A DNA stretch of 64,000 nucleotides from [Clostridium] celerecrescens 18A (GTDB taxonomy: Bacteria; Bacillota; Clostridia; Lachnospirales; Lachnospiraceae): the NCBI RefSeq assembly GCF_002797975.1, contig NZ_PGET01000001.1:3975501-4039500 (forward strand), given 5' to 3'. This document shows, piece after piece, positions 1 to 64,000 of the stretch (position 1 is its first letter; each line of letters opens with the position of its first letter). The notes beneath the pieces were generated by a model. It was not told the origin of the DNA, did no database searches, and worked only from the letters and a program-made list of their open reading frames with translations. The position numbers and the translations under genes were made by a program.

Positions 1-18
1 CAGAAGTTCTTTTTCCAT
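1..18 (-). CDS. 5' end of a gene running off the left edge
   Basis: An ATG on the minus strand is preceded by a GGAGGG ribosome binding site (23-28) and opens the frame M-E-K-E-L-L before the window ends. Only six codons are visible, so neither family nor function can be given. The spacing of about 4-5 bases is short but usable. It would be transcribed divergently from the HPr-like gene. Confidence 0.35.
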
Positions 19-199
19 GCTTCCCTCCAAATGACAAATTTAATGCTTTACCCCGGGCTATTATACCACCATCTCCTCATTATTTGCAAGAAAGGACGGT
101 TTTTATACAAATTTAGACATGGCTTATTTATTATATATTACATATAATCAGCTTGGAATTTTATTCTTATACAAACATCTTTTTTACGAGGTGAGCCAC

Positions 200-442
200 A
201 TGAAAAGGTACCCCATCCGCTTAGGAAGTGTTGACGAAGTGACCGCATTCGTCAAAGCAGTCAATCAGTATGACTGCGACATGGATTTATGCAAAGGAAG
301 CGTTATCATTGATGCAAAGTCCTTTCTCGGCCTTATGACCATTTGTCCGGATGCCGATTTGGAGCTTATCATCCATAACAATGACCACAAGGAAATTCTG
401 GACTCTCTGTCCGATTTTCTGCTTGACCAAAAAACAGCATAA
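200..442 (+). CDS. HPr-like protein lacking the phosphorylatable histidine
   Basis: A protein of 80 residues that resembles the HPr fold of PTS phosphocarriers in length and in its second half (the GSVIIDAKSFLGLMTI segment corresponds to the HPr Ser46 region). The usual GLHARPA segment holding His15 is absent: the N-terminus reads MKRYPIRLGSVDEVTAFV. It is therefore unlikely to carry phosphate from Enzyme I and more likely acts as a regulatory or orphan HPr-like protein, which is inference. The start at 200 is chosen because a GAGGTGAG site lies just upstream; an in-frame ATG at 119 has no ribosome binding site and adds 27 poorly conserved residues. The gene ends before a shared terminator facing the chemoreceptor gene. 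Confidence 0.75.
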   Translation: MKRYPIRLGSVDEVTAFVKAVNQYDCDMDLCKGSVIIDAKSFLGLMTICPDADLELIIHNNDHKEILDSLSDFLLDQKTA

Positions 443-456
443 CCAATACAGAGGTA

Positions 457-503
457 TAAAAAGGAGGCCCGGTAATCCAACGATTTACCGGGCCTCCTTT
501 TTA
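457..503. terminator. bidirectional rho-independent terminator
   Basis: A perfect inverted repeat with 19-bp arms (457-475 and 485-503) and a 9-base loop. The outer arms are A-rich on one side and T-rich on the other, so a U-tract follows the stem in both directions. It separates the converging HPr-like and chemoreceptor genes. Confidence 0.93.
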
Positions 504-510
504 TGGTTTC

Positions 511-2532
511 TCAATGAAACTTAAATTCATTTACCAAATCCTTTAACATCTCTGCCTGGTCGGAAAGCTCCTCGCTTGCAGCTGCCCCTTCCTCCGCAGT
601 CGCCGAATTGGTCTGAACTACGCCTGATATCTGATCAATTCCTACAGATACCTGGCGGATCGCCTCCGACTGCTGTACCGAAGCCTCCGATACCCTTCCT
701 ATCATTTCGGAAACAGAATGTGTACTGTCCACAGCATTTGCCAGGGATTCAGCCGCTTCATCCACAAGTCTGGAGCCATTTGCCACTGCTAGAACGGACC
801 CTTCAATCAAATGGGTTGTGCTTTTTGCTGCTTCTGAGCTTTTGGAAGCCAGATTCCTCACCTCATCAGCAACTACTGCAAATCCTTTTCCAGCCTCTCC
901 CGCACGGGCCGCTTCCACCGCCGCATTTAAGGCCAGAATATTCGTCTGGAAGGCAATATCCTCAATAGCCTTAATGATCTTCCCTATCTCGCCGGAGCTT
1001 TCATTAATCTCCGCCATGGCTGAGACCAGCTCCCTCATGTGATGGTTGCTGGTTTCCAGCTCCCTGGAGGCAAGGAGTGCCAGTTCATTGGCCCCTGTGG
1101 AATCTTTTGCATTCTGCTCGATCTTATGGGAAATATCACCAATTGTTGCCGCCAGTTCTTCCACGGAACTGGCCTGTTCTGTTGCTCCCTGTGCCAGAGC
1201 CTGAGAGCTGGCCGAAATGCTTTGGGAACCGTATGCCACCTGCTCAGAAGTTATGGTGATCCGATTCATAGTAGTGGTGAGCGTATCTCTGATCTTGAGC
1301 AGGGATCTTTTGATCTTCTCAAAATCCCCCTTATAATCGTACTGAAGCTGGAAAACCAGATCTTTCTCCGCAATCTGGTTTAATACCGCGGCGATTTCAT
1401 CGATGTAATTCACATAATTCTTCAACTGGCTTACCGTATTCCCCAGGGATGCTGCTACCATACCGATCTCATCATCGCCGGATACATCCACTTGAAGATC
1501 AAGCTCTCCCTCAGCAATCCGCTCCGCAATGACGGATAATTTTCTAAGGGGATTGGATATCCCCCTGGCCATTACAAAGATGATCAGAAAAAGGACAAAA
1601 GAGCCCAGAGTAAAGATCGTGGTTATAATGCCTATCACCTCTTTTTTAGAGGAAAGCACCTCCGACTGGTGTATGCTTGATAAAACAAGCCAACCCGAAT
1701 CCCCTACCCGGTTTATGGAGCCGAAATACGGAACCTTTTCCATGGTATAATCGTAATTTCCAACCTCCTGGCCTGCAAATGCATCCTTGATGTTCTGGGA
1801 AACGTCAATCTCAGAAATCGTCTTCTGGATCAGATCATTGTTGGGGTGATACACAATCTGGCCGCCTTCTGTTGCCAGGATAACGGAGCCGGTCTTCCCT
1901 ATCTTATAATTGCCTAAAATCGTAACTAACTGGGATAATTTTATATCAACCCCCATCACACCTAAGGGCTCCCCTGTTTTGCTGTTAAACACTCCGCTGA
2001 CAGCGCTGACTATGGTCTGACCTGTGCTGACATCCACATAAGGCTCCGTCAGGACCGGATGATCCAGTTCCATGGCCCGGTACCAGGGCCTACTGGAAAT
2101 ATCCCATCCGTCTTCCGAGGTAAAATTATCCGACTGGGTCACCTGGCTTACATCCAGATCCGCAATCCATGCCGCCAGGATATTTTCCTTATCCGTTGCC
2201 TGAATATTATCAAGGGTTTTCTTTATCTCCGGATACCCCTCACAGTCCGGCAGCCTTACCTTTCCGGAGGCATTTGTGAGAAAGGCTTCCGCCTGGCTGC
2301 TGGCAGCCGCGCTCTTAACCTCAGCCAAATAAAAAGTCAGGAATGAATTCACCTGGTTTGCTGCCGCAAGGGAAGCTGAGTCCAGCGTCTGTATCGACTG
2401 GACCTGCATGCTCTTACCTGCCTGACCTGAAATGAAAACTCCTGACAAAACAAAAATAAATACAACTGGAATGGAGATACCGAATAGCAACTTCGTAAAA
2501 ATATGTTTTTTTCTTTTGTGCTTCATAGACAT
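511..2532 (-). CDS. methyl-accepting chemotaxis protein, dCACHE type
   Basis: Transmembrane chemoreceptor of 673 residues. A basic N-terminus is followed by a membrane segment (about 13-36), a periplasmic-side double-CACHE sensor (about 40-295, with the SRPWYRAM and PYVDVSTGQ stretches typical of the family), a second membrane segment (299-321), a HAMP domain (322-375) and a long cytoplasmic signalling coiled coil. The kinase-contact hairpin [20 protein letters not shown] lies at about 527-545. It should relay a small-ligand signal to CheA/CheW at the cell pole; the ligand cannot be told from sequence. Two starts are possible: the ATG at 2532 or the ATG two codons later (2526), which is better spaced from the AGGAGG at 2537-2542. 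It is the only chemotaxis gene in the window, as is usual for clostridial receptors. Confidence 0.95.
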
Positions 2533-2558
2533 CCGTCCTCCTTTGTTTAGTTACAATA

Positions 2559-2587
2559 AATATAGCACGGCAAAAACAGCTATGCAA
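2559..2587 (-). promoter_or_regulatory. sigma-A-like promoter of the chemoreceptor gene
   Basis: On the minus strand TTGCAT (2582-2587) and TATATT (2559-2564) are separated by 17 bp, about 20 bp before the AGGAGG ribosome binding site of the chemoreceptor. Spacing is ideal and each box has four or five consensus bases. Confidence 0.6.
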
Positions 2588-2604
2588 CAGAAACGATAAC
2601 AAAT

Positions 2605-3519
2605 TTAAGGCCGCTGCATACTGCTATCCTTCAAATGCGGAAAATAAGACTTCATGACCTGTTTTAACATCTCTTTATCCTTATCCTTCATCCGGGTAAG
2701 AGGAAGCCTGTAGCTTTCCTCACACAGCTCCAGAAGGGACAGAGCTGCCTTTACCGGCACAGGATTTACGTCCATAAACAGGGCATTCATCATAGCAAGC
2801 AGCTCCAGCTGCAAATTTCTGCTCTTTTCTATTTCACCTTCAAAAAAATACTGACATATCATATGGGTCTCAAAAGGCATGATATTGGCTAAAACAGAGA
2901 TCACTCCCTTGCCCCCCAAGGAAAGGATGGGCACAATCTGGTCATCATTCCCCGAATAGAGGTCGAGCCTGTCACCACAAAGGGCAGCCGTTTTTGCAAT
3001 ACCGGAAATATTTCCTCCCGCCTCCTTAATGGCCCGGATATTGGGGTGTTCCGAAAGCTTTAAATAGGTTTCCGGACTAATATTAACCCCGGTACGGGTC
3101 GGGACATTATAAAGTATGATGGGGATCTCCACGCTGTCTGCCACTGCCGTAAAATGCTCAACCAGCCCATGCTGGGAGGTTTTGTTATAATACGGAGTCA
3201 CCTGCAAAAGTGCGGACGCCCCTAAGGACTGGGCCTTTCGGGACAAGCGCACGGCGTGGGACGTACAGTTGCTTCCGGTCCCCATGATCACGGGAACCCG
3301 GTGATTTACATAATGCACCACAAATTCGATCAGTTCCAGCTTTTCCTTTTCTTCCAATGTAGCGGATTCCCCTGTGGTCCCATTAACCACAATGGCATCC
3401 GTGCCATTGTCCAGCTGAATTTTCAACAACTTTTCCATTGCCTTAAAATCCAGGTTTCCATGGCTATCCATGGGCGTAACGATGGCTACTGCTGAGCCTT
3501 TAAAAATCGCATCTTTCAT
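2605..3519 (-). CDS. dapA: 4-hydroxy-tetrahydrodipicolinate synthase
   Basis: Condenses pyruvate with aspartate semialdehyde, the first committed step to lysine, diaminopimelate and dipicolinate; a cytoplasmic class I aldolase of the NAL family. With the ATG start the protein has 304 residues, the normal family length. The substrate-binding NGTTGES loop (about 46-52), the proton-relay Tyr137 in IILYNVPTRTG and the Schiff-base Lys165 in RAIKEAGG are all present. A GTG two codons upstream (3525) is also possible; neither start has a strong ribosome binding site. The gene is divergent from dpaA-dpaB, whose product uses this enzyme's product, which fits a role in feeding spore dipicolinate synthesis. 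Confidence 0.95.
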   Translation of the reverse strand: MKDAIFKGSAVAIVTPMDSHGNLDFKAMEKLLKIQLDNGTDAIVVNGTTGESATLEEKEKLELIEFVVHYVNHRVPVIMGTGSNCTSHAVRLSRKAQSLGASALLQVTPYYNKTSQHGLVEHFTAVADSVEIPIILYNVPTRTGVNISPETYLKLSEHPNIRAIKEAGGNISGIAKTAALCGDRLDLYSGNDDQIVPILSLGGKGVISVLANIMPFETHMICQYFFEGEIEKSRNLQLELLAMMNALFMDVNPVPVKAALSLLELCEESYRLPLTRMKDKDKEMLKQVMKSYFPHLKDSSMQRP

Positions 3520-3590
3520 AGGCACTCATTCCCAAAATTAGAGGTTCATACTAACAAAAGTATGACAAACATCCCTTGTTGGTACCATAC

Positions 3591-3616
3591 ACAAATCATT
3601 TTTTTTATCATATAAA
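3591..3616 (+). promoter_or_regulatory. sigma-K-like promoter of dpaAB
   Basis: The pattern AC-N16-CATA (AC at 3591, CATA at 3609-3612) lies 28 bp before the dpaA start and matches the core of the late mother-cell sigma-K consensus, except that the T expected after CATANNN is A. In Bacillus subtilis spoVF is sigma-K dependent; the match here is by eye. Confidence 0.45.
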
Positions 3617-3639
3617 CCATTATAAGGAGTGATGACCAT

Positions 3640-4473
3640 ATGTATAATTTTCTTCTTTTAGGCGGCGATTCCAGGCAGCTTTATTTAAACCAGATATTAA
3701 CCAAAAACGGCTTTCAAACAACCCTTCACAATAGCAGCGAGGATTCCTCATTTTCCATGGAAGAAGCTATAAGAAACTGCAATGTCATACTTTGCCCCAT
3801 CCCATTTACCAGGGACAAAATCAACCTGGTTTCCGACAACGGCATGACCGATCTGGGTATCGGGAATCTATTGAACCTATTGACCTCAGACCATACCCTT
3901 TTCGGCGGAAGCATCCCTGCCTATGTAAAAGAATATGCCAGGGAAAACGGCATTGCATGTTTTGACTATATGGACATGGAGGATATCACCGTAAAAAATA
4001 CCATTGCGACCGCAGAAGGCGCCATAGCCGAGGCCATTCGGTTAAGTCCAGGCTGCCTTCACAAAAGTAAATGTCTTGTGACCGGCTTTGGCCGGTGTGC
4101 AAAAACCCTGGCGCTGAAATTAAAGGGCATGGATGCTGAAGTAACCATTGCCGGCCGAAAGGAAATACAGCTTGTCCAGGCTGCCTCCATGGGATTTCAT
4201 GCCAGAGCGCTTTGTGATCTGTCCCCGGTTATAGGGAATTATGAGTTTATCTTTAACACCATCCCAGCCCTTGTCATTGAAAAAAATCTGATTCGTTCCA
4301 TGAATCCGGACGTAACGGTCATTGATATCGCATCCGCCCCCGGCGGCGTTGATTTTGCTTTCTGTAAGCAGCAGAATATCCGCGCCAAGCTTAGCCTGGG
4401 ACTGCCTGGAATCTACGCTCCCCAGTCATCTGCGGAAATTTTATATGAAGCAATTGTTAAATCTCTGTCATAA
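3640..4473 (+). CDS. dpaA: dipicolinate synthase subunit A
   Basis: With subunit B it converts the DapA product to dipicolinic acid in the mother cell during sporulation; the acid with calcium fills the spore core. The 277-residue length matches the SpoVFA family. The N-terminal half starts with a Rossmann-like FLLLGGDSRQLYLNQIL strand-turn, and a second NAD(P)-binding segment CLVTGFGRCAKTLALKL lies at about 145-161. The ATG follows AAGGAGTG. Eleven bases separate its stop from dpaB, so the pair is one operon. The gene is also called spoVFA. dapA is divergent next door. Confidence 0.95.
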   Translation: MYNFLLLGGDSRQLYLNQILTKNGFQTTLHNSSEDSSFSMEEAIRNCNVILCPIPFTRDKINLVSDNGMTDLGIGNLLNLLTSDHTLFGGSIPAYVKEYARENGIACFDYMDMEDITVKNTIATAEGAIAEAIRLSPGCLHKSKCLVTGFGRCAKTLALKLKGMDAEVTIAGRKEIQLVQAASMGFHARALCDLSPVIGNYEFIFNTIPALVIEKNLIRSMNPDVTVIDIASAPGGVDFAFCKQQNIRAKLSLGLPGIYAPQSSAEILYEAIVKSLS

Positions 4474-4484
4474 AGGAGTGTCAT

Positions 4485-5063
4485 ATGAAGCTGGAAGGAA
4501 TGAAAGTAGGCCTGGCGATCACCGGGTCCTTTTGTACTTTTGATAAAATAGAAAAAGAAATAAAAGTTCTGGTGGATAAAGGAGCCGATATATACCCGAT
4601 CTTTTCCACCAATGTACAAACAACGGATTCCCGTTTCGGAGATACCGGGGAATACATGAATCGAATCTCAGCCATGACAGGCAATAATCCTATCCTTAGC
4701 CTGGAGGAAGCGGAGCCTATCGGCCCCAAAGGCTATCTGGATATCCTGATCATCGCCCCCTGTACCGGAAATACCCTGGCGAAGCTGGCCAACGGCATCA
4801 CGGATACCCCAGTGCTCATGGCGGCCAAAGCCCACTTAAGAAATTCCAAGCCCCTGGTGATTTCTCTCTCCACCAATGACGCCCTTGGAATTAATTTTAA
4901 GAATGTGGGCGAATTGTTTAATGTTAAAAATATCTATTTTGTTCCCTTTGGTCAGGATGACCCAGTGAAAAAGCCTAATTCCATGATTGCACACACAGAA
5001 CTTATTGCAGATACGCTGGAATATGCTTTAGACGGGAAACAGATTCAGCCAGTTATTTTTTAA
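4485..5063 (+). CDS. dpaB: dipicolinate synthase subunit B (flavoprotein)
   Basis: Small flavoprotein subunit of dipicolinate synthase, 192 residues, of the same fold family as phosphopantothenoylcysteine decarboxylase. The N-terminal strand GLAITGSFCTF and the later LIIAPCTGNTLAKLANGITD stretch (about 87-106) form the FMN-binding site typical of this family. Preceded by AAAGGAG in the spacer after dpaA and probably translated from the same message. Also called spoVFB. A decayed amidohydrolase gene starts at its stop codon, and a strong terminator follows that. Confidence 0.95.
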   Translation: MKLEGMKVGLAITGSFCTFDKIEKEIKVLVDKGADIYPIFSTNVQTTDSRFGDTGEYMNRISAMTGNNPILSLEEAEPIGPKGYLDILIIAPCTGNTLAKLANGITDTPVLMAAKAHLRNSKPLVISLSTNDALGINFKNVGELFNVKNIYFVPFGQDDPVKKPNSMIAHTELIADTLEYALDGKQIQPVIF

Positions 5064-5241
5064 TCTCTGTAACAGGCATAGGAGATGTGAGCTGGACCAT
5101 CCCAACAGCTACTGCTGTGGTCACGGCAGCGCTAAGCGGAACTCCTGCCCATTCCTGACAGTGGGTTGCTACCGGTAAATCAAGCATTGCACATAAGGGA
5201 ATGATCACTGCCGGGGGGGATCGTGGCATGAAATGCAGTGA
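5063..5241 (+). pseudogene. remnant of an AbgB-type M20 amidohydrolase
   Basis: Reading directly on from the dpaB stop, one frame shows GIGDVSWTIPTA, then SGTPAHS-stop-Q, then GKSSIAHKGMITAG. These are the GDVSW, GTPxHSWQ and GxSIGHKGM signatures of aminobenzoyl-glutamate-utilisation (AbgB-like) peptidases, in the right order. The Trp codon of HSWQ has become TGA at 5156-5158. About 60 of some 480 codons remain, so the gene is dead. The match is by recall of family motifs. Confidence 0.6.
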
Positions 5242-5258
5242 ATAAGGAATTTACCGAT

Positions 5259-5309
5259 AACAGCCAGCCTTTTATATTTGTTTTTAATATAAAAGGCTGG
5301 CTGTTTTTT
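5259..5309 (+). terminator. rho-independent terminator after dpaAB
   Basis: Perfect 19-bp inverted repeat (5259-5277 and 5287-5305) with a 9-base T-rich loop and a run of T after the right arm. It closes the dpaAB transcript past the amidohydrolase remnant and can also serve the converging GNAT gene. Confidence 0.93.
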
Positions 5310-5337
5310 AATAACACTTTTCGATATCCTTTTCCTT

Positions 5338-5883
5338 CTATCCATTTATAAAAAGGCGGCTCATATAGCTTCTGGCATCATATAAATTATTTCTATCATT
5401 TGTATCATCTTGGTTAAAACTCATGATATATTGTGCTCTTGATTGGTCATATATTTTAAATCCGAATTGCTTATATATTTCTAGAATTGGATCGGATTTA
5501 TAAACAAATAAAAATATCGGCTTGTTTACCTGTTTGGAGAGGGTCGTAATATGCTTTAGATAAAATGCTTCTATCCCTTTCAGCTGAGCAGGTCTGGTGA
5601 GGTAAAGGGATATCTCACAAATCTTATCCGGTAGTTCATTAAATGCGAAAAAGCCAATTATTGTATTGGATAGCAGTATCTTTTTGAAGCAACTATACTT
5701 TAACATTCTATGAAAAACAGCTGTGTTTAATATAACTTGTATATCATCGATCCAGCCATCATTGTATTCATCTATGTATTTCTTATGGCAGGTTCTTTTT
5801 ATTTCTATGTATTTTTCCATGTCATTTTCAACCGTATCTTGTAAGGAAAATCCTTTACCAATTAAGTCCTCCGATAATACCAT
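5338..5883 (-). CDS. GNAT-family N-acetyltransferase
   Basis: A protein of 181 residues with the layout of a GNAT acetyltransferase: a helix-rich N-terminus, a central strand IIGFFAFNELPDKICEISLYL, and a C-terminal strand-helix pair FLFVYKSDPILEIYKQFGFKIYD that is the usual end of the acetyl-CoA fold (motif B, with YKQFGF). The canonical Q/RxxGxG/A pyrophosphate loop is not obvious, so activity is uncertain. A GGAGGA lies just before the ATG. The substrate is unknown and the neighbours give no hint. Confidence 0.7.
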   Translation of the reverse strand: MVLSEDLIGKGFSLQDTVENDMEKYIEIKRTCHKKYIDEYNDGWIDDIQVILNTAVFHRMLKYSCFKKILLSNTIIGFFAFNELPDKICEISLYLTRPAQLKGIEAFYLKHITTLSKQVNKPIFLFVYKSDPILEIYKQFGFKIYDQSRAQYIMSFNQDDTNDRNNLYDARSYMSRLFING

Positions 5884-6188
5884 ATGTCCTCCAGACTGCC
5901 TGCAGTCATTTGCCTGTTTACAAACTCATGATTTATGGTTCATGAGACAGGTAATGGCTGGTGAGCTATTTTGAATTATTATATTGGTATTATCATAATA
6001 GCTTGGGCAAAAAAATATTACCATGTTTTTATTTTGTACTATATCCGTTTCATCTTTCAGGATATGGTGTCCCATCAAATGGAGTCCTGTCCGTCAAATA
6101 AATTGAAATTTGGCCAAGAATGACAGGTACTTTTCCGTTTTCTAAGCATAACATAAGACAAATTGTTTTATTGAAAGGCAGTAATATT

Positions 6189-6698
6189 ATGGCTACTTGT
6201 CCTCAAGGACTGTTTCCTTATACCATTAGACGCGGTGATACACTATGGATGATTGCACAACGTTATTATACTTCCGTTGCTGCTATTAGAGCGGCAAATC
6301 CAGGATTAAATCCACAGAACTTAACAGTGGGGCAGACCATTTGCGTCCCGGCAAGAAGAGCTCCCCGTCCTCCGGTTCCAACTCCACCGAGCCGTTGTCC
6401 AGAAGGTCTTCGAACCCATGTCGTTCAGCGAAATGATTCTTTATGGCTTCTTGCTCATCGATACTGCACCACCGTAGATACCATTATGGCTCTGAATCGC
6501 GGCTTAACTCCCGGTAATCTGAGAGTAGGTCAGGTAATCTTAATCCCGGCCGGATTCAACCTATCCAATCTACCTTTCTGGTTCCGTTCCATGGATGTCC
6601 AGGATTTCTCTCCGGAGAAAATGACTGATAACAGGGATATGACCTACTCTCCGGAAGAAACATATTCCTATACTACTGATTCCGGCGATACGCAATAA
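6189..6698 (+). CDS. protein with two LysM domains
   Basis: A protein of 169 residues with two LysM peptidoglycan-binding modules: CPQGLFPYTIRRGDTLWMIA (from about residue 4, ending GQTICVP) and a second from about 75 (RTHVVQRNDSLWLLA to GQVILIP), joined by a Pro-rich linker. A short acidic, Ser/Thr/Tyr-rich tail follows. There is no signal peptide, which is common for clostridial LysM proteins deposited on the forespore; a spore-envelope role is inference. The start at 6189 follows GAAAGG by 10 bases. An upstream in-frame ATG at 6120 has no ribosome binding site. Confidence 0.85.
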   Translation: MATCPQGLFPYTIRRGDTLWMIAQRYYTSVAAIRAANPGLNPQNLTVGQTICVPARRAPRPPVPTPPSRCPEGLRTHVVQRNDSLWLLAHRYCTTVDTIMALNRGLTPGNLRVGQVILIPAGFNLSNLPFWFRSMDVQDFSPEKMTDNRDMTYSPEETYSYTTDSGDTQ

Positions 6699-6825
6699 CT
6701 ACTTTTTCAATAATCTCAGAATGCGTGATGAAAATCATAGCCGTGAAATTCGCATATATCCTGTCATTCTGTATATCAGGTGTGTGAACAGCATTATCAG
6801 GTAATGGAAACGTTTTACAAATTTA

Positions 6826-6866
6826 ACTCCAACTTTCAATCAAGGTTTGAAAGTTGGAGTATTTTT
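6826..6866 (+). terminator. rho-independent terminator
   Basis: 14-bp perfect inverted repeat (6826-6839 and 6847-6860) followed by ATTTTT on the plus strand. It lies about 130 bp after the LysM gene and probably ends its transcript. The 6699-6825 stretch before it holds nothing recognisable. Confidence 0.85.
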
Positions 6867-6919
6867 CTTAAGTTGCATTTTTGGCATGGTTTTATCTGGC
6901 CTCCGGGCTATAGGATGCA

Positions 6920-7039
6920 CTATCCACGTCTGGACAACTTTCGCTGTTTGTTATCCACAATCATACGGCAGTTCTCAACTAGCTGCATCGAGCTTCTTAA
7001 TATTAAGCTTTTAGGCTTAGCCATCGTCAAAGCAAGCAT
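6920..7039 (-). CDS. possible small protein, 39 residues
   Basis: A short frame starting at an ATG ten bases after a full AAGGAGG (7050-7056) encodes a basic peptide beginning MLALTMAKPKSLIL and ending KLSRRG. The ribosome binding site is the only real support; the sequence belongs to no family I recognise. It may equally be the fossil end of a larger gene. It lies downstream of the phosphodiesterase, past a hairpin. Confidence 0.25.
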   Translation of the reverse strand: MLALTMAKPKSLILRSSMQLVENCRMIVDNKQRKLSRRG

Positions 7040-7089
7040 AACAGCTATTCCTCCTTAATGTGAAAAAGCTTTTGTGTTCCATCTCCACA

Positions 7090-7140
7090 CGCCTTGAGTG
7101 AGTAAAAATAATGCCGAAAAGGCATACTTCTCCAGGCGTT
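7090..7140 (-). terminator. possible terminator after the phosphodiesterase gene
   Basis: Minus-strand hairpin ATGCC-TTTTC-GGCAT (7111-7125) followed by TATTTTTA, nested in an outer ACGCCT/AGGCGT pairing (7134-7139 with 7090-7095). The inner stem has only five pairs, so it is a weak candidate. Confidence 0.4.
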
Positions 7141-8442
7141 TTACGCTTTCGTATTAATTCTGAATATCTCATCCAACACTCTGCCGTCACAAGGACCGAA
7201 ATCAATGCCGAGAATTGCTGCAATCGTAGGAGCTATATCTACCATCTGAATTTCTCCCAACTGGTATTCTTTCTTAATACAATTTCCTGATACTACAAAG
7301 CCACATCGATACTCTGGTTTCTCTGGTGAATACCCATGAGTTGCATACTTTCTATTCTCTTTTTCCAAGTCAGTCACAAGGGACCCGGTAAGGCTGTCAT
7401 CAAAACAGTATCCAGTCTTTGCTTCCAGCATATACCCAGAAACCGGGAACGCATGAAAACGTTTCAGTTCTTCTCTGGTATAGATCCTCTCAATACCTAG
7501 GTTCTTCTCTTCTGCCGCTTTTAGAAGAATCTGCAGCACACGCTGCTTCGCCTCCTCGTCATTTTCCTTTAAGTGCAAATAGGCAGACCCACCTGCAGAC
7601 TGTATATAGGCTCTCCAAAACATTTTCCCTTGTTCTTCATAAATAAGGCCTTCTTCTTTTAACAATTGATTCAGCTTCACCTTGTACCTTACATTTTTCT
7701 GCCCATGATCACCCAACACCAGAAAAACCGTTTCTTCAAAAATGCCTGCCTCCCGAACTGCCTCGATAATCTTACCGATTCTTTCATCCATCCGGATCAG
7801 AACTTTGTCAATCTCAGGGCTATCTGTTCCATAATGATGCTTCGCATCATCCAGCTCAATGAAGTGCATCATCAGAAGTTCCGGTTTTTTGCTTAGAATG
7901 GTGTCTTTTCCGCACATGGCAGTAAAATCATCCAGGTAAGGCTGTTCAATCCCTTTTCTTGATTTTCCATATTTATTCTCAAGACCCATGCAAAAAAATG
8001 GACTTCCATTTTTTAATATCTTAATAGGTTGATTCTCACGTCCGATTGCCTTTATCTCTGGAAGATTATAGCGAATGGAGGCCTTTCCGGTAACAGGCCA
8101 CAGGATTCCGGCTGATTTCATTTCACAATTTCTCATAGCATCATACACAGCAGGTGCCTTGATATCCTTTTTAAACCAGAACCACGCCTGTTCTTCTTCA
8201 TCAATGAAAGGCTGAAGAGGGTTATTATGATAGATTTCATGCTTATCCGGATAAACGCCGGTCACCATAGTGGTATGCACTACATAAGTAAGAGTCGGAA
8301 ACACGCTTTTTAATTTTGTACTGAACGCACCGCTATTTATTAATTGGGAAAGGTTGGGAAGCCGACTTGCCTTTTCCCAGTTATCTTCAGAAAATGCATC
8401 ATAGGAGATCATTACCAAATGCTTTGCTTTTCCTTTGCTCAT
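7141..8442 (-). CDS. alkaline-phosphatase-superfamily phosphodiesterase
   Basis: A protein of 433 residues of the type I phosphodiesterase/nucleotide pyrophosphatase family, which hydrolyses phosphodiester or pyrophosphate bonds with two zinc ions. The metal-binding Asp is in VMISYDAFS near the N-terminus, the nucleophile Thr in SVFPTLTYVVHTTMVTG (about 45-61), a ligand pair in IELDDAKHHYG, the Asp-His pair in LGDHGQ, and the last His in ATHGYSPE. There is no signal peptide, so it should be cytoplasmic. The start at 8442 is preferred because GGAG lies eight bases upstream; an ATG at 8469 overlaps the MFS remnant and has no such site. It probably once formed an operon with that transporter. 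The substrate is unknown. Confidence 0.85.
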   Translation of the reverse strand: MSKGKAKHLVMISYDAFSEDNWEKASRLPNLSQLINSGAFSTKLKSVFPTLTYVVHTTMVTGVYPDKHEIYHNNPLQPFIDEEEQAWFWFKKDIKAPAVYDAMRNCEMKSAGILWPVTGKASIRYNLPEIKAIGRENQPIKILKNGSPFFCMGLENKYGKSRKGIEQPYLDDFTAMCGKDTILSKKPELLMMHFIELDDAKHHYGTDSPEIDKVLIRMDERIGKIIEAVREAGIFEETVFLVLGDHGQKNVRYKVKLNQLLKEEGLIYEEQGKMFWRAYIQSAGGSAYLHLKENDEEAKQRVLQILLKAAEEKNLGIERIYTREELKRFHAFPVSGYMLEAKTGYCFDDSLTGSLVTDLEKENRKYATHGYSPEKPEYRCGFVVSGNCIKKEYQLGEIQMVDIAPTIAAILGIDFGPCDGRVLDEIFRINTKA

Positions 8443-8455
8443 TTTTCCAGCTCCA

Positions 8456-8668
8456 TCATCTTTCATCATTTATTTGTTCTTTAGGAAGTGTCATAAAAAT
8501 CACTAATCCAATTAAAAAAAGAGGAATAATTCCTAAAATACTCCATCTGGCATTGCCGGTAATAAGAGTCCCCACCATAAAGCAGTAATGATAAATCCGA
8601 TCTGATATCCGATTGACTTGTCCAGCCCCAAAAGAAATATAAGCACCAATAGAAAATATTGGATCCTG
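8456..8668 (-). pseudogene. remnant of an MFS transporter gene
   Basis: Two pieces of one transporter are found in different frames. Upstream, one frame reads YFLLVLIFLLGLDKSIG then YQIGFIITALWWG, like the middle helices of UMF1-type MFS proteins. Downstream, another frame reads TLITGNARWSILGIIP then LFLIGLVIFMTLPKEQ, like the last helix and tail of the same family. The gene has lost its first half, has an internal deletion and a frame change. The upstream end abuts the hemL stop within a few bases, so the break point of a rearrangement lies here. Confidence 0.6.
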
Positions 8669-8674
8669 CAAACT

Positions 8675-9955
8675 TTATATTGACTTTAAATATTGATCAA
8701 TGACAAGAAGTGTGTTTTCAATATCCTGATGAGTATGAGCATAAGAAAAGAACATTGCCTCAAATTGAGCAGGTGCTATATATACTCCATGTTCTAACAT
8801 AAATCTAAAATATCTTGCATATTCCTTCGTATCTGCCATCTTTGCTGTCTCATAATCCGTAACCTTAGAATTTGCAAAGAAAAAACACGCTAATGAACCT
8901 ATCCCAGTCACTTGATACTTCATATGATACCTACCAAATAACGTATTTACTGTATTCCTAAAATACTCTCCAAGATCATTAATCTTAGTATAAACCTCCG
9001 GATGTTCCTTCAAATACTTAAGCTGAGCCATACCTGCTGCCATAGCTACCGGGTTCCCACTTAAAGTTCCTGCTTGATATACCGGACCAACTGGTGCCAC
9101 CATTTCCATAATTTCCCTTCGTCCACCATAGCACCCCACAGGCATACCACCACCAATAATTTTTCCAAATGTTGCTAAGTCTGGCAGGATATTATAGTAA
9201 CCTTGTGCTCCGCTTAAAGAAAGTCGGAAACCTGTGATTACTTCGTCAAAAATCAGAAGTGTTTTATGTTTCGTACATAATTCTCTTAGACCTTGCAAAA
9301 ATCCCTCTTGTGGTAATACAACCCCCATATTAGCAGCCACCGGTTCTACAATAACTGCAGCGATTTCATCCTTATTCCGCTCAAATAACTCAATAACGCT
9401 ATCCAGATCGTTATACTTTGCTTGTAATGTGTCTTTTACAATATTACCTGGAACTCCCAAACTGTCCGGAATTCCAGCAGCCATTACTCCAGACCCTGCT
9501 TTTACTAATAAACCATCGCTATGACCATGATAGCAGCCTTCAAATTTAATAATTTTACTTCTTCTTGTATATCCTCTTGCAGCTCGAATGGCACTCATTA
9601 CTGCTTCTGTTCCTGAGTTTACCATTCGTACCATTTCAAAGCATGGAACAATTTCACACAATAGTTCTGCCATTTCAACTTCAACTTCTGTAGCAGCGCC
9701 ATAGCTTAAACCTTTTTGTGCTGCTTCTATCACTGCCATTCGGATAACTTCATGATTATGACCTAGAATCATCGGCCCCCATGAATTTATATAATCAATA
9801 TATTTATTTCCATCCACATCATAGATATATGCCCCATTTGCCGACTCAATAAAACGCGGACTACCGCCGACTGATAAAAATGCTCTTACCGGGCTATTTA
9901 CTCCACCTGGAAGGTGTTTTACTGCCCGTTCAAATAATTGTTCTGATTTAGTCAT
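8675..9955 (-). CDS. hemL: glutamate-1-semialdehyde 2,1-aminomutase
   Basis: PLP enzyme converting glutamate-1-semialdehyde to 5-aminolevulinate, step two of the C5 tetrapyrrole route. The 426 residues match the family. The PLP Lys265 sits in ATFGKIIGGGMPVG, Asp237 in IFDEVITGFR, and the substrate loop in GAYIYDVDGNKYIDY. Its ATG overlaps by one base (TAATG) the stop codon of the hemB remnant, a sign of former translational coupling. It is the last gene of the hem operon and uses the HemA product. No terminator is visible before the MFS remnant. Confidence 0.97.
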   Translation of the reverse strand: MTKSEQLFERAVKHLPGGVNSPVRAFLSVGGSPRFIESANGAYIYDVDGNKYIDYINSWGPMILGHNHEVIRMAVIEAAQKGLSYGAATEVEVEMAELLCEIVPCFEMVRMVNSGTEAVMSAIRAARGYTRRSKIIKFEGCYHGHSDGLLVKAGSGVMAAGIPDSLGVPGNIVKDTLQAKYNDLDSVIELFERNKDEIAAVIVEPVAANMGVVLPQEGFLQGLRELCTKHKTLLIFDEVITGFRLSLSGAQGYYNILPDLATFGKIIGGGMPVGCYGGRREIMEMVAPVGPVYQAGTLSGNPVAMAAGMAQLKYLKEHPEVYTKINDLGEYFRNTVNTLFGRYHMKYQVTGIGSLACFFFANSKVTDYETAKMADTKEYARYFRFMLEHGVYIAPAQFEAMFFSYAHTHQDIENTLLVIDQYLKSI

Positions 9956-10067
9956 TAACCAATTCTCCCATCCTTTATAAATTTGGCAAGTTCTTTTCCA
10001 TAGTTTATTGCCATGTACGAATCAGTGGATTTGTTCTTAATATTCTCGGACGTATTAATAATTCCAT
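9955..10067 (-). pseudogene. hemB: hemB reduced to its two ends
   Basis: After the hemD stop an ATG opens MELLIRPRILRTNPLIRTW, the conserved N-terminus of porphobilinogen synthase, and then hits a stop. In another frame the following bases read NYGKELAKFIKDGRIG and a stop, which fits the conserved C-terminus (xYYAKExAxWL type) and ends exactly at hemL. About 35 of some 320 codons remain, so an internal deletion has removed the catalytic core. The operon therefore lacks this step here; a working hemB must be elsewhere or the pathway is broken. Confidence 0.75.
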
Positions 10068-10094
10068 AACTCACTCTTCCAAGCTTCCAATCCC

Positions 10095-11588
10095 TTACGA
10101 TCCCCTCATATTTATTTCTATAACCCTTTCAATTAAACTATCAATGGTAGCCTCTTTTGCAACTGAAATTTTCATTCCATACAATGCTGCTTCTCTCGCC
10201 GTCAGATCACCAATACAAACTGCCTGAACCTTATGAAAATCCATATCCTTCATTGTTTTGACAAAGCTGCGAACTGTTGAAGCACTTGTAAATGTTACAA
10301 TATCTGTTTCCCCGATACATACTTGTTCATTTTCTTCATAAATTATATCGTACACTGGAACAGCCTTCCTATGAACATTTGTAGTAGACAAATAATTGGC
10401 AAGTTCACTGTCTGTTTCATTAGGCATTAATACAAGCACTTTATCTTCCGGCTGGGCCATTGCTGCAATTCCTTTTCCCAGTTCCATTCCATAGTATTTC
10501 TTCGGCATATAGGTTACACGAATACCTCTTTTCTCTATTGCCCTGCGGGTAGAAGGTCCTACTGCTCCAAAATTACAGTTCCATAGGGTTCGAATGTCTA
10601 TCTGCTGTTGCCATAAACTATCAAAAAATATATCTACAGCCACTTCACTTCCAAACAGAATCCATTTATAATCCTTGATTGTATTAAGTACCTCTATCAA
10701 TTGGGTGTTATCCAGAATTGGTTTTGTAGAAGTTCCTGATAGCATGACTACCTCTGCTCCAAGATCATATAGCTTTGTTGCCAGAGAGGATACCTTATCT
10801 TTTGGCCTTGTTACAACCACTCTTGCTCCGCTAAGTAATCTCTTCTCTGCCCAAGCAAAGGTTTGAGAAAGTGAACACACTTTACCTACTACAATAATTC
10901 CAGGTGTTCCTATGTTCTGCTTTATAGCTTCCTCTGGCAAAGCAGCAATAGTTGCAATCACATTTCTCTGCTTTGCTGTTGTACCACGTTCTAATATTGC
11001 TGCAGGAGTCGTTTGATCCATACCTGCTTCTATTAAACCTCTGCAAATATCAGGTAATGCAGCAACCCCCATCAAAAACACGAGTGTTGTTTCTCCAAGC
11101 GCTGCTAAACTTTTATAATCTATGGATTCCTGGCATCCTTTCTTTCTATGTCCGGTAATAATATGCAAAGAGGAGGTAAAATCACGATGAGTCACCGGTA
11201 TCCCCGCATAGGCAGGTACAGAGATTGCAGATGTAATACCTGGTACAATCTCATAAGGAACACCATGTTCACAAAGTAACTCAAGCTCCTCTCCCCCTCG
11301 GCCAAATAAGAAAGGATCACCGCCTTTTAGCCTTACTACTCTTTTTCCTTCTAAAGCCTCTTCTAACAGAATTTCATTAATACGTTCTTGTACTACCGTA
11401 TGATTTCCTGAATATTTCCCAACATTTATCTTCTTAGCAGACTTTGGTATCATTTGAAGAATTCCTTGTCCAACCAACTGATCATATACCACTACTTCCG
11501 CTTGCTCTAAAACATTTTTCCCTTTTATCGTAAGCAATCCAGGATCCGATGGTCCCGCTCCAACTAACCACACTTTTCCTTCCATCAT
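10095..11588 (-). CDS. uroporphyrinogen-III C-methyltransferase / uroporphyrinogen-III synthase fusion
   Basis: A bifunctional protein of 497 residues. Residues 1 to about 245 are SUMT (CobA), which methylates uroporphyrinogen III to precorrin-2 using SAM: VWLVGAGPSDPGLLTIKG (6-23), VRLKGGDPFLFGRGGEE, and VPGITSAISVPAYAGIPVTHR. From about 255 to the end is HemD, which closes hydroxymethylbilane to uroporphyrinogen III; HemD is poorly conserved but VVVTRPKD, TFTSASTVRSF and the final KEATIDSLIE are typical. The fusion order is common in Clostridia (often labelled cobA/hemD). The start codon overlaps the hemC stop by four bases. It directs the pathway to siroheme or corrinoids rather than heme. 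Confidence 0.93.
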   Translation of the reverse strand: MMEGKVWLVGAGPSDPGLLTIKGKNVLEQAEVVVYDQLVGQGILQMIPKSAKKINVGKYSGNHTVVQERINEILLEEALEGKRVVRLKGGDPFLFGRGGEELELLCEHGVPYEIVPGITSAISVPAYAGIPVTHRDFTSSLHIITGHRKKGCQESIDYKSLAALGETTLVFLMGVAALPDICRGLIEAGMDQTTPAAILERGTTAKQRNVIATIAALPEEAIKQNIGTPGIIVVGKVCSLSQTFAWAEKRLLSGARVVVTRPKDKVSSLATKLYDLGAEVVMLSGTSTKPILDNTQLIEVLNTIKDYKWILFGSEVAVDIFFDSLWQQQIDIRTLWNCNFGAVGPSTRRAIEKRGIRVTYMPKKYYGMELGKGIAAMAQPEDKVLVLMPNETDSELANYLSTTNVHRKAVPVYDIIYEENEQVCIGETDIVTFTSASTVRSFVKTMKDMDFHKVQAVCIGDLTAREAALYGMKISVAKEATIDSLIERVIEINMRGS

Positions 11589-12490
11589 CCAATCTCACCT
11601 CTTAAGCGTAATGCTAATTGTTCCCCGATTATTTCTGCTCTTTCCTTGTGGCCTACAGCTTCGGCAACTCTATGTTCTGTGGTTATCTCATTATAATACA
11701 AGCCGATTAACTTTATATATTCCCCTTCTACCATTGCATGCGCTGCGATTGGAGAAGAACAGCCTCCATCTAAAGTGCGGACAAAGCTTCTTTCTGCCAG
11801 GGCTGCATATGTGGTATTATCATCCTTTATGTATTTTAAGAATCCGGCATCTAAATCTCTTCTGGCCTGAATGGAAAGAATGCCTTGACCTGCTGCCGGG
11901 ATCATTTCTTCCACCGAAAAAAAGTGACTAATACGTTGAGGTAATCCAACTCTTTGTAACCCTGCTGCTGCCAAAATCAAAGAGGAATATTCTCCCCTAT
12001 CTAATTTAGCCAGTCTTGTAATAACATTTCCGCGAACAATACTTGTACACGCATCTGGAATTAATTTCTTTATTTGTAACTTTCTTCTTGCACTAGAAGA
12101 ACCGATATTTTGAAAGGATAAAGCCTTATCTTTATTTTCTACGAATTCACATCCTTGTGGCAGCACTAATACATCTCTTGCATCCCCGCGCTTTGGTAAC
12201 GCCACAATTGGAAGTTCTTCATTCACTTCCATCGGCATATCCTTTAAGCTATGAATTGCAATATCAATTCTGCCATCTAGCAATGCCTGGTCTAATTCCT
12301 TAACAAAGAGGCCTTTTCCGCCAATCTTATCTAAGCTCTGATCTAATATTAAATCACCGGTAGTCTTTAACGTAATTAACTCTAACTCTATTTCCGGGTT
12401 GTAGCGCATAATCTTTTTCATTACTAATTCCGTCTGCATTACAGCTAATTTACTATCCCTACTACCCACTACAATTTTATTCTTTTTCAT
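11585..12490 (-). CDS. hemC: hydroxymethylbilane synthase (porphobilinogen deaminase)
   Basis: Joins four porphobilinogens into hydroxymethylbilane. The 301 residues match the family. The dipyrromethane-carrying Cys244 is in LDGGCSSPIA, the catalytic Asp84 in HSLKDMP, and the N-terminal VGSRDSKLA phosphate-binding segment is intact. It lies 8 bp after the precorrin-2 dehydrogenase gene with GGAAAGG as ribosome binding site, and overlaps the next gene. Its substrate would normally be made by HemB, which is deleted in this operon. Confidence 0.96.
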   Translation of the reverse strand: MKKNKIVVGSRDSKLAVMQTELVMKKIMRYNPEIELELITLKTTGDLILDQSLDKIGGKGLFVKELDQALLDGRIDIAIHSLKDMPMEVNEELPIVALPKRGDARDVLVLPQGCEFVENKDKALSFQNIGSSSARRKLQIKKLIPDACTSIVRGNVITRLAKLDRGEYSSLILAAAGLQRVGLPQRISHFFSVEEMIPAAGQGILSIQARRDLDAGFLKYIKDDNTTYAALAERSFVRTLDGGCSSPIAAHAMVEGEYIKLIGLYYNEITTEHRVAEAVGHKERAEIIGEQLALRLRGEIG

Positions 12491-12498
12491 ATTAATAA

Positions 12499-12984
12499 TT
12501 ACGCCTTTCCATAATCTGAAAACTTTGTCTCCCAGGCTTTTGTCTCTAATTCCTGTTGTATTTTCCTAGTCACATCTTTTGCCAAATGATGATCCATACC
12601 GCTGGCCGTTATTCCAACTACAATTTCTCCCTTACTTGCAATACCAGGAAAATAGAAATTACTCTCTTCTTTACAGTCACAAATATTACGGTAACAGTCC
12701 AGTTCTTTTGTTTCTTTATAAACGGAATCATTAACTTTTCGATCATTGGTGCATGCTAAAACCATATATCCTTGCTTACAATCACCCATTGTATACTCTT
12801 TTTGCAACCAGCCGATCTGATGGTTATGAAATAAATCGAGTAAACCTTCATGCAATTCAGGTGAAATAACCGTTATCTTCCCGCCAAACGGAAGAATCGT
12901 TTGTATTCTTCTTAAGGCTATATTTCCCCCACCGATCACAATAATCTTTTTATCTTGTAAATCTATAAATACTGGAAATTTCAA
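12499..12984 (-). CDS. precorrin-2 dehydrogenase (SirC/Met8-like)
   Basis: NAD-dependent oxidation of precorrin-2 to sirohydrochlorin; some relatives (Met8, CysG N-domain) also insert iron. 161 residues. The Rossmann strand KIIVIGGGNIALRRI lies at 13-27, and ITVISPE follows the second strand. ICDCKEESNFYFPGIASKGEIVVGI corresponds to the conserved N(x)DxxxxxxFxxPA region. The protein is shorter than Met8 and lacks most of its C-terminal helical part, so chelation is more likely done by the CbiK-like protein across the regulator. The start is a TTG, six bases after AGGAGG. Confidence 0.88.
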   Translation of the reverse strand: MKFPVFIDLQDKKIIVIGGGNIALRRIQTILPFGGKITVISPELHEGLLDLFHNHQIGWLQKEYTMGDCKQGYMVLACTNDRKVNDSVYKETKELDCYRNICDCKEESNFYFPGIASKGEIVVGITASGMDHHLAKDVTRKIQQELETKAWETKFSDYGKA

Positions 12985-13032
12985 ATCTTTCCTCCTACCT
13001 AATTAACATACTTATGTAATTACATGACTTGT

Positions 13033-14265
13033 TTACTTAACGCAATACATAGCTGATTGTTCCAACGCTTTTAGTACTTCTCCACATTGGTCAATCTGTA
13101 AGACATCACGAAGTCCGAATATAATCTTAGATACTGCTTTTTTAGTAGCCATTTGAACATTTGATTGCAATAGTTCTTGTTGATCCTTGGATATATCCAT
13201 TGATTTATAGACCTTTGTCAGCTTAGCATCCGTAATTTCACTAACAATATCACTGATGCCATCAACCGTTGATGCAAGATTACGGAATTGATACCACTGT
13301 TTGAATTCATCTGCATACTCAGCTAACAGCTCCCTTGTTTCTTCTAATACATGTTCTCTGCCATTTGCTTCCTGACAAAAGTAATCCATATTGAATACAT
13401 TTACATCATCAAGTTCTTCTACACTTGGCTCGATATCTCTTGGGATTGCCATATCAATCAGATTATAATTCTTCCCTTTCCGTCTTTTATTTTCAAACGT
13501 TTTCTTATTTATGGTAAAATGATGGCTTTTGGTCGCACTAAAAATATAGTCCATAGCTTCAATATATTCATATCTCTCATCATATAATACCACTCCACTG
13601 CCTTCCGGAATGACTGCTTTACTTTTTTTATATTGGCGAAGGGTCATCCACACCTCACACTTCTTCTCTAATAAATTTTGAGCCATTAAACGACCCATCT
13701 CCCCATTACCAATTACTAAACAAGATTTCCCCGTTAAATCACCCTGTTCTTTTTCCAGTTGTTCTACAATTGTGCGAGGCAGGGAAGTATTACTCTTTGC
13801 TATTTGAATATTGGTTTTAACTTTCTTTGCAGCTGTAATAGCAATTCGAAATAAACACTCTAAGACAGAGTCTATATATTGATACTCTCTTGCTTGCTGC
13901 AGAGCTTGTTTTAACTGAGTTAAAATCTGATCTTCACCAAATATCTGGGAGTGAATACCACAACCTAATTCCATTAAGTAATTTACTGCCTCATCCCCCT
14001 GCCTGCAAACACAAAAGCTACGCATAGTCTCTTTGGCATTTTCTCCTATCACCAGCTGACTAAAACATTCTACTTCAGATGTACCCAGTTCACTAAACCA
14101 GATTTCGGTTCTATTGCAGGTAGATACTATGATACAACCGCTCGAATGATATCTCTCTTTCATTACTTTTGCAATTTCTAATTGTTTTTCAAATGTTAGA
14201 GAAAAATGCTCTCTATCTTCGATGCCAGCGGTATTATAGTCAATCCCCACCATGCTGATGTTCAT
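13033..14265 (-). CDS. hemA: glutamyl-tRNA reductase
   Basis: First step of C5 tetrapyrrole synthesis: NADPH-dependent reduction of glutamyl-tRNA to glutamate-1-semialdehyde. 410 residues. The nucleophile Cys50 is in [12 protein letters not shown], the NADPH-binding [17 protein letters not shown] segment lies at about 182-198, and a long C-terminal dimerisation helix follows. GAGGTTA precedes the ATG. It is the first gene of the hem operon. A LysR-type box sits about 110 bp upstream, so its transcription is probably set by the LysR gene next door. Confidence 0.96.
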
Positions 14266-14376
14266 TTTTATAACCTCACTTTTTCATTCTACTTTAGAGT
14301 TGAAGCTCCAAGTATCGTTACTTCTAACATAACACAGCACCTATATTGATACAAATAATAATCTTCTAAGACAATC

Positions 14377-14391
14377 ATAAGATTTACCTAT
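14377..14391. promoter_or_regulatory. LysR-type box upstream of hemA
   Basis: ATAAGATTTACCTAT between the LysR stop and hemA differs at only two of fifteen positions from the palindromic box in the LysR/flavoprotein spacer (15326-15340). Its place 112 bp before hemA fits an activator site for the hem operon. Confidence 0.55.
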
Positions 14392-14395
14392 ATTA

Positions 14396-15298
14396 CTACA
14401 ATAAACGATCGAAGATTTCTGCATACTTATATTTTTTTACCAGATCAATGAATTCTTCCATTTGCTTTGATATAAATTTGTTTTTATGATATACAATACT
14501 AAAGGAGCGATTCCATGTAGTATCTCTATTCTTAATTACGACGATCCTGCCATTTTCAATCTGCTCTTTTGCAAGTCGAATGGATAGTACAGCCAAGCAA
14601 TGATTATCTATCACAGATCGGATCATTGCTGTTGGACAATTTGCAACCATGCTAATATTTATGGATACACCCTGTTCCTTTAAATAATTTTCAAATAGCT
14701 CTCGTGTTCCACTGCCTTCTTCTCGCATTACAAATTTTTCTCCGGCCAGATCCTTAGATGTAAAGCTCTTTTTCTTTGCAAATGGGTGATTCGCACTACA
14801 TACTAAAACCAAGTAATCGTCTACAGCAGGTATCGTCACTAAATCCGGACTCTTTACTCTGCCCTCTACAAGACCAATATCTAACTCAGAATTCAATATC
14901 TTCTCTTCGATATGATGTGTATTGTTTATGTAGGAATAGATTTCAACTTCGTTATTTAACTCTTGATATGAATTCAATATATCACTTGTTAGACAGCTTC
15001 CTACTGTAATCGTTGAACCAACTTTAAGCTTTTGATACCCTGTTGCTTCAAACATTTTACTTTCTAAATAATCAAATTGTTCTACCACCTGCTTAGAATA
15101 TGAAAGCAGCTGTCTTCCCTTTTCTGTTATATATAGCTTTTTCGATAACCGTTCAAACAATAGCGCCCCATAATGGTCTTCTAACTCCTTAATTGCTTGA
15201 CTTACGGTTGGCTGGGATACATAAAACTTAGCTGCAGCAATGCTCATCTTCCCACTTTGTGCTACTTCATTAAATATTCTCAAATGACGTATCGTCAT
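14396..15298 (-). CDS. LysR-family transcriptional regulator of the siroheme/sulfite genes
   Basis: DNA-binding regulator of 300 residues. The N-terminal winged helix-turn-helix (about 1-60: MTIRHLRIFNEVAQSGKMSI, then YVSQPTVSQAIKELE) is standard LysR; the rest is the two-lobe effector domain (KLKVGSTITVGSCLTSDIL onward). It resembles the CysL/CysB-like branch, but the effector is not readable. The gene sits between the hem operon and the divergent sulfite reduction genes, and matching palindromes lie in both control regions. A joint regulon, with sulfite or a siroheme precursor as signal, is inference. GAGGTGA precedes the ATG. Confidence 0.92.
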   Translation of the reverse strand: MTIRHLRIFNEVAQSGKMSIAAAKFYVSQPTVSQAIKELEDHYGALLFERLSKKLYITEKGRQLLSYSKQVVEQFDYLESKMFEATGYQKLKVGSTITVGSCLTSDILNSYQELNNEVEIYSYINNTHHIEEKILNSELDIGLVEGRVKSPDLVTIPAVDDYLVLVCSANHPFAKKKSFTSKDLAGEKFVMREEGSGTRELFENYLKEQGVSINISMVANCPTAMIRSVIDNHCLAVLSIRLAKEQIENGRIVVIKNRDTTWNRSFSIVYHKNKFISKQMEEFIDLVKKYKYAEIFDRLL

Positions 15299-15323
15299 GG
15301 AATCACCTCAATTTTATTTTCTA

Positions 15324-15342
15324 TCATAGGTTTTACCTATGA
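15324..15342. promoter_or_regulatory. palindromic LysR box in the divergent control region
   Basis: Perfect 8-bp inverted repeat TCATAGGT-ttt-ACCTATGA, containing the T-N11-A core expected of LysR-type sites (ATAGGTTTTACCTAT). It is 26 bp before the LysR start and 86 bp before the flavoprotein start, the classic place for autoregulation plus divergent activation. Confidence 0.75.
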
Positions 15343-15427
15343 CTTGGATAAGATATTATCACTTTTATTATATTAAAACAAGTGCTATATTAAACATATG
15401 TTAAAAAATAAACAAAGGGGTGTAGCT

Positions 15428-17053
15428 GTGAAGATTTTAATTATTGGCGGCGTTGCCGCAGGTACTAAAGTTGCAGCAAAGTTAAAACGTGAAAACCGCG
15501 ACTATGACGTAACGATTCTAACCAAAAGCAAGGATATTTCCTACGCTGGTTGTGGATTGCCTTACTATGTGGGTAACGTAATCGAGCAACGGGAGCAATT
15601 AATAGTCAACACACCGGCCAGCTTTTCAGCATTAACTGGTGTCACAGTATTGACTGAAACTGAAGTTATCAATATGAACCGGGATCAAAAAACTGTAGAG
15701 GCAAAGAACCTGGCAACGAACGAACAATCTACATATTCCTATGATAAATTAGTGATTGCTTCCGGTGCAAGCCCAATAAAACCAACGATTGAGGGTGCTG
15801 ATTTAGATGGCGTATATTACATGAGAACTCCTGAAGATGCCATTGGTCTTCGCGAAGCAGTAGAAGCGGGAAAGATCAAACGTGCTGTCGTTGTAGGTGG
15901 CGGTTTTATTGGCCTGGAAGTTGCTGAGAACTTAAGCCTCCAAGGGGTGCGCGTAACTGTACTGGATATGGCAGATCACATCTTACCTGGTTTTGACCCT
16001 GAATTTGCAGAGTATGTTGAAAATCATTTGGCTGACCATAGTATTATGGCAATGACTAATACCAGATTAGAAGCAATTCTTGGTGAAGAGAAGGTTGAGA
16101 AAGTTCAAACCGGAAAACGTGCTATCAAATGTGATGCAGTAATTCTTGCAATGGGTATTCGTGCTAATACATCCTTTGCTGTAAACACTGGTCTGGAATT
16201 CATGAAAAATCAGACAATCAAGGTAAATGAATTTCTTATGACAAACGATCCTGATATCTATGCAGTTGGAGACTGTGCTTGCGTATCCAATGCATTAACC
16301 AAAGAAAGCGCCTGGTCCCCTATGGGTTCATCCGCTAATATTGAAGGACGTATAGCTGCCAGAAATATAGCCGGAGGCCGCATATCCTATCGAGGTGTAC
16401 TCGGCACCGGTGTATGCAAATTACCTGAACTTCATGTAGGAAGAACTGGTTTAACAGAAGCAGGGGCAATTGCGGCTGGCTATGATGCTGTTAGTGTTGT
16501 TACTGTAGTGGATGATAAAGCACACTACTATCCACAGGCATCTTATTTTATAGTAAAAATGATTGCCGATAAAACTACAAAGAAATTATTAGGTCTTCAA
16601 GTATTAGGTAAAGGCAGCGTTGATAAAATGATTGATATCGCAGTTACAGCTCTTACGATGAAGGCAACTTTAGAAGATATTGAGAATATGGATTTAGCGT
16701 ATGCACCACCATTCTCTACAGCTATTCATCCCTTTTCACATACGGTGAATGTTCTTTTAAATAAAATAAGTGGTGCATTTAATAGTATCACTCCAGCAGA
16801 TTACAAGGCTGGTAAGGCTGAAGGTTACAAATTAATTGATGCCTCTATAGCCCCATCCATTACAGGTGCTCCTTATATGGATTTAACAAAGGTTACCGGC
16901 AAAGTCGCGGACTATTCATTGGATGATAAACTATTACTGGCCTGTTCCAAAGGTAAAAGAGCCTATTTATTACAAAATCGTCTGAAACACTTTGGATATA
17001 CAAATACTTTGGTTCTTGAAGGTGGATCTATATTTAATTCAATTGAGTTATAG
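15428..17053 (+). CDS. CoA-disulfide-reductase-like flavoprotein with C-terminal rhodanese domain
   Basis: FAD/NAD(P)-dependent pyridine nucleotide-disulfide oxidoreductase, 541 residues. It has an N-terminal FAD motif (ILIIGGVAAGTKVAAKL), the single redox Cys in ISYAGCGLPYYVGN, an NAD motif (RAVVVGGGFIGLEVAENL), the FAD motif DIYAVGDCA and a dimerisation domain. A C-terminal rhodanese-like part follows with a possible persulfide Cys in LLACSKGKRAYLL. Relatives reduce CoA disulfide, CoA persulfide or polysulfide. Lying first in the sulfite reductase operon, it may pass electrons to that enzyme or handle persulfide; this is inference. The GTG start at 15428 is chosen because AAGGGG lies seven bases upstream; an ATG at 15398 has no such site. 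Confidence 0.9.
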   Translation: MKILIIGGVAAGTKVAAKLKRENRDYDVTILTKSKDISYAGCGLPYYVGNVIEQREQLIVNTPASFSALTGVTVLTETEVINMNRDQKTVEAKNLATNEQSTYSYDKLVIASGASPIKPTIEGADLDGVYYMRTPEDAIGLREAVEAGKIKRAVVVGGGFIGLEVAENLSLQGVRVTVLDMADHILPGFDPEFAEYVENHLADHSIMAMTNTRLEAILGEEKVEKVQTGKRAIKCDAVILAMGIRANTSFAVNTGLEFMKNQTIKVNEFLMTNDPDIYAVGDCACVSNALTKESAWSPMGSSANIEGRIAARNIAGGRISYRGVLGTGVCKLPELHVGRTGLTEAGAIAAGYDAVSVVTVVDDKAHYYPQASYFIVKMIADKTTKKLLGLQVLGKGSVDKMIDIAVTALTMKATLEDIENMDLAYAPPFSTAIHPFSHTVNVLLNKISGAFNSITPADYKAGKAEGYKLIDASIAPSITGAPYMDLTKVTGKVADYSLDDKLLLACSKGKRAYLLQNRLKHFGYTNTLVLEGGSIFNSIEL

Positions 17054-17086
17054 ATAGAAGTTAACTAATTTTACGGAGGGAAAAAC

Positions 17087-18040
17087 ATGACACAATTAAG
17101 AGTAACTGCAGAAGATGAAAAAAGAGTAAAGGCCCTTGGATTTCTTAGAAACAAGGGAACTGATAACTTTTCAGCAAGAATTATAACTGTAAATGGTAAA
17201 ATTACTGCAGCTCAGAACAAATGCTTATCTGAAGCATCTGAAATTTATGGTAACGGTATCGTTACTATGACAACAAGATTAACACTTGAATGCCAAGGCG
17301 TTCATTACGATAACATTGAGAAATTCCGTGAATATATTGCAAAGGAAGGACTTGTTACCGGTGGTACCGGTTCAAAAGTACGTCCGGTTGTATCTTGCAA
17401 AGGAACCACATGCCAATATGGTCTTATTGATACATTTGCACTTTCAGAAGAAATTCACGAACGCTTTTATAATGGTTATGCTAGCGTTAAATTACCTCAT
17501 AAATTTAAAATTGCTGTAGGTGGCTGTCCTAATAACTGTGTAAAACCAGATTTAAATGATTTAGGCATTATCGGTCAATTAATTCCTAACTATGATGAAG
17601 ATAATTGTAATGCATGTAAAAAATGTTCTGTTGTAGAATCCTGTCCTATGGCTGCTGCAACGTTGGAAGATGGTGTTCCTACGATTGATAAAGATGTCTG
17701 TAACAACTGTGGCCGTTGTGTCGGTAAATGTCATTTTGATTGCATCGAAGACGGCATAAACGGCTACAAGATTTACATAGGTGGCAGATGGGGTAAAAAA
17801 GTAGCACACGGAATTTCTCTAGATCGTGTAATCACCAGCAAAAAGGAAGCTCTGGCAATCATTGAAAAAACAATTCTTCTCTATAGAGAACAAGGACAGA
17901 CTGGAGAACGTTTATCCGATACCATTTCTCGTATTGGTTTTGAAAATGTTCAAGCTCAGTTATACACGAATGATTTACTAGACCGCAAACAGGAAATCTT
18001 AGATGCTAAGCTTCACTTAGTCGGCGGCGCAACCTGTTAA
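17087..18040 (+). CDS. AsrC-like siroheme sulfite (or nitrite) reductase with two extra 4Fe-4S clusters
   Basis: Catalytic reductase of 317 residues. The siroheme-linked 4Fe-4S cysteines are C104 and C109 (SCKGTTCQYG) and C147 and C151 (GGCPNNCVKPDLNDLG). A ferredoxin insert follows with two CxxCxxCxxxxxC/CxxCxxCxxxC sets (C174-C186 and C205-C215). This order is that of anaerobic sulfite reductase subunit C. It should reduce sulfite to sulfide in six electrons in the cytoplasm. AsrA and AsrB, the usual electron-supplying subunits, are not in the window; the preceding flavoprotein gene may replace them. ACGGAGGG precedes the start. The hem genes across the regulator supply its siroheme. Confidence 0.9.
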   Translation: MTQLRVTAEDEKRVKALGFLRNKGTDNFSARIITVNGKITAAQNKCLSEASEIYGNGIVTMTTRLTLECQGVHYDNIEKFREYIAKEGLVTGGTGSKVRPVVSCKGTTCQYGLIDTFALSEEIHERFYNGYASVKLPHKFKIAVGGCPNNCVKPDLNDLGIIGQLIPNYDEDNCNACKKCSVVESCPMAAATLEDGVPTIDKDVCNNCGRCVGKCHFDCIEDGINGYKIYIGGRWGKKVAHGISLDRVITSKKEALAIIEKTILLYREQGQTGERLSDTISRIGFENVQAQLYTNDLLDRKQEILDAKLHLVGGATC

Positions 18041-18051
18041 TATAAGCTTTA

Positions 18052-18089
18052 TAATAACCGAATAGAGTAAAAGCTCTATCGGTTATTAT
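18052..18089 (+). terminator. hairpin after the sulfite reductase gene
   Basis: AATAACCGAATAGAG and CTCTATCGGTTATT pair over 14 bp with one bulged A; the following bases (ATTATTTC) are only a poor U-tract. Possibly a partial terminator or mRNA-stabilising end between the reductase and the YeiH gene. Confidence 0.55.
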
Positions 18090-18138
18090 TTCGGGCTTTA
18101 TTGTTAAAAATTTAACTACATTTGAGGGGACATTACAA

Positions 18139-19176
18139 ATGATGAACAAAAAATCTTACATAGCTATTGGGACCTGCGTTGTTATTGCAATTATAGCAAC
18201 TTATCTTGGAAAACTTCAAAATATTATTGGTGCACCAATGATTGGTCTATTTATCGGTATGCTTCTTGTAAACATCTTACCTAGCGTAGACAAAGACTTT
18301 AAAAAAGGTACCACTTTTGCAGGTAAAAAGTGCTTGAACTTAGGTATCATCCTTGCAGGCGGAACACTTAATTTTGCTCAGATCTTAGGATTTGGCGCGA
18401 AAGCGCTTCCTTTAATCTTTATAAACATCTGTTTATCCTTTACAGTAGCTTATTTCGTTGGCAAACAATTAAAACAATCCTGGAATACCTGTACTTTAGT
18501 AGGTGGAGGAACTTGTATCTGTGGCGGTACAGCCATTGCTACTCTCGCTTCTATTATTAAAGCAAAGGAAACTGAAATTGCTTACGCTATGACAGCGATC
18601 TTCCTATTTGATATATTGGCAGCTCTGGTTTACCCATACTTAGCAGGTGAACTTAATTTAACTTCCAATCAATTTGGATTCCTTGCAGGCACTGCAATCA
18701 ATGATACATCAAGTGTTGCAGCATCAGAAGCCACATATAATGCTATAAATGGTTTAGACTTAAATCTGGCAATTACTGTGAAGCTTACACGTACTACTAT
18801 GCTCATAGCTTTAGCAGTGATCTTTACTATAATCACTGTTCGTAAACAGTCTAAGAACAATGCTACAAATGCGGAGCAAACAAGTATTTCAAAAACTGTA
18901 TTAAAGGTATTCCCATGGTTTATCCTTGGCTTTTTAATAATGGCAGTTTTAAATACAATGGGGTTATTCGATTTAGTTAACGGATTAGATAAATACTTAA
19001 AAGCCGGTTATAAGTTATTTATTACCATTGCATTAGCAGGCGTGGGATTCAAGATTAAATTCAAAGATTTACTAACGAAAGGTATTAAACCTATTATTCT
19101 TGGTGGATGCACTTGGCTGGCTGTTGCTGCTTCCTCTATGACATTTATTCATTTGTTTGCAGGATTTATTGGTTAA
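18139..19176 (+). CDS. YeiH-family (UPF0324) membrane protein, putative sulfur-oxyanion transporter
   Basis: Integral membrane protein of 345 residues with about ten predicted helices. Family hallmarks include GAPMIGLFIGMLLVNILP near the N-terminus, the Gly/Cys-rich loop LVGGGTCICGGTAIATLA (about 121-138) and FLAGTAINDTSSVAA. UPF0324 members are labelled 'putative sulfate exporter' without proof. Its place between a siroheme sulfite reductase and the siroheme chelatase gene suggests movement of sulfite, sulfate or a related anion, which is inference. TTGAGGGG precedes two ATG codons. Confidence 0.88.
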   Translation: MMNKKSYIAIGTCVVIAIIATYLGKLQNIIGAPMIGLFIGMLLVNILPSVDKDFKKGTTFAGKKCLNLGIILAGGTLNFAQILGFGAKALPLIFINICLSFTVAYFVGKQLKQSWNTCTLVGGGTCICGGTAIATLASIIKAKETEIAYAMTAIFLFDILAALVYPYLAGELNLTSNQFGFLAGTAINDTSSVAASEATYNAINGLDLNLAITVKLTRTTMLIALAVIFTIITVRKQSKNNATNAEQTSISKTVLKVFPWFILGFLIMAVLNTMGLFDLVNGLDKYLKAGYKLFITIALAGVGFKIKFKDLLTKGIKPIILGGCTWLAVAASSMTFIHLFAGFIG

Positions 19177-19215
19177 TATAAAAAGACATTTCAAGAGGAA
19201 AGGAGCCCTATCACT

Positions 19216-20010
19216 ATGGATCTGCATCAACCAAAAAAAGCAATTCTGATTGTAAGTTATGGTACAAATTCTTTAAGTACCGGTAATAATTTTATCTTAG
19301 CACTAGAAAAACAATTAACTTCAGCCTTACAAGACTATGCTGTATATCCAGCAATCATTAGCTTTGGACAGGATAAGGATTCCACGGGACTGCCTTTTCT
19401 CTTTAAAGTGCTGGAACAGCTATATTATAATAAAATAACTACACTTTTTATCCTGCCAACATTCCTTCTGCCTGGTCATAGTTTTCTTAAAATGCAACAA
19501 ACTCTGGCTGATCATCAACATTTATTTAATGAAATCAACATTTGCCCACCATTACTGGCTGCAAAAGGATGCTATGGCCCAATTTCCACTTCTCTTGCAG
19601 CCTTATATCCAGTTCACAATGATGATGAGGTGATTGTATTCTTAGGGCATGGGAGTTCCCACTCATCCGGTATTTATTACAATGAACTTGAAACTTATTT
19701 TCATAATAATCATCACATCAATTATTATGTGTTAACTCTTGATTTTCTTTCGGATATAGGTAACTTTATCGCCATGTTACATAAAAGAAGTATAAAACAT
19801 ATATGGCTAATTCCATTATTAATGCTTGCCGGTTATCACGTTTTTCACGACATGGCCGGCAAGCATCAGGATTCTTTATATTCTGTTTTAACTGCAGCAG
19901 GTTTCAAAGTTGACTGTGTTCTGTCAGGTCTTGAAAACGAGCCTTCAATTCAACAGTTATTGATAGATCAGCTGCAAAAACAAATTAATAAAGATAATTT
20001 ACTTCTTTAA
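19216..20010 (+). CDS. CbiK-type sirohydrochlorin chelatase
   Basis: Anaerobic class II chelatase of 264 residues that inserts a metal ion into sirohydrochlorin. The two metal-handling histidine regions are clear: His145 in FLGHGSSHSSG and His208/His211 in LAGYHVFHDMAGKH, and the first strand AILIVSYGTN is typical. CbiK is named for cobalt insertion in cobalamin synthesis, but no cobalamin genes are here and the neighbours need siroheme, so iron insertion is the likelier role (inference). The GGAAAGGAG site is strong. Last gene of the divergent operon. Confidence 0.88.
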   Translation: MDLHQPKKAILIVSYGTNSLSTGNNFILALEKQLTSALQDYAVYPAIISFGQDKDSTGLPFLFKVLEQLYYNKITTLFILPTFLLPGHSFLKMQQTLADHQHLFNEINICPPLLAAKGCYGPISTSLAALYPVHNDDEVIVFLGHGSSHSSGIYYNELETYFHNNHHINYYVLTLDFLSDIGNFIAMLHKRSIKHIWLIPLLMLAGYHVFHDMAGKHQDSLYSVLTAAGFKVDCVLSGLENEPSIQQLLIDQLQKQINKDNLLL

Positions 20011-20209
20011 TTCCCAAACATAAATATCAGATCATGGGATTGAACTTTTGACATGTACACCACACATTCTACTTGCCTAGAGAGTACAATAATGATTTTG
20101 TAGGGAGTGCGTACTCCCTTAGTGGCGATCAGTTTATTCCGAAAGTAGTTTCACAGCAACTGAGGACTTCATCTCCGCGGTTTCTGAAGTGTGTCTACCG
20201 GTACAGATG
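20011..20209. other. structured spacer, unidentified
   Basis: No gene is seen. A short hairpin AGGGAGT-gcgt-ACTCCCT (20102-20119) and several G/C-rich blocks (CTTCATCTCCGCGG, GTCTACCGGTACAGATG) precede the terminator. I compared it with S-box, cobalamin, Mn (yybP-ykoY) and Moco riboswitch cores and found no convincing match on either strand. Confidence 0.3.
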
Positions 20210-20249
20210 AAAGGCGTTGATCTATTAAAAATAAATCAACGCCTTTTTT
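20210..20249 (+). terminator. rho-independent terminator between CbiK-like and NRAMP-like genes
   Basis: 12-bp perfect stem (20210-20221 and 20235-20246) followed by TTT A on the plus strand after six T in all; the A-rich left flank also allows function for the converging NRAMP-like gene. Confidence 0.9.
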
Positions 20250-20264
20250 AATACTTTATTTTAT

Positions 20265-21524
20265 TTATAAAAAAGATATTAAACTGCTAATTCCCACAAT
20301 AAGGGTTACCACTCCTACCAGGATACCCAATACATTCTGAATAGGAGTACTCTTATATTTGCCCATCAATTTCTCACGACTAGTTAAATAAATTAACAGG
20401 AAAACTACAATTGGAAGGAAAATTCCATTTACCGCCTGCGCTGTCATAATAATACTTACGGGTTTAAACCCGGACAAGGCAACTATAATTCCCGTTACAA
20501 GAACAATAACATTGGTATAAAAAAAACGTTTATCTTTTCTGTGCATTTCCCAGCCAAACAGACCAGATAAAACAAAAGAAACACCCAACGGAGTACCAGT
20601 GGAGGCCGAGACTCCGGCCGCAACCATTCCAATAGCTAAAAAAGGTTTTGCAAAACGTCCCAGCAGCGGCTCCAGTGAGCCTGCCATATCTGCTGCCGAA
20701 GCTACTTCAACACCGCGGATAACAGTACCTGCACTAATCATGATAGCGGCAGTAATAATACCGCCTATAATCATAGTTATAGTTGTATCAAATCTGGAAA
20801 GGGGAAGTTGTTTAGGGTCTGACCAGGTTCTCCTAGAACTTGTTGCGTGAATGAACATGTTATATGGTACTACTGTTGTACCTATCATCGCAACACATGT
20901 TAGTGCCGAGCCATGGGGTATCGATGGAATCATACCCTTAAATATTTCGCTCATATCTGGTTTTGTAATAATCATTGTTGCTGTAAACACCACGGCCATG
21001 ACTGTTACCGTAACAGACAGAAGCTTCATAAGCGTTTTAAGAATATCGTCACTGATATTTATTATTATAAGTATACAGCACCCCCATACAGCTGCAACGA
21101 TATTTGATGGTATTCCGGTTATTGAGGACACACCCATAGCAGTTCCTGTTAAGTCACCGCCCATATAGGCCATTCCACCCAGAGTAATGGAAAATGCAAT
21201 GACAGCGGCCATTATTTTACGTATAACCGGCTTGTCTCCCAAATATGACATAATCCCTTCTGCCAGGCCTGTTTGTGTAACAATTCCGAAGCGGGATGCC
21301 ATTTCCTGTAAAACAATTACGGCAATAATAGAAAACACAACAGTCCATAATAATGCGAAACCAAAGCTGGCTCCAGCCCTGGTAGCACTGGTTATGGAAC
21401 CTGGCCCCATAAAAGTACCGACAACCAAAATTCCAGGCCCCATACCCTTGAGTTTTTCTTTCAGAGAGTATTTATTGTACAGTGAATTATTAGTATTTGC
21501 TTTTGATACTTCTTTTTCTCCCAT
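20265..21524 (-). CDS. NRAMP-fold transporter without the canonical metal site
   Basis: Integral membrane protein of 419 residues with the NRAMP (SLC11) layout of about eleven helices. The metal-binding DPGN motif of helix 1 is GPGS here (40-43), so the metal-binding Asp and Asn are lost. The helix-6 Met-Pro-His motif is Val219-Pro220-Tyr221 in IGTTVVPYNMFIHATSS. True Mn/Fe NRAMPs need these residues; NRAMP-related proteins with changed sites carry other ions. Since the gene follows hydrolases for thiazoline and N-carbamoyl compounds, an organic or another ion substrate is possible (inference). GGGAGA precedes the ATG. Last gene of the operon. Confidence 0.85.
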   Translation of the reverse strand: MGEKEVSKANTNNSLYNKYSLKEKLKGMGPGILVVGTFMGPGSITSATRAGASFGFALLWTVVFSIIAVIVLQEMASRFGIVTQTGLAEGIMSYLGDKPVIRKIMAAVIAFSITLGGMAYMGGDLTGTAMGVSSITGIPSNIVAAVWGCCILIIINISDDILKTLMKLLSVTVTVMAVVFTATMIITKPDMSEIFKGMIPSIPHGSALTCVAMIGTTVVPYNMFIHATSSRRTWSDPKQLPLSRFDTTITMIIGGIITAAIMISAGTVIRGVEVASAADMAGSLEPLLGRFAKPFLAIGMVAAGVSASTGTPLGVSFVLSGLFGWEMHRKDKRFFYTNVIVLVTGIIVALSGFKPVSIIMTAQAVNGIFLPIVVFLLIYLTSREKLMGKYKSTPIQNVLGILVGVVTLIVGISSLISFL

Positions 21525-21603
21525 AGTAATCTCCCATTTTTATTCAATTTTTTGTTCTTATCAACATACGAACTCTGTATCTTCTTCTGATTGACAGACT
21601 CTT

Positions 21604-21726
21604 TCATTCACAGTTCAATATGATTTCAGGCTCTGTACAACCGAGAGCAGGTACAAGCTCACTGAGTAGAATTGCCACATAATTATCATAGATATTTTGT
21701 TCTATATTCTTAACACCTTTGTAGAT
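21604..21726 (-). pseudogene. N-terminal fragment of a cysteine desulfidase (CyuA/UPF0597) gene
   Basis: In the spacer after the ATC hydrolase stop one frame reads IEQNIYDNYVAILLSELVPA followed by LGCTEPEIIL and then a stop. The stretch ELVPALGCTEP is the N-terminal signature of the L-cysteine desulfidase / UPF0597 (YhaM, CyuA) family, which cleaves cysteine to pyruvate, sulfide and ammonia. Only about 35 of some 430 codons remain and no start codon is in frame, so it is a deletion relic. It implies that the operon once went on from cysteine to sulfide. Confidence 0.65.
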
Positions 21727-22248
21727 CTAATTATGCGCATCTTTGTTTTTCATACGGAAACAGAATGAACAGACTCCATTTTCATAAATACGTCTGTCAT
21801 GGATACATTCCAAATCTTCGCTGTAACCTTTTGCAATAGCTGGATCGATAACGTCACAATACAGCTTTCCGTATTCTTCCATTCCATCTTTAATCCATTG
21901 TTCCGCAAATCCGCACTGAGTAAAGAGTTGCTCCACCTGATTGTCTCCATATGTATTTTCGGCGGTAAAATCATCACTTCTGCCCATATCATAGTTAGGT
22001 AGATAATTGAAAGCATCAATCGTACAGCCTTTTGCTTTTGCCCTCTCAGCAATGTTTCGTCCCCGCTCTTCACCAAAAGCCCAAACTCCATCTCTAATTG
22101 CCTGTTCTCCTTCTTCGCCGAATTTTTCAACTACCTCTTTTGCGAGGTGTGCAAACAACCGGCAGAATAAAGTAGCCCAGGAAACCGGTTCCTTACTCTC
22201 ATTGTCCTTCATGCTTACTGCTCCCTCTGTTCTTTCAATGTTTTCCAT
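21727..22248 (-). CDS. L-2-amino-thiazoline-4-carboxylate (ATC) hydrolase family protein
   Basis: Cytoplasmic protein of 173 residues of the ATC hydrolase family. The founding Pseudomonas enzyme opens the ring of L-2-amino-thiazoline-4-carboxylate to N-carbamoyl-L-cysteine. Seen here: the helical N-terminal part WATLFCRLFAHLAKEVVEKFGEEGEQAIRDGV (split in two helices), GRNIAERAKAKG, and the C-terminal CDVIDPAIAKGY to CSFCFRMKN segment. The family is broad and many members have no proven substrate, but the next gene is an N-carbamoyl amino acid hydrolase, the exact second enzyme of the ATC route. The start at 22248 lies nine bases after GAGGAGG; an upstream ATG at 22266 has none. Confidence 0.8.
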   Translation of the reverse strand: MENIERTEGAVSMKDNESKEPVSWATLFCRLFAHLAKEVVEKFGEEGEQAIRDGVWAFGEERGRNIAERAKAKGCTIDAFNYLPNYDMGRSDDFTAENTYGDNQVEQLFTQCGFAEQWIKDGMEEYGKLYCDVIDPAIAKGYSEDLECIHDRRIYENGVCSFCFRMKNKDAHN

Positions 22249-22316
22249 AGTTAATTTCCTCCTCAATCTTTTTTTGTTTATTAAATTTCATCTATCAAGA
22301 AATGCATAGCATTTTC

Positions 22317-23549
22317 TTACGACTTACTGTCCAAAGCAAGTATAGTTTGATACAATACATCCGTTCCTTTTGCAAGTGCCTCGGGAAAAACGTACTCCTC
22401 AGGATTATGGGTAATGCCTTTGATGCATGGGACAAACAGCATGGCAGCCGGCCAACGTGCAGAAAGTATCATTGCATCGTGCCCTGCTCCACTGTTCATA
22501 GTGCGGTAGGAATACCCTAACTGCTCACAGCTTTCCTGAATCATGCTGCACAGATGCCCGTCCATTTCAATTGGATCTTGACGGGAATCAATGCGAACCT
22601 CAATATCCACATTGCATTCTTTTGCCACTTCTATGGCCTTTTGCTGAATGAAGGCAGTCAATTCATCAATATTTGACATCTTACCTGAACGTAGATCTAC
22701 TGTAAAAATGCATTTTGATGGAATGCAGTTTGAAGAACCCGGCAACAAATCCAACTTTCCAATAGTGGCGGTAGCACTATGCGCATAATGCTGGGTAGTG
22801 TGACACGCAATGTGATTCACTAAACGGCATGCACCTGAGGCTGCATCCTGCCTTAGAGGCATGGGAACCGTTCCTGCATGACCTGCAAAGCCGGTGACCG
22901 TTACCGTAAGCCAGGAAATTGCAACGATGTTCTCAACAATGCCAATGTCAATGTTCTCAGTTTCAAGAACCGGCCCCTGCTCATCATGCAATTCTATAAA
23001 CGCTAAGATTTCTTCGCTTTCCCTATATGGCGGACAGACATTGGCAGGCAGATAAGTATGATTGACATCCCTTAAAGTGTTCCCTTCTGTATCTCGGATT
23101 GCATCCAATTCTTTCTCACCGAACACACCGGTTATAAACTTGCTGCCTAAAAGTACCTGCCCAAAACGTGTACCTTCCTCTTCCATAGTTCCGATTACCT
23201 CAAAAGTATGCCGCAGAGTTATCCCCTTTTCCTTGATCATCCTGACCGCCTCCAGGGCACATACCGCCCCGGCGATTCCGTCAAAAGCCCCGGCGCACCT
23301 CACCGTATCCAAATGTGAACCGGACAGAATAGCAGGTAACCCCTTCCCTGATCCTTCTAATCTGCCGTATATGTTGCCGATCCCGTCCTCTCTTACAGCC
23401 AAACCAGCTTCCTTCATACGGCTCTTAAAAAAATCAGCTCCTTGTCGGTAGACTTGTGTAAAACCAATCCTAGTTGTTCCAGCATCACATGGTTCTGAAA
23501 TACCTTTCAGACTCTCAATGTCCGACTGGATTCGCATCATATCAGCCAT
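22317..23549 (-). CDS. M20 N-carbamoyl-L-amino acid hydrolase / allantoate amidohydrolase-type enzyme
   Basis: Zinc or manganese amidohydrolase of 410 residues, HyuC/AmaB/AllC group. The two-metal ligands are His79 (SGSHLDTV), Asp90 (GAFDGIAG), Glu124/125 (TMEEEGTRFG), His188 (IELHDEQGP) and His381 (ITHNPEEY); a lid domain holds FAGHAGTVPM. Such enzymes split N-carbamoyl amino acids to the amino acid, CO2 and ammonia. With the ATC hydrolase next in the operon, N-carbamoyl-L-cysteine is the likely substrate (inference); allantoate or another ureido acid is the alternative. First gene of the operon, AGGAGG before the ATG, divergent from the IclR regulator. Confidence 0.9.
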   Translation of the reverse strand: MADMMRIQSDIESLKGISEPCDAGTTRIGFTQVYRQGADFFKSRMKEAGLAVREDGIGNIYGRLEGSGKGLPAILSGSHLDTVRCAGAFDGIAGAVCALEAVRMIKEKGITLRHTFEVIGTMEEEGTRFGQVLLGSKFITGVFGEKELDAIRDTEGNTLRDVNHTYLPANVCPPYRESEEILAFIELHDEQGPVLETENIDIGIVENIVAISWLTVTVTGFAGHAGTVPMPLRQDAASGACRLVNHIACHTTQHYAHSATATIGKLDLLPGSSNCIPSKCIFTVDLRSGKMSNIDELTAFIQQKAIEVAKECNVDIEVRIDSRQDPIEMDGHLCSMIQESCEQLGYSYRTMNSGAGHDAMILSARWPAAMLFVPCIKGITHNPEEYVFPEALAKGTDVLYQTILALDSKS

Positions 23550-23626
23550 TTATATCAACCTCCTAGATTAACTGTACTATCGTAAATTGACAATTCTTAT
23601 TTATGAGCTTATAATATCAGAAGAAA

Positions 23627-23659
23627 ACGATAATGCAATGTGAATAACGGCATTATCGT
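23627..23659. promoter_or_regulatory. 10-bp inverted repeat operator between the amidohydrolase and IclR genes
   Basis: ACGATAATGC (23627-23636) and GCATTATCGT (23650-23659) form a perfect dyad with a 13-bp spacer in the divergent intergenic region, the expected place and size for an IclR-family operator. Confidence 0.7.
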
Positions 23660-23736
23660 GTAACTATAAAATATTAGTATTAATATCTAAATACAGCCAA
23701 TCTATTTTGGCAATTATGACTGAGGGAGGGTACACT

Positions 23737-24519
23737 ATGAAAGAAGAAGTAAAAACGATTCAATCAGTACAGCGGGCAATTGACATCATAAACTGCGTTG
23801 GAGATGCAGGGCGAAAGATAAGTCTCAAAGAGATCAGCTCGAAACTGGATCTAAATATAAACACTACACGGGGACTGGCACAAACACTTCTTGCCAATGG
23901 ATTCTTATCCAGAGATGTAGAACAGGGAACTTATACCTTAGGGTATGAATTTCTGACAAAATCAAAATTGGTGTATCAACTTCAAATACAGCGTATACGA
24001 GATATTGCTCATCCCCGTATGGAGCAGATATCTGAAAAATATAATGTTTCATCCTGGCTTCAAATCAGCTTTTACAGAGATATTTATACTGTGGAAACAT
24101 TGGAAGCACCCAAAACAAGTTATTCCTATACACCCAAATCTGGTGCAAGCCTTCCATTGCATGCGTCTGCGTCAGGTAAACTGCGCATTGCTTATATGCC
24201 GGAGAATGAACGGGAAAAGGTTCTGAACACCATATATCTGGAACAATTGACTACGCATACAATTACAGATCGAAAAGAATTTGAAAATGTGATTAAGCAG
24301 GTGTATTCCCAAGGCTATGCCACTGAGTTTGAGGAAATAGATATGGGAATCAGCAGCATAGCCGTCCCTATCTTCGACACCCGGGGGGCATTAGGCGGAA
24401 CCTTAAGTATTGCAGCGCCGTCAGTTAAACTGAACCGTGTCTTTAGCAATATATTAGTCGATCTCAAAAGGGCAGGTATGTACATCACAGATGGCATTTC
24501 GAGCCGGCGAAGGATTTAG
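23737..24519 (+). CDS. IclR-family transcriptional regulator
   Basis: 260-residue regulator: an N-terminal winged helix-turn-helix (about 5-66: IQSVQRAIDIINCVGDAG, ISLKEISSKLDLNINTTRGL) and a C-terminal GAF-like effector domain (SGASLPLHASASGKLRIAYM, GYATEFEEIDMGISSIAVPI). It probably senses a substrate or product of the divergent ATC/N-carbamoyl operon and binds the dyad in the shared control region. The start at 23737 follows GGGAGGG by six bases; an ATG at 23707 has no ribosome binding site. Confidence 0.92.
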   Translation: MKEEVKTIQSVQRAIDIINCVGDAGRKISLKEISSKLDLNINTTRGLAQTLLANGFLSRDVEQGTYTLGYEFLTKSKLVYQLQIQRIRDIAHPRMEQISEKYNVSSWLQISFYRDIYTVETLEAPKTSYSYTPKSGASLPLHASASGKLRIAYMPENEREKVLNTIYLEQLTTHTITDRKEFENVIKQVYSQGYATEFEEIDMGISSIAVPIFDTRGALGGTLSIAAPSVKLNRVFSNILVDLKRAGMYITDGISSRRRI

Positions 24520-24549
24520 GCATATGGTTGAATCGGTAAGTTGGGGTAT

Positions 24550-24777
24550 TTATGTGACCATTTTTACACCGTCTGGTTTTTGAACAACAAAAATATAGGC
24601 TTTCTTTTTATGACAACCTTTCTTTAAAGCGGTGCCACTTACTTCATCATATTTATATAAACACCTTACTTTGTGTTCGAGTTTACTGCAATCCTCATAG
24701 CCAAAGACTTCTATTGTTCGCGTATAGTCATCTTGTCTGCATTTTCTATCCGTATTAGAAAAAACAGTCTTCCGTCA
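24550..24777 (-). mobile_element. C-terminal fragment of an IS1182-family transposase
   Basis: A minus-strand frame reads YTRTIEVFGYEDCSKLEHKV, then RCLYKYDEVSG, with the Cys spacing (ExEDCxxCxxKxxCLYKYD) of the Cys-rich C-terminal part of IS1182-type DDE transposases, then GCHKKKAYIFVVQKPDG and a stop. No start and no catalytic core remain. The match is from recall of family motifs. Confidence 0.45.
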
Positions 24778-24789
24778 TGGCAGCGGCAG

Positions 24790-24829
24790 CCTATCTTCCT
24801 ATCTTCTTATCTTCCTATCTTCCTATCTT
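24790..24829. repeat. tandem 8-bp repeat, five units
   Basis: Five head-to-tail copies of CCTATCTT, the third with one change (CTTATCTT), in the non-coding stretch after the IS1182 remnant. A slippage-type microsatellite; it lies outside any gene I accept. Confidence 0.85.
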
Positions 24830-24842
24830 TCCGATCTTTAAA

Positions 24843-24891
24843 TAAAAAAGAGGCAGAGTTCATAGGTCATTTAGACTTAAAACTTTGCCTC
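24843..24891 (-). terminator. terminator for the DUF454 transcript
   Basis: Minus-strand stem GAGGCAAAGTT / AACTCTGCCTC (24881-24891 with 24850-24860, one mismatch) followed by six or more T (24843-24849). Confidence 0.65.
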
Positions 24892-25039
24892 ACAAATTTG
24901 AAATTGTTGCATAGATAGGGGATTTGCCTATTACCGGACGGAAAATGATAAAGTCGAAAGTATCTCCAAACTTGTGACCTCTGTGGCACCCCATTTTACC
25001 CTTGCGTTCAACTACTGCGATTTGATTTTAGATTTTCAT
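24890..25039 (-). pseudogene. remnant of a TIGR04076-type small protein gene
   Basis: The ATG overlaps the DUF454 stop (ATGA) behind a GGAGG site, then M-K-I-stop. The same frame continues NQIAVVERKGKMGCHRGHKF, GDTFDF before losing similarity and stopping at 24890. The 'IxVVERKGxCxxGHKxGDxF' pattern is the N-terminus of TIGR04076 proteins (about 90 residues). A nonsense codon at position 4 and a lost C-terminus mark it as dead. Confidence 0.45.
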
Positions 25040-25446
25040 GTGTCCTCCTGTACTGTCTTATGAAGTGGTATTTTGCTTGGTATTGTCTTGATTTTGAAAG
25101 TAAAATACCACCATTTGAATACCATAATACAAGCAATTCCTGTTCGGAGAGTCCATGACGGAATAAGCATCATGGTAATGATCAGGATACAACTCACCGG
25201 AATACACAGGCCGAGCTTTGCCCTCAGCGTCATGGCTCGTGTTCTTACAAACTCCGCCATGTATTTCTGATATAGCTTCGTGCCTGTAAACCACTTATGA
25301 AACTGTGGCGAACCTTTTGCGAAACAGAAACAAGCCAACAGATAAAACGGGGTGGTTGGCAAAACCGGAAGGATAATGCCAACCGTTCCGAGTCCAACCG
25401 CCAGAAACCCAATAAATAAAAAGACGAGATTAAGGATTTTCTTCAT
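25036..25446 (-). CDS. DUF454 (YbaN-family) inner membrane protein
   Basis: Small membrane protein of 136 residues with the DUF454 hallmarks LGTVGIILPVLPTTPFYLLA and CFAKGSPQFHKWF. A first hydrophobic hairpin (about 4-42) is followed by an amphipathic stretch with SPQFHKWFTGTKLYQKY and two more helices (about 79-110). Function is unknown in the family. The ATG at 25446 is preferred as AAGGA lies ten bases upstream. It follows the FMN-barrel gene by 13 bp, so the two are co-transcribed. Confidence 0.85.
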   Translation of the reverse strand: MKKILNLVFLFIGFLAVGLGTVGIILPVLPTTPFYLLACFCFAKGSPQFHKWFTGTKLYQKYMAEFVRTRAMTLRAKLGLCIPVSCILIITMMLIPSWTLRTGIACIMVFKWWYFTFKIKTIPSKIPLHKTVQEDT

Positions 25447-25459
25447 GTGCAGCATATCC

Positions 25460-25933
25460 TTAATCGTAGTATTTTCCTGTCATTTCAAGAATCTCTACCT
25501 GAATGACTGCTGTTCCTCTTACCATATTTTCAGGCAGTGTAGTCCCTGATAGGTGAGGGGTATATTTTTTTACAACCTCCATCAGAGCTTCCCTTTTCAG
25601 GTCAATATCATCCACCAAGGCAGCCATACCAGAAAGTATCACACTTTCGTATTTTGTGTTGGTATCGCAAGCCTTGCCGTCCGGGTCAAGGAGTAAGTCT
25701 TGCATTTCATAAGCGGTGATACTCACATGAGGGTCTGCTTTGATGTTATTTATTTTTTTACCCTTGGGTAAGCCGTGCATATAAATAAAGCCATTGTGAT
25801 AGACATGGTGCATTGGTATGACATATGGTGTACCTTCCTCATTCAGCATAGCAAGACTACACGTTGCAGTCCGATTCAGCAAATCCTCCATCTTGTCCTT
25901 GGTCATCATATGTGTTTTCATTCTGTATTGCAT
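25460..25933 (-). CDS. pyridoxamine 5'-phosphate oxidase-like FMN-binding protein (NimA-like)
   Basis: A 157-residue split-barrel flavoprotein. ATCSLAMLNEEGTPYVIPMHHVYHNGFIYMHG (in two strands, about 23-54) followed by GKKINNIKADPHVSITA is the pattern of the PNPOx-like group that includes 5-nitroimidazole resistance proteins; its conserved His lies in PMHHVY. It may reduce small nitro or quinone compounds or bind heme or F420-like cofactors; the substrate is unknown. TGGAGG precedes the ATG. The divergent MocR regulator shares its control region and probably governs it. Confidence 0.82.
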   Translation of the reverse strand: MQYRMKTHMMTKDKMEDLLNRTATCSLAMLNEEGTPYVIPMHHVYHNGFIYMHGLPKGKKINNIKADPHVSITAYEMQDLLLDPDGKACDTNTKYESVILSGMAALVDDIDLKREALMEVVKKYTPHLSGTTLPENMVRGTAVIQVEILEMTGKYYD

Positions 25934-25982
25934 GATTTATTCCTCCATAATATGATACTTTATATCTTATCAAGTATATCGT

Positions 25983-26012
25983 ATAATTGTATCTATCAAA
26001 AGTTACAATTAT
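25983..26012. promoter_or_regulatory. inverted repeat in the FMN-protein/MocR divergent region
   Basis: ATAATTGTA (25983-25991) and TACAATTAT (26004-26012) form a perfect 9-bp dyad; a third half-site TACAATTA lies at 26028-26035. A likely MocR operator. Confidence 0.55.
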
Positions 26013-26049
26013 CAAATTTTTAATAGGTACAATTAAGGAGAGAGAGTAT

Positions 26050-27456
26050 ATGTTAATCATAGACAAGCATTCAGATGAACCGTTATATATGCAAATTTAT
26101 CATCAACTAAGGGATAAAATTATATCCGGAGAATTATGCGAGGGTAGCATTCTCCCACCGATCAGAACATTGGCCAGTACACTCATAGTTGCAAGAAATA
26201 CGGTTGACAGTGCATATCAGCAGCTTTGTTCCGAAGGTTATGTTCAAAGCAAGATTGGCAGCGGCTATAAGGTACAGAAGATAGCGATAAACAACCTTGC
26301 TCCGTCCCATATAAAACAAACTGACTTTGAAAAGCCCATCACAAAGAAATCAAAAGAAGCATATACCGTACAGTATGATTTCAAATACTGCCGACTTGAT
26401 ATTGCGAATTTTCCCCTTCGTATCTGGCGTAAGCTGCTGAATCAGGTATTGCTATCCGATGAAATTGGGCATATCGCTGATTATCATGAGAAAAAGGGAG
26501 ATTCAGCACTTCGGGTACAGATTATGAAATATCTCACCAACTCCAGAGGGGTTGTTTGCCGTCCGGAACAAGTTATTCTTTGCTCCGGAGCTATGTCAGC
26601 CCTGAGTTTAGTCTGCCAGTTGCTCATACAGGAAACCAACATTGTTGCTGTGGAGGACCCCTGCTATGACAGTGCCAGAGAAACCTTCATCAATCATGGT
26701 TATGATGTGATGCCTATTGGATTACAGGATGATGGCATTGATTTGATGAAACTCTCGGCTTCCGGTACAAAGCTAGTCTATACCACGCCCTCCCATCAGT
26801 TCCCAACAGGTATTGTCATGTCAATCAACAAACGGCTCAAGCTGTTAGAATGGGCGGAGCAGAATCACGCTTATATTATCGAGGACGATTATGACAGTGA
26901 GCTTCGTTATAACAGCAGACCAATCCCCTCTATCCATTCCCTCGACAAGAAAGAACGTGTGATTTATGTCAACACCTTTTCGAAAGTGCTTGCTCCCGGT
27001 CTAAGAATGGGGTTTCTCGTTTTGCCGGAGGAATTACTGAAGAAATACCATGCTAACTTCTCAAGTTATCACTGTTCTATTCCTTGGCTGGAGCAGAAAG
27101 TCATGTATCACTTTATCCAGCAGGGGCATTGGAATCGGATGCTGAACAAATCCTCTGTATCCAATAAAAGAAAGCATGATATGTTAATCAGCACAATCCA
27201 AAGTCAGATGGCAGGGAGGGTAAACATCCATGGTAAAAATGCCGGTCTGCACATTCTGCTGGAGGTTCATAATGGGATGTCCGAAAAAGAACTCATTGCG
27301 TCAGCACAAAGGGCAGGGGTTGGAGTTTATCCGGTATCCGACTATTGGATGAACCGGCAAAGCTACTCGGACAATTTTGTTCTCATGGGATACAGCAGTT
27401 TATCAGAAGAAGAAATTGTGGACGGTATCACCCAGCTATCCTCCGCTTGGTTTTAG
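26050..27456 (+). CDS. MocR/PdxR-type regulator (GntR helix-turn-helix plus aminotransferase domain)
   Basis: 468 residues. The N-terminal GntR winged helix (about 1-75: PLYMQIYHQLRDKIISGEL, LPPIRTLASTLIVARNTVD) is fused to a fold-type I aminotransferase domain. There VILCSGAMSALSLVCQLL, DDYDSELRY and the PLP lysine in VNTFSKVLAPGLRMGF are intact, so it should bind PLP. Such proteins sense PLP or amino-PLP adducts and often control vitamin B6 or GABA genes; here the target is likely the divergent FMN-barrel gene. The start at 26050 lies nine bases after AAGGAG; an ATG at 25987 lies within the operator region and has no such site. Confidence 0.92.
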   Translation: MLIIDKHSDEPLYMQIYHQLRDKIISGELCEGSILPPIRTLASTLIVARNTVDSAYQQLCSEGYVQSKIGSGYKVQKIAINNLAPSHIKQTDFEKPITKKSKEAYTVQYDFKYCRLDIANFPLRIWRKLLNQVLLSDEIGHIADYHEKKGDSALRVQIMKYLTNSRGVVCRPEQVILCSGAMSALSLVCQLLIQETNIVAVEDPCYDSARETFINHGYDVMPIGLQDDGIDLMKLSASGTKLVYTTPSHQFPTGIVMSINKRLKLLEWAEQNHAYIIEDDYDSELRYNSRPIPSIHSLDKKERVIYVNTFSKVLAPGLRMGFLVLPEELLKKYHANFSSYHCSIPWLEQKVMYHFIQQGHWNRMLNKSSVSNKRKHDMLISTIQSQMAGRVNIHGKNAGLHILLEVHNGMSEKELIASAQRAGVGVYPVSDYWMNRQSYSDNFVLMGYSSLSEEEIVDGITQLSSAWF

Positions 27457-27681
27457 AATATACAGAAAATAAAAGTAAAGCAAACACTGCCAATAGAGTA
27501 TATTAACATTTGCGATGCTTGGAGTAAAAAATCTCCCGGAGGGCAAGAAACAAAATAAGGGGAATGCTATCAACCCAATCCTGGCAGAGGATCACGCTTA
27601 ATAACCTATCTGTAAAACTGCTGATAGTTCTGGATCCCTAATATCCTTTGATAAAAGATTAACTATAATTACTTATCTGGA

Positions 27682-27710
27682 TTGACATTTATGTATAATA
27701 AAAATATAAT
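27682..27710 (+). promoter_or_regulatory. consensus sigma-A promoter of gldA
   Basis: TTGACA (27682-27687) and TATAAT (27705-27710) with a 17-bp spacer, a perfect match, 66 bp before the gldA start. The 225 bp before it (from 27457) hold nothing I recognise. Confidence 0.93.
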
Positions 27711-27714
27711 ATAT

Positions 27715-27740
27715 TATATCGATAAATATTTATCGATATA
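27715..27740. promoter_or_regulatory. 26-bp perfect palindrome at the gldA transcription start
   Basis: Arms TATATCGATAAAT and ATTTATCGATATA meet with no spacer, starting five bases after the -10 box and covering the expected start point. Such a place makes it a repressor operator; the bound protein is not known to me and it is not a Rex-type site. Confidence 0.8.
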
Positions 27741-27775
27741 TAATTGTCAAACTAACAATCTAAGGAGGAATTAAC

Positions 27776-28879
27776 ATGGCTAATATAATTGGCAGCCCTG
27801 AACGTTACGTTCAAGGCAGAGGGATATTAGGTGAGCTATGTAAACATTTGCAAAATATAGGAAAGGCGCCCTTTATATTAGTTAGCGAATCCGGTAAGGG
27901 ACGTGTTAAAGAACCTATCGAAAAGAGTGCAAAAGAATATAATACAAAATTATTTTTCGAAATCTTTCAAGGTGAGTGCTCTCGTAATGAAATTGACCGC
28001 TTAGTGAACGTATATAAGGAATCTGGTTGTGATGTAGTTGTTGGAATTGGAGGAGGAAAGATCCACGATACAGCGAAAGCTCTTGCTTTTTACGCAGAAG
28101 CTCCTGTAGTAATCGTTCCTACCATCGCCGGAACAGATGCTCCATGCAGTGCTTTATCAGTTATCTATACAGACGACGGCGCTTTTGAAGATTATCTTTT
28201 TCTTCCTAAAAATCCAAACATGGTTTTGGTCGATACTGAAGTAATTAGTTCTGCTCCGGCACGTTTACTTGTATCTGGCATGGGAGATGCATTGGCAACC
28301 TATTTTGAAGCCCGTGCATGTATGCAGTCAAACAGTCCTAACTTTATTGGCGGCTACTATACCATCACCTCTATGGCAATTGCCAGATTATGTTATGATA
28401 CATTACTTGCTAACGGTATTCAGGCTCTTGTTTCTGCACAAGCGAAAGTATGTACAAAAGCACTGGAAAACATTGTTGAAGCAAATACATATCTTTCAGG
28501 TATTGGTTTTGAAAGCTGTGGTATCGCAGCAGCCCATGCGATTCATAATGGATTTACGGCTATCCATGAAACACATCAGTGTTACCATGGTGAGAAAGTG
28601 GCTTTTGGTACCTTAACTCAATTAGTACTTGAAAATGCTTCTCCGGAAGAATTTGAAGAAGTGATGAATTTTTGTTTAGATGTCGGATTGCCAACAACTC
28701 TGGAGGATCTTGGAATTCATGAGACTAAAATAGATGAATTAATGAAAGTTGCAGAATTAGCATGCAGCCCTAATGATACAATGGGGAACATGCCATTAAC
28801 ATTAACACCTGAAATAGTTTGTGATGCAATTATCGCCACAGATAGACTGGGGCACTATTTTAAAGCAAAGCGGCTTTAA
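27776..28879 (+). CDS. gldA: glycerol dehydrogenase
   Basis: Zinc-dependent, NAD-linked iron-containing-alcohol-dehydrogenase-family enzyme oxidising glycerol to dihydroxyacetone. 367 residues, normal length. NAD binding: DVVVGIGGGKIHDTAKA (86-102). Metal ligands: Asp171 in SGMGDALATYFEA, His254 in AAHAIHNG and His271 in CYHGEKVAFG. A TAAGGAGG site precedes the ATG. It stands alone behind a very strong promoter overlapped by a palindromic operator. No dihydroxyacetone kinase or glycerol transporter genes are next to it. Confidence 0.93.
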   Translation: MANIIGSPERYVQGRGILGELCKHLQNIGKAPFILVSESGKGRVKEPIEKSAKEYNTKLFFEIFQGECSRNEIDRLVNVYKESGCDVVVGIGGGKIHDTAKALAFYAEAPVVIVPTIAGTDAPCSALSVIYTDDGAFEDYLFLPKNPNMVLVDTEVISSAPARLLVSGMGDALATYFEARACMQSNSPNFIGGYYTITSMAIARLCYDTLLANGIQALVSAQAKVCTKALENIVEANTYLSGIGFESCGIAAAHAIHNGFTAIHETHQCYHGEKVAFGTLTQLVLENASPEEFEEVMNFCLDVGLPTTLEDLGIHETKIDELMKVAELACSPNDTMGNMPLTLTPEIVCDAIIATDRLGHYFKAKRL

Positions 28880-29137
28880 TTAAAAACACGTTCAAAGTGA
28901 GCGTGGACATACTTTAGTGGAACTGGAATAACCATCCAATAACTTGATTAAAAATAATGCGGCACAGATGGGTAAGGCTAAGGTCTTTCCCAACGCCTGC
29001 TGCGGCTTAACGGAGAAACGGTGGACCCTAAACGCATATAGAACTGAAAACAGGAGAGAAATGGTCATGATTCTTCTTAAACCGCTCCCCTCCCGGGTAT
29101 CATATAATGATTCCATTAATTTCAGGAAAAACTGGTT

Positions 29138-31216
29138 TTATGGTTCACAAACATCCAGAACGAATCCGTCCCGCACAAAGAGCGGCATCTGATCCAACGG
29201 CGTCTCTACCTCGATACTCTGACCGCCTTCCCACGTTTTCTTCGTCCAGATATTCATCCATACTGCACCTTTTGGAAGGTAGACACTGATCTTATCAGCT
29301 CCTGCCTCCATAACCGGCACTACCATGACATTCGGGCCATACATATATTGATTTTCTGTCTCCCAGCATGCATAGTCCTCTGCGAAATCATAGAACAGCG
29401 GCCTCATCACAGGGGTTCCTTTTTCATGAGCTTCCTTCATCAGCTTCCGCGTATAGGGGCGCATATTTTCACGAATCCATAAGTACTTCTTACAAATTTC
29501 GTACACCTTATCGCCATAGCTCCAGATCTCATTGGGCGCGCCAGACACGCATGCTGCCCCTCCGGTAGTCCCCTGCTGAGGCTGATACGGCATCCGATAA
29601 CCGTGAAGCCGCATAACAGGGCAGAAGGTTCCATATTCAAACCAGCGTACCAGCACCTCATGGAATTTCTCGTCGGTAATGTTGGCTCCAAAAAATCCTC
29701 CTATATCCGTAGTCCACCATGGTATACCCGCCAAACCCATGTTGAGTCCGGCTGCAACCTGATTTTTCATGCTGTCGAAGCTAGAATGTATATCGCCGGA
29801 CCAAACCAGCGCCCCGTATTTCTGGCTGCCCGCCCAGGCACAGCGCAGAAGGTTTACCACATTCTCCTGTCCTTCCCCACGCATCCCGTCGAAGAAGGTC
29901 TTTGCGTACATCGCCGGGTAAATATTCCCGATCTGCACATTCGGCCCCAAATGATAGCGGTAGTTTTCAAAATCATAGACGGAGTATTCCGGTTCTGCTT
30001 CATCCAGCCAGAATATCTTTACACCCTTATTATAATAATTCTGTTTGCATTTCTTCCAGATGTAATCCCGCGCCTCAGGGTTTGTGGGGTCATACTGGAT
30101 CGTGTTGCCCATATAGACATTGTCAATACGCACGCCCTTCTCCACCCGGGTCAGCAGACCCTTCGCCTTCATCTCCTCGAAATTCTCACTTAAATAATCG
30201 ACCATTGGCCATACGGATACCATCAGTTCGATCCCCATATCATTCAGTTCCGCAATCATGCCGTCCGGGTCCGGCCAGTACGTAGGATCAAACCTCCAGT
30301 CCCCCTGTTTGGGCCAGTGGAAGAAGTCCACGACAATCACGTCGATGGGAAGCTCCCGTCTCTTATACTCTCTGGCGACCTCCAGAAGTTCTTCCTGCGT
30401 CTGATAGCGCAGCTTACACTGCCAGAATCCAAGACCATATTCCGGCATCATCGGCACCTTCCCCGAGGTGTTCGCATACGCCTCCTCAATCTCTGCAGGA
30501 GAGTCTCCCGCAGTAATCCAATAGTCCAGCTTTTTCGTGGACATCGCTTCCCATGTAGTAATATTTCTGGCGAAATTGACACGCCCGACTGCCGGGTTAT
30601 TCCACAGAAAACCATACCCCAGCGAGGAAAGGGCAAACGGTACGCTGGCCTGGGAGTTTCGGTGCGCCAGTTCCAAATCTGCACCTTTCAAATCCAGAAA
30701 ATTCTGCTGATACTGCCCCATCCCATAGATTTTCTCCTTAGGGTCAGATACAAAGCGCATTGTCAAGGCGTAATCCCCGCCGATAATCGGCTTAAATTCT
30801 CGAGCCTCAATCTCCAGGGAACTGCACGTATCGGCAAACATATCCTCCCGGTTGCGTACGTATTCTTCCAGAAGCAGTTCCCCTTTCTGGTTATAGAAAG
30901 AAAGCTTTCCAATATTATTGATAACCGCTTTAATTTTTCCATTCGTGATCTCTGCCGTATAATCATGAATTGTCACCTTCGATCCTGAAAACTCCGGCTT
31001 TCCTTCCAGCGCCCAAAGCTCCTCCGGCATCTGCGCCATCTTTGACGCACGCACCCGCAGAGAATTGGCCCCCCATGGCTCCACAATTAAACGTTCCGCG
31101 TCATAGCGATAATAGAGCGCCCCGTCCTTCTCTTCAAAATACCCCAGTAAAAACCGGTTATGGGAACGGAAATCTCCGGCTTTCTCCATTTTCTGCATCT
31201 CCTCTTTTTGGTCCAT
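29138..31216 (-). CDS. GH31 alpha-xylosidase (YicI/XylS type), copy 1
   Basis: Intracellular glycosidase of 692 residues (no signal peptide). The nucleophile Asp is in IFWLDEAEPE (about 405) and the acid/base Asp in LVWSGDIHSSF (about 475), with the YicI-type TTDIGGFFG and CPVMRLHGYR motifs after them. An N-terminal beta-sandwich with KIYGMGQYQQNFLDLKG precedes the barrel. The family removes alpha-1,6-xylosyl or related residues from oligosaccharides. The start at 31216 follows AAAGGAGGA; an ATG at 31240 overlaps the DUF624 gene. It is the last gene of the operon and a close paralogue of the second GH31 gene upstream. Confidence 0.93.
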   Translation of the reverse strand: MDQKEEMQKMEKAGDFRSHNRFLLGYFEEKDGALYYRYDAERLIVEPWGANSLRVRASKMAQMPEELWALEGKPEFSGSKVTIHDYTAEITNGKIKAVINNIGKLSFYNQKGELLLEEYVRNREDMFADTCSSLEIEAREFKPIIGGDYALTMRFVSDPKEKIYGMGQYQQNFLDLKGADLELAHRNSQASVPFALSSLGYGFLWNNPAVGRVNFARNITTWEAMSTKKLDYWITAGDSPAEIEEAYANTSGKVPMMPEYGLGFWQCKLRYQTQEELLEVAREYKRRELPIDVIVVDFFHWPKQGDWRFDPTYWPDPDGMIAELNDMGIELMVSVWPMVDYLSENFEEMKAKGLLTRVEKGVRIDNVYMGNTIQYDPTNPEARDYIWKKCKQNYYNKGVKIFWLDEAEPEYSVYDFENYRYHLGPNVQIGNIYPAMYAKTFFDGMRGEGQENVVNLLRCAWAGSQKYGALVWSGDIHSSFDSMKNQVAAGLNMGLAGIPWWTTDIGGFFGANITDEKFHEVLVRWFEYGTFCPVMRLHGYRMPYQPQQGTTGGAACVSGAPNEIWSYGDKVYEICKKYLWIRENMRPYTRKLMKEAHEKGTPVMRPLFYDFAEDYACWETENQYMYGPNVMVVPVMEAGADKISVYLPKGAVWMNIWTKKTWEGGQSIEVETPLDQMPLFVRDGFVLDVCEP

Positions 31217-31232
31217 CTGCGTGATCCTCCTT

Positions 31233-31895
31233 TTACTCAACTGAATATGAATGAATTTTTTTACTCTGCGGTGTGTGTTCCGCCAATACCGGTTCTATCA
31301 GACAATGATATATCCTGTGGACAGGGGCCGGCAGAAGCAGAACAAGCGGAAAACACCACCAGACAAGCATGACACTGACCGCCGTAACCAGTACCAGGAG
31401 TATGGTGCGCGGTAAATGACGGAGACACATATAAATGGAAACTTTCAGAATCCACCCCGCGGGCATGGAAAAACGGGAAAGAGCAGGAAATGCGTAAAGC
31501 TGCGTCCCTATTGCAAAAACCAGGCACATACTGTACAGAAGCAGCAGAAAAACAGCTCCGTCTCCCTCCATCTTTGCCGAAACAATCCCAAGATTGAGCT
31601 GAAAAATGATAGCCGCAGCCACAAAAATTCCCCACAGTCCACAGGAAGGTTTGAAGTTCCGCCCAAAGGATCGAAAAAACACCTTTACAACATACCCCTT
31701 ATCCTGCACTCCCTGTTTATGGACCGTATCATACAGCGCCGCGGTAGAAGCGCCGACGGTAATCACAGGCAAGCAGAACAGCAGCCAAAGCAGGTTAAGC
31801 GCCGCCGTATCAAAGATCTTCTCCATGTAGTAAAAGTAGTCTCCTCCGTAGGAGAATAACCCTTTGCTTCCAAACCTATTTCTGATTTTCTCCAT
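31233..31895 (-). CDS. DUF624 (YesL-like) membrane protein
   Basis: 220 residues, about five hydrophobic helices. The opening GLFSYGGDYFYYMEKIFDTA and LLWLLFCLPVITVGASTAAL (about 35-54) are the DUF624 signature. The family accompanies carbohydrate ABC transporters with YesM/YesN regulators; its biochemical role is unknown, and a helper role for the transporter or sensor is inference. The stop lies 16 bp before the next GH31 start. Confidence 0.88.
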   Translation of the reverse strand: MEKIRNRFGSKGLFSYGGDYFYYMEKIFDTAALNLLWLLFCLPVITVGASTAALYDTVHKQGVQDKGYVVKVFFRSFGRNFKPSCGLWGIFVAAAIIFQLNLGIVSAKMEGDGAVFLLLLYSMCLVFAIGTQLYAFPALSRFSMPAGWILKVSIYMCLRHLPRTILLVLVTAVSVMLVWWCFPLVLLLPAPVHRIYHCLIEPVLAEHTPQSKKIHSYSVE

Positions 31896-31972
31896 ATCCT
31901 ATCGTCTCCTTCATCGCTGCCTTCCACGGAGTCCCATGTGATGCTCTTGCAATAATTCCCCGCAGTTTCGCA

Positions 31973-33988
31973 TCACTTTGCGGTTTCGAACAGATAGTCC
32001 AACGTCCCTTCCTTTACGAACACCGGGATAGCGTTAATGGGGGCCGCTGCTATAATTTCCTCTCCCCCCTCATATACCAAAGCATCATTTAAGTTTTTCC
32101 AGCGGCCGGCCGGCAGATAGACCTTCCGCTCCGTCACAGCCTCGCAGAGAACCGGTGCAACCAGAACGTCCGGGCCGAATAAGTATTCATCCTCAATTTC
32201 CCAGCATCGGCCGTCTTCCGGATAGTCATAAAAAAGAGGGCGCATCACTGGTGTTCCCTTTTCGTGGGCCTCCAGCATCAGTTCCGTAATATATGGCCGC
32301 ATCTTCTCCCGCAGGTAAATATATTTCCTGCAGACAGCGTAAATCTCTTCTCCATAGGACCAGATCTCATTCTCCGCTCCGCTGTTGTGTTTTCCTCCAC
32401 CGGCAGTACCGATCGGCTCCTTGATGGGTTCTCTGTATCCGTGCAGCCTCATGACAGGGCAGAAGGTGCCAAATTCAAACCAGCGCACAAACACTTCTCT
32501 AAATCCTTCATCGTGTATATTACCTCCGTGAAATCCGCCAATGTCTGTCGTCCACCACGGAATTCCGGACAGTCCCATGTTGAGCCCGGCTGCCAGCTGG
32601 CTGCGCAGTGAGCGGAAAGATGAATCGATATCCCCGGACCACACCAGCGCCCCGTATTTCTGGCTTCCGGCCCATGCACAACGCAGCAGGCTCAATATAT
32701 TTTCCTGTCCCGCCTGCCGGAGGCCTTCATACGCCATCCTGGCATATTCCTTCGGATAAATATTACCTGTCTCTAAATCGGTTCCCTGATAATACCGGTA
32801 ATGAGAGAACTGATACCCGGTAAATTCCGGCTCCGCCTCATCGAGCCAGAACAACTCAATTCCTTTGTCATAATAATTCCGGCGCAGTTTCTCCCACACG
32901 AAGCTGCGCGCGTCCGGATGCGTGGCGTCAAAAAATGCCGCATTACCCAACTGACCGATCGCTTTTCCGTGCTCGCTGCGGACTAAATATCCTTCCCGGA
33001 ACATCTTATGATAGTTTTCACTGCTTTCCTCAACGGTTGGCCAGACAGACACCATCAGCCTGATCCCCATCTCCTTCAGTTCACGCACCATGCCCTCAGG
33101 GTCGGGCCAGTAATCCTCATCAAATTTCCAGTCCCCCTGATTGGGCCAGTGAAAATAGTCGCAGACGATGACATCCAGTGGAATGCCCCTCTTCTTATAC
33201 TCCCTCGCTACTTCTAAAAGCTCTTCCTGCGTCTGATAGCGCAGCTTGCACTGCCAGAAGCCCATGCCGTAATCCGGCATCATCGGTACCTTACCTACCG
33301 CATTCGCGTAAGACTCCTCGATTTCAGCAGGAGTATCCCCAGCCACAATCCAGTAGTCCATTACCTTTGTGGACTCCGCCGTCCATTCCGTGATGTTCTT
33401 TCCGAATGTAACGCTGCCAATGGCTGGATTGTTCCACAAAAATCCGTAGCCGCGGCTGGAAAGTGCGAAGGGGATACTTGCCTGGGAATTGCGGTGCGCC
33501 AGCTCAAGACGGCAGTTCTTTACATCCAGATATGGCTGCTGATACTGGCCCATGCCGTAGATTTTCTCTCCGTCACTCGGTTCAAACCGGACTTTTAGAC
33601 GGTAATTATCCGTACCCGTGATTGGTTCAAAGGTCCTGGGATCAATTTCCAGAGCGCTGTTAAATTCCCCCTTAATCTCCTTGCGGAAACGGTTTCTGTC
33701 GTATTCCTCCAAAAGCAGCTCGCCTCTCCGGTTATAAAATTTTAACTTCCCGGTAGCCATCAGTTCACATCGAATGTTTCCATTTTCAATCCTGGCACCC
33801 ATGCCGTCCAGCACGATGCTGATTTTTAATTCCTCATTTTCCGGTTCCAACAGAGCCGACCATTCTTCCTCCTTAATTGCAGAAAGTTGGGTAGCGCGGA
33901 CCCGTAGGGCATTGGGCCCCCACGGCTCAATCTGCAGGATTTCTTTTTCCTGCCTCCTTATAACTGCATTTCCATTCTGTTTCAACAT
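31973..33988 (-). CDS. GH31 alpha-xylosidase (YicI/XylS type), copy 2
   Basis: 671 residues, colinear with copy 1 from IEPWGPNALRVRATQ to the C-terminal beta domain, with the same catalytic motifs: nucleophile in LFWLDEAEPEFTGY and acid/base in LVWSGDIDSSFRS, plus TTDIGGFHG and CPVMRLHGYREP. Copy 1 has FFG where this has FHG and the loop after HGYR differs, so substrate choice may differ. No signal peptide. TAGGAGGAAAG precedes the ATG. It directly follows the second permease (10 bp), so imported xylosides are likely its substrates. Confidence 0.93.
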   Translation of the reverse strand: MLKQNGNAVIRRQEKEILQIEPWGPNALRVRATQLSAIKEEEWSALLEPENEELKISIVLDGMGARIENGNIRCELMATGKLKFYNRRGELLLEEYDRNRFRKEIKGEFNSALEIDPRTFEPITGTDNYRLKVRFEPSDGEKIYGMGQYQQPYLDVKNCRLELAHRNSQASIPFALSSRGYGFLWNNPAIGSVTFGKNITEWTAESTKVMDYWIVAGDTPAEIEESYANAVGKVPMMPDYGMGFWQCKLRYQTQEELLEVAREYKKRGIPLDVIVCDYFHWPNQGDWKFDEDYWPDPEGMVRELKEMGIRLMVSVWPTVEESSENYHKMFREGYLVRSEHGKAIGQLGNAAFFDATHPDARSFVWEKLRRNYYDKGIELFWLDEAEPEFTGYQFSHYRYYQGTDLETGNIYPKEYARMAYEGLRQAGQENILSLLRCAWAGSQKYGALVWSGDIDSSFRSLRSQLAAGLNMGLSGIPWWTTDIGGFHGGNIHDEGFREVFVRWFEFGTFCPVMRLHGYREPIKEPIGTAGGGKHNSGAENEIWSYGEEIYAVCRKYIYLREKMRPYITELMLEAHEKGTPVMRPLFYDYPEDGRCWEIEDEYLFGPDVLVAPVLCEAVTERKVYLPAGRWKNLNDALVYEGGEEIIAAAPINAIPVFVKEGTLDYLFETAK

Positions 33989-33998
33989 TTCTTTCCTC

Positions 33999-34856
33999 CT
34001 ATTCTTTAACCGCTCCGGCTGTTAAGCCGCTGACGATATATTTTTGCAGAAATACAAATAGCAGAACAACCGGTATGACAAGAATCGCGCCGTACGCCAT
34101 GATACAGTTCCATTTTGTTCCGTATTTGCTCTGGAACTTATAGATATTGGCAGTCAGCGGGCGCATCTCCGGCTTGACGTTAAAGGTCATGGAATAGACC
34201 AGGTCGTTCCAGCCATTCAAGAACGAGATAATTACCACCGTGATCACACCGGTCTTGATTGCCGGTATCATGATAGAAAAAAATGAGCGGACCACGCCGC
34301 AGCCGTCAATTCTTGCAGCGTCATCCAAGGACGTGGGAACCCCCTTGAAATACGGTCTCAGTGTCACCACAATAAATGGGATCGATCCCGAAGAGATTGC
34401 CAGCGCAGGGCCTAAATACGTACCCAAAAGACCGATTTTGTTGAAGATTAAATACATGGGAGTCAGCATCAGGGAGGCAGGCATCATCTGGGTCACCAGA
34501 AAGGCCAGCAGAAAGCCTTCGCTTCCCGGCACCTTATACCGCCCCATCCCATACGCCGTCGGCACACCGAAGCAGATAGAAATCGTCATAGACAGCAAAG
34601 CAATCAGGCAACTGTTCCTTAAAGAGCACAGGAAATCCTTGTCGGAGAAGTTCTTAATCCATGGCTCAAGCGTAAATGTGTGGGGATAATACGTCACTAT
34701 TTTCCCGAAAGACTCCCCGTCTGTCTTGAAGGACATGGACAGCAGCCAGTAGATCGGGAAGAGGAAGATCACTGCAATTAATATCGCCAGCAGGCAGTTT
34801 AAAACATCTTTTCTGCCGCTGCTTGTACACACGGCATATCTGATTTTTTCTCCCAT
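33999..34856 (-). CDS. carbohydrate ABC transporter permease (MalG-type)
   Basis: Inner membrane permease of 285 residues with six helices. The EAA-loop LDDAARIDGCGVVRSFFSIMIPAI (about 188-211) contacts the ATPase. No ATP-binding subunit is encoded here, as usual for Firmicutes, which share an MsmK-like ATPase. The ATG at 34856 is preferred, as it lies nine bases after AAAGGAGG, one base past the stop of the partner permease. Confidence 0.93.
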   Translation of the reverse strand: MGEKIRYAVCTSSGRKDVLNCLLAILIAVIFLFPIYWLLSMSFKTDGESFGKIVTYYPHTFTLEPWIKNFSDKDFLCSLRNSCLIALLSMTISICFGVPTAYGMGRYKVPGSEGFLLAFLVTQMMPASLMLTPMYLIFNKIGLLGTYLGPALAISSGSIPFIVVTLRPYFKGVPTSLDDAARIDGCGVVRSFFSIMIPAIKTGVITVVIISFLNGWNDLVYSMTFNVKPEMRPLTANIYKFQSKYGTKWNCIMAYGAILVIPVVLLFVFLQKYIVSGLTAGAVKE

Positions 34857-34857
34857 A

Positions 34858-35760
34858 CTAATCATCCTCCTTTGTTATCAGCCGCAGATAGAACAATCCA
34901 ATGACGAAGAGGCAGGCAAACAGCACCATAGCCGCTGCAGAACCCAACGAAAATTCATATTTAGTAAATGACAGGCTGTAAGCGTATGTCCCCAGGACGT
35001 CCGTGGCGTTCAGCGGTCCGCCGCTTGTCATGATAAACATTAAATCAAACGCCTTAAAGGTATAGATAAATCCTAACATCAGCACTGCTAAAATAGAAGA
35101 CTTCATCAGCGGGAGTGTTATGTATCGGAAACGCTGAATTTTGTTCGCCCCATCCATGGAAGCACTCTCATAAACATCCTGTGAAATGCCAGTCAGGCCC
35201 GAGGTCAGTAGCAGCATATTAAATGGAATGCCGACCCAGCAGTTGACCGCGATAACCGCGGCAAGAGCTGTGCTTCCTCCCACCAGCCATTCCAACGGCT
35301 GCTGAATCAATCCGATCTTTAAGAACAGATCATTGATGACGCCCTCCGATACCCCGAATAAATTCTTTCCCAGCATGGCGGTGACAGACATCGGCATCAT
35401 ATATCCAACCAGAATTAATCCGCGAATCGGCCCCGACAGCGTAAATTGCTGGGAAAAGAACAGAGCAAACATGAATCCAATGGTGAACTGAATGACAAGA
35501 CAGAACACCGTAAAAATAAACGTATTTTTTAAGACCAGTAAAAATGTAGGATCGTGGAACAGTGTGATATAATTCAAAAATCCCACAAATTCAGAGGTTC
35601 CCTTCGCAAAATTCTTAACGTTCGTGTTTTTCAAACTCAGAATTACGTTATAGACAAGCGGATAGCCAAGAATCAACATGACGTAAAAAAATCCAGGCAG
35701 AATAAAACCAAAGCCCTCAAGCGTCTTCTTTTCGGCTATTGTCATCTTTTTTCTATTCAA
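34858..35760 (-). CDS. carbohydrate ABC transporter permease (MalF-type)
   Basis: 300 residues with six helices; first helix FGFILPGFFYVMLILGYPLV, EAA-loop YESASMDGANKIQRFRYITLPLM (about 197-219). It partners the MalG-type permease that follows almost without a gap. The start is a TTG nine bases after AAAGGAG; an internal ATG five codons on is the alternative. Confidence 0.93.
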   Translation of the reverse strand: MNRKKMTIAEKKTLEGFGFILPGFFYVMLILGYPLVYNVILSLKNTNVKNFAKGTSEFVGFLNYITLFHDPTFLLVLKNTFIFTVFCLVIQFTIGFMFALFFSQQFTLSGPIRGLILVGYMMPMSVTAMLGKNLFGVSEGVINDLFLKIGLIQQPLEWLVGGSTALAAVIAVNCWVGIPFNMLLLTSGLTGISQDVYESASMDGANKIQRFRYITLPLMKSSILAVLMLGFIYTFKAFDLMFIMTSGGPLNATDVLGTYAYSLSFTKYEFSLGSAAAMVLFACLFVIGLFYLRLITKEDD

Positions 35761-35850
35761 GACCGCACACTCCTTTCTCTCAAACTTTTATGCCATTTTC
35801 ATACAGGGGGCGCAGCAACGCCCCCTGTAACGATCATTTGCTGCTGACTC

Positions 35851-37191
35851 CTATTTTGCAATAGGGACGTCAGCCAGAATTGGATCCACGATTCCTGCGG
35901 CCTGGGCCATAGCCTCCGTGCCCGTCTTCTCTCCCAGAAGCACGGACTGCTCAGCCGTATAGATCGCTTCTGATATGGTCGGCCAGGACTCGTGAGGGCC
36001 TCGCGCTACCGCATAATCCATGGATTCATTGAATACCGCATAACGGGCGTCCTCCGTCCAGAAATCCTTCAGCTTAGTGGCGTCGCCCCTTACTGGCAGC
36101 TTGCCGGCAATCTCGCACCAGTCCGCGTTATTTTCCGCAGTCATCATATATTTTAAAAACTCCACGCACTCCTCTTTGGCTTCTGTACCGGTACATACGC
36201 CAAAATTCTCGCCGCCGATAACCGAGGCGTTCTGCTTGCCCTTAGGAAGCATGGCGTACTGGTAATTACAGTCCAGCTTTACATCACCACTATCAAACTG
36301 AGCAATCTGCCAGGTACCGGACTCCAGCATCGCAGCTTTTCCCGCCGCAAAGGCGTTCAGCGCGTCCCCCTGTCCCCAGTTTACGACTTCCTTACTCATC
36401 AATCCTTCATTCACAAGCTTTGCGAGAAAATCAAGGGATTCGGCCGCCTCCGGGGAAGTGAGGGTCGTCACGTCTGCGCCCGCCGCATAGAGCCAGGGGA
36501 TATACTGGAAGGTTCCCTCCTCATTGCCAACCGCACACATTGCAAATCCATATACGGAATCCGCCGGATTTGTAGTCGCTTTACACACCTCATAGAACTC
36601 GTCCCAGGTGGTCGGAGGCTCCTTAATCCCCGCAGCATTTAAGATATCCATATTGCAAAGCAGCGCCAGACAGTTGGAATTATTGGGAATACCGTGCAGC
36701 CTTCCTTCCGAATCCCGGCAGCTGTTTAGAGGACCCTCATAAAACTGGTCTAAATCTCCCCAGGCCTTCAATTCATCGTCGATATCTTCAAAAACTCCCA
36801 GAGATATATAAGAAGCCATGTCTGGAGAATCTACCATACCGATATCCGGGAGTTCCCCTGATACCGCGCCGATCGTGTACTGGTTCATCAGCTCATCCCG
36901 GGATACATACGTACATGTAATGTGGACATCATCCTGCAACTCGTTATATTTATCCGCAACCTTTTCCAAAGCTGCTGCCTCATGTTCGAAATAATGCCAG
37001 ATGGATATCTCTTTTCGGTCTCCACTGCCTTTCGTTTCTGCCTTTGCCTGCTCCGTACTTTTTCCTCCTGAAGCCGCGCTTGTCACGCCGTCGCTGCTGT
37101 TACTGCTTTTGCTGCCACATCCAACCAGCACTGCTGCTGCCAGTAATCCAGTTGTCAAAGCCGCTGCCAACTTTCCCCAACCTGTTGTCAT
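35851..37191 (-). CDS. carbohydrate ABC transporter substrate-binding lipoprotein
   Basis: 446 residues; family 1 (MalE-like) extracellular binding protein. Signal peptide with lipobox LVGC (Cys about 25), then a Ser/Gly/Lys-rich linker to about 58 and the two-lobe domain (ISIWHYFEHEAAALEKVADK onward). First gene of the transporter/GH31 operon, with a strong GGAGG. The GH31 partners point to a xylose-containing oligosaccharide, for example from xyloglucan, which is inference. Confidence 0.94.
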   Translation of the reverse strand: MTTGWGKLAAALTTGLLAAAVLVGCGSKSSNSSDGVTSAASGGKSTEQAKAETKGSGDRKEISIWHYFEHEAAALEKVADKYNELQDDVHITCTYVSRDELMNQYTIGAVSGELPDIGMVDSPDMASYISLGVFEDIDDELKAWGDLDQFYEGPLNSCRDSEGRLHGIPNNSNCLALLCNMDILNAAGIKEPPTTWDEFYEVCKATTNPADSVYGFAMCAVGNEEGTFQYIPWLYAAGADVTTLTSPEAAESLDFLAKLVNEGLMSKEVVNWGQGDALNAFAAGKAAMLESGTWQIAQFDSGDVKLDCNYQYAMLPKGKQNASVIGGENFGVCTGTEAKEECVEFLKYMMTAENNADWCEIAGKLPVRGDATKLKDFWTEDARYAVFNESMDYAVARGPHESWPTISEAIYTAEQSVLLGEKTGTEAMAQAAGIVDPILADVPIAK

Positions 37192-37250
37192 ATCTTATTT
37201 CCTCCTTTTTCTGCCGCCGGACGACTCCGGAATGCTTTTTTTGACCGTCA

Positions 37251-37329
37251 TTTAAGATATGACCATTATAAACAATCCCCCCAAAAAAATTAACCGATAT
37301 CTTTAAGATACGGCCCTATTTTTAAGATA
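37251..37329 (-). promoter_or_regulatory. operon control region with three TTTAAGATA repeats
   Basis: TTTAAGATA occurs at 37251-37259, 37302-37310 and 37321-37329 (starts 51 and 19 bp apart, near whole helical turns). On the minus strand a TATAAT -10 lies at 37265-37270 and the expected -35 (37288-37293) is a poor TTAATT, with the 19-bp-spaced pair just upstream. This is the geometry of an AraC-type activator (the YesN-like regulator) working on a weak promoter of the binding-protein operon. Confidence 0.65.
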
Positions 37330-37386
37330 AAATTTTAATATTTTAGCATGATTTTAATATAACTTTCTCCTAATTTGCCCCATAAA

Positions 37387-37419
37387 TCAGAAAATGGATC
37401 CCCTGAATCAGGAATCCAT
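37387..37419 (-). terminator. probable terminator after the response regulator
   Basis: Minus-strand stem ATGGAT-CCTGA / TCAGG-ATCCAT with a small internal loop (37394-37419) followed by TTTTCTG. Moderate stem, short U-tract. Confidence 0.45.
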
Positions 37420-37436
37420 CTCCTCTCCTTGCACTG

Positions 37437-38171
37437 CTATCTTCTGTTTTCACGAATATATTCCCCTACGCTCATCCCTGTAGCGTTCTTAAAAACCCGG
37501 TTATAATACTTCTCATCTACAAATCCTACTTTAAAAGGCACTTCCTCTCTCGGAATGTCACTGTGGAGATAGAGGGATTTTGCTATCTCAATACGGTAAT
37601 TTCTCAGAAAATGTACGAAAGATTCTCCCATATTTTTGCTGAACAGCCCTGAAAAATATTCCGGGCTGATCCCCAAATCATTTGCCATATCCTTCTGGTT
37701 CACGGGTGTCGAATACTCATTTTCAATCTTTCGCAATGCCTTTAAGATAATCGGATGGACTTCCGGATAACACTCAGACAGACTTACCTTGCAGTTATCC
37801 TGTTCCCCTCTGTCGCGGACAGCGTCGAGGGCCTTTCGGATGTCTTCCATTATCAGAGGTTTTACCAGATACTCCGATACGCCGCACGTAATCGCCTGTC
37901 TTGCATATTCAAATTCCTCATAGGCGCTGATAATCACAAATTTTGTATCCATCCCCAGTTTCCGCACTTCTTTAATCAGTGTGAGTCCGTCCATAAACGG
38001 CATCTTAATGTCCGTAAATACTGCATCTGGTTTCACAGTCTTAATCAGCTCCAGAGCACTTCTTCCGTTAGCTGCCTCTGCCACGATCTCATCTTCCTGG
38101 GAAATAGATAAGATAATATTCTTCAGTCCCCGTCTCGCCCGCTGTTCATCCTCAACAATCATCAGCTTCAT
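37437..38171 (-). CDS. YesN-type response regulator (receiver plus AraC helix-turn-helix)
   Basis: 244 residues. The receiver domain has acidic pocket EDE (7-9), phospho-acceptor Asp54 in VFTDIKMPFMDG and Lys104 in YLVKPL; an AraC-type double helix-turn-helix fills about 140-240 (MANDLGISPEYFSGLFSKNM, YYNRVFKNATGMSVGEYIRE). It should activate the adjacent xyloside operon when phosphorylated by the YesM-type kinase. It starts 27 bp after the kinase stop behind GGGAGG. It is shorter than many YesN proteins because the linker between domains is brief. Confidence 0.94.
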   Translation of the reverse strand: MKLMIVEDEQRARRGLKNIILSISQEDEIVAEAANGRSALELIKTVKPDAVFTDIKMPFMDGLTLIKEVRKLGMDTKFVIISAYEEFEYARQAITCGVSEYLVKPLIMEDIRKALDAVRDRGEQDNCKVSLSECYPEVHPIILKALRKIENEYSTPVNQKDMANDLGISPEYFSGLFSKNMGESFVHFLRNYRIEIAKSLYLHSDIPREEVPFKVGFVDEKYYNRVFKNATGMSVGEYIRENRR

Positions 38172-38198
38172 GGCAATATACCTCCCCGCTTTTGCCTG

Positions 38199-40004
38199 TT
38201 ACCTTTTTACTTCAGGGATAAAGAACCGGAACTCAGTCCCCTCCCCTTCTGCCGAAGTGACTTCCAGCAAAATCCCGGCCCCATAGAACAGACGCATTCT
38301 GGCGGCCACATTCCGTATCCCGATTCCGATATCCTTCATCTCTACCCCTTCTTCCCCCGTCAGGACTTTCCGAATCCGCTCCAACTTATCCGGAGAGATA
38401 CCGCAGCCATTATCCCTGATGGAAACAGTCAGCCGCTCCCCCTCTTTTCGGGCCTGAATGGACAGCGTCCCGCCGCTCTCTCTGCCTTCAAACCCGTGTA
38501 GGATGGCATTTTCCACAAATGGCTGAAGCATCAGCTTGCAGCAGCTCCAGTTGACACATTCTTCCGGAAACTCCACCTCATAATCAAAGACATCCTCAAG
38601 ACGCGCCTTCTGCAGGAACAAATATTGCTCAATCCAAGCAAATTCCTGGTACATGTATACATTCTGGCACTTCTGGTCAAATGTGTAACGCAGAATATTT
38701 GACAGCTTCTTTATCAGTTCTGAGACCTTAAAATTGCCGCACTCCATAGCCTCATAGTTGATTGTCCCTAGGGTATTGCACAGAAAATGAGCGTTGATCT
38801 GAGTCTCCAGGGCTTCCCGCTCCGCCTGATGCTGCCGTTCCATTGCTGTTATGCACAACTGATAATTTTTCTCCACCTCTTTTTCCTGCTTTACCAGCTT
38901 GTCTATCATATCGTTGTATCCTATGGCCAATTGCCAGATTTCGTGTTCGCCTTCCACAACAACCTTGTTGCATAACTTTTCACTGCCAGAGGCGGTCAGC
39001 TCCATAGCAGTCTCAATACTGCGCAGCGGCTTATTCACTTTTCCGATAATCATATAAAATATCCCAGCCACCACAAGAAGAAGAAAGACATAAACTCCCA
39101 TCCCCTGAGCAATAATTCCCATCACACTTCTGTCTAACTGATCCTTATCAAGGGAAACGTGCAGCTGCCAGTTCACCTTTTCCAGAGGTTTGTCCATGAT
39201 AAACAGCATTCCGTCCTCCCGATACACCGACTCAGGTTTTCCCGTATATTCTGGATTGGAGTGGCAGATGATCCTTCCTCCCTCTTCCGTCACGTATGCC
39301 TGCGAGTATGTCCCCTCCTCCCCTGATAAAATATCCATAAAGGGCTGAAGCATATCGAGCCGAAAGGTCACGCAGAGCATCCCGTGCATCTTGGAAAAAC
39401 TGTTCTCCTTACCAACAATCGGATAGAAAATATGGAATACCGGTTCTTCGTTCGTCGGGTGACTGCCATGTTCCGTACTCACCAGATACTTAGGCACTAT
39501 GCTGTCATTGGCCCGCTCATAGAGCTTCTTATACATCTCCTTTAAAAAACCGGAGTCCTTCGGCCTCCACATGATGGCATCAATCTGATACAGACGGTCA
39601 TACTGATAGACTTCCCCCTCTTCCGAAGCAACGGAAATATTAATCACATTCTTGGAATAATTGGCCATGGTTGCAAAGGTTGCTTTCAGTATCATGAAAT
39701 CCCGTTCCGGGTCTTCCCGTGTCCCCGTCAGCCTGCCGGCCAGATCATAAACAGCCGGGGCAACGGCAATCTGAACCCCCATATTGATATATTCCATCAT
39801 AGTATAGTCAATATTCATCTGCATAGCGTCCAGCACAGCAGATTCCATCAGATGGTTCTTTTTCACCAGGAAATTCTCATAAGCCTTTCTCATATAGACC
39901 TGATAACAAAAAATAATCATCACCAGGGACATCATAAAAATTAAGCTTATCTGAATCCAGATATGGGTTCTTAAATAGTGCAAAAATAGTTTTATTCTGC
40001 TCAT
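38199..40004 (-). CDS. YesM-type sensor histidine kinase
   Basis: 601 residues: membrane helix 15-35, an extracytoplasmic sensor to about 296, a second helix (about 297-320), HAMP, then a His_kinase (LytS-like) domain with the phosphorylated His in QINAHFLCNTLG (about 403) and a GHKL ATPase (LQPFVENAILHGFE; NGCGISPDKL; GIGIRNVAARM). It senses an extracellular sugar or transporter state and signals to the response regulator downstream. The usual QINPHFLYNTL has become QINAHFLCNTL, with the His kept. A consensus promoter lies about 80 bp upstream. Confidence 0.94.
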   Translation of the reverse strand: MSRIKLFLHYLRTHIWIQISLIFMMSLVMIIFCYQVYMRKAYENFLVKKNHLMESAVLDAMQMNIDYTMMEYINMGVQIAVAPAVYDLAGRLTGTREDPERDFMILKATFATMANYSKNVINISVASEEGEVYQYDRLYQIDAIMWRPKDSGFLKEMYKKLYERANDSIVPKYLVSTEHGSHPTNEEPVFHIFYPIVGKENSFSKMHGMLCVTFRLDMLQPFMDILSGEEGTYSQAYVTEEGGRIICHSNPEYTGKPESVYREDGMLFIMDKPLEKVNWQLHVSLDKDQLDRSVMGIIAQGMGVYVFLLLVVAGIFYMIIGKVNKPLRSIETAMELTASGSEKLCNKVVVEGEHEIWQLAIGYNDMIDKLVKQEKEVEKNYQLCITAMERQHQAEREALETQINAHFLCNTLGTINYEAMECGNFKVSELIKKLSNILRYTFDQKCQNVYMYQEFAWIEQYLFLQKARLEDVFDYEVEFPEECVNWSCCKLMLQPFVENAILHGFEGRESGGTLSIQARKEGERLTVSIRDNGCGISPDKLERIRKVLTGEEGVEMKDIGIGIRNVAARMRLFYGAGILLEVTSAEGEGTEFRFFIPEVKR

Positions 40005-40081
40005 CCGTACGATTACCCGTTTCCTTTTCTCCTTTTTCCAGGCTTGTCGATTTTTTCATATCTCAAGGGACGTCTGCCTAA

Positions 40082-40111
40082 ATTATAGGTCTGCCGGCCC
40101 GCGGTTGTCAA
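40082..40111 (-). promoter_or_regulatory. consensus sigma-A promoter of the kinase/regulator pair
   Basis: On the minus strand TTGACA (40106-40111), an 18-bp GC-rich spacer and TATAAT (40082-40087), followed by the kinase start 77 bp on. It lies directly beside the IS66 relic. Confidence 0.85.
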
Positions 40112-40119
40112 TACAGGCA

Positions 40120-40589
40120 TATTCTGCCAGAGAACCAATTTATGCAAGACGTATATCACATACAGGTAAAGATCTGGATTTCCTATTTCCAAGTCTGATG
40201 ATGACAGCGGTTGATGAGCGAAATTGGCAGTTGTATGCGGAACTTTAGCAAACATAGAAGGCTGGGAGGTAACTGTTGAAACTTTATCTTTTTCTGCAAG
40301 AATTGCATCAAACGCTTCACGCTTGTTCTTGCAAATCCAGTAATAATAGGATTTTCTACCGTCAGCATGAGCGGTTCACCAATCAGATACTTTCTGATTG
40401 CTTGCCATGCATTCCTGAATCCGTTCAATCCAAAGGCTGAGTTTCTGGGAATCAGCTGCTACAGTTAAGTGAACCATAGATAAACCTCCAATCCCTTAAG
40501 GTACTTAAGTTCCTTAAGACTTTTAGAATTAGAAACATTATCTCATAAATAAAAGTAAAAAAATATACACCAACATATTTGACGCTTAC
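40120..40589 (-). mobile_element. truncated IS66-family element with broken orfA
   Basis: The terminal sequence GTAAGCGTC on the minus strand (40581-40589) is the usual IS66 end. Then, 110 bp in, an ATG (40477) opens MVHLTVAADSQKLSLWIERI and QECMASNQKVSDW-stop, then GRKSYYYWICKNKREAFDAI, the small IS66 orfA (TnpA) pattern in which the stop at 40376-40378 replaces the Cys of xWCxx. A further frame change precedes TAVIIRLGN. The rest of the element (orfB and the large transposase) and the other end are missing. The left limit given is approximate. Confidence 0.65.
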
Positions 40590-41193
40590 TATTCAATAAT
40601 ATAAACCGAACTATTCCATTCGTTTCTCTGAAAAAAATGAGAACATGCTTTCTGTTCGGCTTTATGCGGTAAAAAAAGAACTCCTTACGGACTGGACTTA
40701 ATTTCCAATCCGCAGAGGTTTTATGCACTACCCATAATGAATAAATAAATTAATAGCAAATCTGTATCTATACAATTCAGTCTTACAATTTTGAATGGTA
40801 GTTCAGGCAGTTCAAAAATTGACATTAATATTATAGTTACCCGAACTGCATTGTCATTCTGAAAAATAGAAATTATACATATGAAGTATACAAATTTTCG
40901 AGCCTCCTATAATTAATTATTAGAAAATATGATTGCACCAATTTGCACCAACTTTTTTATAATAGCAAAAGTCCCTCAAACCCTTATAAGGTTTGAAGGA
41001 CTTTCTGAGAGAGGAGACAACTAGATTTGAACTGGAGATCGCTCAAAAAACGTAGGAAAAAGGAGGGTTTGGCGTGCCGGGATGGATTTGCGCAAGCGGG
41101 GGGCAAACAAAACTCAAAGTCTATTAATGTAATTTAATTCATTCATTTCTTTTAGTTAATATCATTATTAATAAAAAGATCTATGTATCGTAC
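40590..41193. other. gene-free spacer with att-like repeats at the island edge
   Basis: No credible gene in about 600 bases. Two copies of TTGCACCAA lie ten bases apart (40933-40941 and 40943-40951), followed by a hairpin and then CTAGATTTGAACTGGAGATC (41021 on), which looks like the end of a tRNA T-arm read backwards but has no full tRNA around it. Such groupings often mark the attachment site of an integrated element; here the integrase itself is absent. This is suggestive only. Confidence 0.35.
40968..41004. terminator. strong hairpin, probable terminator
   Basis: AAAGTCC-C-TCAAACC pairs with GGTTTGA-A-GGACTTT over 14 pairs with one mismatch and a 7-base loop; A and T runs lie on both sides. 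No gene is directly attached, and it may belong to a lost integrase. Confidence 0.6.
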
Positions 41194-42129
41194 TCATGTA
41201 AAAAGCGATGTTTCCAAATAAAAAGGATAGTATCGATAAATTTTAGCAATCTGATTTATATGATCTTCATTAAGCCCAGGAATTTTTATTGCTGATAAAT
41301 CATCACAAGGTAACTGTTCAAATATCTTTATTGCTTCTTTATATGTTAGTGGTGGAATTACTAGACTAAAGGCATCTGTACCTCGATCTTTTCTTACAAA
41401 ATCTAGATGAGAAAAGTCTAATTTATTAAAACTACTCATATCATCTTCGTTCAAAATAATCCCACCAATGGTAGTCATTTCACAGCCATCTTTATAAATA
41501 AAATCCACTAATTGCACGTATGACATCCCGCCTCTTAATGACACAGCGTTATCAATAGTATTATTTATTGGCTTACATTGTGTTTGATGTTTATTCTTAT
41601 TGTTAAAATCACGGCTACTGAGACTGAACGGATAATACTCTTCCAGTTTATCCTTAAAAAAAGGTTCTCTGTTACTGGCATTCCTTGGCCACTCTGAGTT
41701 GAAAGAGATAAAAAACATACTTCCAGTTGAAACTTTGGAAATAATAGTTTCAATATCTTCCAACATAAATTTTGAAAGTGGACTATCATAATCTAACCAA
41801 ATAATGGAACGTATTTTCTGTATCCAATCAAGTTTAGGTAGCACATCACTAGAAAGTCCATACTCCATATTTATGCAATTTAGCGGTTTATTAAACTCAT
41901 ATTTCTCCTTATTATCTATGTCAGCTTCAATGCTTATCATCTTTTGGAAGCCAAACTCGCGATGAAACAATAAAAAATCTGCAAAATATTTTGCCCCCAT
42001 ACCGATATATTGGAACTCATGTAGATTAAAGATTCTATTTACACTACTAAAAAGTTGACAAAACATTCGTCTTTCAATTGATTTTTGTTGTCGTATATAA
42101 TAATTAATTTTCATGTCTGTATCAGGCAT
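41194..42129 (-). CDS. methyltransferase-like protein paired with a GHKL ATPase
   Basis: 311 residues. YIGMGAKYFADFLLFHRE (41-58) resembles SAM-binding motif I of Rossmann methyltransferases, MISIEAD (64-70) the acidic end of strand 2, and WLDYDSPL (111-118) the motif IV region. I recall similar proteins as 'putative O-methyltransferase' beside HSP90-like ATPases in defence loci; activity is unproven and the canonical GxGxG is incomplete (GMGAKYF). The start at 42129 has GGAGG nine bases upstream; an ATG at 42162 has none. It follows the ATPase gene by 39 bp, so both are one operon. Low GC and a place at the island edge suggest transfer. Confidence 0.7.
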   Translation of the reverse strand: MPDTDMKINYYIRQQKSIERRMFCQLFSSVNRIFNLHEFQYIGMGAKYFADFLLFHREFGFQKMISIEADIDNKEKYEFNKPLNCINMEYGLSSDVLPKLDWIQKIRSIIWLDYDSPLSKFMLEDIETIISKVSTGSMFFISFNSEWPRNASNREPFFKDKLEEYYPFSLSSRDFNNKNKHQTQCKPINNTIDNAVSLRGGMSYVQLVDFIYKDGCEMTTIGGIILNEDDMSSFNKLDFSHLDFVRKDRGTDAFSLVIPPLTYKEAIKIFEQLPCDDLSAIKIPGLNEDHINQIAKIYRYYPFYLETSLFT

Positions 42130-42168
42130 TTTAGATTTCCTCCATTTCAACGAAATACTCAAATGTCT

Positions 42169-43467
42169 TTAAGCCAACATCTTTATTATTTTGCTAACAT
42201 CTAAGGCTTTTTTTACCTTATCAACTAATTCCAGTTCAGCCTTATAGGAGATAGTTGTCATAGGAATTTTACTTGCTTCATTCTCAAATTGTCTTATATA
42301 TGGATCAATAAAAGAAATATTCGTTCTATTCGAGATTTCTGTCGCAGCATAATAGTGAATCTCCTTTGGAGTTTGTTTTTTCAAATCTTGCGTAATAGCA
42401 GTACGGATCTCCTCATCAAGTTTTGCTAGTTTTTTTAATTCAGCCGTTATTACTTTGAATGCATCTATCATGTGAGGACGAGTTTCTTTATAAATCATTG
42501 ATGAGCTATCTATTCCCGTTTTGGAAGTGTTCCATGGTAACATTTCTGGATATTTACTTGTAAAAAATACAAATCCTCTAAAGGTAGCATAATCATTATG
42601 ATATTTTATTCCTTCATTATCGCTATCATCTTTCCAGGTTGTCAACGATGTTTTGTCAGCAGATAATATTTCTCTATTATTACAATATACATACCAACCA
42701 GCTTTATCTGGATTAGTCTCTGTTGAAATACCTGCCAATATCATAACAGTTATATTATTCGAATCAAAAGTATACTTATATGGCATGACATTCCCGCCCA
42801 TAGCAATAGACAAAAATGAACCTTCAATTTTACTTCCATTAATTGTTATAGTTAAACCATTCTTAATTTCAGAATTTGTTTTACGTCGCACAGTGTTTAT
42901 AATTTCGTTAATAAATGCATTATAATGAAAGCTTTGAGAGATACCAGAAAATAATTTTGTAACTATAATCGTAGTTCCACATTCCTTTTCATCATAGTTG
43001 ACTGTATCGTCAGACGAAACAAGCGGAAAGTCCCATTCATCTTCTTTCATCCAGTCAGCGACATTCACTTTTAAAACAAACTCAGAATTTTTTGATTTAG
43101 AAGACACTTCAAACTCTTGCCCCATTTTAAACAATGCGCGCTTCATACCAATACCAAAGGTTCCCGTTGTTTCAACACGTTCTTCTTTATCTCTTGCTTC
43201 TTGCGGCTTCCCAAATACAAATGCATAATCAGTAGCAATTGCTAAATCAATTCCTCCGCAATTATCTTCTATTTTAAATGATTCTTGGTCAAAATTTACA
43301 TGAATGTAATAATCATTGTATTTTGATACCTTTTGTCTTTTTATTCCATCTATAGAATTATCTATAAGCTCAACTATTGCATCTGGTAGCAATATATCTC
43401 TAGTTATCATCGAAACAAAAAATTCTTTTGTAGGCCCAGCTTTCACTTTATTAATTTCACTCCTCAT
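42169..43467 (-). CDS. GHKL (HSP90/MutL/MORC-like) ATPase
   Basis: 432 residues with an N-terminal GHKL ATPase: N-box AIVELIDNSIDG (Glu33 as general base, Asn37 for magnesium), G1 box IEDNCGGID (67-74) and G2 box TGTFGIGMKRALFKMG (101-116). The C-terminal half (about 230-432) has no fold I recognise. MORC and MutL-like ATPases occur in bacterial defence and restriction loci, and this gene pairs with a methyltransferase-like partner next to a phosphorothioation system, so a role in defence is inferred. GGAGG lies ten bases before the ATG. Confidence 0.82.
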   Translation of the reverse strand: MRSEINKVKAGPTKEFFVSMITRDILLPDAIVELIDNSIDGIKRQKVSKYNDYYIHVNFDQESFKIEDNCGGIDLAIATDYAFVFGKPQEARDKEERVETTGTFGIGMKRALFKMGQEFEVSSKSKNSEFVLKVNVADWMKEDEWDFPLVSSDDTVNYDEKECGTTIIVTKLFSGISQSFHYNAFINEIINTVRRKTNSEIKNGLTITINGSKIEGSFLSIAMGGNVMPYKYTFDSNNITVMILAGISTETNPDKAGWYVYCNNREILSADKTSLTTWKDDSDNEGIKYHNDYATFRGFVFFTSKYPEMLPWNTSKTGIDSSSMIYKETRPHMIDAFKVITAELKKLAKLDEEIRTAITQDLKKQTPKEIHYYAATEISNRTNISFIDPYIRQFENEASKIPMTTISYKAELELVDKVKKALDVSKIIKMLA

Positions 43468-43594
43468 ATCATACTTTCCTCCTAGTTTATGTAAAATTAT
43501 ATAATATATACAAATTCCATATTAACATTGAATTTCGGATAAGCAATCTCTGATCTTTATCATAGCCTACACTCGTTAAATCGGGAGAATTAAA

Positions 43595-43765
43595 ATGAAA
43601 TTGAGTATTCCGGATACTATTGAACCAGCTGTCCGGCGAACGGGAGCCAGTACAAATAAGTATGATTTGGCTAAAATAAAGTTATTATTCAACATAAAAT
43701 TTGTAAAGGCTGCTTCGCACCGCAGAAGCGGCAAGGCCTTGACAAATTTCCTGTTTCATAATTGA
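43595..43765 (+). CDS. possible small protein, 56 residues
   Basis: ATG seven bases after GGGAG opens MKLSIPDTIEPAVRRTGAST and continues NKYDLAKIKLLFN to a stop after FLFHN. It is not in the main frame of any neighbour. It lies next to IS21-like end repeats and may be a transposon-borne small gene or fossil. I do not recognise it. Confidence 0.3.
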   Translation: MKLSIPDTIEPAVRRTGASTNKYDLAKIKLLFNIKFVKAASHRRSGKALTNFLFHN

Positions 43766-43787
43766 TAGTAATTAAGCCAAATTAAAG

Positions 43788-43840
43788 TGGCTCTTTACCG
43801 CCGGAACGGTGGCTCTCATTTTTCCGGAAGCATGGCTCTC
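43788..43840. repeat. three TGGCTCT repeats, IS21-end-like
   Basis: TGGCTCT(C) occurs at 43788, 43810 and 43833 with 22-23-bp spacing, each pair separated by a CCGGAA-containing spacer. Multiple short repeats of this kind are typical of IS21 termini. The rest of 43766-44010 is AT-rich and empty. Confidence 0.5.
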
Positions 43841-44010
43841 ATCAACAAGAATATTCATGAAATAGTAGTTATCCTGTAATTATCCTGTAACCATCATTTA
43901 TTTCAGTAAACATACGATGATAATAATCATGAATTAAAAGTACTTAATTATATGAAATTATATCATAATTTGTCAAAAAGTGTAAATAAATTAACTTTAA
44001 AATAGTAAAT

Positions 44011-44041
44011 AACCAGATCACAAATTATCTATGATCTGGTT
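44011..44041 (-). terminator. terminator of the dnd operon
   Basis: AACCAGATCA (44011-44020) and TGATCTGGTT (44032-44041) form a perfect 10-bp stem; on the minus strand ATTTACTATTTT follows. It lies about 80 bp past the dndA stop. Confidence 0.75.
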
Positions 44042-44122
44042 ATTTGATATATAAGCGGCGGAACGAACACTAGCATTATAGGACCCTCTCAATTAAATCA
44101 TCAATTACAGAATTAATTCTAC

Positions 44123-45274
44123 CTAAAGCACTAATCCTCTTGCCACTTCCAATAATCTTTTAAATCCTTCAACAACTTCATCCTTATCTGACTTCGCGCC
44201 CCAACTGATTCTTATTGCCTCGGAAATTCTTTCAATATCCAATCCCATTGCTGCCAAAACATAGCTTGGACTATAATCACTTGATGTACATGCCGAACCA
44301 TTAGATATACCACAGTACTGTTTTGAGGATAACATCAATGCTTCCGACTCGACACCTTTTATACTTATATTTAAAGTATTAGGCATACAATATTTTTGAT
44401 CGCCATTAATTACATAATCTAATCCCGTTTGTTCCAATATAGTCAAAATAGACATCTTAATTTCCTTGTAATTATTCCAACTGCTATTATATTCAGATGA
44501 TGCCAATTCACACGCCTTTCCTAATCCAGCTACTAATGCAACCGGTGTCGTACCAGGCCGTATTCCATGCTCTTGTTGGCCACCATACATTATGTTTTTA
44601 ACTGGAGGGAGCTTGTAACGCTTTTTTCGCAAAATCAATGCTCCTATTCCTTGAGGGCCACTTAATTTATGAGCACTTAAAGAAAGCATGGTATATTTTA
44701 GTTCTCTTAACTCAGGAACAAGTTTCCCACAAGTTTGTGTTGCATCAACATGAAAGAATATCCCTTTTTCGGATAGAAAATCTCCTATTTCTTTAACAGG
44801 CTGGATCACGCCGTTTTCATTATTTGCGTGCATAACTGATACCAAAAGGGTATCCTCACGTACAAGGCTAGTAATTTGATCCGCATTAAATCTTCCACTT
44901 ACATCGGGATTCACAATATCTACTTCAAATCCATCATCTTTAAGGCTCTTTATCGTTTCCAAGACAGCCTTATGTTCGATAGAGGTTGTAATTACATGCT
45001 TTTTCCCAGTTATGTCAGCATATTTTTTCAAACCAAGAATTGCAATATTATTGCTTTCCGTGGCACCACTTGTAAAAAATACTTCTCCACTATCAACACC
45101 TAATAATGTAGCAACCTGCTTTCTTGCTATTTCAACAACCTTACGAGCCCCTTCACCAAAATCATGTGTTCTGCTATCTGCATTTCCATATTCATTTTTA
45201 TAAACCTCCACCATAACCTCCAAAACTCGGTTGTCAATTGGGGCAGATGCATTATAATCCAAATATACGCTCAT
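44123..45274 (-). CDS. dndA: cysteine desulfurase DndA
   Basis: PLP enzyme (NifS/IscS type, 383 residues) that removes sulfur from cysteine and charges DndC for DNA phosphorothioation. PLP Lys203 is in SLSAHKLSGPQG, the cofactor His in SIEHKAVLE, and the persulfide Cys in ISNGSACTSSDYSP. It could also serve Fe-S assembly. Its start overlaps the dndE stop by one base (TAATG), which assigns it to this operon. Placing dndA last rather than divergent is less common than the dndA / dndBCDE arrangement. Confidence 0.93.
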   Translation of the reverse strand: MSVYLDYNASAPIDNRVLEVMVEVYKNEYGNADSRTHDFGEGARKVVEIARKQVATLLGVDSGEVFFTSGATESNNIAILGLKKYADITGKKHVITTSIEHKAVLETIKSLKDDGFEVDIVNPDVSGRFNADQITSLVREDTLLVSVMHANNENGVIQPVKEIGDFLSEKGIFFHVDATQTCGKLVPELRELKYTMLSLSAHKLSGPQGIGALILRKKRYKLPPVKNIMYGGQQEHGIRPGTTPVALVAGLGKACELASSEYNSSWNNYKEIKMSILTILEQTGLDYVINGDQKYCMPNTLNISIKGVESEALMLSSKQYCGISNGSACTSSDYSPSYVLAAMGLDIERISEAIRISWGAKSDKDEVVEGFKRLLEVARGLVL

Positions 45275-45657
45275 TATTTTCCCTCTAAGACCAAATTCAT
45301 CAAATCATCTAAGTTTTTTATAAAGTTTGTTCCTGACAAATAGGCGATTCCTCGCTCAATATGTAACTTAAAATACTTCGCCAAAGTATATTCATCTGTA
45401 GGAAGACCCATCTTTTTACACCATGCGATCATCAATGCGTCATATATTTCGCTGTACTCTCCTCCAAATGTATACCAAGATATTTCCACATTACTATCTC
45501 CATTAATAGAGATATCTGTTGGCCTTGTATTTTCAGATAGCGAATAACATAGTGCCCATCTGCAAAGTACATTCCAGTTCTGGATACCGCACTTTCCTTT
45601 TAATCTGCTTAACCGATCCTTAGATGCACTGGATAGCTTAATTTGTTTTACAATCAC
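45274..45657 (-). CDS. dndE: DNA sulfur modification protein DndE
   Basis: 127 residues, a small basic N-terminal protein (VKQIKLSSASKDRLSRLKG), the pattern of DndE, which binds nicked DNA and completes the DndCDE modification complex. CRWALCYSLSEN and ISWYTFGGEYSEIYDAL are family-like. The start is a GTG ten bases after GGAGG whose last bases overlap the dndD stop (GTGA); a GTG at 45675 further up lies before that ribosome binding site and is not used. Confidence 0.92.
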   Translation of the reverse strand: MIVKQIKLSSASKDRLSRLKGKCGIQNWNVLCRWALCYSLSENTRPTDISINGDSNVEISWYTFGGEYSEIYDALMIAWCKKMGLPTDEYTLAKYFKLHIERGIAYLSGTNFIKNLDDLMNLVLEGK

Positions 45658-47600
45658 TTTACAACACCTCCCCACGAAAAATACCCTGATTCTATAGTGG
45701 TCTTTTTATCCTTATCACTATATTTTAGGGTATATTCATCTCCTACGCTTTCCCTAATCAACTCGTAATATGTTTCATCAATCTCTGAATCCGTAGAAAG
45801 AATAATTGTCTGATCACTTGCATTGGGAAAATATATCTTAACCAGTGCCTGCCTATGTGATGAATCCAATCTAGAAAGAGGTGTGTCTATGATTACCGGC
45901 AATCTTTTCTTAGAGCAAATTGCCAATGCCCACAGTAATGAAATGACCATTAGTTGCTTTTCTCCTGCTGATAATCGCTTTTTTGCAACTTCTTCACCGC
46001 TGTCGCTCAAATATCGTAAGTCTAATGTTTCAGAATCCATTACTATTTTTTCTACCATGTTCTTCTTATTAGCCAATTTTTTATAGCAATCTGTCATTGT
46101 TTTGGCTAATAAGTCTGTCTTTCTTTCCTGTAGCCGGATTCTATACAAAGAAATAATTTCTATTGCCATATGCGCATATTTCAACGTTCTTTCATCAGCA
46201 TCTACTGTTTCCAAAGAAGTTAAAACACTCTCAGCCATTTTATTAAACTTTGACTCGGCCGCCATGGAAACTCCATGCAATGTTTTTCTATTACTATTTA
46301 GGCTTTCCAATTCTACTCCTTTTTCAATAATCTCTTTTTCGAGAGACTTAATTCTTTTAAACAAGCCACTCAATGCCTTTTCATCAATATCCACTGATAA
46401 ATAATTATCAATTTCTTTTATTCTGCTCTGATATCGATCTTTTTCAGCCAATAATTTTTTTGCTTTTTTTGCACTATTCTCAAGTCGGCCATTATTTAAT
46501 GAAATAACTTGATATAAGGTTGAATCGGAAAGCTTGTACAGATCTTCCTGATTCTCTATAAGCATTTTTTCTTTAATAAAATCAACGAATGTTCTAGTAT
46601 TAGTAGTCTTATCGGAAAAAACATCATAGAGATTTTGAATTTTTTCCAACGCCATATGGTTAACTTTCTGTTCATGAGCAACTTCACCCTGTTTCTGAAT
46701 ATCATTTAACAAGGGTGTTACCATTAAAAGAGGCAATTCACCTCCTGCCATATCTATTAATAATTCCTGGCTGCTTATGAGAGAAGACATATTTTCATGA
46801 CGCTGGCTCATCAAGTCATGCTTTTGTTCGATAACATCTCCGCCCTTTACAGAATATTCCGTATTTTTATTTTCTAATTCAGCCTGTAAAGCAATCAATT
46901 GCTGACTAATTTCCGCAATCTCCCTATCCGTTTTCTCTAAATCTTTAATCGCATCGTTCTTCTCTTGACGTAATTCTTCCAACTTTTGAAGATCCTGATT
47001 AACAGTACTTCTTCTTCCGATCTTACTTATAATCTTTCCTATATCACCCTCTAATACATCTAAAACGGAGATTCCAAGCATAGCCTTAATAGATTCTTTC
47101 ATCTGCTCACTTGTATCCTCTACTGCAAGTTCCGCAATTTTCTCTCCATCAAAAAAGAAGAAGTTTGACAAAGCACTAGGTAATATATTTTCAACAAACA
47201 TAGGCCAATTCTCTGTCAAAAAGGCATTCTCTTCTCCATTCCTTTTAACCCATATTCGTTCTCTAACTCTCTGTCCTTTACCCTCCCACTCACGATGCAC
47301 GAAATAGACTTCACTTTCAGTTCTATCCATTGTAAATTCAATTTCTACATATGATTCGAGCGTATTATCGGACTTGTTTACATATGATTTTAAATATTGT
47401 CCATATGTCTGAAATTTACTTTCTCTATATGCAAATGAATTCGATCCATACAGGGCTAGTAACACTGCCTCAAGAATAGTCGTCTTTCCACGGCCATTCA
47501 TGCCACCAATCAGCACAACAGGCTTATTTCCATGAAATTTCAATATATTTGTGGACGCATACACTCCAAAGTTATGCATCACTAATTTTTTAATTATCAT
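45654..47600 (-). CDS. dndD: DNA sulfur modification protein DndD (SMC-like ATPase)
   Basis: 648 residues, SMC/RecN-like. Walker A GGMNGRGKTT (32-41), the FFFFDGEKIAELA stretch of DndD (about 150-162), a long central coiled coil (about 200-470), the ABC signature RLSAGEKQLMVISLLW and Walker B LPVIIDTPLSRLD near the end. It supplies ATPase activity for phosphorothioate insertion. The start overlaps dndC by four bases (ATGA). Confidence 0.96.
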   Translation of the reverse strand: MIIKKLVMHNFGVYASTNILKFHGNKPVVLIGGMNGRGKTTILEAVLLALYGSNSFAYRESKFQTYGQYLKSYVNKSDNTLESYVEIEFTMDRTESEVYFVHREWEGKGQRVRERIWVKRNGEENAFLTENWPMFVENILPSALSNFFFFDGEKIAELAVEDTSEQMKESIKAMLGISVLDVLEGDIGKIISKIGRRSTVNQDLQKLEELRQEKNDAIKDLEKTDREIAEISQQLIALQAELENKNTEYSVKGGDVIEQKHDLMSQRHENMSSLISSQELLIDMAGGELPLLMVTPLLNDIQKQGEVAHEQKVNHMALEKIQNLYDVFSDKTTNTRTFVDFIKEKMLIENQEDLYKLSDSTLYQVISLNNGRLENSAKKAKKLLAEKDRYQSRIKEIDNYLSVDIDEKALSGLFKRIKSLEKEIIEKGVELESLNSNRKTLHGVSMAAESKFNKMAESVLTSLETVDADERTLKYAHMAIEIISLYRIRLQERKTDLLAKTMTDCYKKLANKKNMVEKIVMDSETLDLRYLSDSGEEVAKKRLSAGEKQLMVISLLWALAICSKKRLPVIIDTPLSRLDSSHRQALVKIYFPNASDQTIILSTDSEIDETYYELIRESVGDEYTLKYSDKDKKTTIESGYFSWGGVVK

Positions 47601-49147
47601 TCACTACAATCCTCGTCTTCATCATCCTCTTCAGGTTCATCATATGAACTATCCAAGACCTTCTCATTATATTTTCCACCTAACTCTTTCTTTCTTATTA
47701 CTTGATTTAAGTAAAATTCAGTCGCATCTTTTTCATTCTTATAATAAGTTCTCTGAATAATGTTTTCTAAAGAATCTGTAATGCCTTTTCGTTGGTTTAA
47801 ACTGTTTGATCGATTTTCAATATCAATCAAACTGTATGCCATCTCAAATGCAAGTTCTTCATCCGGGTATAATTCTGAAACAACATTCTTCAATATATCC
47901 CATTCCTCACTCTTGAACGCATCTGAAGCGATCCATTCAGGATCATCAAACTTTTTTCCTAGCACTGCTTCATAAATACGAGGTAGGGAATCATCAAACT
48001 CATGCTTATCAAATACCCATATTCTTCGTATATTTCTCAATTCCGGTAATGTGATTAACTCTAAGTTTTCAAACTCTTTCGGACCATTCTCGTTAATATC
48101 TTTTTGTATTTCCAAAAGATCTCTCAACCACTCTTCACGTACTTCTTTTAAATAAGGGCCATGATGTAACTGCTTATAGCTTCCCTGCAAATATCCTGCC
48201 ATCTTACGGAAGCCTCTCTTTTCTCTATCACTTTCCTCATCTCCAAACTTATTTCTAAACTCTAGAAGCGGTGTCATCCATGCCTTTTCATCATCATTTG
48301 CAATCATCGCCTCCATAGATTTGTCTTTTTCAACCATTGTACAAACCCAACAGCCAAAACGACTCTTCCCACAACTCGGGAGCCCTTTTTCTACCATCAT
48401 GGGACATTCTCCATCCGCTGTAGCACCTTTATAAAGTGTAAGCAATTCTTTATTCGAATAGCCCCATGGATTCTTATATTGCATTAAAAACACCCAAACA
48501 TCATTGTCGTTCCAGTCCTCCAAAGGAGAAAACACCAGTTCATTTACCATAGACTGGTTTGGGCTTAGCAACTCTCTAACTCTTTTCTTTTCATAATAAG
48601 CCATAGTTTGGGCACGCCTTGCGCTTTCCGCTTTACGCGTGCCAATCACCATAATAACCTCTCCATGCTCTGCTATTTTCTCCTTTACAAATGAATTAAC
48701 AGGCTGGATTTTTAATCTGTCAGTACACCAACGAAGCTTTTTCCTAGGAAATGGATATCCTTTTCCAATTAAATTTACCCAAAATGTATTATTATAAGCT
48801 GGTGTCAATGAATGCGTCAAAAATGGAAGTCCCTGCTCTACAGCTGCCTTGTCCATTAGATTCAAAGAATTTTGAACCCATTTTGAAATTACTGGTGACT
48901 CAACTAATGTATCTGTATTTATGATATGGACCGGCTTCTTTAACTGTTCTTTAGGTAAAGTACTAAGTGAAAGCCATACCAACTGTAATGTTGCAGTGCT
49001 ATCTTTTCCTCCAGAATATCCAATTACCCATGGAATATCATCAACCAAATATAAATTTCTTACTGTTTCCATCAATCCAACTATTATTTCTTTAGTAATC
49101 GTTACATCCCGCTTGTTAACTTCGCAGGTCGCACACTTTTCTGCCAT
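47597..49147 (-). CDS. dndC: DNA phosphorothioation protein DndC (PAPS-reductase-like)
   Basis: 516 residues. The PP-loop SGGKDS (45-50) adenylylates the DNA backbone target; clustered cysteines (CATC near the N-terminus, CGKSRFGCWVC about 255-265) fit the reported 4Fe-4S cluster. With DndD, E and A it swaps a non-bridging oxygen for sulfur. The start at 49147 is chosen because GGAGAGA (overlapping the dndB stop) is eight bases upstream; an ATG at 49228 would overlap dndB by 68 bp. Confidence 0.96.
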   Translation of the reverse strand: MAEKCATCEVNKRDVTITKEIIVGLMETVRNLYLVDDIPWVIGYSGGKDSTATLQLVWLSLSTLPKEQLKKPVHIINTDTLVESPVISKWVQNSLNLMDKAAVEQGLPFLTHSLTPAYNNTFWVNLIGKGYPFPRKKLRWCTDRLKIQPVNSFVKEKIAEHGEVIMVIGTRKAESARRAQTMAYYEKKRVRELLSPNQSMVNELVFSPLEDWNDNDVWVFLMQYKNPWGYSNKELLTLYKGATADGECPMMVEKGLPSCGKSRFGCWVCTMVEKDKSMEAMIANDDEKAWMTPLLEFRNKFGDEESDREKRGFRKMAGYLQGSYKQLHHGPYLKEVREEWLRDLLEIQKDINENGPKEFENLELITLPELRNIRRIWVFDKHEFDDSLPRIYEAVLGKKFDDPEWIASDAFKSEEWDILKNVVSELYPDEELAFEMAYSLIDIENRSNSLNQRKGITDSLENIIQRTYYKNEKDATEFYLNQVIRKKELGGKYNEKVLDSSYDEPEEDDEDEDCSE

Positions 49148-49160
49148 CTTCCCATCTCTC

Positions 49161-50234
49161 CTAGATATTAATAGACCCAAGGAATTGATTTTCCCTATGC
49201 TCTTCATCCTTTGAAAATTCAAGTCCAATTTCTCTTTTGATTCGATTTGCTGTAAGCATTATTGCTTTATTGCTTGTTATGATTTTTCCATCAGCCCTAA
49301 TTACTCGTAATTTCCACTGTACTGCACTTCTTTTCCAATCAATGCTCTGAAGCTTCAAAAGAACATCTTCCATTTGACTTTGAGGATTATTATAAAAATA
49401 ATTACCAATGATCCCAAATGCCTGTATCACAACACCTTGAGTAACAATATAGTTTTCTCGCAGATCCACTTTAGAAATTTCATGGTTCATTAACTCATTC
49501 CACTGAATAATATTTTGAACAATGTTTGTCCAAAATTTACACAAAAATCTTTCAGCTGCATCCGATACTTCAGTACAGCCAACAATTCTTTTATTTGCTG
49601 TATAGAAAGTATTTAATGTAAACAAGTTAGATGAAAACTTCCCTAATATATCCCTTTCCTTATCCGTATAATCATTTAGAAATTTTACCCGTGAGACGAC
49701 ATTCCTATTAATAACAGCTAGTGCATCTCTTGAATCATATAATTCTGCAATAGAATTAGATGTCTTGACGGCATGCTTGTTTAAATCAGTAAATAGCTGT
49801 TGACTTCTAGTTAAGCCTAAATCCTCATAAAGTACGACTGAAATAGTTTCTGTACCAAGTGAAGCGTCTTCATTTAAAGCATCTAAAATGGCTGCTTTTC
49901 TATGTTGTCCATCGTTAATCAAAAGGCGAGCATCCATAGCAACCTCTAAAATACCCGTTCCCAGCCCATCACTGCTTTCATGAAATTCAAATTCTCCATC
50001 TATTGAAGCTGCTAATGCTGAAAATGCATAAGAATCCCTATTTTCAGTTATATACCTACTAATAACCGGAATTCTGGACTCATTCATTTTTCTTTGGGCC
50101 CTATATTCCGGAAGAACATATTCTTCTGTATTAGGGAAAAGTTTTGATAACATTTTTAAAGGCACCATGGCTATATAATACTCTCTTCGCGCTTGTTTAC
50201 CTCTTACCACTGGAAATTTGTACGTATAATCCAT
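49161..50234 (-). CDS. dndB: DNA sulfur modification protein DndB (DGQHR domain)
   Basis: 357 residues with the family motif DGQHR at 108-112 (LLINDGQHRKAA). DndB is not needed for modification itself; it limits modification and homologues are reported as transcriptional regulators of the cluster. Fittingly, the gene is preceded by a 35-bp palindrome overlapping a promoter-like sequence. TTTTGGAGG precedes the ATG. It is the first gene of the modification half. Confidence 0.94.
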   Translation of the reverse strand: MDYTYKFPVVRGKQARREYYIAMVPLKMLSKLFPNTEEYVLPEYRAQRKMNESRIPVISRYITENRDSYAFSALAASIDGEFEFHESSDGLGTGILEVAMDARLLINDGQHRKAAILDALNEDASLGTETISVVLYEDLGLTRSQQLFTDLNKHAVKTSNSIAELYDSRDALAVINRNVVSRVKFLNDYTDKERDILGKFSSNLFTLNTFYTANKRIVGCTEVSDAAERFLCKFWTNIVQNIIQWNELMNHEISKVDLRENYIVTQGVVIQAFGIIGNYFYNNPQSQMEDVLLKLQSIDWKRSAVQWKLRVIRADGKIITSNKAIMLTANRIKREIGLEFSKDEEHRENQFLGSINI

Positions 50235-50252
50235 AATTCCTCCAAAATAAAT

Positions 50253-50287
50253 AAGCTATACTTAAGTAGACTACTTAAGTATAGCTT
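50253..50287. promoter_or_regulatory. 35-bp perfect palindrome upstream of dndB
   Basis: Arms AAGCTATACTTAAGTAG and CTACTTAAGTATAGCTT (17 bp each) flank a single central base. The left-going arm contains the -10 box of the dndB promoter. An operator is the best reading; as RNA it could also form a hairpin followed by ATTTATTTT, so a terminator for the dpt message is the alternative. Confidence 0.75.
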
Positions 50288-50306
50288 CATCATTGTTTTT
50301 AGTCAA
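50278..50306 (-). promoter_or_regulatory. sigma-A-like promoter of dndB
   Basis: TTGACT (50301-50306), 17-bp spacer, TATACT (50278-50283) on the minus strand, just past the dptH stop and 44 bp before dndB. The -10 lies in the palindrome. Confidence 0.7.
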
Positions 50307-50315
50307 TTAAAACCC

Positions 50316-53300
50316 TTATCTTTCTTCCAATATTTCCTTTGCATACTTCCAGAAAGCGTTATCTTTCATATAGATTGGATCTTGAACATTTCCTATTTTA
50401 ACAATGCTTTCATGTTTCTTTAAATTTTTGATATCACTACAAATGCGTGACTCATCTGAGCTTCCTGGTTGTGTGTTGAATACAAACCTAACATCTGCAT
50501 TGGCTAGGTCTGCTACATTATGAATTACCCACGAAAGTATATACTTTGAATAGTCCTCTTCCTTTGTCACAAAATGTTTTAGGAACTGCGTTGAAAGTAT
50601 AGTTCCCACTCCAAATTCTCGGCCTTCCTTTAAAATCTTTCTCAGTGATGGGTAACATTCACGAAGAAAGTTATCTGCCTCATCTACCAATATGAGTTTA
50701 TTCATTTGGCGATAACTGCCTTCTAACTTGCTGTGCCCCGCCGCCTGCATCTGCGAATAGAACAGATCCAGTGTCAATGCAACAACAAGGTTTTGAATAT
50801 CCGCATCATATCCCGACATATCGATAACTACTACGCCATGAAGAAGATCAAATAAAGATTTTGTATTTGATGCTACAGGTTCAAAAATTTCAAACATTGA
50901 GATTTTACTCAATATCGCATCAAGCACATCTCCCTTCTTTATATCTTCATCTAAATCATAAATTTGGTATATATTGGCAAATGTGGGTGGCTCATTAGCC
51001 CATGTAGAAGAATCTGCTTTTTTAATTCCGCATCTTGAATATGCCTCATCAATACAATTCAATAAAATATTCTTCTGCTTTGGACCTAATGAAGAATTTA
51101 CTTTTGCCAAAGTATCAACAAAGGTATTTGCCGTATGTACTGGCAAAAGTGGCTTTGGTGTTTCAGACCATGCCAAAGCCAATGAATTAAATGGTAAATG
51201 ATATGGTCTATATACCTTTGCATCAGTCAGTTTTACAAAATCCGTTTTTGTTTCGTTATAGTCTCCTTTATAATCAAAAATAAGGATTCCTACATCATCT
51301 GATGCAATATTTGCTGTACGTTTCTGATAAATCTGTGCAATTAATGACTGTGTAAACTGAGTTTTACCAGTTCCCATTGTACCTATAATACCAGTATTCG
51401 TATGAAAAAGAACATCTGTATTATTTGGTTCCCAAATAACATCCATACCATTTTGCTGGTTCACGCCAAATTTCACTCGGATTCCCGGAGAAGATACTTC
51501 TAACTTATTCATTTCCGAAAGCGTATTTTGAGGCTCATCAAATGGCTCATCATCGGGATTTCTCTCTTCTTGCTGTCCAGAACATTCACATATCTCTTTA
51601 TCTTGTGTATTCTTATCCTGCTCAAATTCTGTAACATTTAACTTGGAAAAATCTCCTGTCAAACCTGAAATATCTTTCTCATTAAACAGCATGAATTCAT
51701 TATCTTGTCTTAAAGCTATATTATCAGATATCTCATCTATAGTTTTTAGAATCAATTCAAATTCGTCATATTCGAGCATTTCAATAAAGTTAATAGCATC
51801 TTCCTTAAATGATGTCCGGCGTTCAATATGTGCCTTTCTAAAAGAGAGAACAGCACCCTTTCCCAAAACCTCTCGAATATCATCAGATATTTCATACTCC
51901 TCATTTAATATCGCTTCTCTAAACTGATCAATTACAATATCCCATTTTTGTGAGTCATCTACATGATATACCTTCATTTTTTTGCAACTCGTAACCAAAA
52001 GTTGCATCAAAAAGTTTCTATTTACTTTGTATAAAATTGTTCCTACCAATTCATCATTAGGTGCGAATGCTTGCTTCAAACCATTAGCAGTAGACGCAGA
52101 CTGTTCAAATGCCTTTTTAATTACTACATTATCATTTATTCCCGTCTTTACCTCAGTTGGATACAAGTATATTTTTAATTTATCCGCATTGTAATTCAAT
52201 CCAATGAATAATAAATCGTCACTCGTCGGTCCTTTTTCGAATCCAAGATTTTTGGCTGACAAAATACTTTCGTCCCGTGACAAACCTGCTCCTCCAGACA
52301 CTCGTAACATTTCTTCCAAAGAGATAGGAACCCACAGAATATCTGGATGACGCAAGAATGCCAACATAAATTTGATTGCAGCAACAATACTAATTTTTTC
52401 TCTAGAAAAAGTTGAATCCTTATTTGCTCCTACCATCTTTTTAGACGACACAAGTCGTAGCAGCCAATCTCCGTTGATTGCATTAAAAAGATTTATAATA
52501 TTGGAAATATCCCGAAGTTCTGCATCTATACCTTTATCTTTCAAATATTCTTGAATTACTTTTGAATATTGCTTTGACTTTTGAGTTACTGTTATCGCAT
52601 CATATCCACTACTAGAAGTATACTGATCACTATAATGAATTATCAACAAATCACTATTTGCTTCTTTTTCACTGAAAAAATCCAAGTCTACTTTAGGATT
52701 CACAAATACAACCCAGTTTGAAGCGTCATATATTCCATTCATCTTATCTTCCGCTTTAGAATCTATCTGTGTAGATATACTACTCCCTGAATAATATGGA
52801 TTTCCTGTCGTTCCTACTTGTACTAGTGCATTATATTGTTCCGTTAATTCAATTAGCTTTGTACGTTTCGCATATTTTGTTCCAAATCCTGTTCTGTATT
52901 TCTGCCCATACTTACTAGAAGGTACCCCTGATAAAATTCCTCCAATTGATGCACCCGTCTCAATTTGATTCATAGTTGCAATCTCAGATGTCACCTCAGA
53001 TTCCATTTCATAAAATGATATATGTGCATAGGCATAATTTTTCCCTGTGTCTTTATAAAAATAACATGCAACATTCTTTGACATTATGCCTTCAAGATTG
53101 TTCATTGTAATACCACTTACAACCGAAAGCTTCATATCAGCTAAATACTTTTTGAGCAGCCCATAATCTCTCAAATTTGAAAAAACATTTCCTTTTTTAT
53201 CATCTGTATAAACATGAATCTCAAACCTCATTAGCTGATCTACGTCTGGCTGACGATTAACCGAATGAATAAAATACTGAGCAATTCCTATAAAGACATC

Positions 53301-55658
53301 ACTGCAATCCCCCATATTAATCAGATTAATCTTAATTGTCTTATTATTAATATCCTCAAAAATGTATTTGAAGTGTGAACTAAACTCTACAATTTTTTCT
53401 TCTACAAGTTTCGGAACATATCTTCTGCTGCCACGATATTTCCTGTTTTCAGCTGGAGCATAATACTTCCATTCTGTAGAATATAATTGGTCGGAGACCT
53501 TATAAATTTTTTTATTTCTTCTTATATACGGTAACAAATTAATAGAGTTTAGTCTGTCAACAACAATATCCGATGCTGAATCTATAGATTTTTCTTTCGC
53601 CAACATCAACTGATATTCAACGTTCAGTGGATGTAATGGTGTAAGAAGTATTTCATTATCTTCATTTCCAACTGATATTGATCCCAAGAACAATGCTTCT
53701 TCCTGTAACTTTGAAAATGGCTTACCTTCTTCCAACGTTACAAACACCTGCTTAAATGCCTCCAAATATTTCTGAGCTGCTTTTTTAATTTCCCCTCCCA
53801 TATATGCCAAAGTTGGAACCGTAGATGCTGACTTGTAAGCTGCCAAAAAATTCAAATATGAATTAAGCAAATTACTTTCTATTTCTAGATTAACCTTTTC
53901 AATCTTAACTTGCTCTGATGCATAAAAATGACGACACTTTCCATAGGTAATTCCATCATCAACTATCTGCTGTTCTATGCGTAGTTCACGGAGTAAATTA
54001 GCCTTTGCAAAATACTCTTGTGATTCCTTATAAATATGCAAATTATCAATAAATTCAAAATTACCCTTTGTGGCGATTTTATCTCTAAGAATTTTTCTTC
54101 CTGTTATTTCCACACTCTTTGCTTCATCTGGAAAAAGTGAAAATGGAACAACTATTCCTGAAAAATTAATTTGTATATTAATACCGCATCCATAATTTGC
54201 AAGCTCGTCCTCTGAGGCATACAAATGTAAACGTTCATCATAGTTACAACGATACTCTTCATTATCATCTAACTTTTCTGACATATTTTTCGCGCCATTT
54301 TGGTTAAATATCAAATCAGTTCCAATTCCAAGCAACTTGATACTTGATTTAGATTTTGTTTTTTTCCAATTAATGATAAAATTTCTTTTTATGGTCTCTG
54401 CCAAATATGTTGCATAAAGGTCTAAAATACAAATTTTAAAAATATATGTAATATCATTAGCTGTATCAGTAATTTCAATCTTATGAAACGATATACCGCT
54501 TCTATTAAGTTCAAAAACCAGATTATTTGCCTCTTTTACAAAAGAAATATCATCTGCTGAAATATCATTATAATGTACCTTGACATTACATGCCACACGA
54601 ATATGAATCATTGGATATTTATCCGGATTAAAAATAATCATACTCCGTCTGCGTTTTTTAGTTGTCATGGAACCTTCGTTGCGTATCAGTACTTTTTCAT
54701 CCAATGCCAATGACTCCAGTGGAATTTCTCCATATATGGTAATATCTTCAAGATCTATTTGTAATGGATTTTCTTTTTTCGCCTGCTTCTTTTCCATTGC
54801 TGTCAAAACTTCTGCATAGGTAAACAAAGTACTCCAGTTCTCCGGATCATCTTTACGAGTACGCTCAATTCGGATAATGAAACTATCTTCAAAGTCATTA
54901 GACAAATCTGACTCTAAATTTCCAAATCTTATACTACGATCAATCCTCTCAAAAAACTGATTGTTCTTCTTCAATTCCTTATCAATCTGCATCTTACCAA
55001 AATTGGAGAAGTCCTTCTTTCCATCAACATAAAACAATCTGAACCCCGGGAAATTATTCCGGGCTACTAACCCGCCACTCATAATTGATAACAAATCTTT
55101 ATACTCATAAAGTGATGTTTTATCGCTGAATACATCACTTTCTCTACGGCTCAATTCAAAATCTAAAATACGTTGCTCTAAAAAAGTGAGCTGTGTACTT
55201 TCCTCTGCCATCTTTCGAATTTCTTGCATAAGATTACCCGGATAAAACGGCATACCATTAGCAGTCATATTTCTAGAACCACTCTTAGCACTATCAATTG
55301 GATTTGAAGAAATCATCAAAATAGGTTTCTTAGCATCATTTGCTGCATTTCTCAAGGTTGCACATAAAAAATCATTTGTCATCCCATTAATCTGTGAAGC
55401 AATAATTATTTCATCATCAACAACTTTCAGGGTATACGTTCTATATACAGTGCCATCCATACACTTGTACGAATACTCTCCCAATGTTTTATTTTGCTCA
55501 GACAGCTTTCGAAGAGATTCTGTTACCCCTTCAACCATATCCCCATCGTCGAGTTTTAGACAGAAACTCTCCCCTAATTGCAAAATTCCTTGTGACGAGA
55601 TTGCCTGAAAATAACCATTTATTCTTTTAGCTATAAAATCATAAAATTCTCTTAACAT
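50316..55658 (-). CDS. dptH: DNA phosphorothioation-dependent restriction protein DptH
   Basis: Very large restriction subunit, 1780 residues. A HerA/FtsK-like ATPase lies at the C-terminal end: Walker A IIGTMGTGKTQFTQ (about 1425), Walker B LILVDEADNFL (about 1675), and an SQF-like STQFLKHF sensor. The first 1350 residues have no motif I can name. DptFGH attacks DNA that lacks phosphorothioates and so acts as the restriction arm. The ATG at 55658 (TGGAG nine bases upstream) is preferred; it overlaps the dptG end by 20 bp. ATGs at 55691 and 55667 are alternatives. Confidence 0.93.
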   Translation of the reverse strand: MLREFYDFIAKRINGYFQAISSQGILQLGESFCLKLDDGDMVEGVTESLRKLSEQNKTLGEYSYKCMDGTVYRTYTLKVVDDEIIIASQINGMTNDFLCATLRNAANDAKKPILMISSNPIDSAKSGSRNMTANGMPFYPGNLMQEIRKMAEESTQLTFLEQRILDFELSRRESDVFSDKTSLYEYKDLLSIMSGGLVARNNFPGFRLFYVDGKKDFSNFGKMQIDKELKKNNQFFERIDRSIRFGNLESDLSNDFEDSFIIRIERTRKDDPENWSTLFTYAEVLTAMEKKQAKKENPLQIDLEDITIYGEIPLESLALDEKVLIRNEGSMTTKKRRRSMIIFNPDKYPMIHIRVACNVKVHYNDISADDISFVKEANNLVFELNRSGISFHKIEITDTANDITYIFKICILDLYATYLAETIKRNFIINWKKTKSKSSIKLLGIGTDLIFNQNGAKNMSEKLDDNEEYRCNYDERLHLYASEDELANYGCGINIQINFSGIVVPFSLFPDEAKSVEITGRKILRDKIATKGNFEFIDNLHIYKESQEYFAKANLLRELRIEQQIVDDGITYGKCRHFYASEQVKIEKVNLEIESNLLNSYLNFLAAYKSASTVPTLAYMGGEIKKAAQKYLEAFKQVFVTLEEGKPFSKLQEEALFLGSISVGNEDNEILLTPLHPLNVEYQLMLAKEKSIDSASDIVVDRLNSINLLPYIRRNKKIYKVSDQLYSTEWKYYAPAENRKYRGSRRYVPKLVEEKIVEFSSHFKYIFEDINNKTIKINLINMGDCSDVFIGIAQYFIHSVNRQPDVDQLMRFEIHVYTDDKKGNVFSNLRDYGLLKKYLADMKLSVVSGITMNNLEGIMSKNVACYFYKDTGKNYAYAHISFYEMESEVTSEIATMNQIETGASIGGILSGVPSSKYGQKYRTGFGTKYAKRTKLIELTEQYNALVQVGTTGNPYYSGSSISTQIDSKAEDKMNGIYDASNWVVFVNPKVDLDFFSEKEANSDLLIIHYSDQYTSSSGYDAITVTQKSKQYSKVIQEYLKDKGIDAELRDISNIINLFNAINGDWLLRLVSSKKMVGANKDSTFSREKISIVAAIKFMLAFLRHPDILWVPISLEEMLRVSGGAGLSRDESILSAKNLGFEKGPTSDDLLFIGLNYNADKLKIYLYPTEVKTGINDNVVIKKAFEQSASTANGLKQAFAPNDELVGTILYKVNRNFLMQLLVTSCKKMKVYHVDDSQKWDIVIDQFREAILNEEYEISDDIREVLGKGAVLSFRKAHIERRTSFKEDAINFIEMLEYDEFELILKTIDEISDNIALRQDNEFMLFNEKDISGLTGDFSKLNVTEFEQDKNTQDKEICECSGQQEERNPDDEPFDEPQNTLSEMNKLEVSSPGIRVKFGVNQQNGMDVIWEPNNTDVLFHTNTGIIGTMGTGKTQFTQSLIAQIYQKRTANIASDDVGILIFDYKGDYNETKTDFVKLTDAKVYRPYHLPFNSLALAWSETPKPLLPVHTANTFVDTLAKVNSSLGPKQKNILLNCIDEAYSRCGIKKADSSTWANEPPTFANIYQIYDLDEDIKKGDVLDAILSKISMFEIFEPVASNTKSLFDLLHGVVVIDMSGYDADIQNLVVALTLDLFYSQMQAAGHSKLEGSYRQMNKLILVDEADNFLRECYPSLRKILKEGREFGVGTILSTQFLKHFVTKEEDYSKYILSWVIHNVADLANADVRFVFNTQPGSSDESRICSDIKNLKKHESIVKIGNVQDPIYMKDNAFWKYAKEILEER

Positions 55659-57051
55659 ACTGTGCATCTCCACTATCACTCTTTTTATCAATCAGATTTA
55701 ATTTTGTAAAAAACTCCTGTAATAATTCCTTGGAAGTATTATCTAAATAAATCCCCCTATATTCATATTCTTTATAAAGATCTATTAATCGAATCCTGTC
55801 TTTATCTTGCAATGAAATTTTTGTAAGAAAAATAATGTCTCGTTCTGTAAGATTAAGAACCAATCCAGATTTTTTACGATTCTTTACCCAACGTTCTTTG
55901 CAAAAATCCGAAAACTTCTCATTATAGAACTGATTTGCTCGTTTTCGATCCGTATTAAGGAACTGTTCCTCTACACACTTGAATAAATGCCTAAGAGCTT
56001 TATCCGTTTTCGATCCACCTTCTGCATAAGGAATTTCATCAAATTTTTTATAATCTCCGACACACGAGGTATATGCATGCTCTGCACTTTTTATTTCTGA
56101 CGCAACAAATTCATCTCTACTTTCATTTGCTTTCACATAATTTTGTAAATCTATGTAGTCGCACATTAGATTTATATCATCATGCTGGTTAATAATTTCT
56201 AAAGTAATCGCATGGCTAAACATATGATTGATTTTTGCCTGTAGATTTTCCCAGCCTTCAACACAGCACAATCGGTTTTTATTTACTCTTTCCCAATCTA
56301 ACGCAAAATATAGGGGTATTGGATCCTCTCTCTTTCCCATACCAAATTGGTCTAGCGTGATGCACGTTTGAGAAACATAATAAAAATAATATAGTGCCAA
56401 AAGATTTGACAGGTCTTCCAATGAAGTCATCCCGGTATCAAGCATGAAGTAAAAATCTTTTTTAAATTTTTCTTGAACATTCGTAATTATTGGATAGTAA
56501 GGCTTTTCCTTTCCCCTTTCTAATTGTTTAGATTCGATACTATCTATTACCATCTTTTCCAACACGTTATATGGATATTTATCAATAGCTTCTTTTATTA
56601 TTTTACGGTCTGCATCACCAACTCCCATAACACATGACATGAAAAAAGCAACTCTATCAGCACTTTTATTCTGAACGTTGGTTTGATATGGATATAAGCC
56701 AATATTCTCGGCAATAAAATCTCCACCTCTAAAAAATAGATTAGATATTAAATCTTGAAAATATTCAAGGTCCTCTGCATCTATATCAATGTTACTGATC
56801 AACCTTTGACATAAAGACTCTTCATCTATATCCTCTGTTTCCAAATCAAGCGCTTTTCTAAAAAAACCACTGATAATTTCTTCCATATCATAGACTATAG
56901 GCGCCTGAGATTTTCCACTTGCTTTGTATGGGAATAATTTAAAGGCATTATCAGGATAATGGGACAATCGCAATGAATCTAAAGACTTCTCTTCTTTTTC
57001 CTTTACTTTAAAGCTATCTTTAAATCTTAACTCACTAAATTTGTAGTTCAC
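55639..57051 (-). CDS. dptG: DNA phosphorothioation-dependent restriction protein DptG
   Basis: 470 residues, recognised by length, order and sequence feel of DptG (EELISGFFRKAL-like N-terminal region; MSCVMGVGDADRKII; LFFRGGDFIAENIGLYPYQT; ERDIIFLTKISLQDKDRIRL near the end). No catalytic motif is visible. It starts with GTG behind GGTGGTGAG, two bases after the dptF stop. Mutual order dptF-G-H is that of known systems. Confidence 0.92.
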   Translation of the reverse strand: MNYKFSELRFKDSFKVKEKEEKSLDSLRLSHYPDNAFKLFPYKASGKSQAPIVYDMEEIISGFFRKALDLETEDIDEESLCQRLISNIDIDAEDLEYFQDLISNLFFRGGDFIAENIGLYPYQTNVQNKSADRVAFFMSCVMGVGDADRKIIKEAIDKYPYNVLEKMVIDSIESKQLERGKEKPYYPIITNVQEKFKKDFYFMLDTGMTSLEDLSNLLALYYFYYVSQTCITLDQFGMGKREDPIPLYFALDWERVNKNRLCCVEGWENLQAKINHMFSHAITLEIINQHDDINLMCDYIDLQNYVKANESRDEFVASEIKSAEHAYTSCVGDYKKFDEIPYAEGGSKTDKALRHLFKCVEEQFLNTDRKRANQFYNEKFSDFCKERWVKNRKKSGLVLNLTERDIIFLTKISLQDKDRIRLIDLYKEYEYRGIYLDNTSKELLQEFFTKLNLIDKKSDSGDAQYVKRIL

Positions 57052-57053
57052 TA

Positions 57054-58778
57054 TTATCTCACCACCTTAAACTTGTATCCAAATTTTGTTTTATCTAGAA
57101 TTGCTCTTTTCCCATTTTCTGAAACAATCATAATATTCTCACTAGCCGATCCCGTTTTTAAAACCTTAGAAACAAAACTAATAAAGTCAGCATGATTATT
57201 TCTATCCTCAGCCGTCTGAACATAGCCATCGTTCAATCTACTGATTAATTCAAATAATGAATAATCTATATCTAATGAGATAATTTCTTTCGTCTTTACA
57301 TCTTCAAAGCACAACATTATAATTGGCGTAAAACGTTGTAGACTATTATCTCCATTACTAGATGGTACATTTTCAAGAAACGCCTCAAATTTTACATTTT
57401 CATATAGTTCAAATCCTTTACTCTCACTCAATCTGATATTTGAATCCGCTTCACTTCCACACCACTGTACAACACCCTTTTCAACCATGTCATATATAGA
57501 TTGGAGTTTTCCTTTCTTTCCTGAGTTATAATAATAAAGATCTTTTAAGAAACTCTCATAAACCTTATCAGAATTCTCCGCATTCATTATTTTTGAAATA
57601 CGAACAAGAATATTAAACATTTGAGCCTTTAATGCCCGATTGTAATTCAACTTATTCAAACTTTCCTTTGTACATAATACAGAAGAATATGCACTCCCCC
57701 CAATTGCCTCTTTTATAGACTCAGAGATATCCGAAGATACATAATAGAAGATGGCCATTGTATCCGCTATTTCAGTTCTAACCAATAATGGATCATACTC
57801 TCTAAGAAAGTTCATTAAATTCGACAAATCGCCATAATCAAACATTAAAGAGGGGGTAATACCACCAATATATTCTTTAAGATAATCTTCCGTATTAACT
57901 GATGCATCCGCTAACTTTTTGTAACTAAAATCATGTGCAACAATAATATCATAAATATAGTTCAAGATTTCTCTCGTAGTCAATATCTCCTTATCCTTTA
58001 TTGTTGTCTTTACTAAAATTTCGGCCACAAAACTTCTAGCTGCTTCTTCTGACATAAAAGCGTAATTATGTCTAACTGGACAATTTAACGCCATTGGGCA
58101 TTGAGCACACTTGCTCTGATAACACTCATAAAAAGGGTTTTTTTCATTATTTGTAAAAATTTTAGAAAGAATATCACTGATAAATTGGGGATCCACGCCA
58201 TTCTCAGTTAAATAATACATATGATAATCTGAAAAACTTACATGTTGAAAACTACTTGTCGCATCATATATATTTTCATTTATTTGAGATGTGAGAATAT
58301 TACTCTTCATGGCATATTCGCGTAGCATTGCATATTGTTTTCCGTATTCTGACTCGATAAAGTTACTTAAAACGCCCAAATTTATTGCCATTATAATATT
58401 CTGACCTGGCAGATTAATGTTTGCGTCGGAAAAACCATTTAAAACATCATTCAGCGTTTCTATGGCCGTCTTGAAAGGCGCACTACTCTCAGTGGCATCG
58501 TTATAAACACAATATCCATCAAGCAATTTCTCTTCATCCAAGTTCTTTAAATATGAAAGCAAATGTGATTTTCCATCACCAGCACTTCCACATAGAAGTA
58601 CAAGTGTCTTCTTTCCAGATTCATTGATTTTTTTCAATATTACTTTAAGGTCTACCTCTACAGGTCGCGATATATGCATATACGCTTTAAAGTCATCAAA
58701 TTTTCCAATATTATCTATTGACTCATTTGAAGACTTTCTAAGTTTATTCAGCTCATCTACAAACTCACATTTCCCCAT
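57054..58778 (-). CDS. dptF: DNA phosphorothioation-dependent restriction protein DptF
   Basis: 574 residues; a P-loop NTPase with Walker A LVLLCGSAGDGKSHLLSYL near the N-terminus and a Cys/His cluster CYQSKCAQCPMALNCPVRH (about 230-248) that could bind zinc or an Fe-S cluster. First gene of the restriction half. The ATG at 58778 lies about eight bases after AGGTGAG; a GTG at 58787 is so close to that site that it is unlikely to be used. Confidence 0.93.
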   Translation of the reverse strand: MGKCEFVDELNKLRKSSNESIDNIGKFDDFKAYMHISRPVEVDLKVILKKINESGKKTLVLLCGSAGDGKSHLLSYLKNLDEEKLLDGYCVYNDATESSAPFKTAIETLNDVLNGFSDANINLPGQNIIMAINLGVLSNFIESEYGKQYAMLREYAMKSNILTSQINENIYDATSSFQHVSFSDYHMYYLTENGVDPQFISDILSKIFTNNEKNPFYECYQSKCAQCPMALNCPVRHNYAFMSEEAARSFVAEILVKTTIKDKEILTTREILNYIYDIIVAHDFSYKKLADASVNTEDYLKEYIGGITPSLMFDYGDLSNLMNFLREYDPLLVRTEIADTMAIFYYVSSDISESIKEAIGGSAYSSVLCTKESLNKLNYNRALKAQMFNILVRISKIMNAENSDKVYESFLKDLYYYNSGKKGKLQSIYDMVEKGVVQWCGSEADSNIRLSESKGFELYENVKFEAFLENVPSSNGDNSLQRFTPIIMLCFEDVKTKEIISLDIDYSLFELISRLNDGYVQTAEDRNNHADFISFVSKVLKTGSASENIMIVSENGKRAILDKTKFGYKFKVVR

Positions 58779-58787
58779 TTTTTTCAC

Positions 58788-59394
58788 TCACCTTTTTATT
58801 ATTAAAACTACGTCTTCTATTCTCTAAGCCAGTGTTTTACATTTTTTAATTATCAAAAATCAAACGAGCTCATTTCTATTCATTCTTCATAAAGTACCAA
58901 GACTAATCTTTATTTGCTTACAAAGCTCATAATTTTATCCACTATGCAACAAATCAACATATAATTTTTCACATCCATTTCTATTATACTTTCATTCGTT
59001 TAATATCACAATAAATAATCACACTTTTCTCAATACTATCAAATTTATAATATTCTCAAAAATTATTTCCGGCCTAACATTTTCTGTAACCAGAAAATAA
59101 TCTTTCAATAACGTCTCCATAGTATTCAGTGGAAAAACATAAAGGAACTCATCAAAAAACACTGGATAAAAGCTGAAAACATCAAAAAATGAGGTAATTA
59201 ATCAGATTGATTGAATAAAAATACTAAGATCCATGTGAACCGGAATACGAGAATAAGCTTAATCCTATTTTTTTGTAAGTTAAGGAACTTCCTATTTTCG
59301 TTATTACACCCCGCTGCATTTAGAGCTAGAAAACCTATGATTTCCTATCTTTACTATTCAATATAATCAATATAAAAAATTACTCGTGCATTAA
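58788..59394. other. 607-bp AT-rich spacer upstream of dptF
   Basis: No gene is seen on either strand. It holds the proposed dptF promoter and a small hairpin ATTTTCTG-TAAC-CAGAAAAT (59079-59098). Stop codons are frequent in all frames. Confidence 0.6.
58983..59011 (-). promoter_or_regulatory. sigma-A-like promoter of dptFGH
   Basis: TTGTGA (59006-59011), 17-bp spacer, TATAAT (58983-58988) on the minus strand, about 200 bp before dptF. The leader would be long. No copy of the dndB palindrome is found here. Confidence 0.5.
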
Positions 59395-60783
59395 TTATAT
59401 TTCAAATTCATTATATAAAATGGAATACTCCTCTTGTTCAATCAAGCTCCATCTATATTGGGGCTTTTGTGGAATATCGTACATATTAAAAGGATTCTTT
59501 AGTACCTCTCGAAATCTCAAAGCATTTTCTTTCTCAATCATTAATATATTTTTTAAATCTTCAATACTTATAACTGGTACTTCACCTAATTTTGAAAAGT
59601 AACTATTTCCTGTAATTATCACGTAAAATATTTCTTTAATCTGAATTTTTTTACTCACAATTTTTTCTCTCTTCAAATTAGAAAACAACAAATAGTCGTC
59701 CTCCGTAATAGCTACCCTACAAGCATTTATTTGTTCAATAGCTTTTCTAATTATACATTCCGCCTTCCATAGTTGAAATGGTTTTCTATTACAATGAGCA
59801 ACCTTTATTTGTCCAAGAATCACTTTCCCATCTTTGTATGCAACAAGATCAAAATCTGTTTTCTTTACTTTTAATCCTGATTGTAAAACCTCCCAACCGC
59901 ACTCATTAGTTATAGACTTAACTACATTTTCAAAGACATTCTTTCCAAAAAAATCCACTTCTTCTCCTAGTATTTTTGACCCTTTGGCATTTAATGCAAT
60001 ATTCCTTGATTCTTCAAAAACATTATAATCTTCATCAAACATCCACTTGGCAATAATGATATTTTCTCCAACCCGAAAATAAAGATGTTCGCAAAAATCA
60101 GACAAAAAGTCAGAATTCTTAAATACAATATTATATACTGTCAAAAATTCTTCATCTGTAATTTTATCTCCAAAACAAATATTTTTTTTAATTTCTTTAT
60201 AATGTATGGAACGATACATACCTGATTGAGTCATAATTAAAAATAACACTTCAATGTAGAGATATAATAATATAGATACTATAACAGATGCCGTATACTT
60301 CATTTCATAATGACGTAGCAGAATATCAAGCATATTTTCTCCCAAAAATTGTCTATCCAGCATTCCATTCATCCAACTTTTTAATATTTTACCATCTTCC
60401 TCAAAATAACATTTTTTACATATATAGCATTCATAAAACTGATATATTAAATCCTTTTTCCAGTCTTTAACCGCCATACGTTCAGCGGCAACTGTGCCAT
60501 AATAGGCCGATCCCAACATTAACCTATAACTATATTCTGGCTTTTTCATACGTAATTGAACTTCAGGCCTGTTCTCTATAACTTCTATTTTCTCAACATC
60601 CTCTTTAAGGTAGCTAATATCATCAAACTTTTCAGCAATACAGCCACACTTTATCGCTTCTGAATAAATTGACTCAATTAACTTTTCTTTACATAAATAA
60701 ATACTCTCAGCAATTTCTATTTTGCCCTGCGCTTCACTCCACGCTGTATCGTCAGGCAATACACCAGTTGCTAATTTAATCAA
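59395..60783 (-). CDS. unrecognised protein with a C-terminal PD-(D/E)xK nuclease-like domain
   Basis: 462 residues. From about 275 on: KNVFENVVKSITNECGWEVL, then KKTDFDLVAYKDGKVILGQIKVAH, i.e. Glu on a helix, Asp at the start of a hairpin and a QxK end (about 322-324). This is the layout of Mrr-like restriction nucleases, where Q often replaces the acidic residue. The N-terminal 260 residues are mainly helical, with one hydrophobic stretch (ASVIVSILLYLYIEVLFLIM), and are not recognised. The start is TTG, overlapping the upstream stop (TTGA), so translation is coupled. It lies upstream of dptF in the same direction; a DNA-cutting defence role is inference. Confidence 0.6.
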   Translation of the reverse strand: MIKLATGVLPDDTAWSEAQGKIEIAESIYLCKEKLIESIYSEAIKCGCIAEKFDDISYLKEDVEKIEVIENRPEVQLRMKKPEYSYRLMLGSAYYGTVAAERMAVKDWKKDLIYQFYECYICKKCYFEEDGKILKSWMNGMLDRQFLGENMLDILLRHYEMKYTASVIVSILLYLYIEVLFLIMTQSGMYRSIHYKEIKKNICFGDKITDEEFLTVYNIVFKNSDFLSDFCEHLYFRVGENIIIAKWMFDEDYNVFEESRNIALNAKGSKILGEEVDFFGKNVFENVVKSITNECGWEVLQSGLKVKKTDFDLVAYKDGKVILGQIKVAHCNRKPFQLWKAECIIRKAIEQINACRVAITEDDYLLFSNLKREKIVSKKIQIKEIFYVIITGNSYFSKLGEVPVISIEDLKNILMIEKENALRFREVLKNPFNMYDIPQKPQYRWSLIEQEEYSILYNEFEI

Positions 60784-61166
60784 GAGTTTTTAGGATATCC
60801 AATAATACTGGGGTTATCCATTGCGAACATACCGACACATACTAAAAAAATAAATAAAGAATCAAATCCCTCTTGTATCTGTTGACTAATTTTATACTGA
60901 ATTCTATTTATTACTGGAAATATTTCTTTTATAAAATATATATAATTCTTTACATTATCTGGCCTATTATATGTTATTAGTTCATATATCTCTTCTTTTT
61001 CTCTTTGATCAATTTTATTTGACAAATAAATCTTTAATAACATTTTTTGATTAAGCAATTCCTCAAAAGGAATATCCACAATGTTCTGCATTATATAGCT
61101 AGTAAGCTCAGTTTCACATTCTACTGGATTATTAATATATTTTTTAATTTTTTCTATGCTCCTCAT
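60780..61166 (-). CDS. unrecognised small protein coupled to the nuclease-like gene
   Basis: 128 residues from the ATG at 61166 (a GGGG lies five to six bases upstream; an ATG at 61205 has no site). Mostly charged helices (MRSIEKIKKYINNPVECETE, KIDQREKEEIYELITYNRPD) with a hydrophobic stretch LFIFLVCVGMFAMD near the end. No family recognised. The stop overlaps the start of the nuclease-like gene, so the two probably form a complex or a toxin/immunity-style pair, which is inference. Confidence 0.55.
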   Translation of the reverse strand: MRSIEKIKKYINNPVECETELTSYIMQNIVDIPFEELLNQKMLLKIYLSNKIDQREKEEIYELITYNRPDNVKNYIYFIKEIFPVINRIQYKISQQIQEGFDSLFIFLVCVGMFAMDNPSIIGYPKNS

Positions 61167-61240
61167 TTTTACCCCATTATACTCCTCTCTTGTAAATATC
61201 TGCATTTATTTGTACCATTATAAGTTGTTAAACAGCAATA

Positions 61241-61515
61241 TCAATTCATATCATATAACTGGCTAATCAGAACAGCTTCCTTATATGTATCTAACGTTCC
61301 GAAGCTCTGTTTATCGCTCCCATGAATGCAGGAAAGTATAATCGAAAACTCCTCCAGAAACCATTTCCACCAATCCGCATTCCACCACTAAAATCAATTC
61401 CAACATCTCCCAATATAATCAATATGTCTTCACGTTTCGTCTGAAAATGTTCACAGAACGCTTCTTCCCATTTAAACTGTCCATAGGTATCCCCAGTAAT
61501 ATAAATCATACCCAA
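61241..61515 (-). pseudogene. frameshifted, truncated metallophosphoesterase gene
   Basis: The first part reads MIYITGDTYGQFKWEEAFCE, then ILIILGDVGIDFSGGM, as in clostridial calcineurin-like phosphoesterases, but with Tyr for the metal-binding His of GDTHG. After GGM the matching sequence moves to another frame: FLEEFSIILSCIHGSDKQS, then LDTYKEAV, where CIHGNHE is expected. The rest is missing. Dead gene. Confidence 0.65.
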
Positions 61516-61638
61516 ATTCCTTTCCGGATGATTACCTTTCGGTCGACATCTTAATTATATCATACTTTATTTACAAAACGAAAAAGTTGTCTTATATTCT
61601 CCTTTTACAGAAAAAAATAAATTTTCCCCATATATTGC

Positions 61639-61663
61639 CCCCTATGGCTCTCAACCATAGGGG
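61639..61663. other. perfect hairpin after the DUF5688 gene
   Basis: CCCCTATGG-ctctcaa-CCATAGGGG, 9-bp perfect stem, 28 bp past the DUF5688 stop. There is no adjacent U-tract on the minus strand (GCAATATATGGGG follows, then AAAATTTATTTTTTTC), so it may act in RNA stability or imperfect termination. Confidence 0.5.
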
Positions 61664-61690
61664 ACAACAATTAACACACATTCATCTATT

Positions 61691-62617
61691 TTATTCTATA
61701 AGACTAATCCTACAATCTCGACGAGAATATTTATATACCCCATCAGAAAGGACATCCTCTTCCGGTACCTCATTCCTATTTATCTGACTGACCATTTCCT
61801 GCAATTCTCCATAATCCATATCTCCCTTATCCGGAAGCAATATGACTTCATGCACACTGGAGGGAAGTATAATAACATCAGCATTTTGCTCCTCAGCAAA
61901 CTTCTTTAAACAGTCCTCATATAAAAGGCATCCAGCTCCATTAATCTGCTTTTTATTCGAAAGCACATACAAGTGTGGTTTCTGCGAATCAAAATCCAAA
62001 AAATCTTCTACCATCTCCTCCATTTCCAATTCCTCTAAACGCCCCTTCAAAATATCGCACATAATCTCTTTCATCGTTTTAATTTTCGGCGGCAGCAATA
62101 TGGGAGTATTTCTCATTGCCAGACGATACAGTTCCTCTTTCTCCACTCCCCAAGGCTCCATATGAGAATTGTGAATCAAAGCCGTCATTTGCCCTCCTTT
62201 GTGCTCATCAAGAATCAGATAGAATACCACTGCAAGATCCAGAAATTCAATATATGGAACATCCTTTAAAAGCTCCTTATTCTTTTCCCTCTGGATCAGC
62301 TTAAAAGCCACTTTATCCTCCAGATTATTAAAATTCAAAAGCGCTCTCATGTCGCCAAAAACCACGTCATTATTCTCGTTATACGCAGATAGAATATCTT
62401 CTAGGATTTCCTGCAGTGACATACCATGGGTAAAATGCATATAGTATGAATTTAAGTAAATTGTGGGAGCGATATTTTTACTTGCCTTCCCAATAATCAG
62501 CCCATCCAGCACAATTCCGTTATTTTTTGTTATCTTCTGAATCCGAATCTTATAATCACTACCAAATCTTTTCTGCACTGCTGCTCTAACTTCCTCTAAA
62601 AACTGATTGTAATTCAT
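61691..62617 (-). CDS. DUF5688 family protein
   Basis: 308 residues, of a family I associate mostly with Lachnospiraceae and related Clostridia. It is soluble and acidic: MNYNQFLEEVRAAVQKRF at the start, then NGIVLDGLIIG, APTIYLNSYY (about 52-61), LEDILSAYNE, and a C-terminal half with ILLPPKIKTMKEIMCDIL and NADVIILPSSVHEVILLP. Function is unknown; members are often present in many copies. The ATG at 62617 follows GGAGG by eight bases; an ATG at 62668 has no site. No clear link to the ATPase gene upstream, 140 bp away. Confidence 0.82.
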   Translation of the reverse strand: MNYNQFLEEVRAAVQKRFGSDYKIRIQKITKNNGIVLDGLIIGKASKNIAPTIYLNSYYMHFTHGMSLQEILEDILSAYNENNDVVFGDMRALLNFNNLEDKVAFKLIQREKNKELLKDVPYIEFLDLAVVFYLILDEHKGGQMTALIHNSHMEPWGVEKEELYRLAMRNTPILLPPKIKTMKEIMCDILKGRLEELEMEEMVEDFLDFDSQKPHLYVLSNKKQINGAGCLLYEDCLKKFAEEQNADVIILPSSVHEVILLPDKGDMDYGELQEMVSQINRNEVPEEDVLSDGVYKYSRRDCRISLIE

Positions 62618-62810
62618 TTGTTCTTCCTCCATTATCTTTCTCGCATTTTTAACAACAAAAAGAAGCATCTCCTTAGAAATGCCTCTGGCAAAAAACTCAT
62701 GTATTCATTTACCCACTTCACATAGCCAATCTCACATTTATTTACCAATGCAAAATAAAGCGGCATAATAGAAGCTATAATCTCAACTCAAACTACAACT
62801 TCTCCCCTAC

Positions 62811-64000
62811 TCAAGACTTCTCTTCATTCTCTCTTTCATAATCAAACCGAACTCTTCCCACCAGATAAATAGGCACGGTTATCTTCCGAACTGCCATACC
62901 GCCATAAGTATCCCCTTTCAGGAAATAAACAGCCTCTACCTTTTCATTTTTTAAAAGCTGCTGCACTGTATCTGTTTCTGATTTCTCAGCCTCTACCTCC
63001 ACGCCATAGCTATTATCATTTTTCCAGCGTTTTATAAGGAAATCAATTTCCCCGTCCTTATACGTTCCAAACATTGGAGCTATTCCTGTTATCTCAAAGC
63101 CCCTGATACGTTTTAACAACTCAATATACACAAAATTTTTACTTATCATTTCCCTTAGAGCAGGCAAATCTGCTCCTGCTGCATCCAGAAAATATCTGCA
63201 TACTCCAACATCCTGAAAATTAAGACGATTATACAAAGATACATTTACGGGATCACATTCATTGGCCTTATCACAATAACCTATGATATCTGAACGATAT
63301 AGCCAGTCTATAACTGCACAAATACTTTTCTTCATGGTTCTATTGCTTTTTCCATTATAAATAATACGAGATAATTCTGTAATTAAATCACCATGCTCCT
63401 TTTTCTCCCGGGCAGAAAGCTGTGCAATTGCAGGAAATATCTGCTCCAGCAAAATCATTTCCTGTATACCGCCTAAGTATCTTTTTGATTCTTCTATAAA
63501 AGTCCTTATAATCTGCGTCAAAACTTTTTTGCATTCTTGCGTATCCTGGGTTTCCATATAACAATTTATGACATCCGGATAGCCGCCTATTTCACAATAT
63601 ATCTTATAATATTCTTTTAGTTCATCATATTGTTCGGGATTACTGGAACCAAGCAGATCAACGTCATTGTAAAGCTTCCGTTTCCCAAATGCCTCAACAA
63701 ATTCTTCGAATGACAACGTATTAAGTATCAAATTCTCTGTGTCTCCTGCTGAAAGAAAATACCCCTTTTCCAATGTCTTTCCTAAGTAACTGCCTGCAAC
63801 TATAAAATGACATACAAAATCTCTTGAAAATCCTCTGATTTTGGAATACACTTTTGCTGATTCCTGAATCTCATCTATAACAATAATCGTGTCTTTGTTA
63901 TCCTCGAACCGGGAATCGAACAATCGGATAGCCTCTTGCAGCGCCTTTTCTATCCGCGGCTCTCCGGGCTTCCAGGCAGATGCCTGTTCCATACAAGCAA
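62811..64000 (-). CDS. AAA-family ATPase with C-terminal DUF4143 domain, 5' part beyond the window
   Basis: The reading frame runs out of the right edge, so the N-terminus with the Walker A is not visible. Seen are Walker B TIIVIDEIQESAKVY (36-50 of the visible part), the sensor region FIVAGSYLGKTL, LSFEEFVEAFGKRKLY, and a DUF4143 C-terminal domain with a restriction-like core DGEIDFLIKRWKNDNSYGVEVEAEK (D-x-D...ExE). Such proteins are widespread, often in multiple copies, and of unclear role; toxin/antitoxin-like or transposon-linked functions have been proposed. About 396 residues are present of some 430-500. Confidence 0.85.
   Translation of the reverse strand, partial: ACMEQASAWKPGEPRIEKALQEAIRLFDSRFEDNKDTIIVIDEIQESAKVYSKIRGFSRDFVCHFIVAGSYLGKTLEKGYFLSAGDTENLILNTLSFEEFVEAFGKRKLYNDVDLLGSSNPEQYDELKEYYKIYCEIGGYPDVINCYMETQDTQECKKVLTQIIRTFIEESKRYLGGIQEMILLEQIFPAIAQLSAREKKEHGDLITELSRIIYNGKSNRTMKKSICAVIDWLYRSDIIGYCDKANECDPVNVSLYNRLNFQDVGVCRYFLDAAGADLPALREMISKNFVYIELLKRIRGFEITGIAPMFGTYKDGEIDFLIKRWKNDNSYGVEVEAEKSETDTVQQLLKNEKVEAVYFLKGDTYGGMAVRKITVPIYLVGRVRFDYERENEEKS

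Follow-up and report, generated by a model that had tools for sequence, protein, structure and literature searches.

A candidate uptake and hydrolysis module for a cyclic cysteine precursor, with an NRAMP-like transporter lacking metal ligands, in [Clostridium] celerecrescens

The Pseudomonas pathway that turns 2-aminothiazoline-4-carboxylate (ATC; its tautomer is 2-iminothiazolidine-4-carboxylate) into cysteine is known mainly from cysteine production, and its two hydrolases are AtcB (L-ATC hydrolase) and AtcC (N-carbamoyl-L-cysteine amidohydrolase). The cited Pseudomonas ATC hydrolase is described as cleaving the thiazoline C-S bond, and a three-cysteine cluster is described for the ATC_hydrolase domain (PMC5847659). 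Both an N-carbamoyl and an S-carbamoyl route are given for the ATC pathway in a review (PMC10821248). ATC is reported to form from cyanide and cystine and to be a marker compound of cyanide exposure (PMC9291117). In the NRAMP family, PxpT of C. glutamicum is described as the likely importer of 5-oxoproline, with metal transport not excluded by its authors (PMC13274462). In the E. coli CyuPA system, CyuP is reported to import cysteine itself, which a CyuA-type desulfidase converts to pyruvate, ammonia and sulfide (PMC9040844).

The locus studied here lies in a window of 64,000 nucleotides, the whole stretch of [Clostridium] celerecrescens 18A DNA that was analysed. On the minus strand, an operon runs from the gene for an M20 N-carbamoyl-amino-acid hydrolase (22317-23549) through that for an ATC_hydrolase-family protein of 173 aa (PF14196; 21727-22248) and a remnant of the L-cysteine desulfidase gene cyuA, about its first 30 codons (21629-21718), to an NRAMP-like transporter gene (20265-21524); a gene for an IclR-family regulator (23737-24519, plus strand) diverges from it, with a 10-13-10 bp dyad (23627-23659) in between. 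The preliminary description had listed this content and the dyad, and every part was confirmed. We consider it fairly probable that the operon is a substrate-induced module for uptake and hydrolysis of a cysteine precursor with a five-membered ring; L-2-amino-thiazoline-4-carboxylate (ATC), or a compound very close to it, is the likeliest candidate. The substrate, the order of the reactions, the direction of transport and the effector of the regulator are what we infer: the NRAMP-like protein would import the ring acid, not a metal, the PF14196 enzyme would open the ring to carbamoyl-cysteine, the M20 enzyme would split off the carbamoyl group, releasing CO2 and ammonia and leaving cysteine, and IclR would respond to substrate or product by way of the 10-13-10 operator. 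In relatives, the further step from cysteine to pyruvate, ammonia and sulfide would fall to a linked CyuA or, perhaps, to a PLP enzyme. By its description, the Pseudomonas pathway likewise joins a ring-opening enzyme of PF14196's namesake family to a carbamoyl hydrolase on the way to cysteine, but in the loci compared here the pair is linked to an importer (NRAMP-like, Liv ABC, SSF or DUF5058), to an IclR operator and to either CyuA or a PLP enzyme. No ATC racemase was seen in the operon, which counts against the ATC pathway.

The PF14196 protein passes its curated Pfam cut-off (67.5 bits vs 28.1), and C112, C131 and C160 are invariant in all 66 aligned rows; in our reading they are probably the described three-cysteine cluster. 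A PDB sequence search with this protein gave no match below E 0.85. The M20 protein fits the hydantoinase/carbamoylase family profile (TIGR01879, 386.1 bits vs a cut-off of 204), and the residues H, D, E, H, H, which we take to be its metal ligands, are invariant in 55/55 aligned rows, an alignment made of one BLAST cluster (52 rows, L032 twice) plus the window, G152 and G304, and not of all 54 loci with M20. It also passes NF006771, a PRK09290.1-5 subfamily model called 'allantoate amidohydrolase' (417.8 vs 399). This match speaks against the ATC pathway and for a module that breaks down a ureido or cyclic-amide compound without sulfur (hydantoin, allantoate, a 5-oxoproline-like ring or a cyclic guanidine), the nearby sulfur amino acid enzymes being incidental; NF006771 is a subfamily name and no proof of allantoate as the substrate. 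An allantoin pathway was rejected because the AllC equivalog cut-off was missed (TIGR03176, 277.7 vs 597.75) and no supporting neighbours were seen among the shared gene clusters.

The preliminary description had staked its reading beforehand on the association recurring in other genomes, and it does recur. Among 70 PF14196 loci from named genomes, with neighbours taken within 9 kb and matches of <30% query coverage or <150 bp left out of the counts, an M20 carbamoylase is present in 54 (a fragment at L040 included), within 300 bp in 48 of these, and absent from 16, the absences counting against the ATC pathway. CyuA occurs in 6 loci (a broken cyuA at L040 not included), and 9 others have a Cys/Met-type PLP enzyme; all of these 15 loci have M20, and neither gene occurs in any of the 16 loci without it. 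The PLP enzyme falls under every NCBIfam cut-off among the 25 models listed (best 463.2 vs 666, methionine gamma-lyase), which counts against the ATC pathway. The importers are of the Liv-type ABC kind in 20 loci, NRAMP in 12, SSF in 7 and DUF5058 in 5. The combination that had been singled out for a neighbourhood search is found in G152, a genome of the same family as the source, as an intact M20-ATC-CyuA-NRAMP operon with divergent IclR; G304 has CyuA-M20-ATC, and the order CyuA-M20-ATC-DUF5058 is seen in Pragia, Gilliamella, Budvicia, Cedecea and Intestinirhabdus. In the ATC tree, which leaves out the short ATC protein of L040 and has long branches flagged by the tree program, the rows linked to CyuA are spread over four separate positions.

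The frequent pairing of M20 with PF14196, the linkage of CyuA or the PLP enzyme with M20 and the scatter of the CyuA rows favour the ATC pathway. The last two also argue against a non-sulfur substrate, as does the lack of a hydantoinase among the identified neighbours in gene clusters common to many loci. A non-sulfur substrate would fit, on the other hand, with related NRAMPs that adjoin PxpABC or HyuAB, and with a ureohydrolase in 20/70 loci, including 11 of the 12 with NRAMP; we regard it as rather unlikely. The simple ATC scheme needs neither the ureohydrolase nor the glutaminase found in 5/70 loci, which also counts against it, and the loci in the window, G006 and G152 have no ureohydrolase.

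That the operon carries a cyuA relic was borne out by homology and by position. Searching 25 genomes of the genus with the intact G152 CyuA as query gave 68% identity to the remnant over residues 2-38 (E 9.4e-9), and 90 nt of DNA (21629-21718) can be aligned to the cyuA gene of G152; that gene likewise sits between the ATC and NRAMP genes, and its product matches solved desulfidases (E 1.2e-25). The start codon position reads ATA, not ATG, and the DNA alignment stops directly past the Cys-Thr-Glu-Pro motif. The reading frame is no longer intact, and the part with the three iron-sulfur cysteines, described as conserved ligands of the desulfidase (PMC12647591), is lost. A Pfam scan of the remnant peptide gave one match at E 0.19 and an NCBIfam scan none. 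Compared with E. coli CyuPA as described (PMC9040844), the cysteine would come here from a ring precursor, and the window's local cyuA is a remnant only. The suggestion that sulfide was formerly released holds for the local copy and not for the whole genome, because two further open cyuA genes (424 and 441 aa) remain.

The loss of local cyuA weighs against the ATC pathway and would also fit an operon that came by horizontal transfer, no longer functions and is decaying. G006 has not even the remnant, several genes are broken at the related locus L040, the ATC protein is shortened to 98 aa in one strain (P0088), and the ATC gene occurs in only 2 of the 25 genus genomes, a rarity that counts against the ATC pathway too; a plasmid search for the ATC gene found none. 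Against decay, the other four genes of the locus are open, their proteins are 96-99% identical to those of G006, dN/dS of 0.05-0.18 in this comparison indicates purifying selection, and operator and promoter are conserved. Total decay was rejected because dN/dS is low, and we hold it to be very improbable; the same low values favour the ATC pathway.

The NRAMP-like protein (PF01566, E 1.3e-80; dN/dS 0.055 vs G006) resembles MntH-type metal transporters in family and overall sequence but has GPGS and VPY in place of DPGN and MPH, the Asp-Pro-Gly-Asn and Met-Pro-His motifs that we take to form the metal site and that are kept in 3/3 canonical MntH rows of the motif table. The ligands Asp, Asn and Met are absent from 24/24 NRAMP rows of the ring-linked kind, two of which have no such link, and kept by the three MntH rows. 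The window protein misses the NCBIfam MntH cut-off (NF001923, 175.2 vs 430) and passes the broader Nramp_1 'divalent metal transporter' model (90.4 vs 50), the latter a point against the ATC pathway. In an unrooted 28-row tree, with three long branches flagged and the partial NRAMP of L043 left out, 13 ATC-linked NRAMPs and one other form a clade (99/99) that groups with two pxp-linked rows and with three rows linked to hydantoinase (94/93); four other pxp-linked rows lie just outside this group, and the MntH rows are separate (100/100). The claim of an NRAMP-fold transporter can be sharpened to an NRAMP branch without metal ligands that clusters near 5-oxoprolinase- and hydantoinase-linked relatives and apart from MntH. 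PxpA, YcsI-type, PxpB and PxpC genes were confirmed by Pfam at L170 and recognised by eye at five others. The window operon has no pxpABC, the pxpA-type gene of the genome is located elsewhere, and no NRAMP lies within the ~1.5-kb flanks of 22 pxpA loci (21 from the genus).

As described, PxpT and YcsG of 5-oxoproline operons (PMC13274462, PMC10448178) share with the window protein the NRAMP family and a likely substrate that is a small cyclic amino acid, and PxpT also a divergent regulator (GntR in C. glutamicum, IclR here), but the ATC-linked NRAMPs are a clade of their own beside PF14196 and M20 and not pxpABC. The clade, the missing metal ligands and the PxpT precedent favour the ATC pathway; the report of Mn import by YcsG and the reserve of PxpT's authors about metal transport weigh against it. 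The NRAMP-like protein might instead import Mn2+ for the metal-dependent M20 or ureohydrolase, with the ring compound entering otherwise: YcsG is reported as a Mn importer (PMC10448178), the Nramp_1 model is passed, and the window copy is the single NRAMP gene found in the genome. Yet PxpT is reported as needed for growth on 5-oxoproline (PMC13274462), and in Sporomusa a Liv-type ABC importer stands in the NRAMP's stead under the same kind of operator. Metal supply by this protein was rejected because the metal ligands are replaced, and we judge it improbable. Against ATC import stands G120, where at locus L161 an NRAMP of the ATC-linked clade lies beside a ureohydrolase in a genome with no ATC match; no operator was found upstream of that pair.

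The regulator is an IclR-family protein by profile (PF01614, 6.3e-31; PF09339, 3.5e-10) and by the IclR tree, in which the program flagged long branches. Its start had been placed at TTG 23707, which is probably too early; judged by eye, the ribosome site is better at ATG 23737. A consensus sigma-70 promoter TTGACA-N17-TATAAT (23587-23615, plus strand), found also in G006 and G152, faces iclR. The proposed operator is an exact repeat, ACGATAATGC-N13-GCATTATCGT; when the same intergenic stretch was shuffled base by base 1000 times, a perfect 10-bp repeat with a spacer of 3-25 arose in 16 cases. G006 has the identical dyad and G152 one with 2 mismatches in the arms; the window's own genome holds no other exact match and one other site with 3 mismatches. 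With ≤3 mismatches, it stands beside iclR in 9 of 25 IclR+ATC loci (24 distinct records, L116 being the same record as L008), of which only L038, L060, L062 and L066 are independent because the pattern was drawn up from the window, G006, G152 and Acidaminococcus sites after these had been seen; single-base shuffling brought 1 of 75 loci to 3 mismatches. No site within this limit was found in the remaining 16, which counts against the ATC pathway. The operator precedes NRAMP at two of the three Acidaminococcus loci and the Liv-type importer at all 3 Sporomusa loci, which suggests one shared substrate; the shared operator supports the ATC pathway.

Since 11 of the 12 NRAMP loci have a ureohydrolase, the NRAMP's partner enzyme may be the ureohydrolase. 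S-carbamoyl-cysteine resembles glutamine. Tentatively, and with less confidence than for the operon itself, we propose that the NRAMP branch is a dedicated importer of ATC feeding, in several lineages of bacteria, a modular pathway to cysteine and from there to sulfide, ammonia and pyruvate, and that the ureohydrolase in many of them and a glutaminase homologue in some form a second, S-carbamoyl-cysteine route. No NRAMP-linked bacterial ATC pathway was recognised in the literature on ATC or S-carbamoyl-cysteine links, a search that took in few subscription papers. Taken as a whole, the preliminary interpretation is partly supported. If it is true, the Pseudomonas ATC-to-cysteine pathway would extend to a nutrient route that can use any of several importers and spans Bacillota as well as some Gammaproteobacteria, the route would be tied to a compound that marks cyanide exposure, and NRAMP-family carriers annotated as metal transporters would have a second predicted ring-acid substrate; the reading makes specific predictions on substrate, operator and transporter. 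As a separate observation, a metal-binding aspartate is replaced by cysteine in the ureohydrolase of many lineages (Bacillaceae, Brevibacillus, Sporomusa and Acidaminococcus among them). The glutaminase gene of Brevibacillus massiliensis directly follows the ATC gene, the place of M20 in most other loci.

Reading right to left, the operon in the window consists of an M20 N-carbamoyl-amino-acid hydrolase gene (22317-23549, - strand), a gene of the PF14196 (ATC_hydrolase) family, proposed to open the ring of 2-aminothiazoline-4-carboxylate (ATC) (21727-22248, -, counted from its probable ATG), a remnant of cyuA (21629-21718, -) and, last, an NRAMP-like gene (20265-21524, -); iclR (23737-24519, +) is divergent from M20. 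All parts named in the preliminary description were found in the window sequence, and its pathway from ATC to cysteine is the best-supported reading, with ATC as the putative substrate; the role of the NRAMP-like protein is sharpened to ring-acid import and the claim about sulfide is weakened. In searches of an open-access library, we found no account that links an ATC pathway with an NRAMP-like protein. The window genome has one PF14196 gene, one NRAMP gene and three carbamoylase genes above the cut-off, and such low copy numbers make chance adjacency unlikely.

The remnant comprises 90 nt alignable with cyuA of G152, a genome of the same family. It covers the beginning of L-cysteine desulfidase through the Cys-Thr-Glu-Pro motif, where the likeness ends and a stop follows; its start codon reads ATA, and the remainder of cyuA is deleted. 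The operon of G152 matches that of the window (identity 83% for NRAMP, 86% for ATC, 71% for M20 and 74% for IclR) and bears, between ATC and NRAMP, a 441-aa CyuA that matches solved L-cysteine desulfidases (E 1.2e-25), a synteny that bears out the relic. In G006, from the same genus as the window genome, the ATC-NRAMP gap is merely 62 bp and cyuA has also been lost. The locus was proposed to have formerly released sulfide, and its cyuA is indeed lost, but the genome still encodes CyuA in two further open genes, of 424 and 441 aa, so that the loss of sulfide release is only local. The four remaining genes look to be under selection, judging from dN/dS against G006 (NRAMP 0.055, ATC 0.131, M20 0.182, IclR 0.053). 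A separate decay of the same operon is found at L040 (9380-11050), where broken pieces lie in the order M20-ATC-CyuA-IclR in a genome of the MGBC set, presumably from mouse gut.

Bacteria turn ATC into cysteine via N-carbamoyl or S-carbamoyl routes (PMC10821248, a review), a Pseudomonas enzyme cleaves the thiazoline C-S bond (cited in PMC5847659), and a three-Cys cluster is common to the PF14196 domain and V4R (PMC5847659). Three cysteines of the PF14196 protein are invariant in 66/66 rows and the M20 metal ligands are retained in all 55 aligned rows; the M20 step would represent the N-carbamoyl route to cysteine.

The association is conserved in other genomes. Among 70 PF14196 loci from named genomes, scanned with the PF14196 alignment and with neighbours counted up to 9 kb from the ATC gene, M20 occurs in 54 (48 within 300 bp; that of L040 is a fragment only). 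These figures are locus counts, not independent events, and the family names are based on Pfam/NCBIfam scans of one or few members per family. The regulators are LysR (22 loci), IclR (20) and a PAS_6 regulator (9). The importers are LivK (20), NRAMP (12), an SSF symporter (7) and DUF5058 (5), four mutually exclusive kinds that jointly cover 44/70 loci. Five loci of Enterobacterales and Orbaceae (L009, 10477-11970; L013, L015, L022, L025) have the DUF5058 membrane protein downstream of ATC, together with a second membrane-like protein without a Pfam match, and this pair is a candidate fourth importer type. CyuA (6 loci; SDH_alpha was so labelled because a Pragia protein is 46% identical to the G152 CyuA) and a Cys/Met-type PLP enzyme (9 loci) never share a locus. 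M20 is present at all 15 loci with either, and the 16 M20-less loci have neither. The PLP enzyme falls below the cut-off of all 25 NCBIfam models shown, so we can only infer that it degrades cysteine. CyuA-linked rows occupy four places in the ATC tree (Enterobacterales plus Orbaceae, G152, the comparison genome G304 and the locus L070).

Pfam identifies the NRAMP-like protein as a family member and it passes the broad Nramp_1 model, but it scores 175.2 bits against the MntH model, below the cut-off of 430. A 28-row tree places 13 ATC-linked proteins and one from the comparison genome G120 in a single clade (support 99/99), which groups with two pxp-linked rows and three hydantoinase-linked rows from haloarchaea (94/93); four more pxp-linked rows lie just outside and canonical MntH stands apart (100/100). 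The pxp-linked rows are six of seven further loci at E 1e-45 or better from 219 genomes of the phylum, with pxp neighbours Pfam-confirmed at one locus and read by eye at five. The imino form of ATC is a thia-imino analogue of 5-oxoproline, and this resemblance makes a shift of NRAMP between the two ring acids plausible. A metal-site Asp is changed to Gly and a Met to Val in 24 rows (13 ATC-linked, six pxp-linked, three hydantoinase-linked, L161 and L176), whereas both are kept in three canonical MntH; L157, the remaining row, fits neither pattern. The NRAMP-family protein PxpT of C. glutamicum is needed for growth on 5-oxoproline, with metal transport not excluded by its authors (PMC13274462). 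On the other hand, YcsG, also from a 5-oxoproline operon, was reported as a Mn importer, which counts against ring-acid import by NRAMP (PMC10448178). On three haloarchaeal plasmids, an NRAMP gene (~37% identical) precedes genes for hydantoinase/oxoprolinase A and B (L155, 6052-11697; L156, 5998-10826; L169, 4989-10678), and two of them also have a racemase- or maleate-isomerase-type gene. In G120, the ATC-clade NRAMP gene adjoins ureohydrolase and IclR genes (L161, 7861-10378), and a PF14196 search of this genome gave no ATC match.

A consensus sigma-70 promoter faces iclR, and 11 bp downstream of it is the dyad ACGATAATGC-N13-GCATTATCGT. Both elements recur in G006, the dyad there without mismatch, and G152 also retains the promoter. 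The dyad is the sole exact match in the 5.27-Mb window genome, with one other site at three mismatches. A putative operator pattern, derived from the sites of the window, G006, G152 and Acidaminococcus, was present with at most three mismatches beside iclR in 9/25 IclR+ATC loci (24 distinct records) and absent at this threshold from 16, including Paenibacillus and Cohnella; only 1/75 single-base-shuffled loci reached three mismatches. Four of the nine loci, Clostridiales 1_7_47_FAA and three of Sporomusa, are independent of pattern-making. The site fronts NRAMP in 2/3 Acidaminococcus loci and a Liv-type ABC importer in 3/3 Sporomusa loci. Thus, judging from these sequences, two unrelated importers seem to be under the control of one IclR branch (of modest support, 81/70), suggesting that they share one substrate.

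Some features do not fit the simple scheme. An arginase-family ureohydrolase occurs in 20/70 loci, including 11/12 NRAMP loci, and is absent at the window, G006 and G152 loci. Four times it lies within a Liv-type operon (L008, L019, L021, L035), at L008 and L021 between two called Liv ATPase genes. By eye, Cys replaces what we take to be the first Asp of its second metal-binding motif in 16/16 aligned ATC-linked proteins (e.g. L024, 15080-16036). Glutaminase occurs in 5/70 loci, and in Brevibacillus massiliensis (L035, 10516-11484) it immediately follows ATC, the usual place of M20. Because S-carbamoyl-cysteine resembles glutamine, the two enzymes could speculatively form an S-carbamoyl-cysteine branch. 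Since M20 is missing from 16 loci, PF14196 may have other roles there.

PF14196 matches occur in 42/397 genomes of the family, with E <1e-40 only in the window genome, G152 and G304; at E 1e-20, 4/392 genomes of the order and 5/391 of the class match, the window genome counted. Among 25 genomes of the genus, the carriers are the window genome and G006. This patchy distribution suggests horizontal movement of the locus. A 98-aa ATC protein of Clostridium sp. WB02_MRS01 (P0088) is identical across 36% of the query with unrelated sequence beyond, and its gene seems to be disrupted in that strain. Adjoining the operon in the window is a sulfur-related cluster (14396-20010) of a LysR-like regulator (by eye and a weak BLAST match), a 551-aa CoA-disulfide-reductase-like protein, a siroheme-type sulfite/nitrite reductase with a ferredoxin domain, a YeiH-like transporter and a CbiK-type chelatase.
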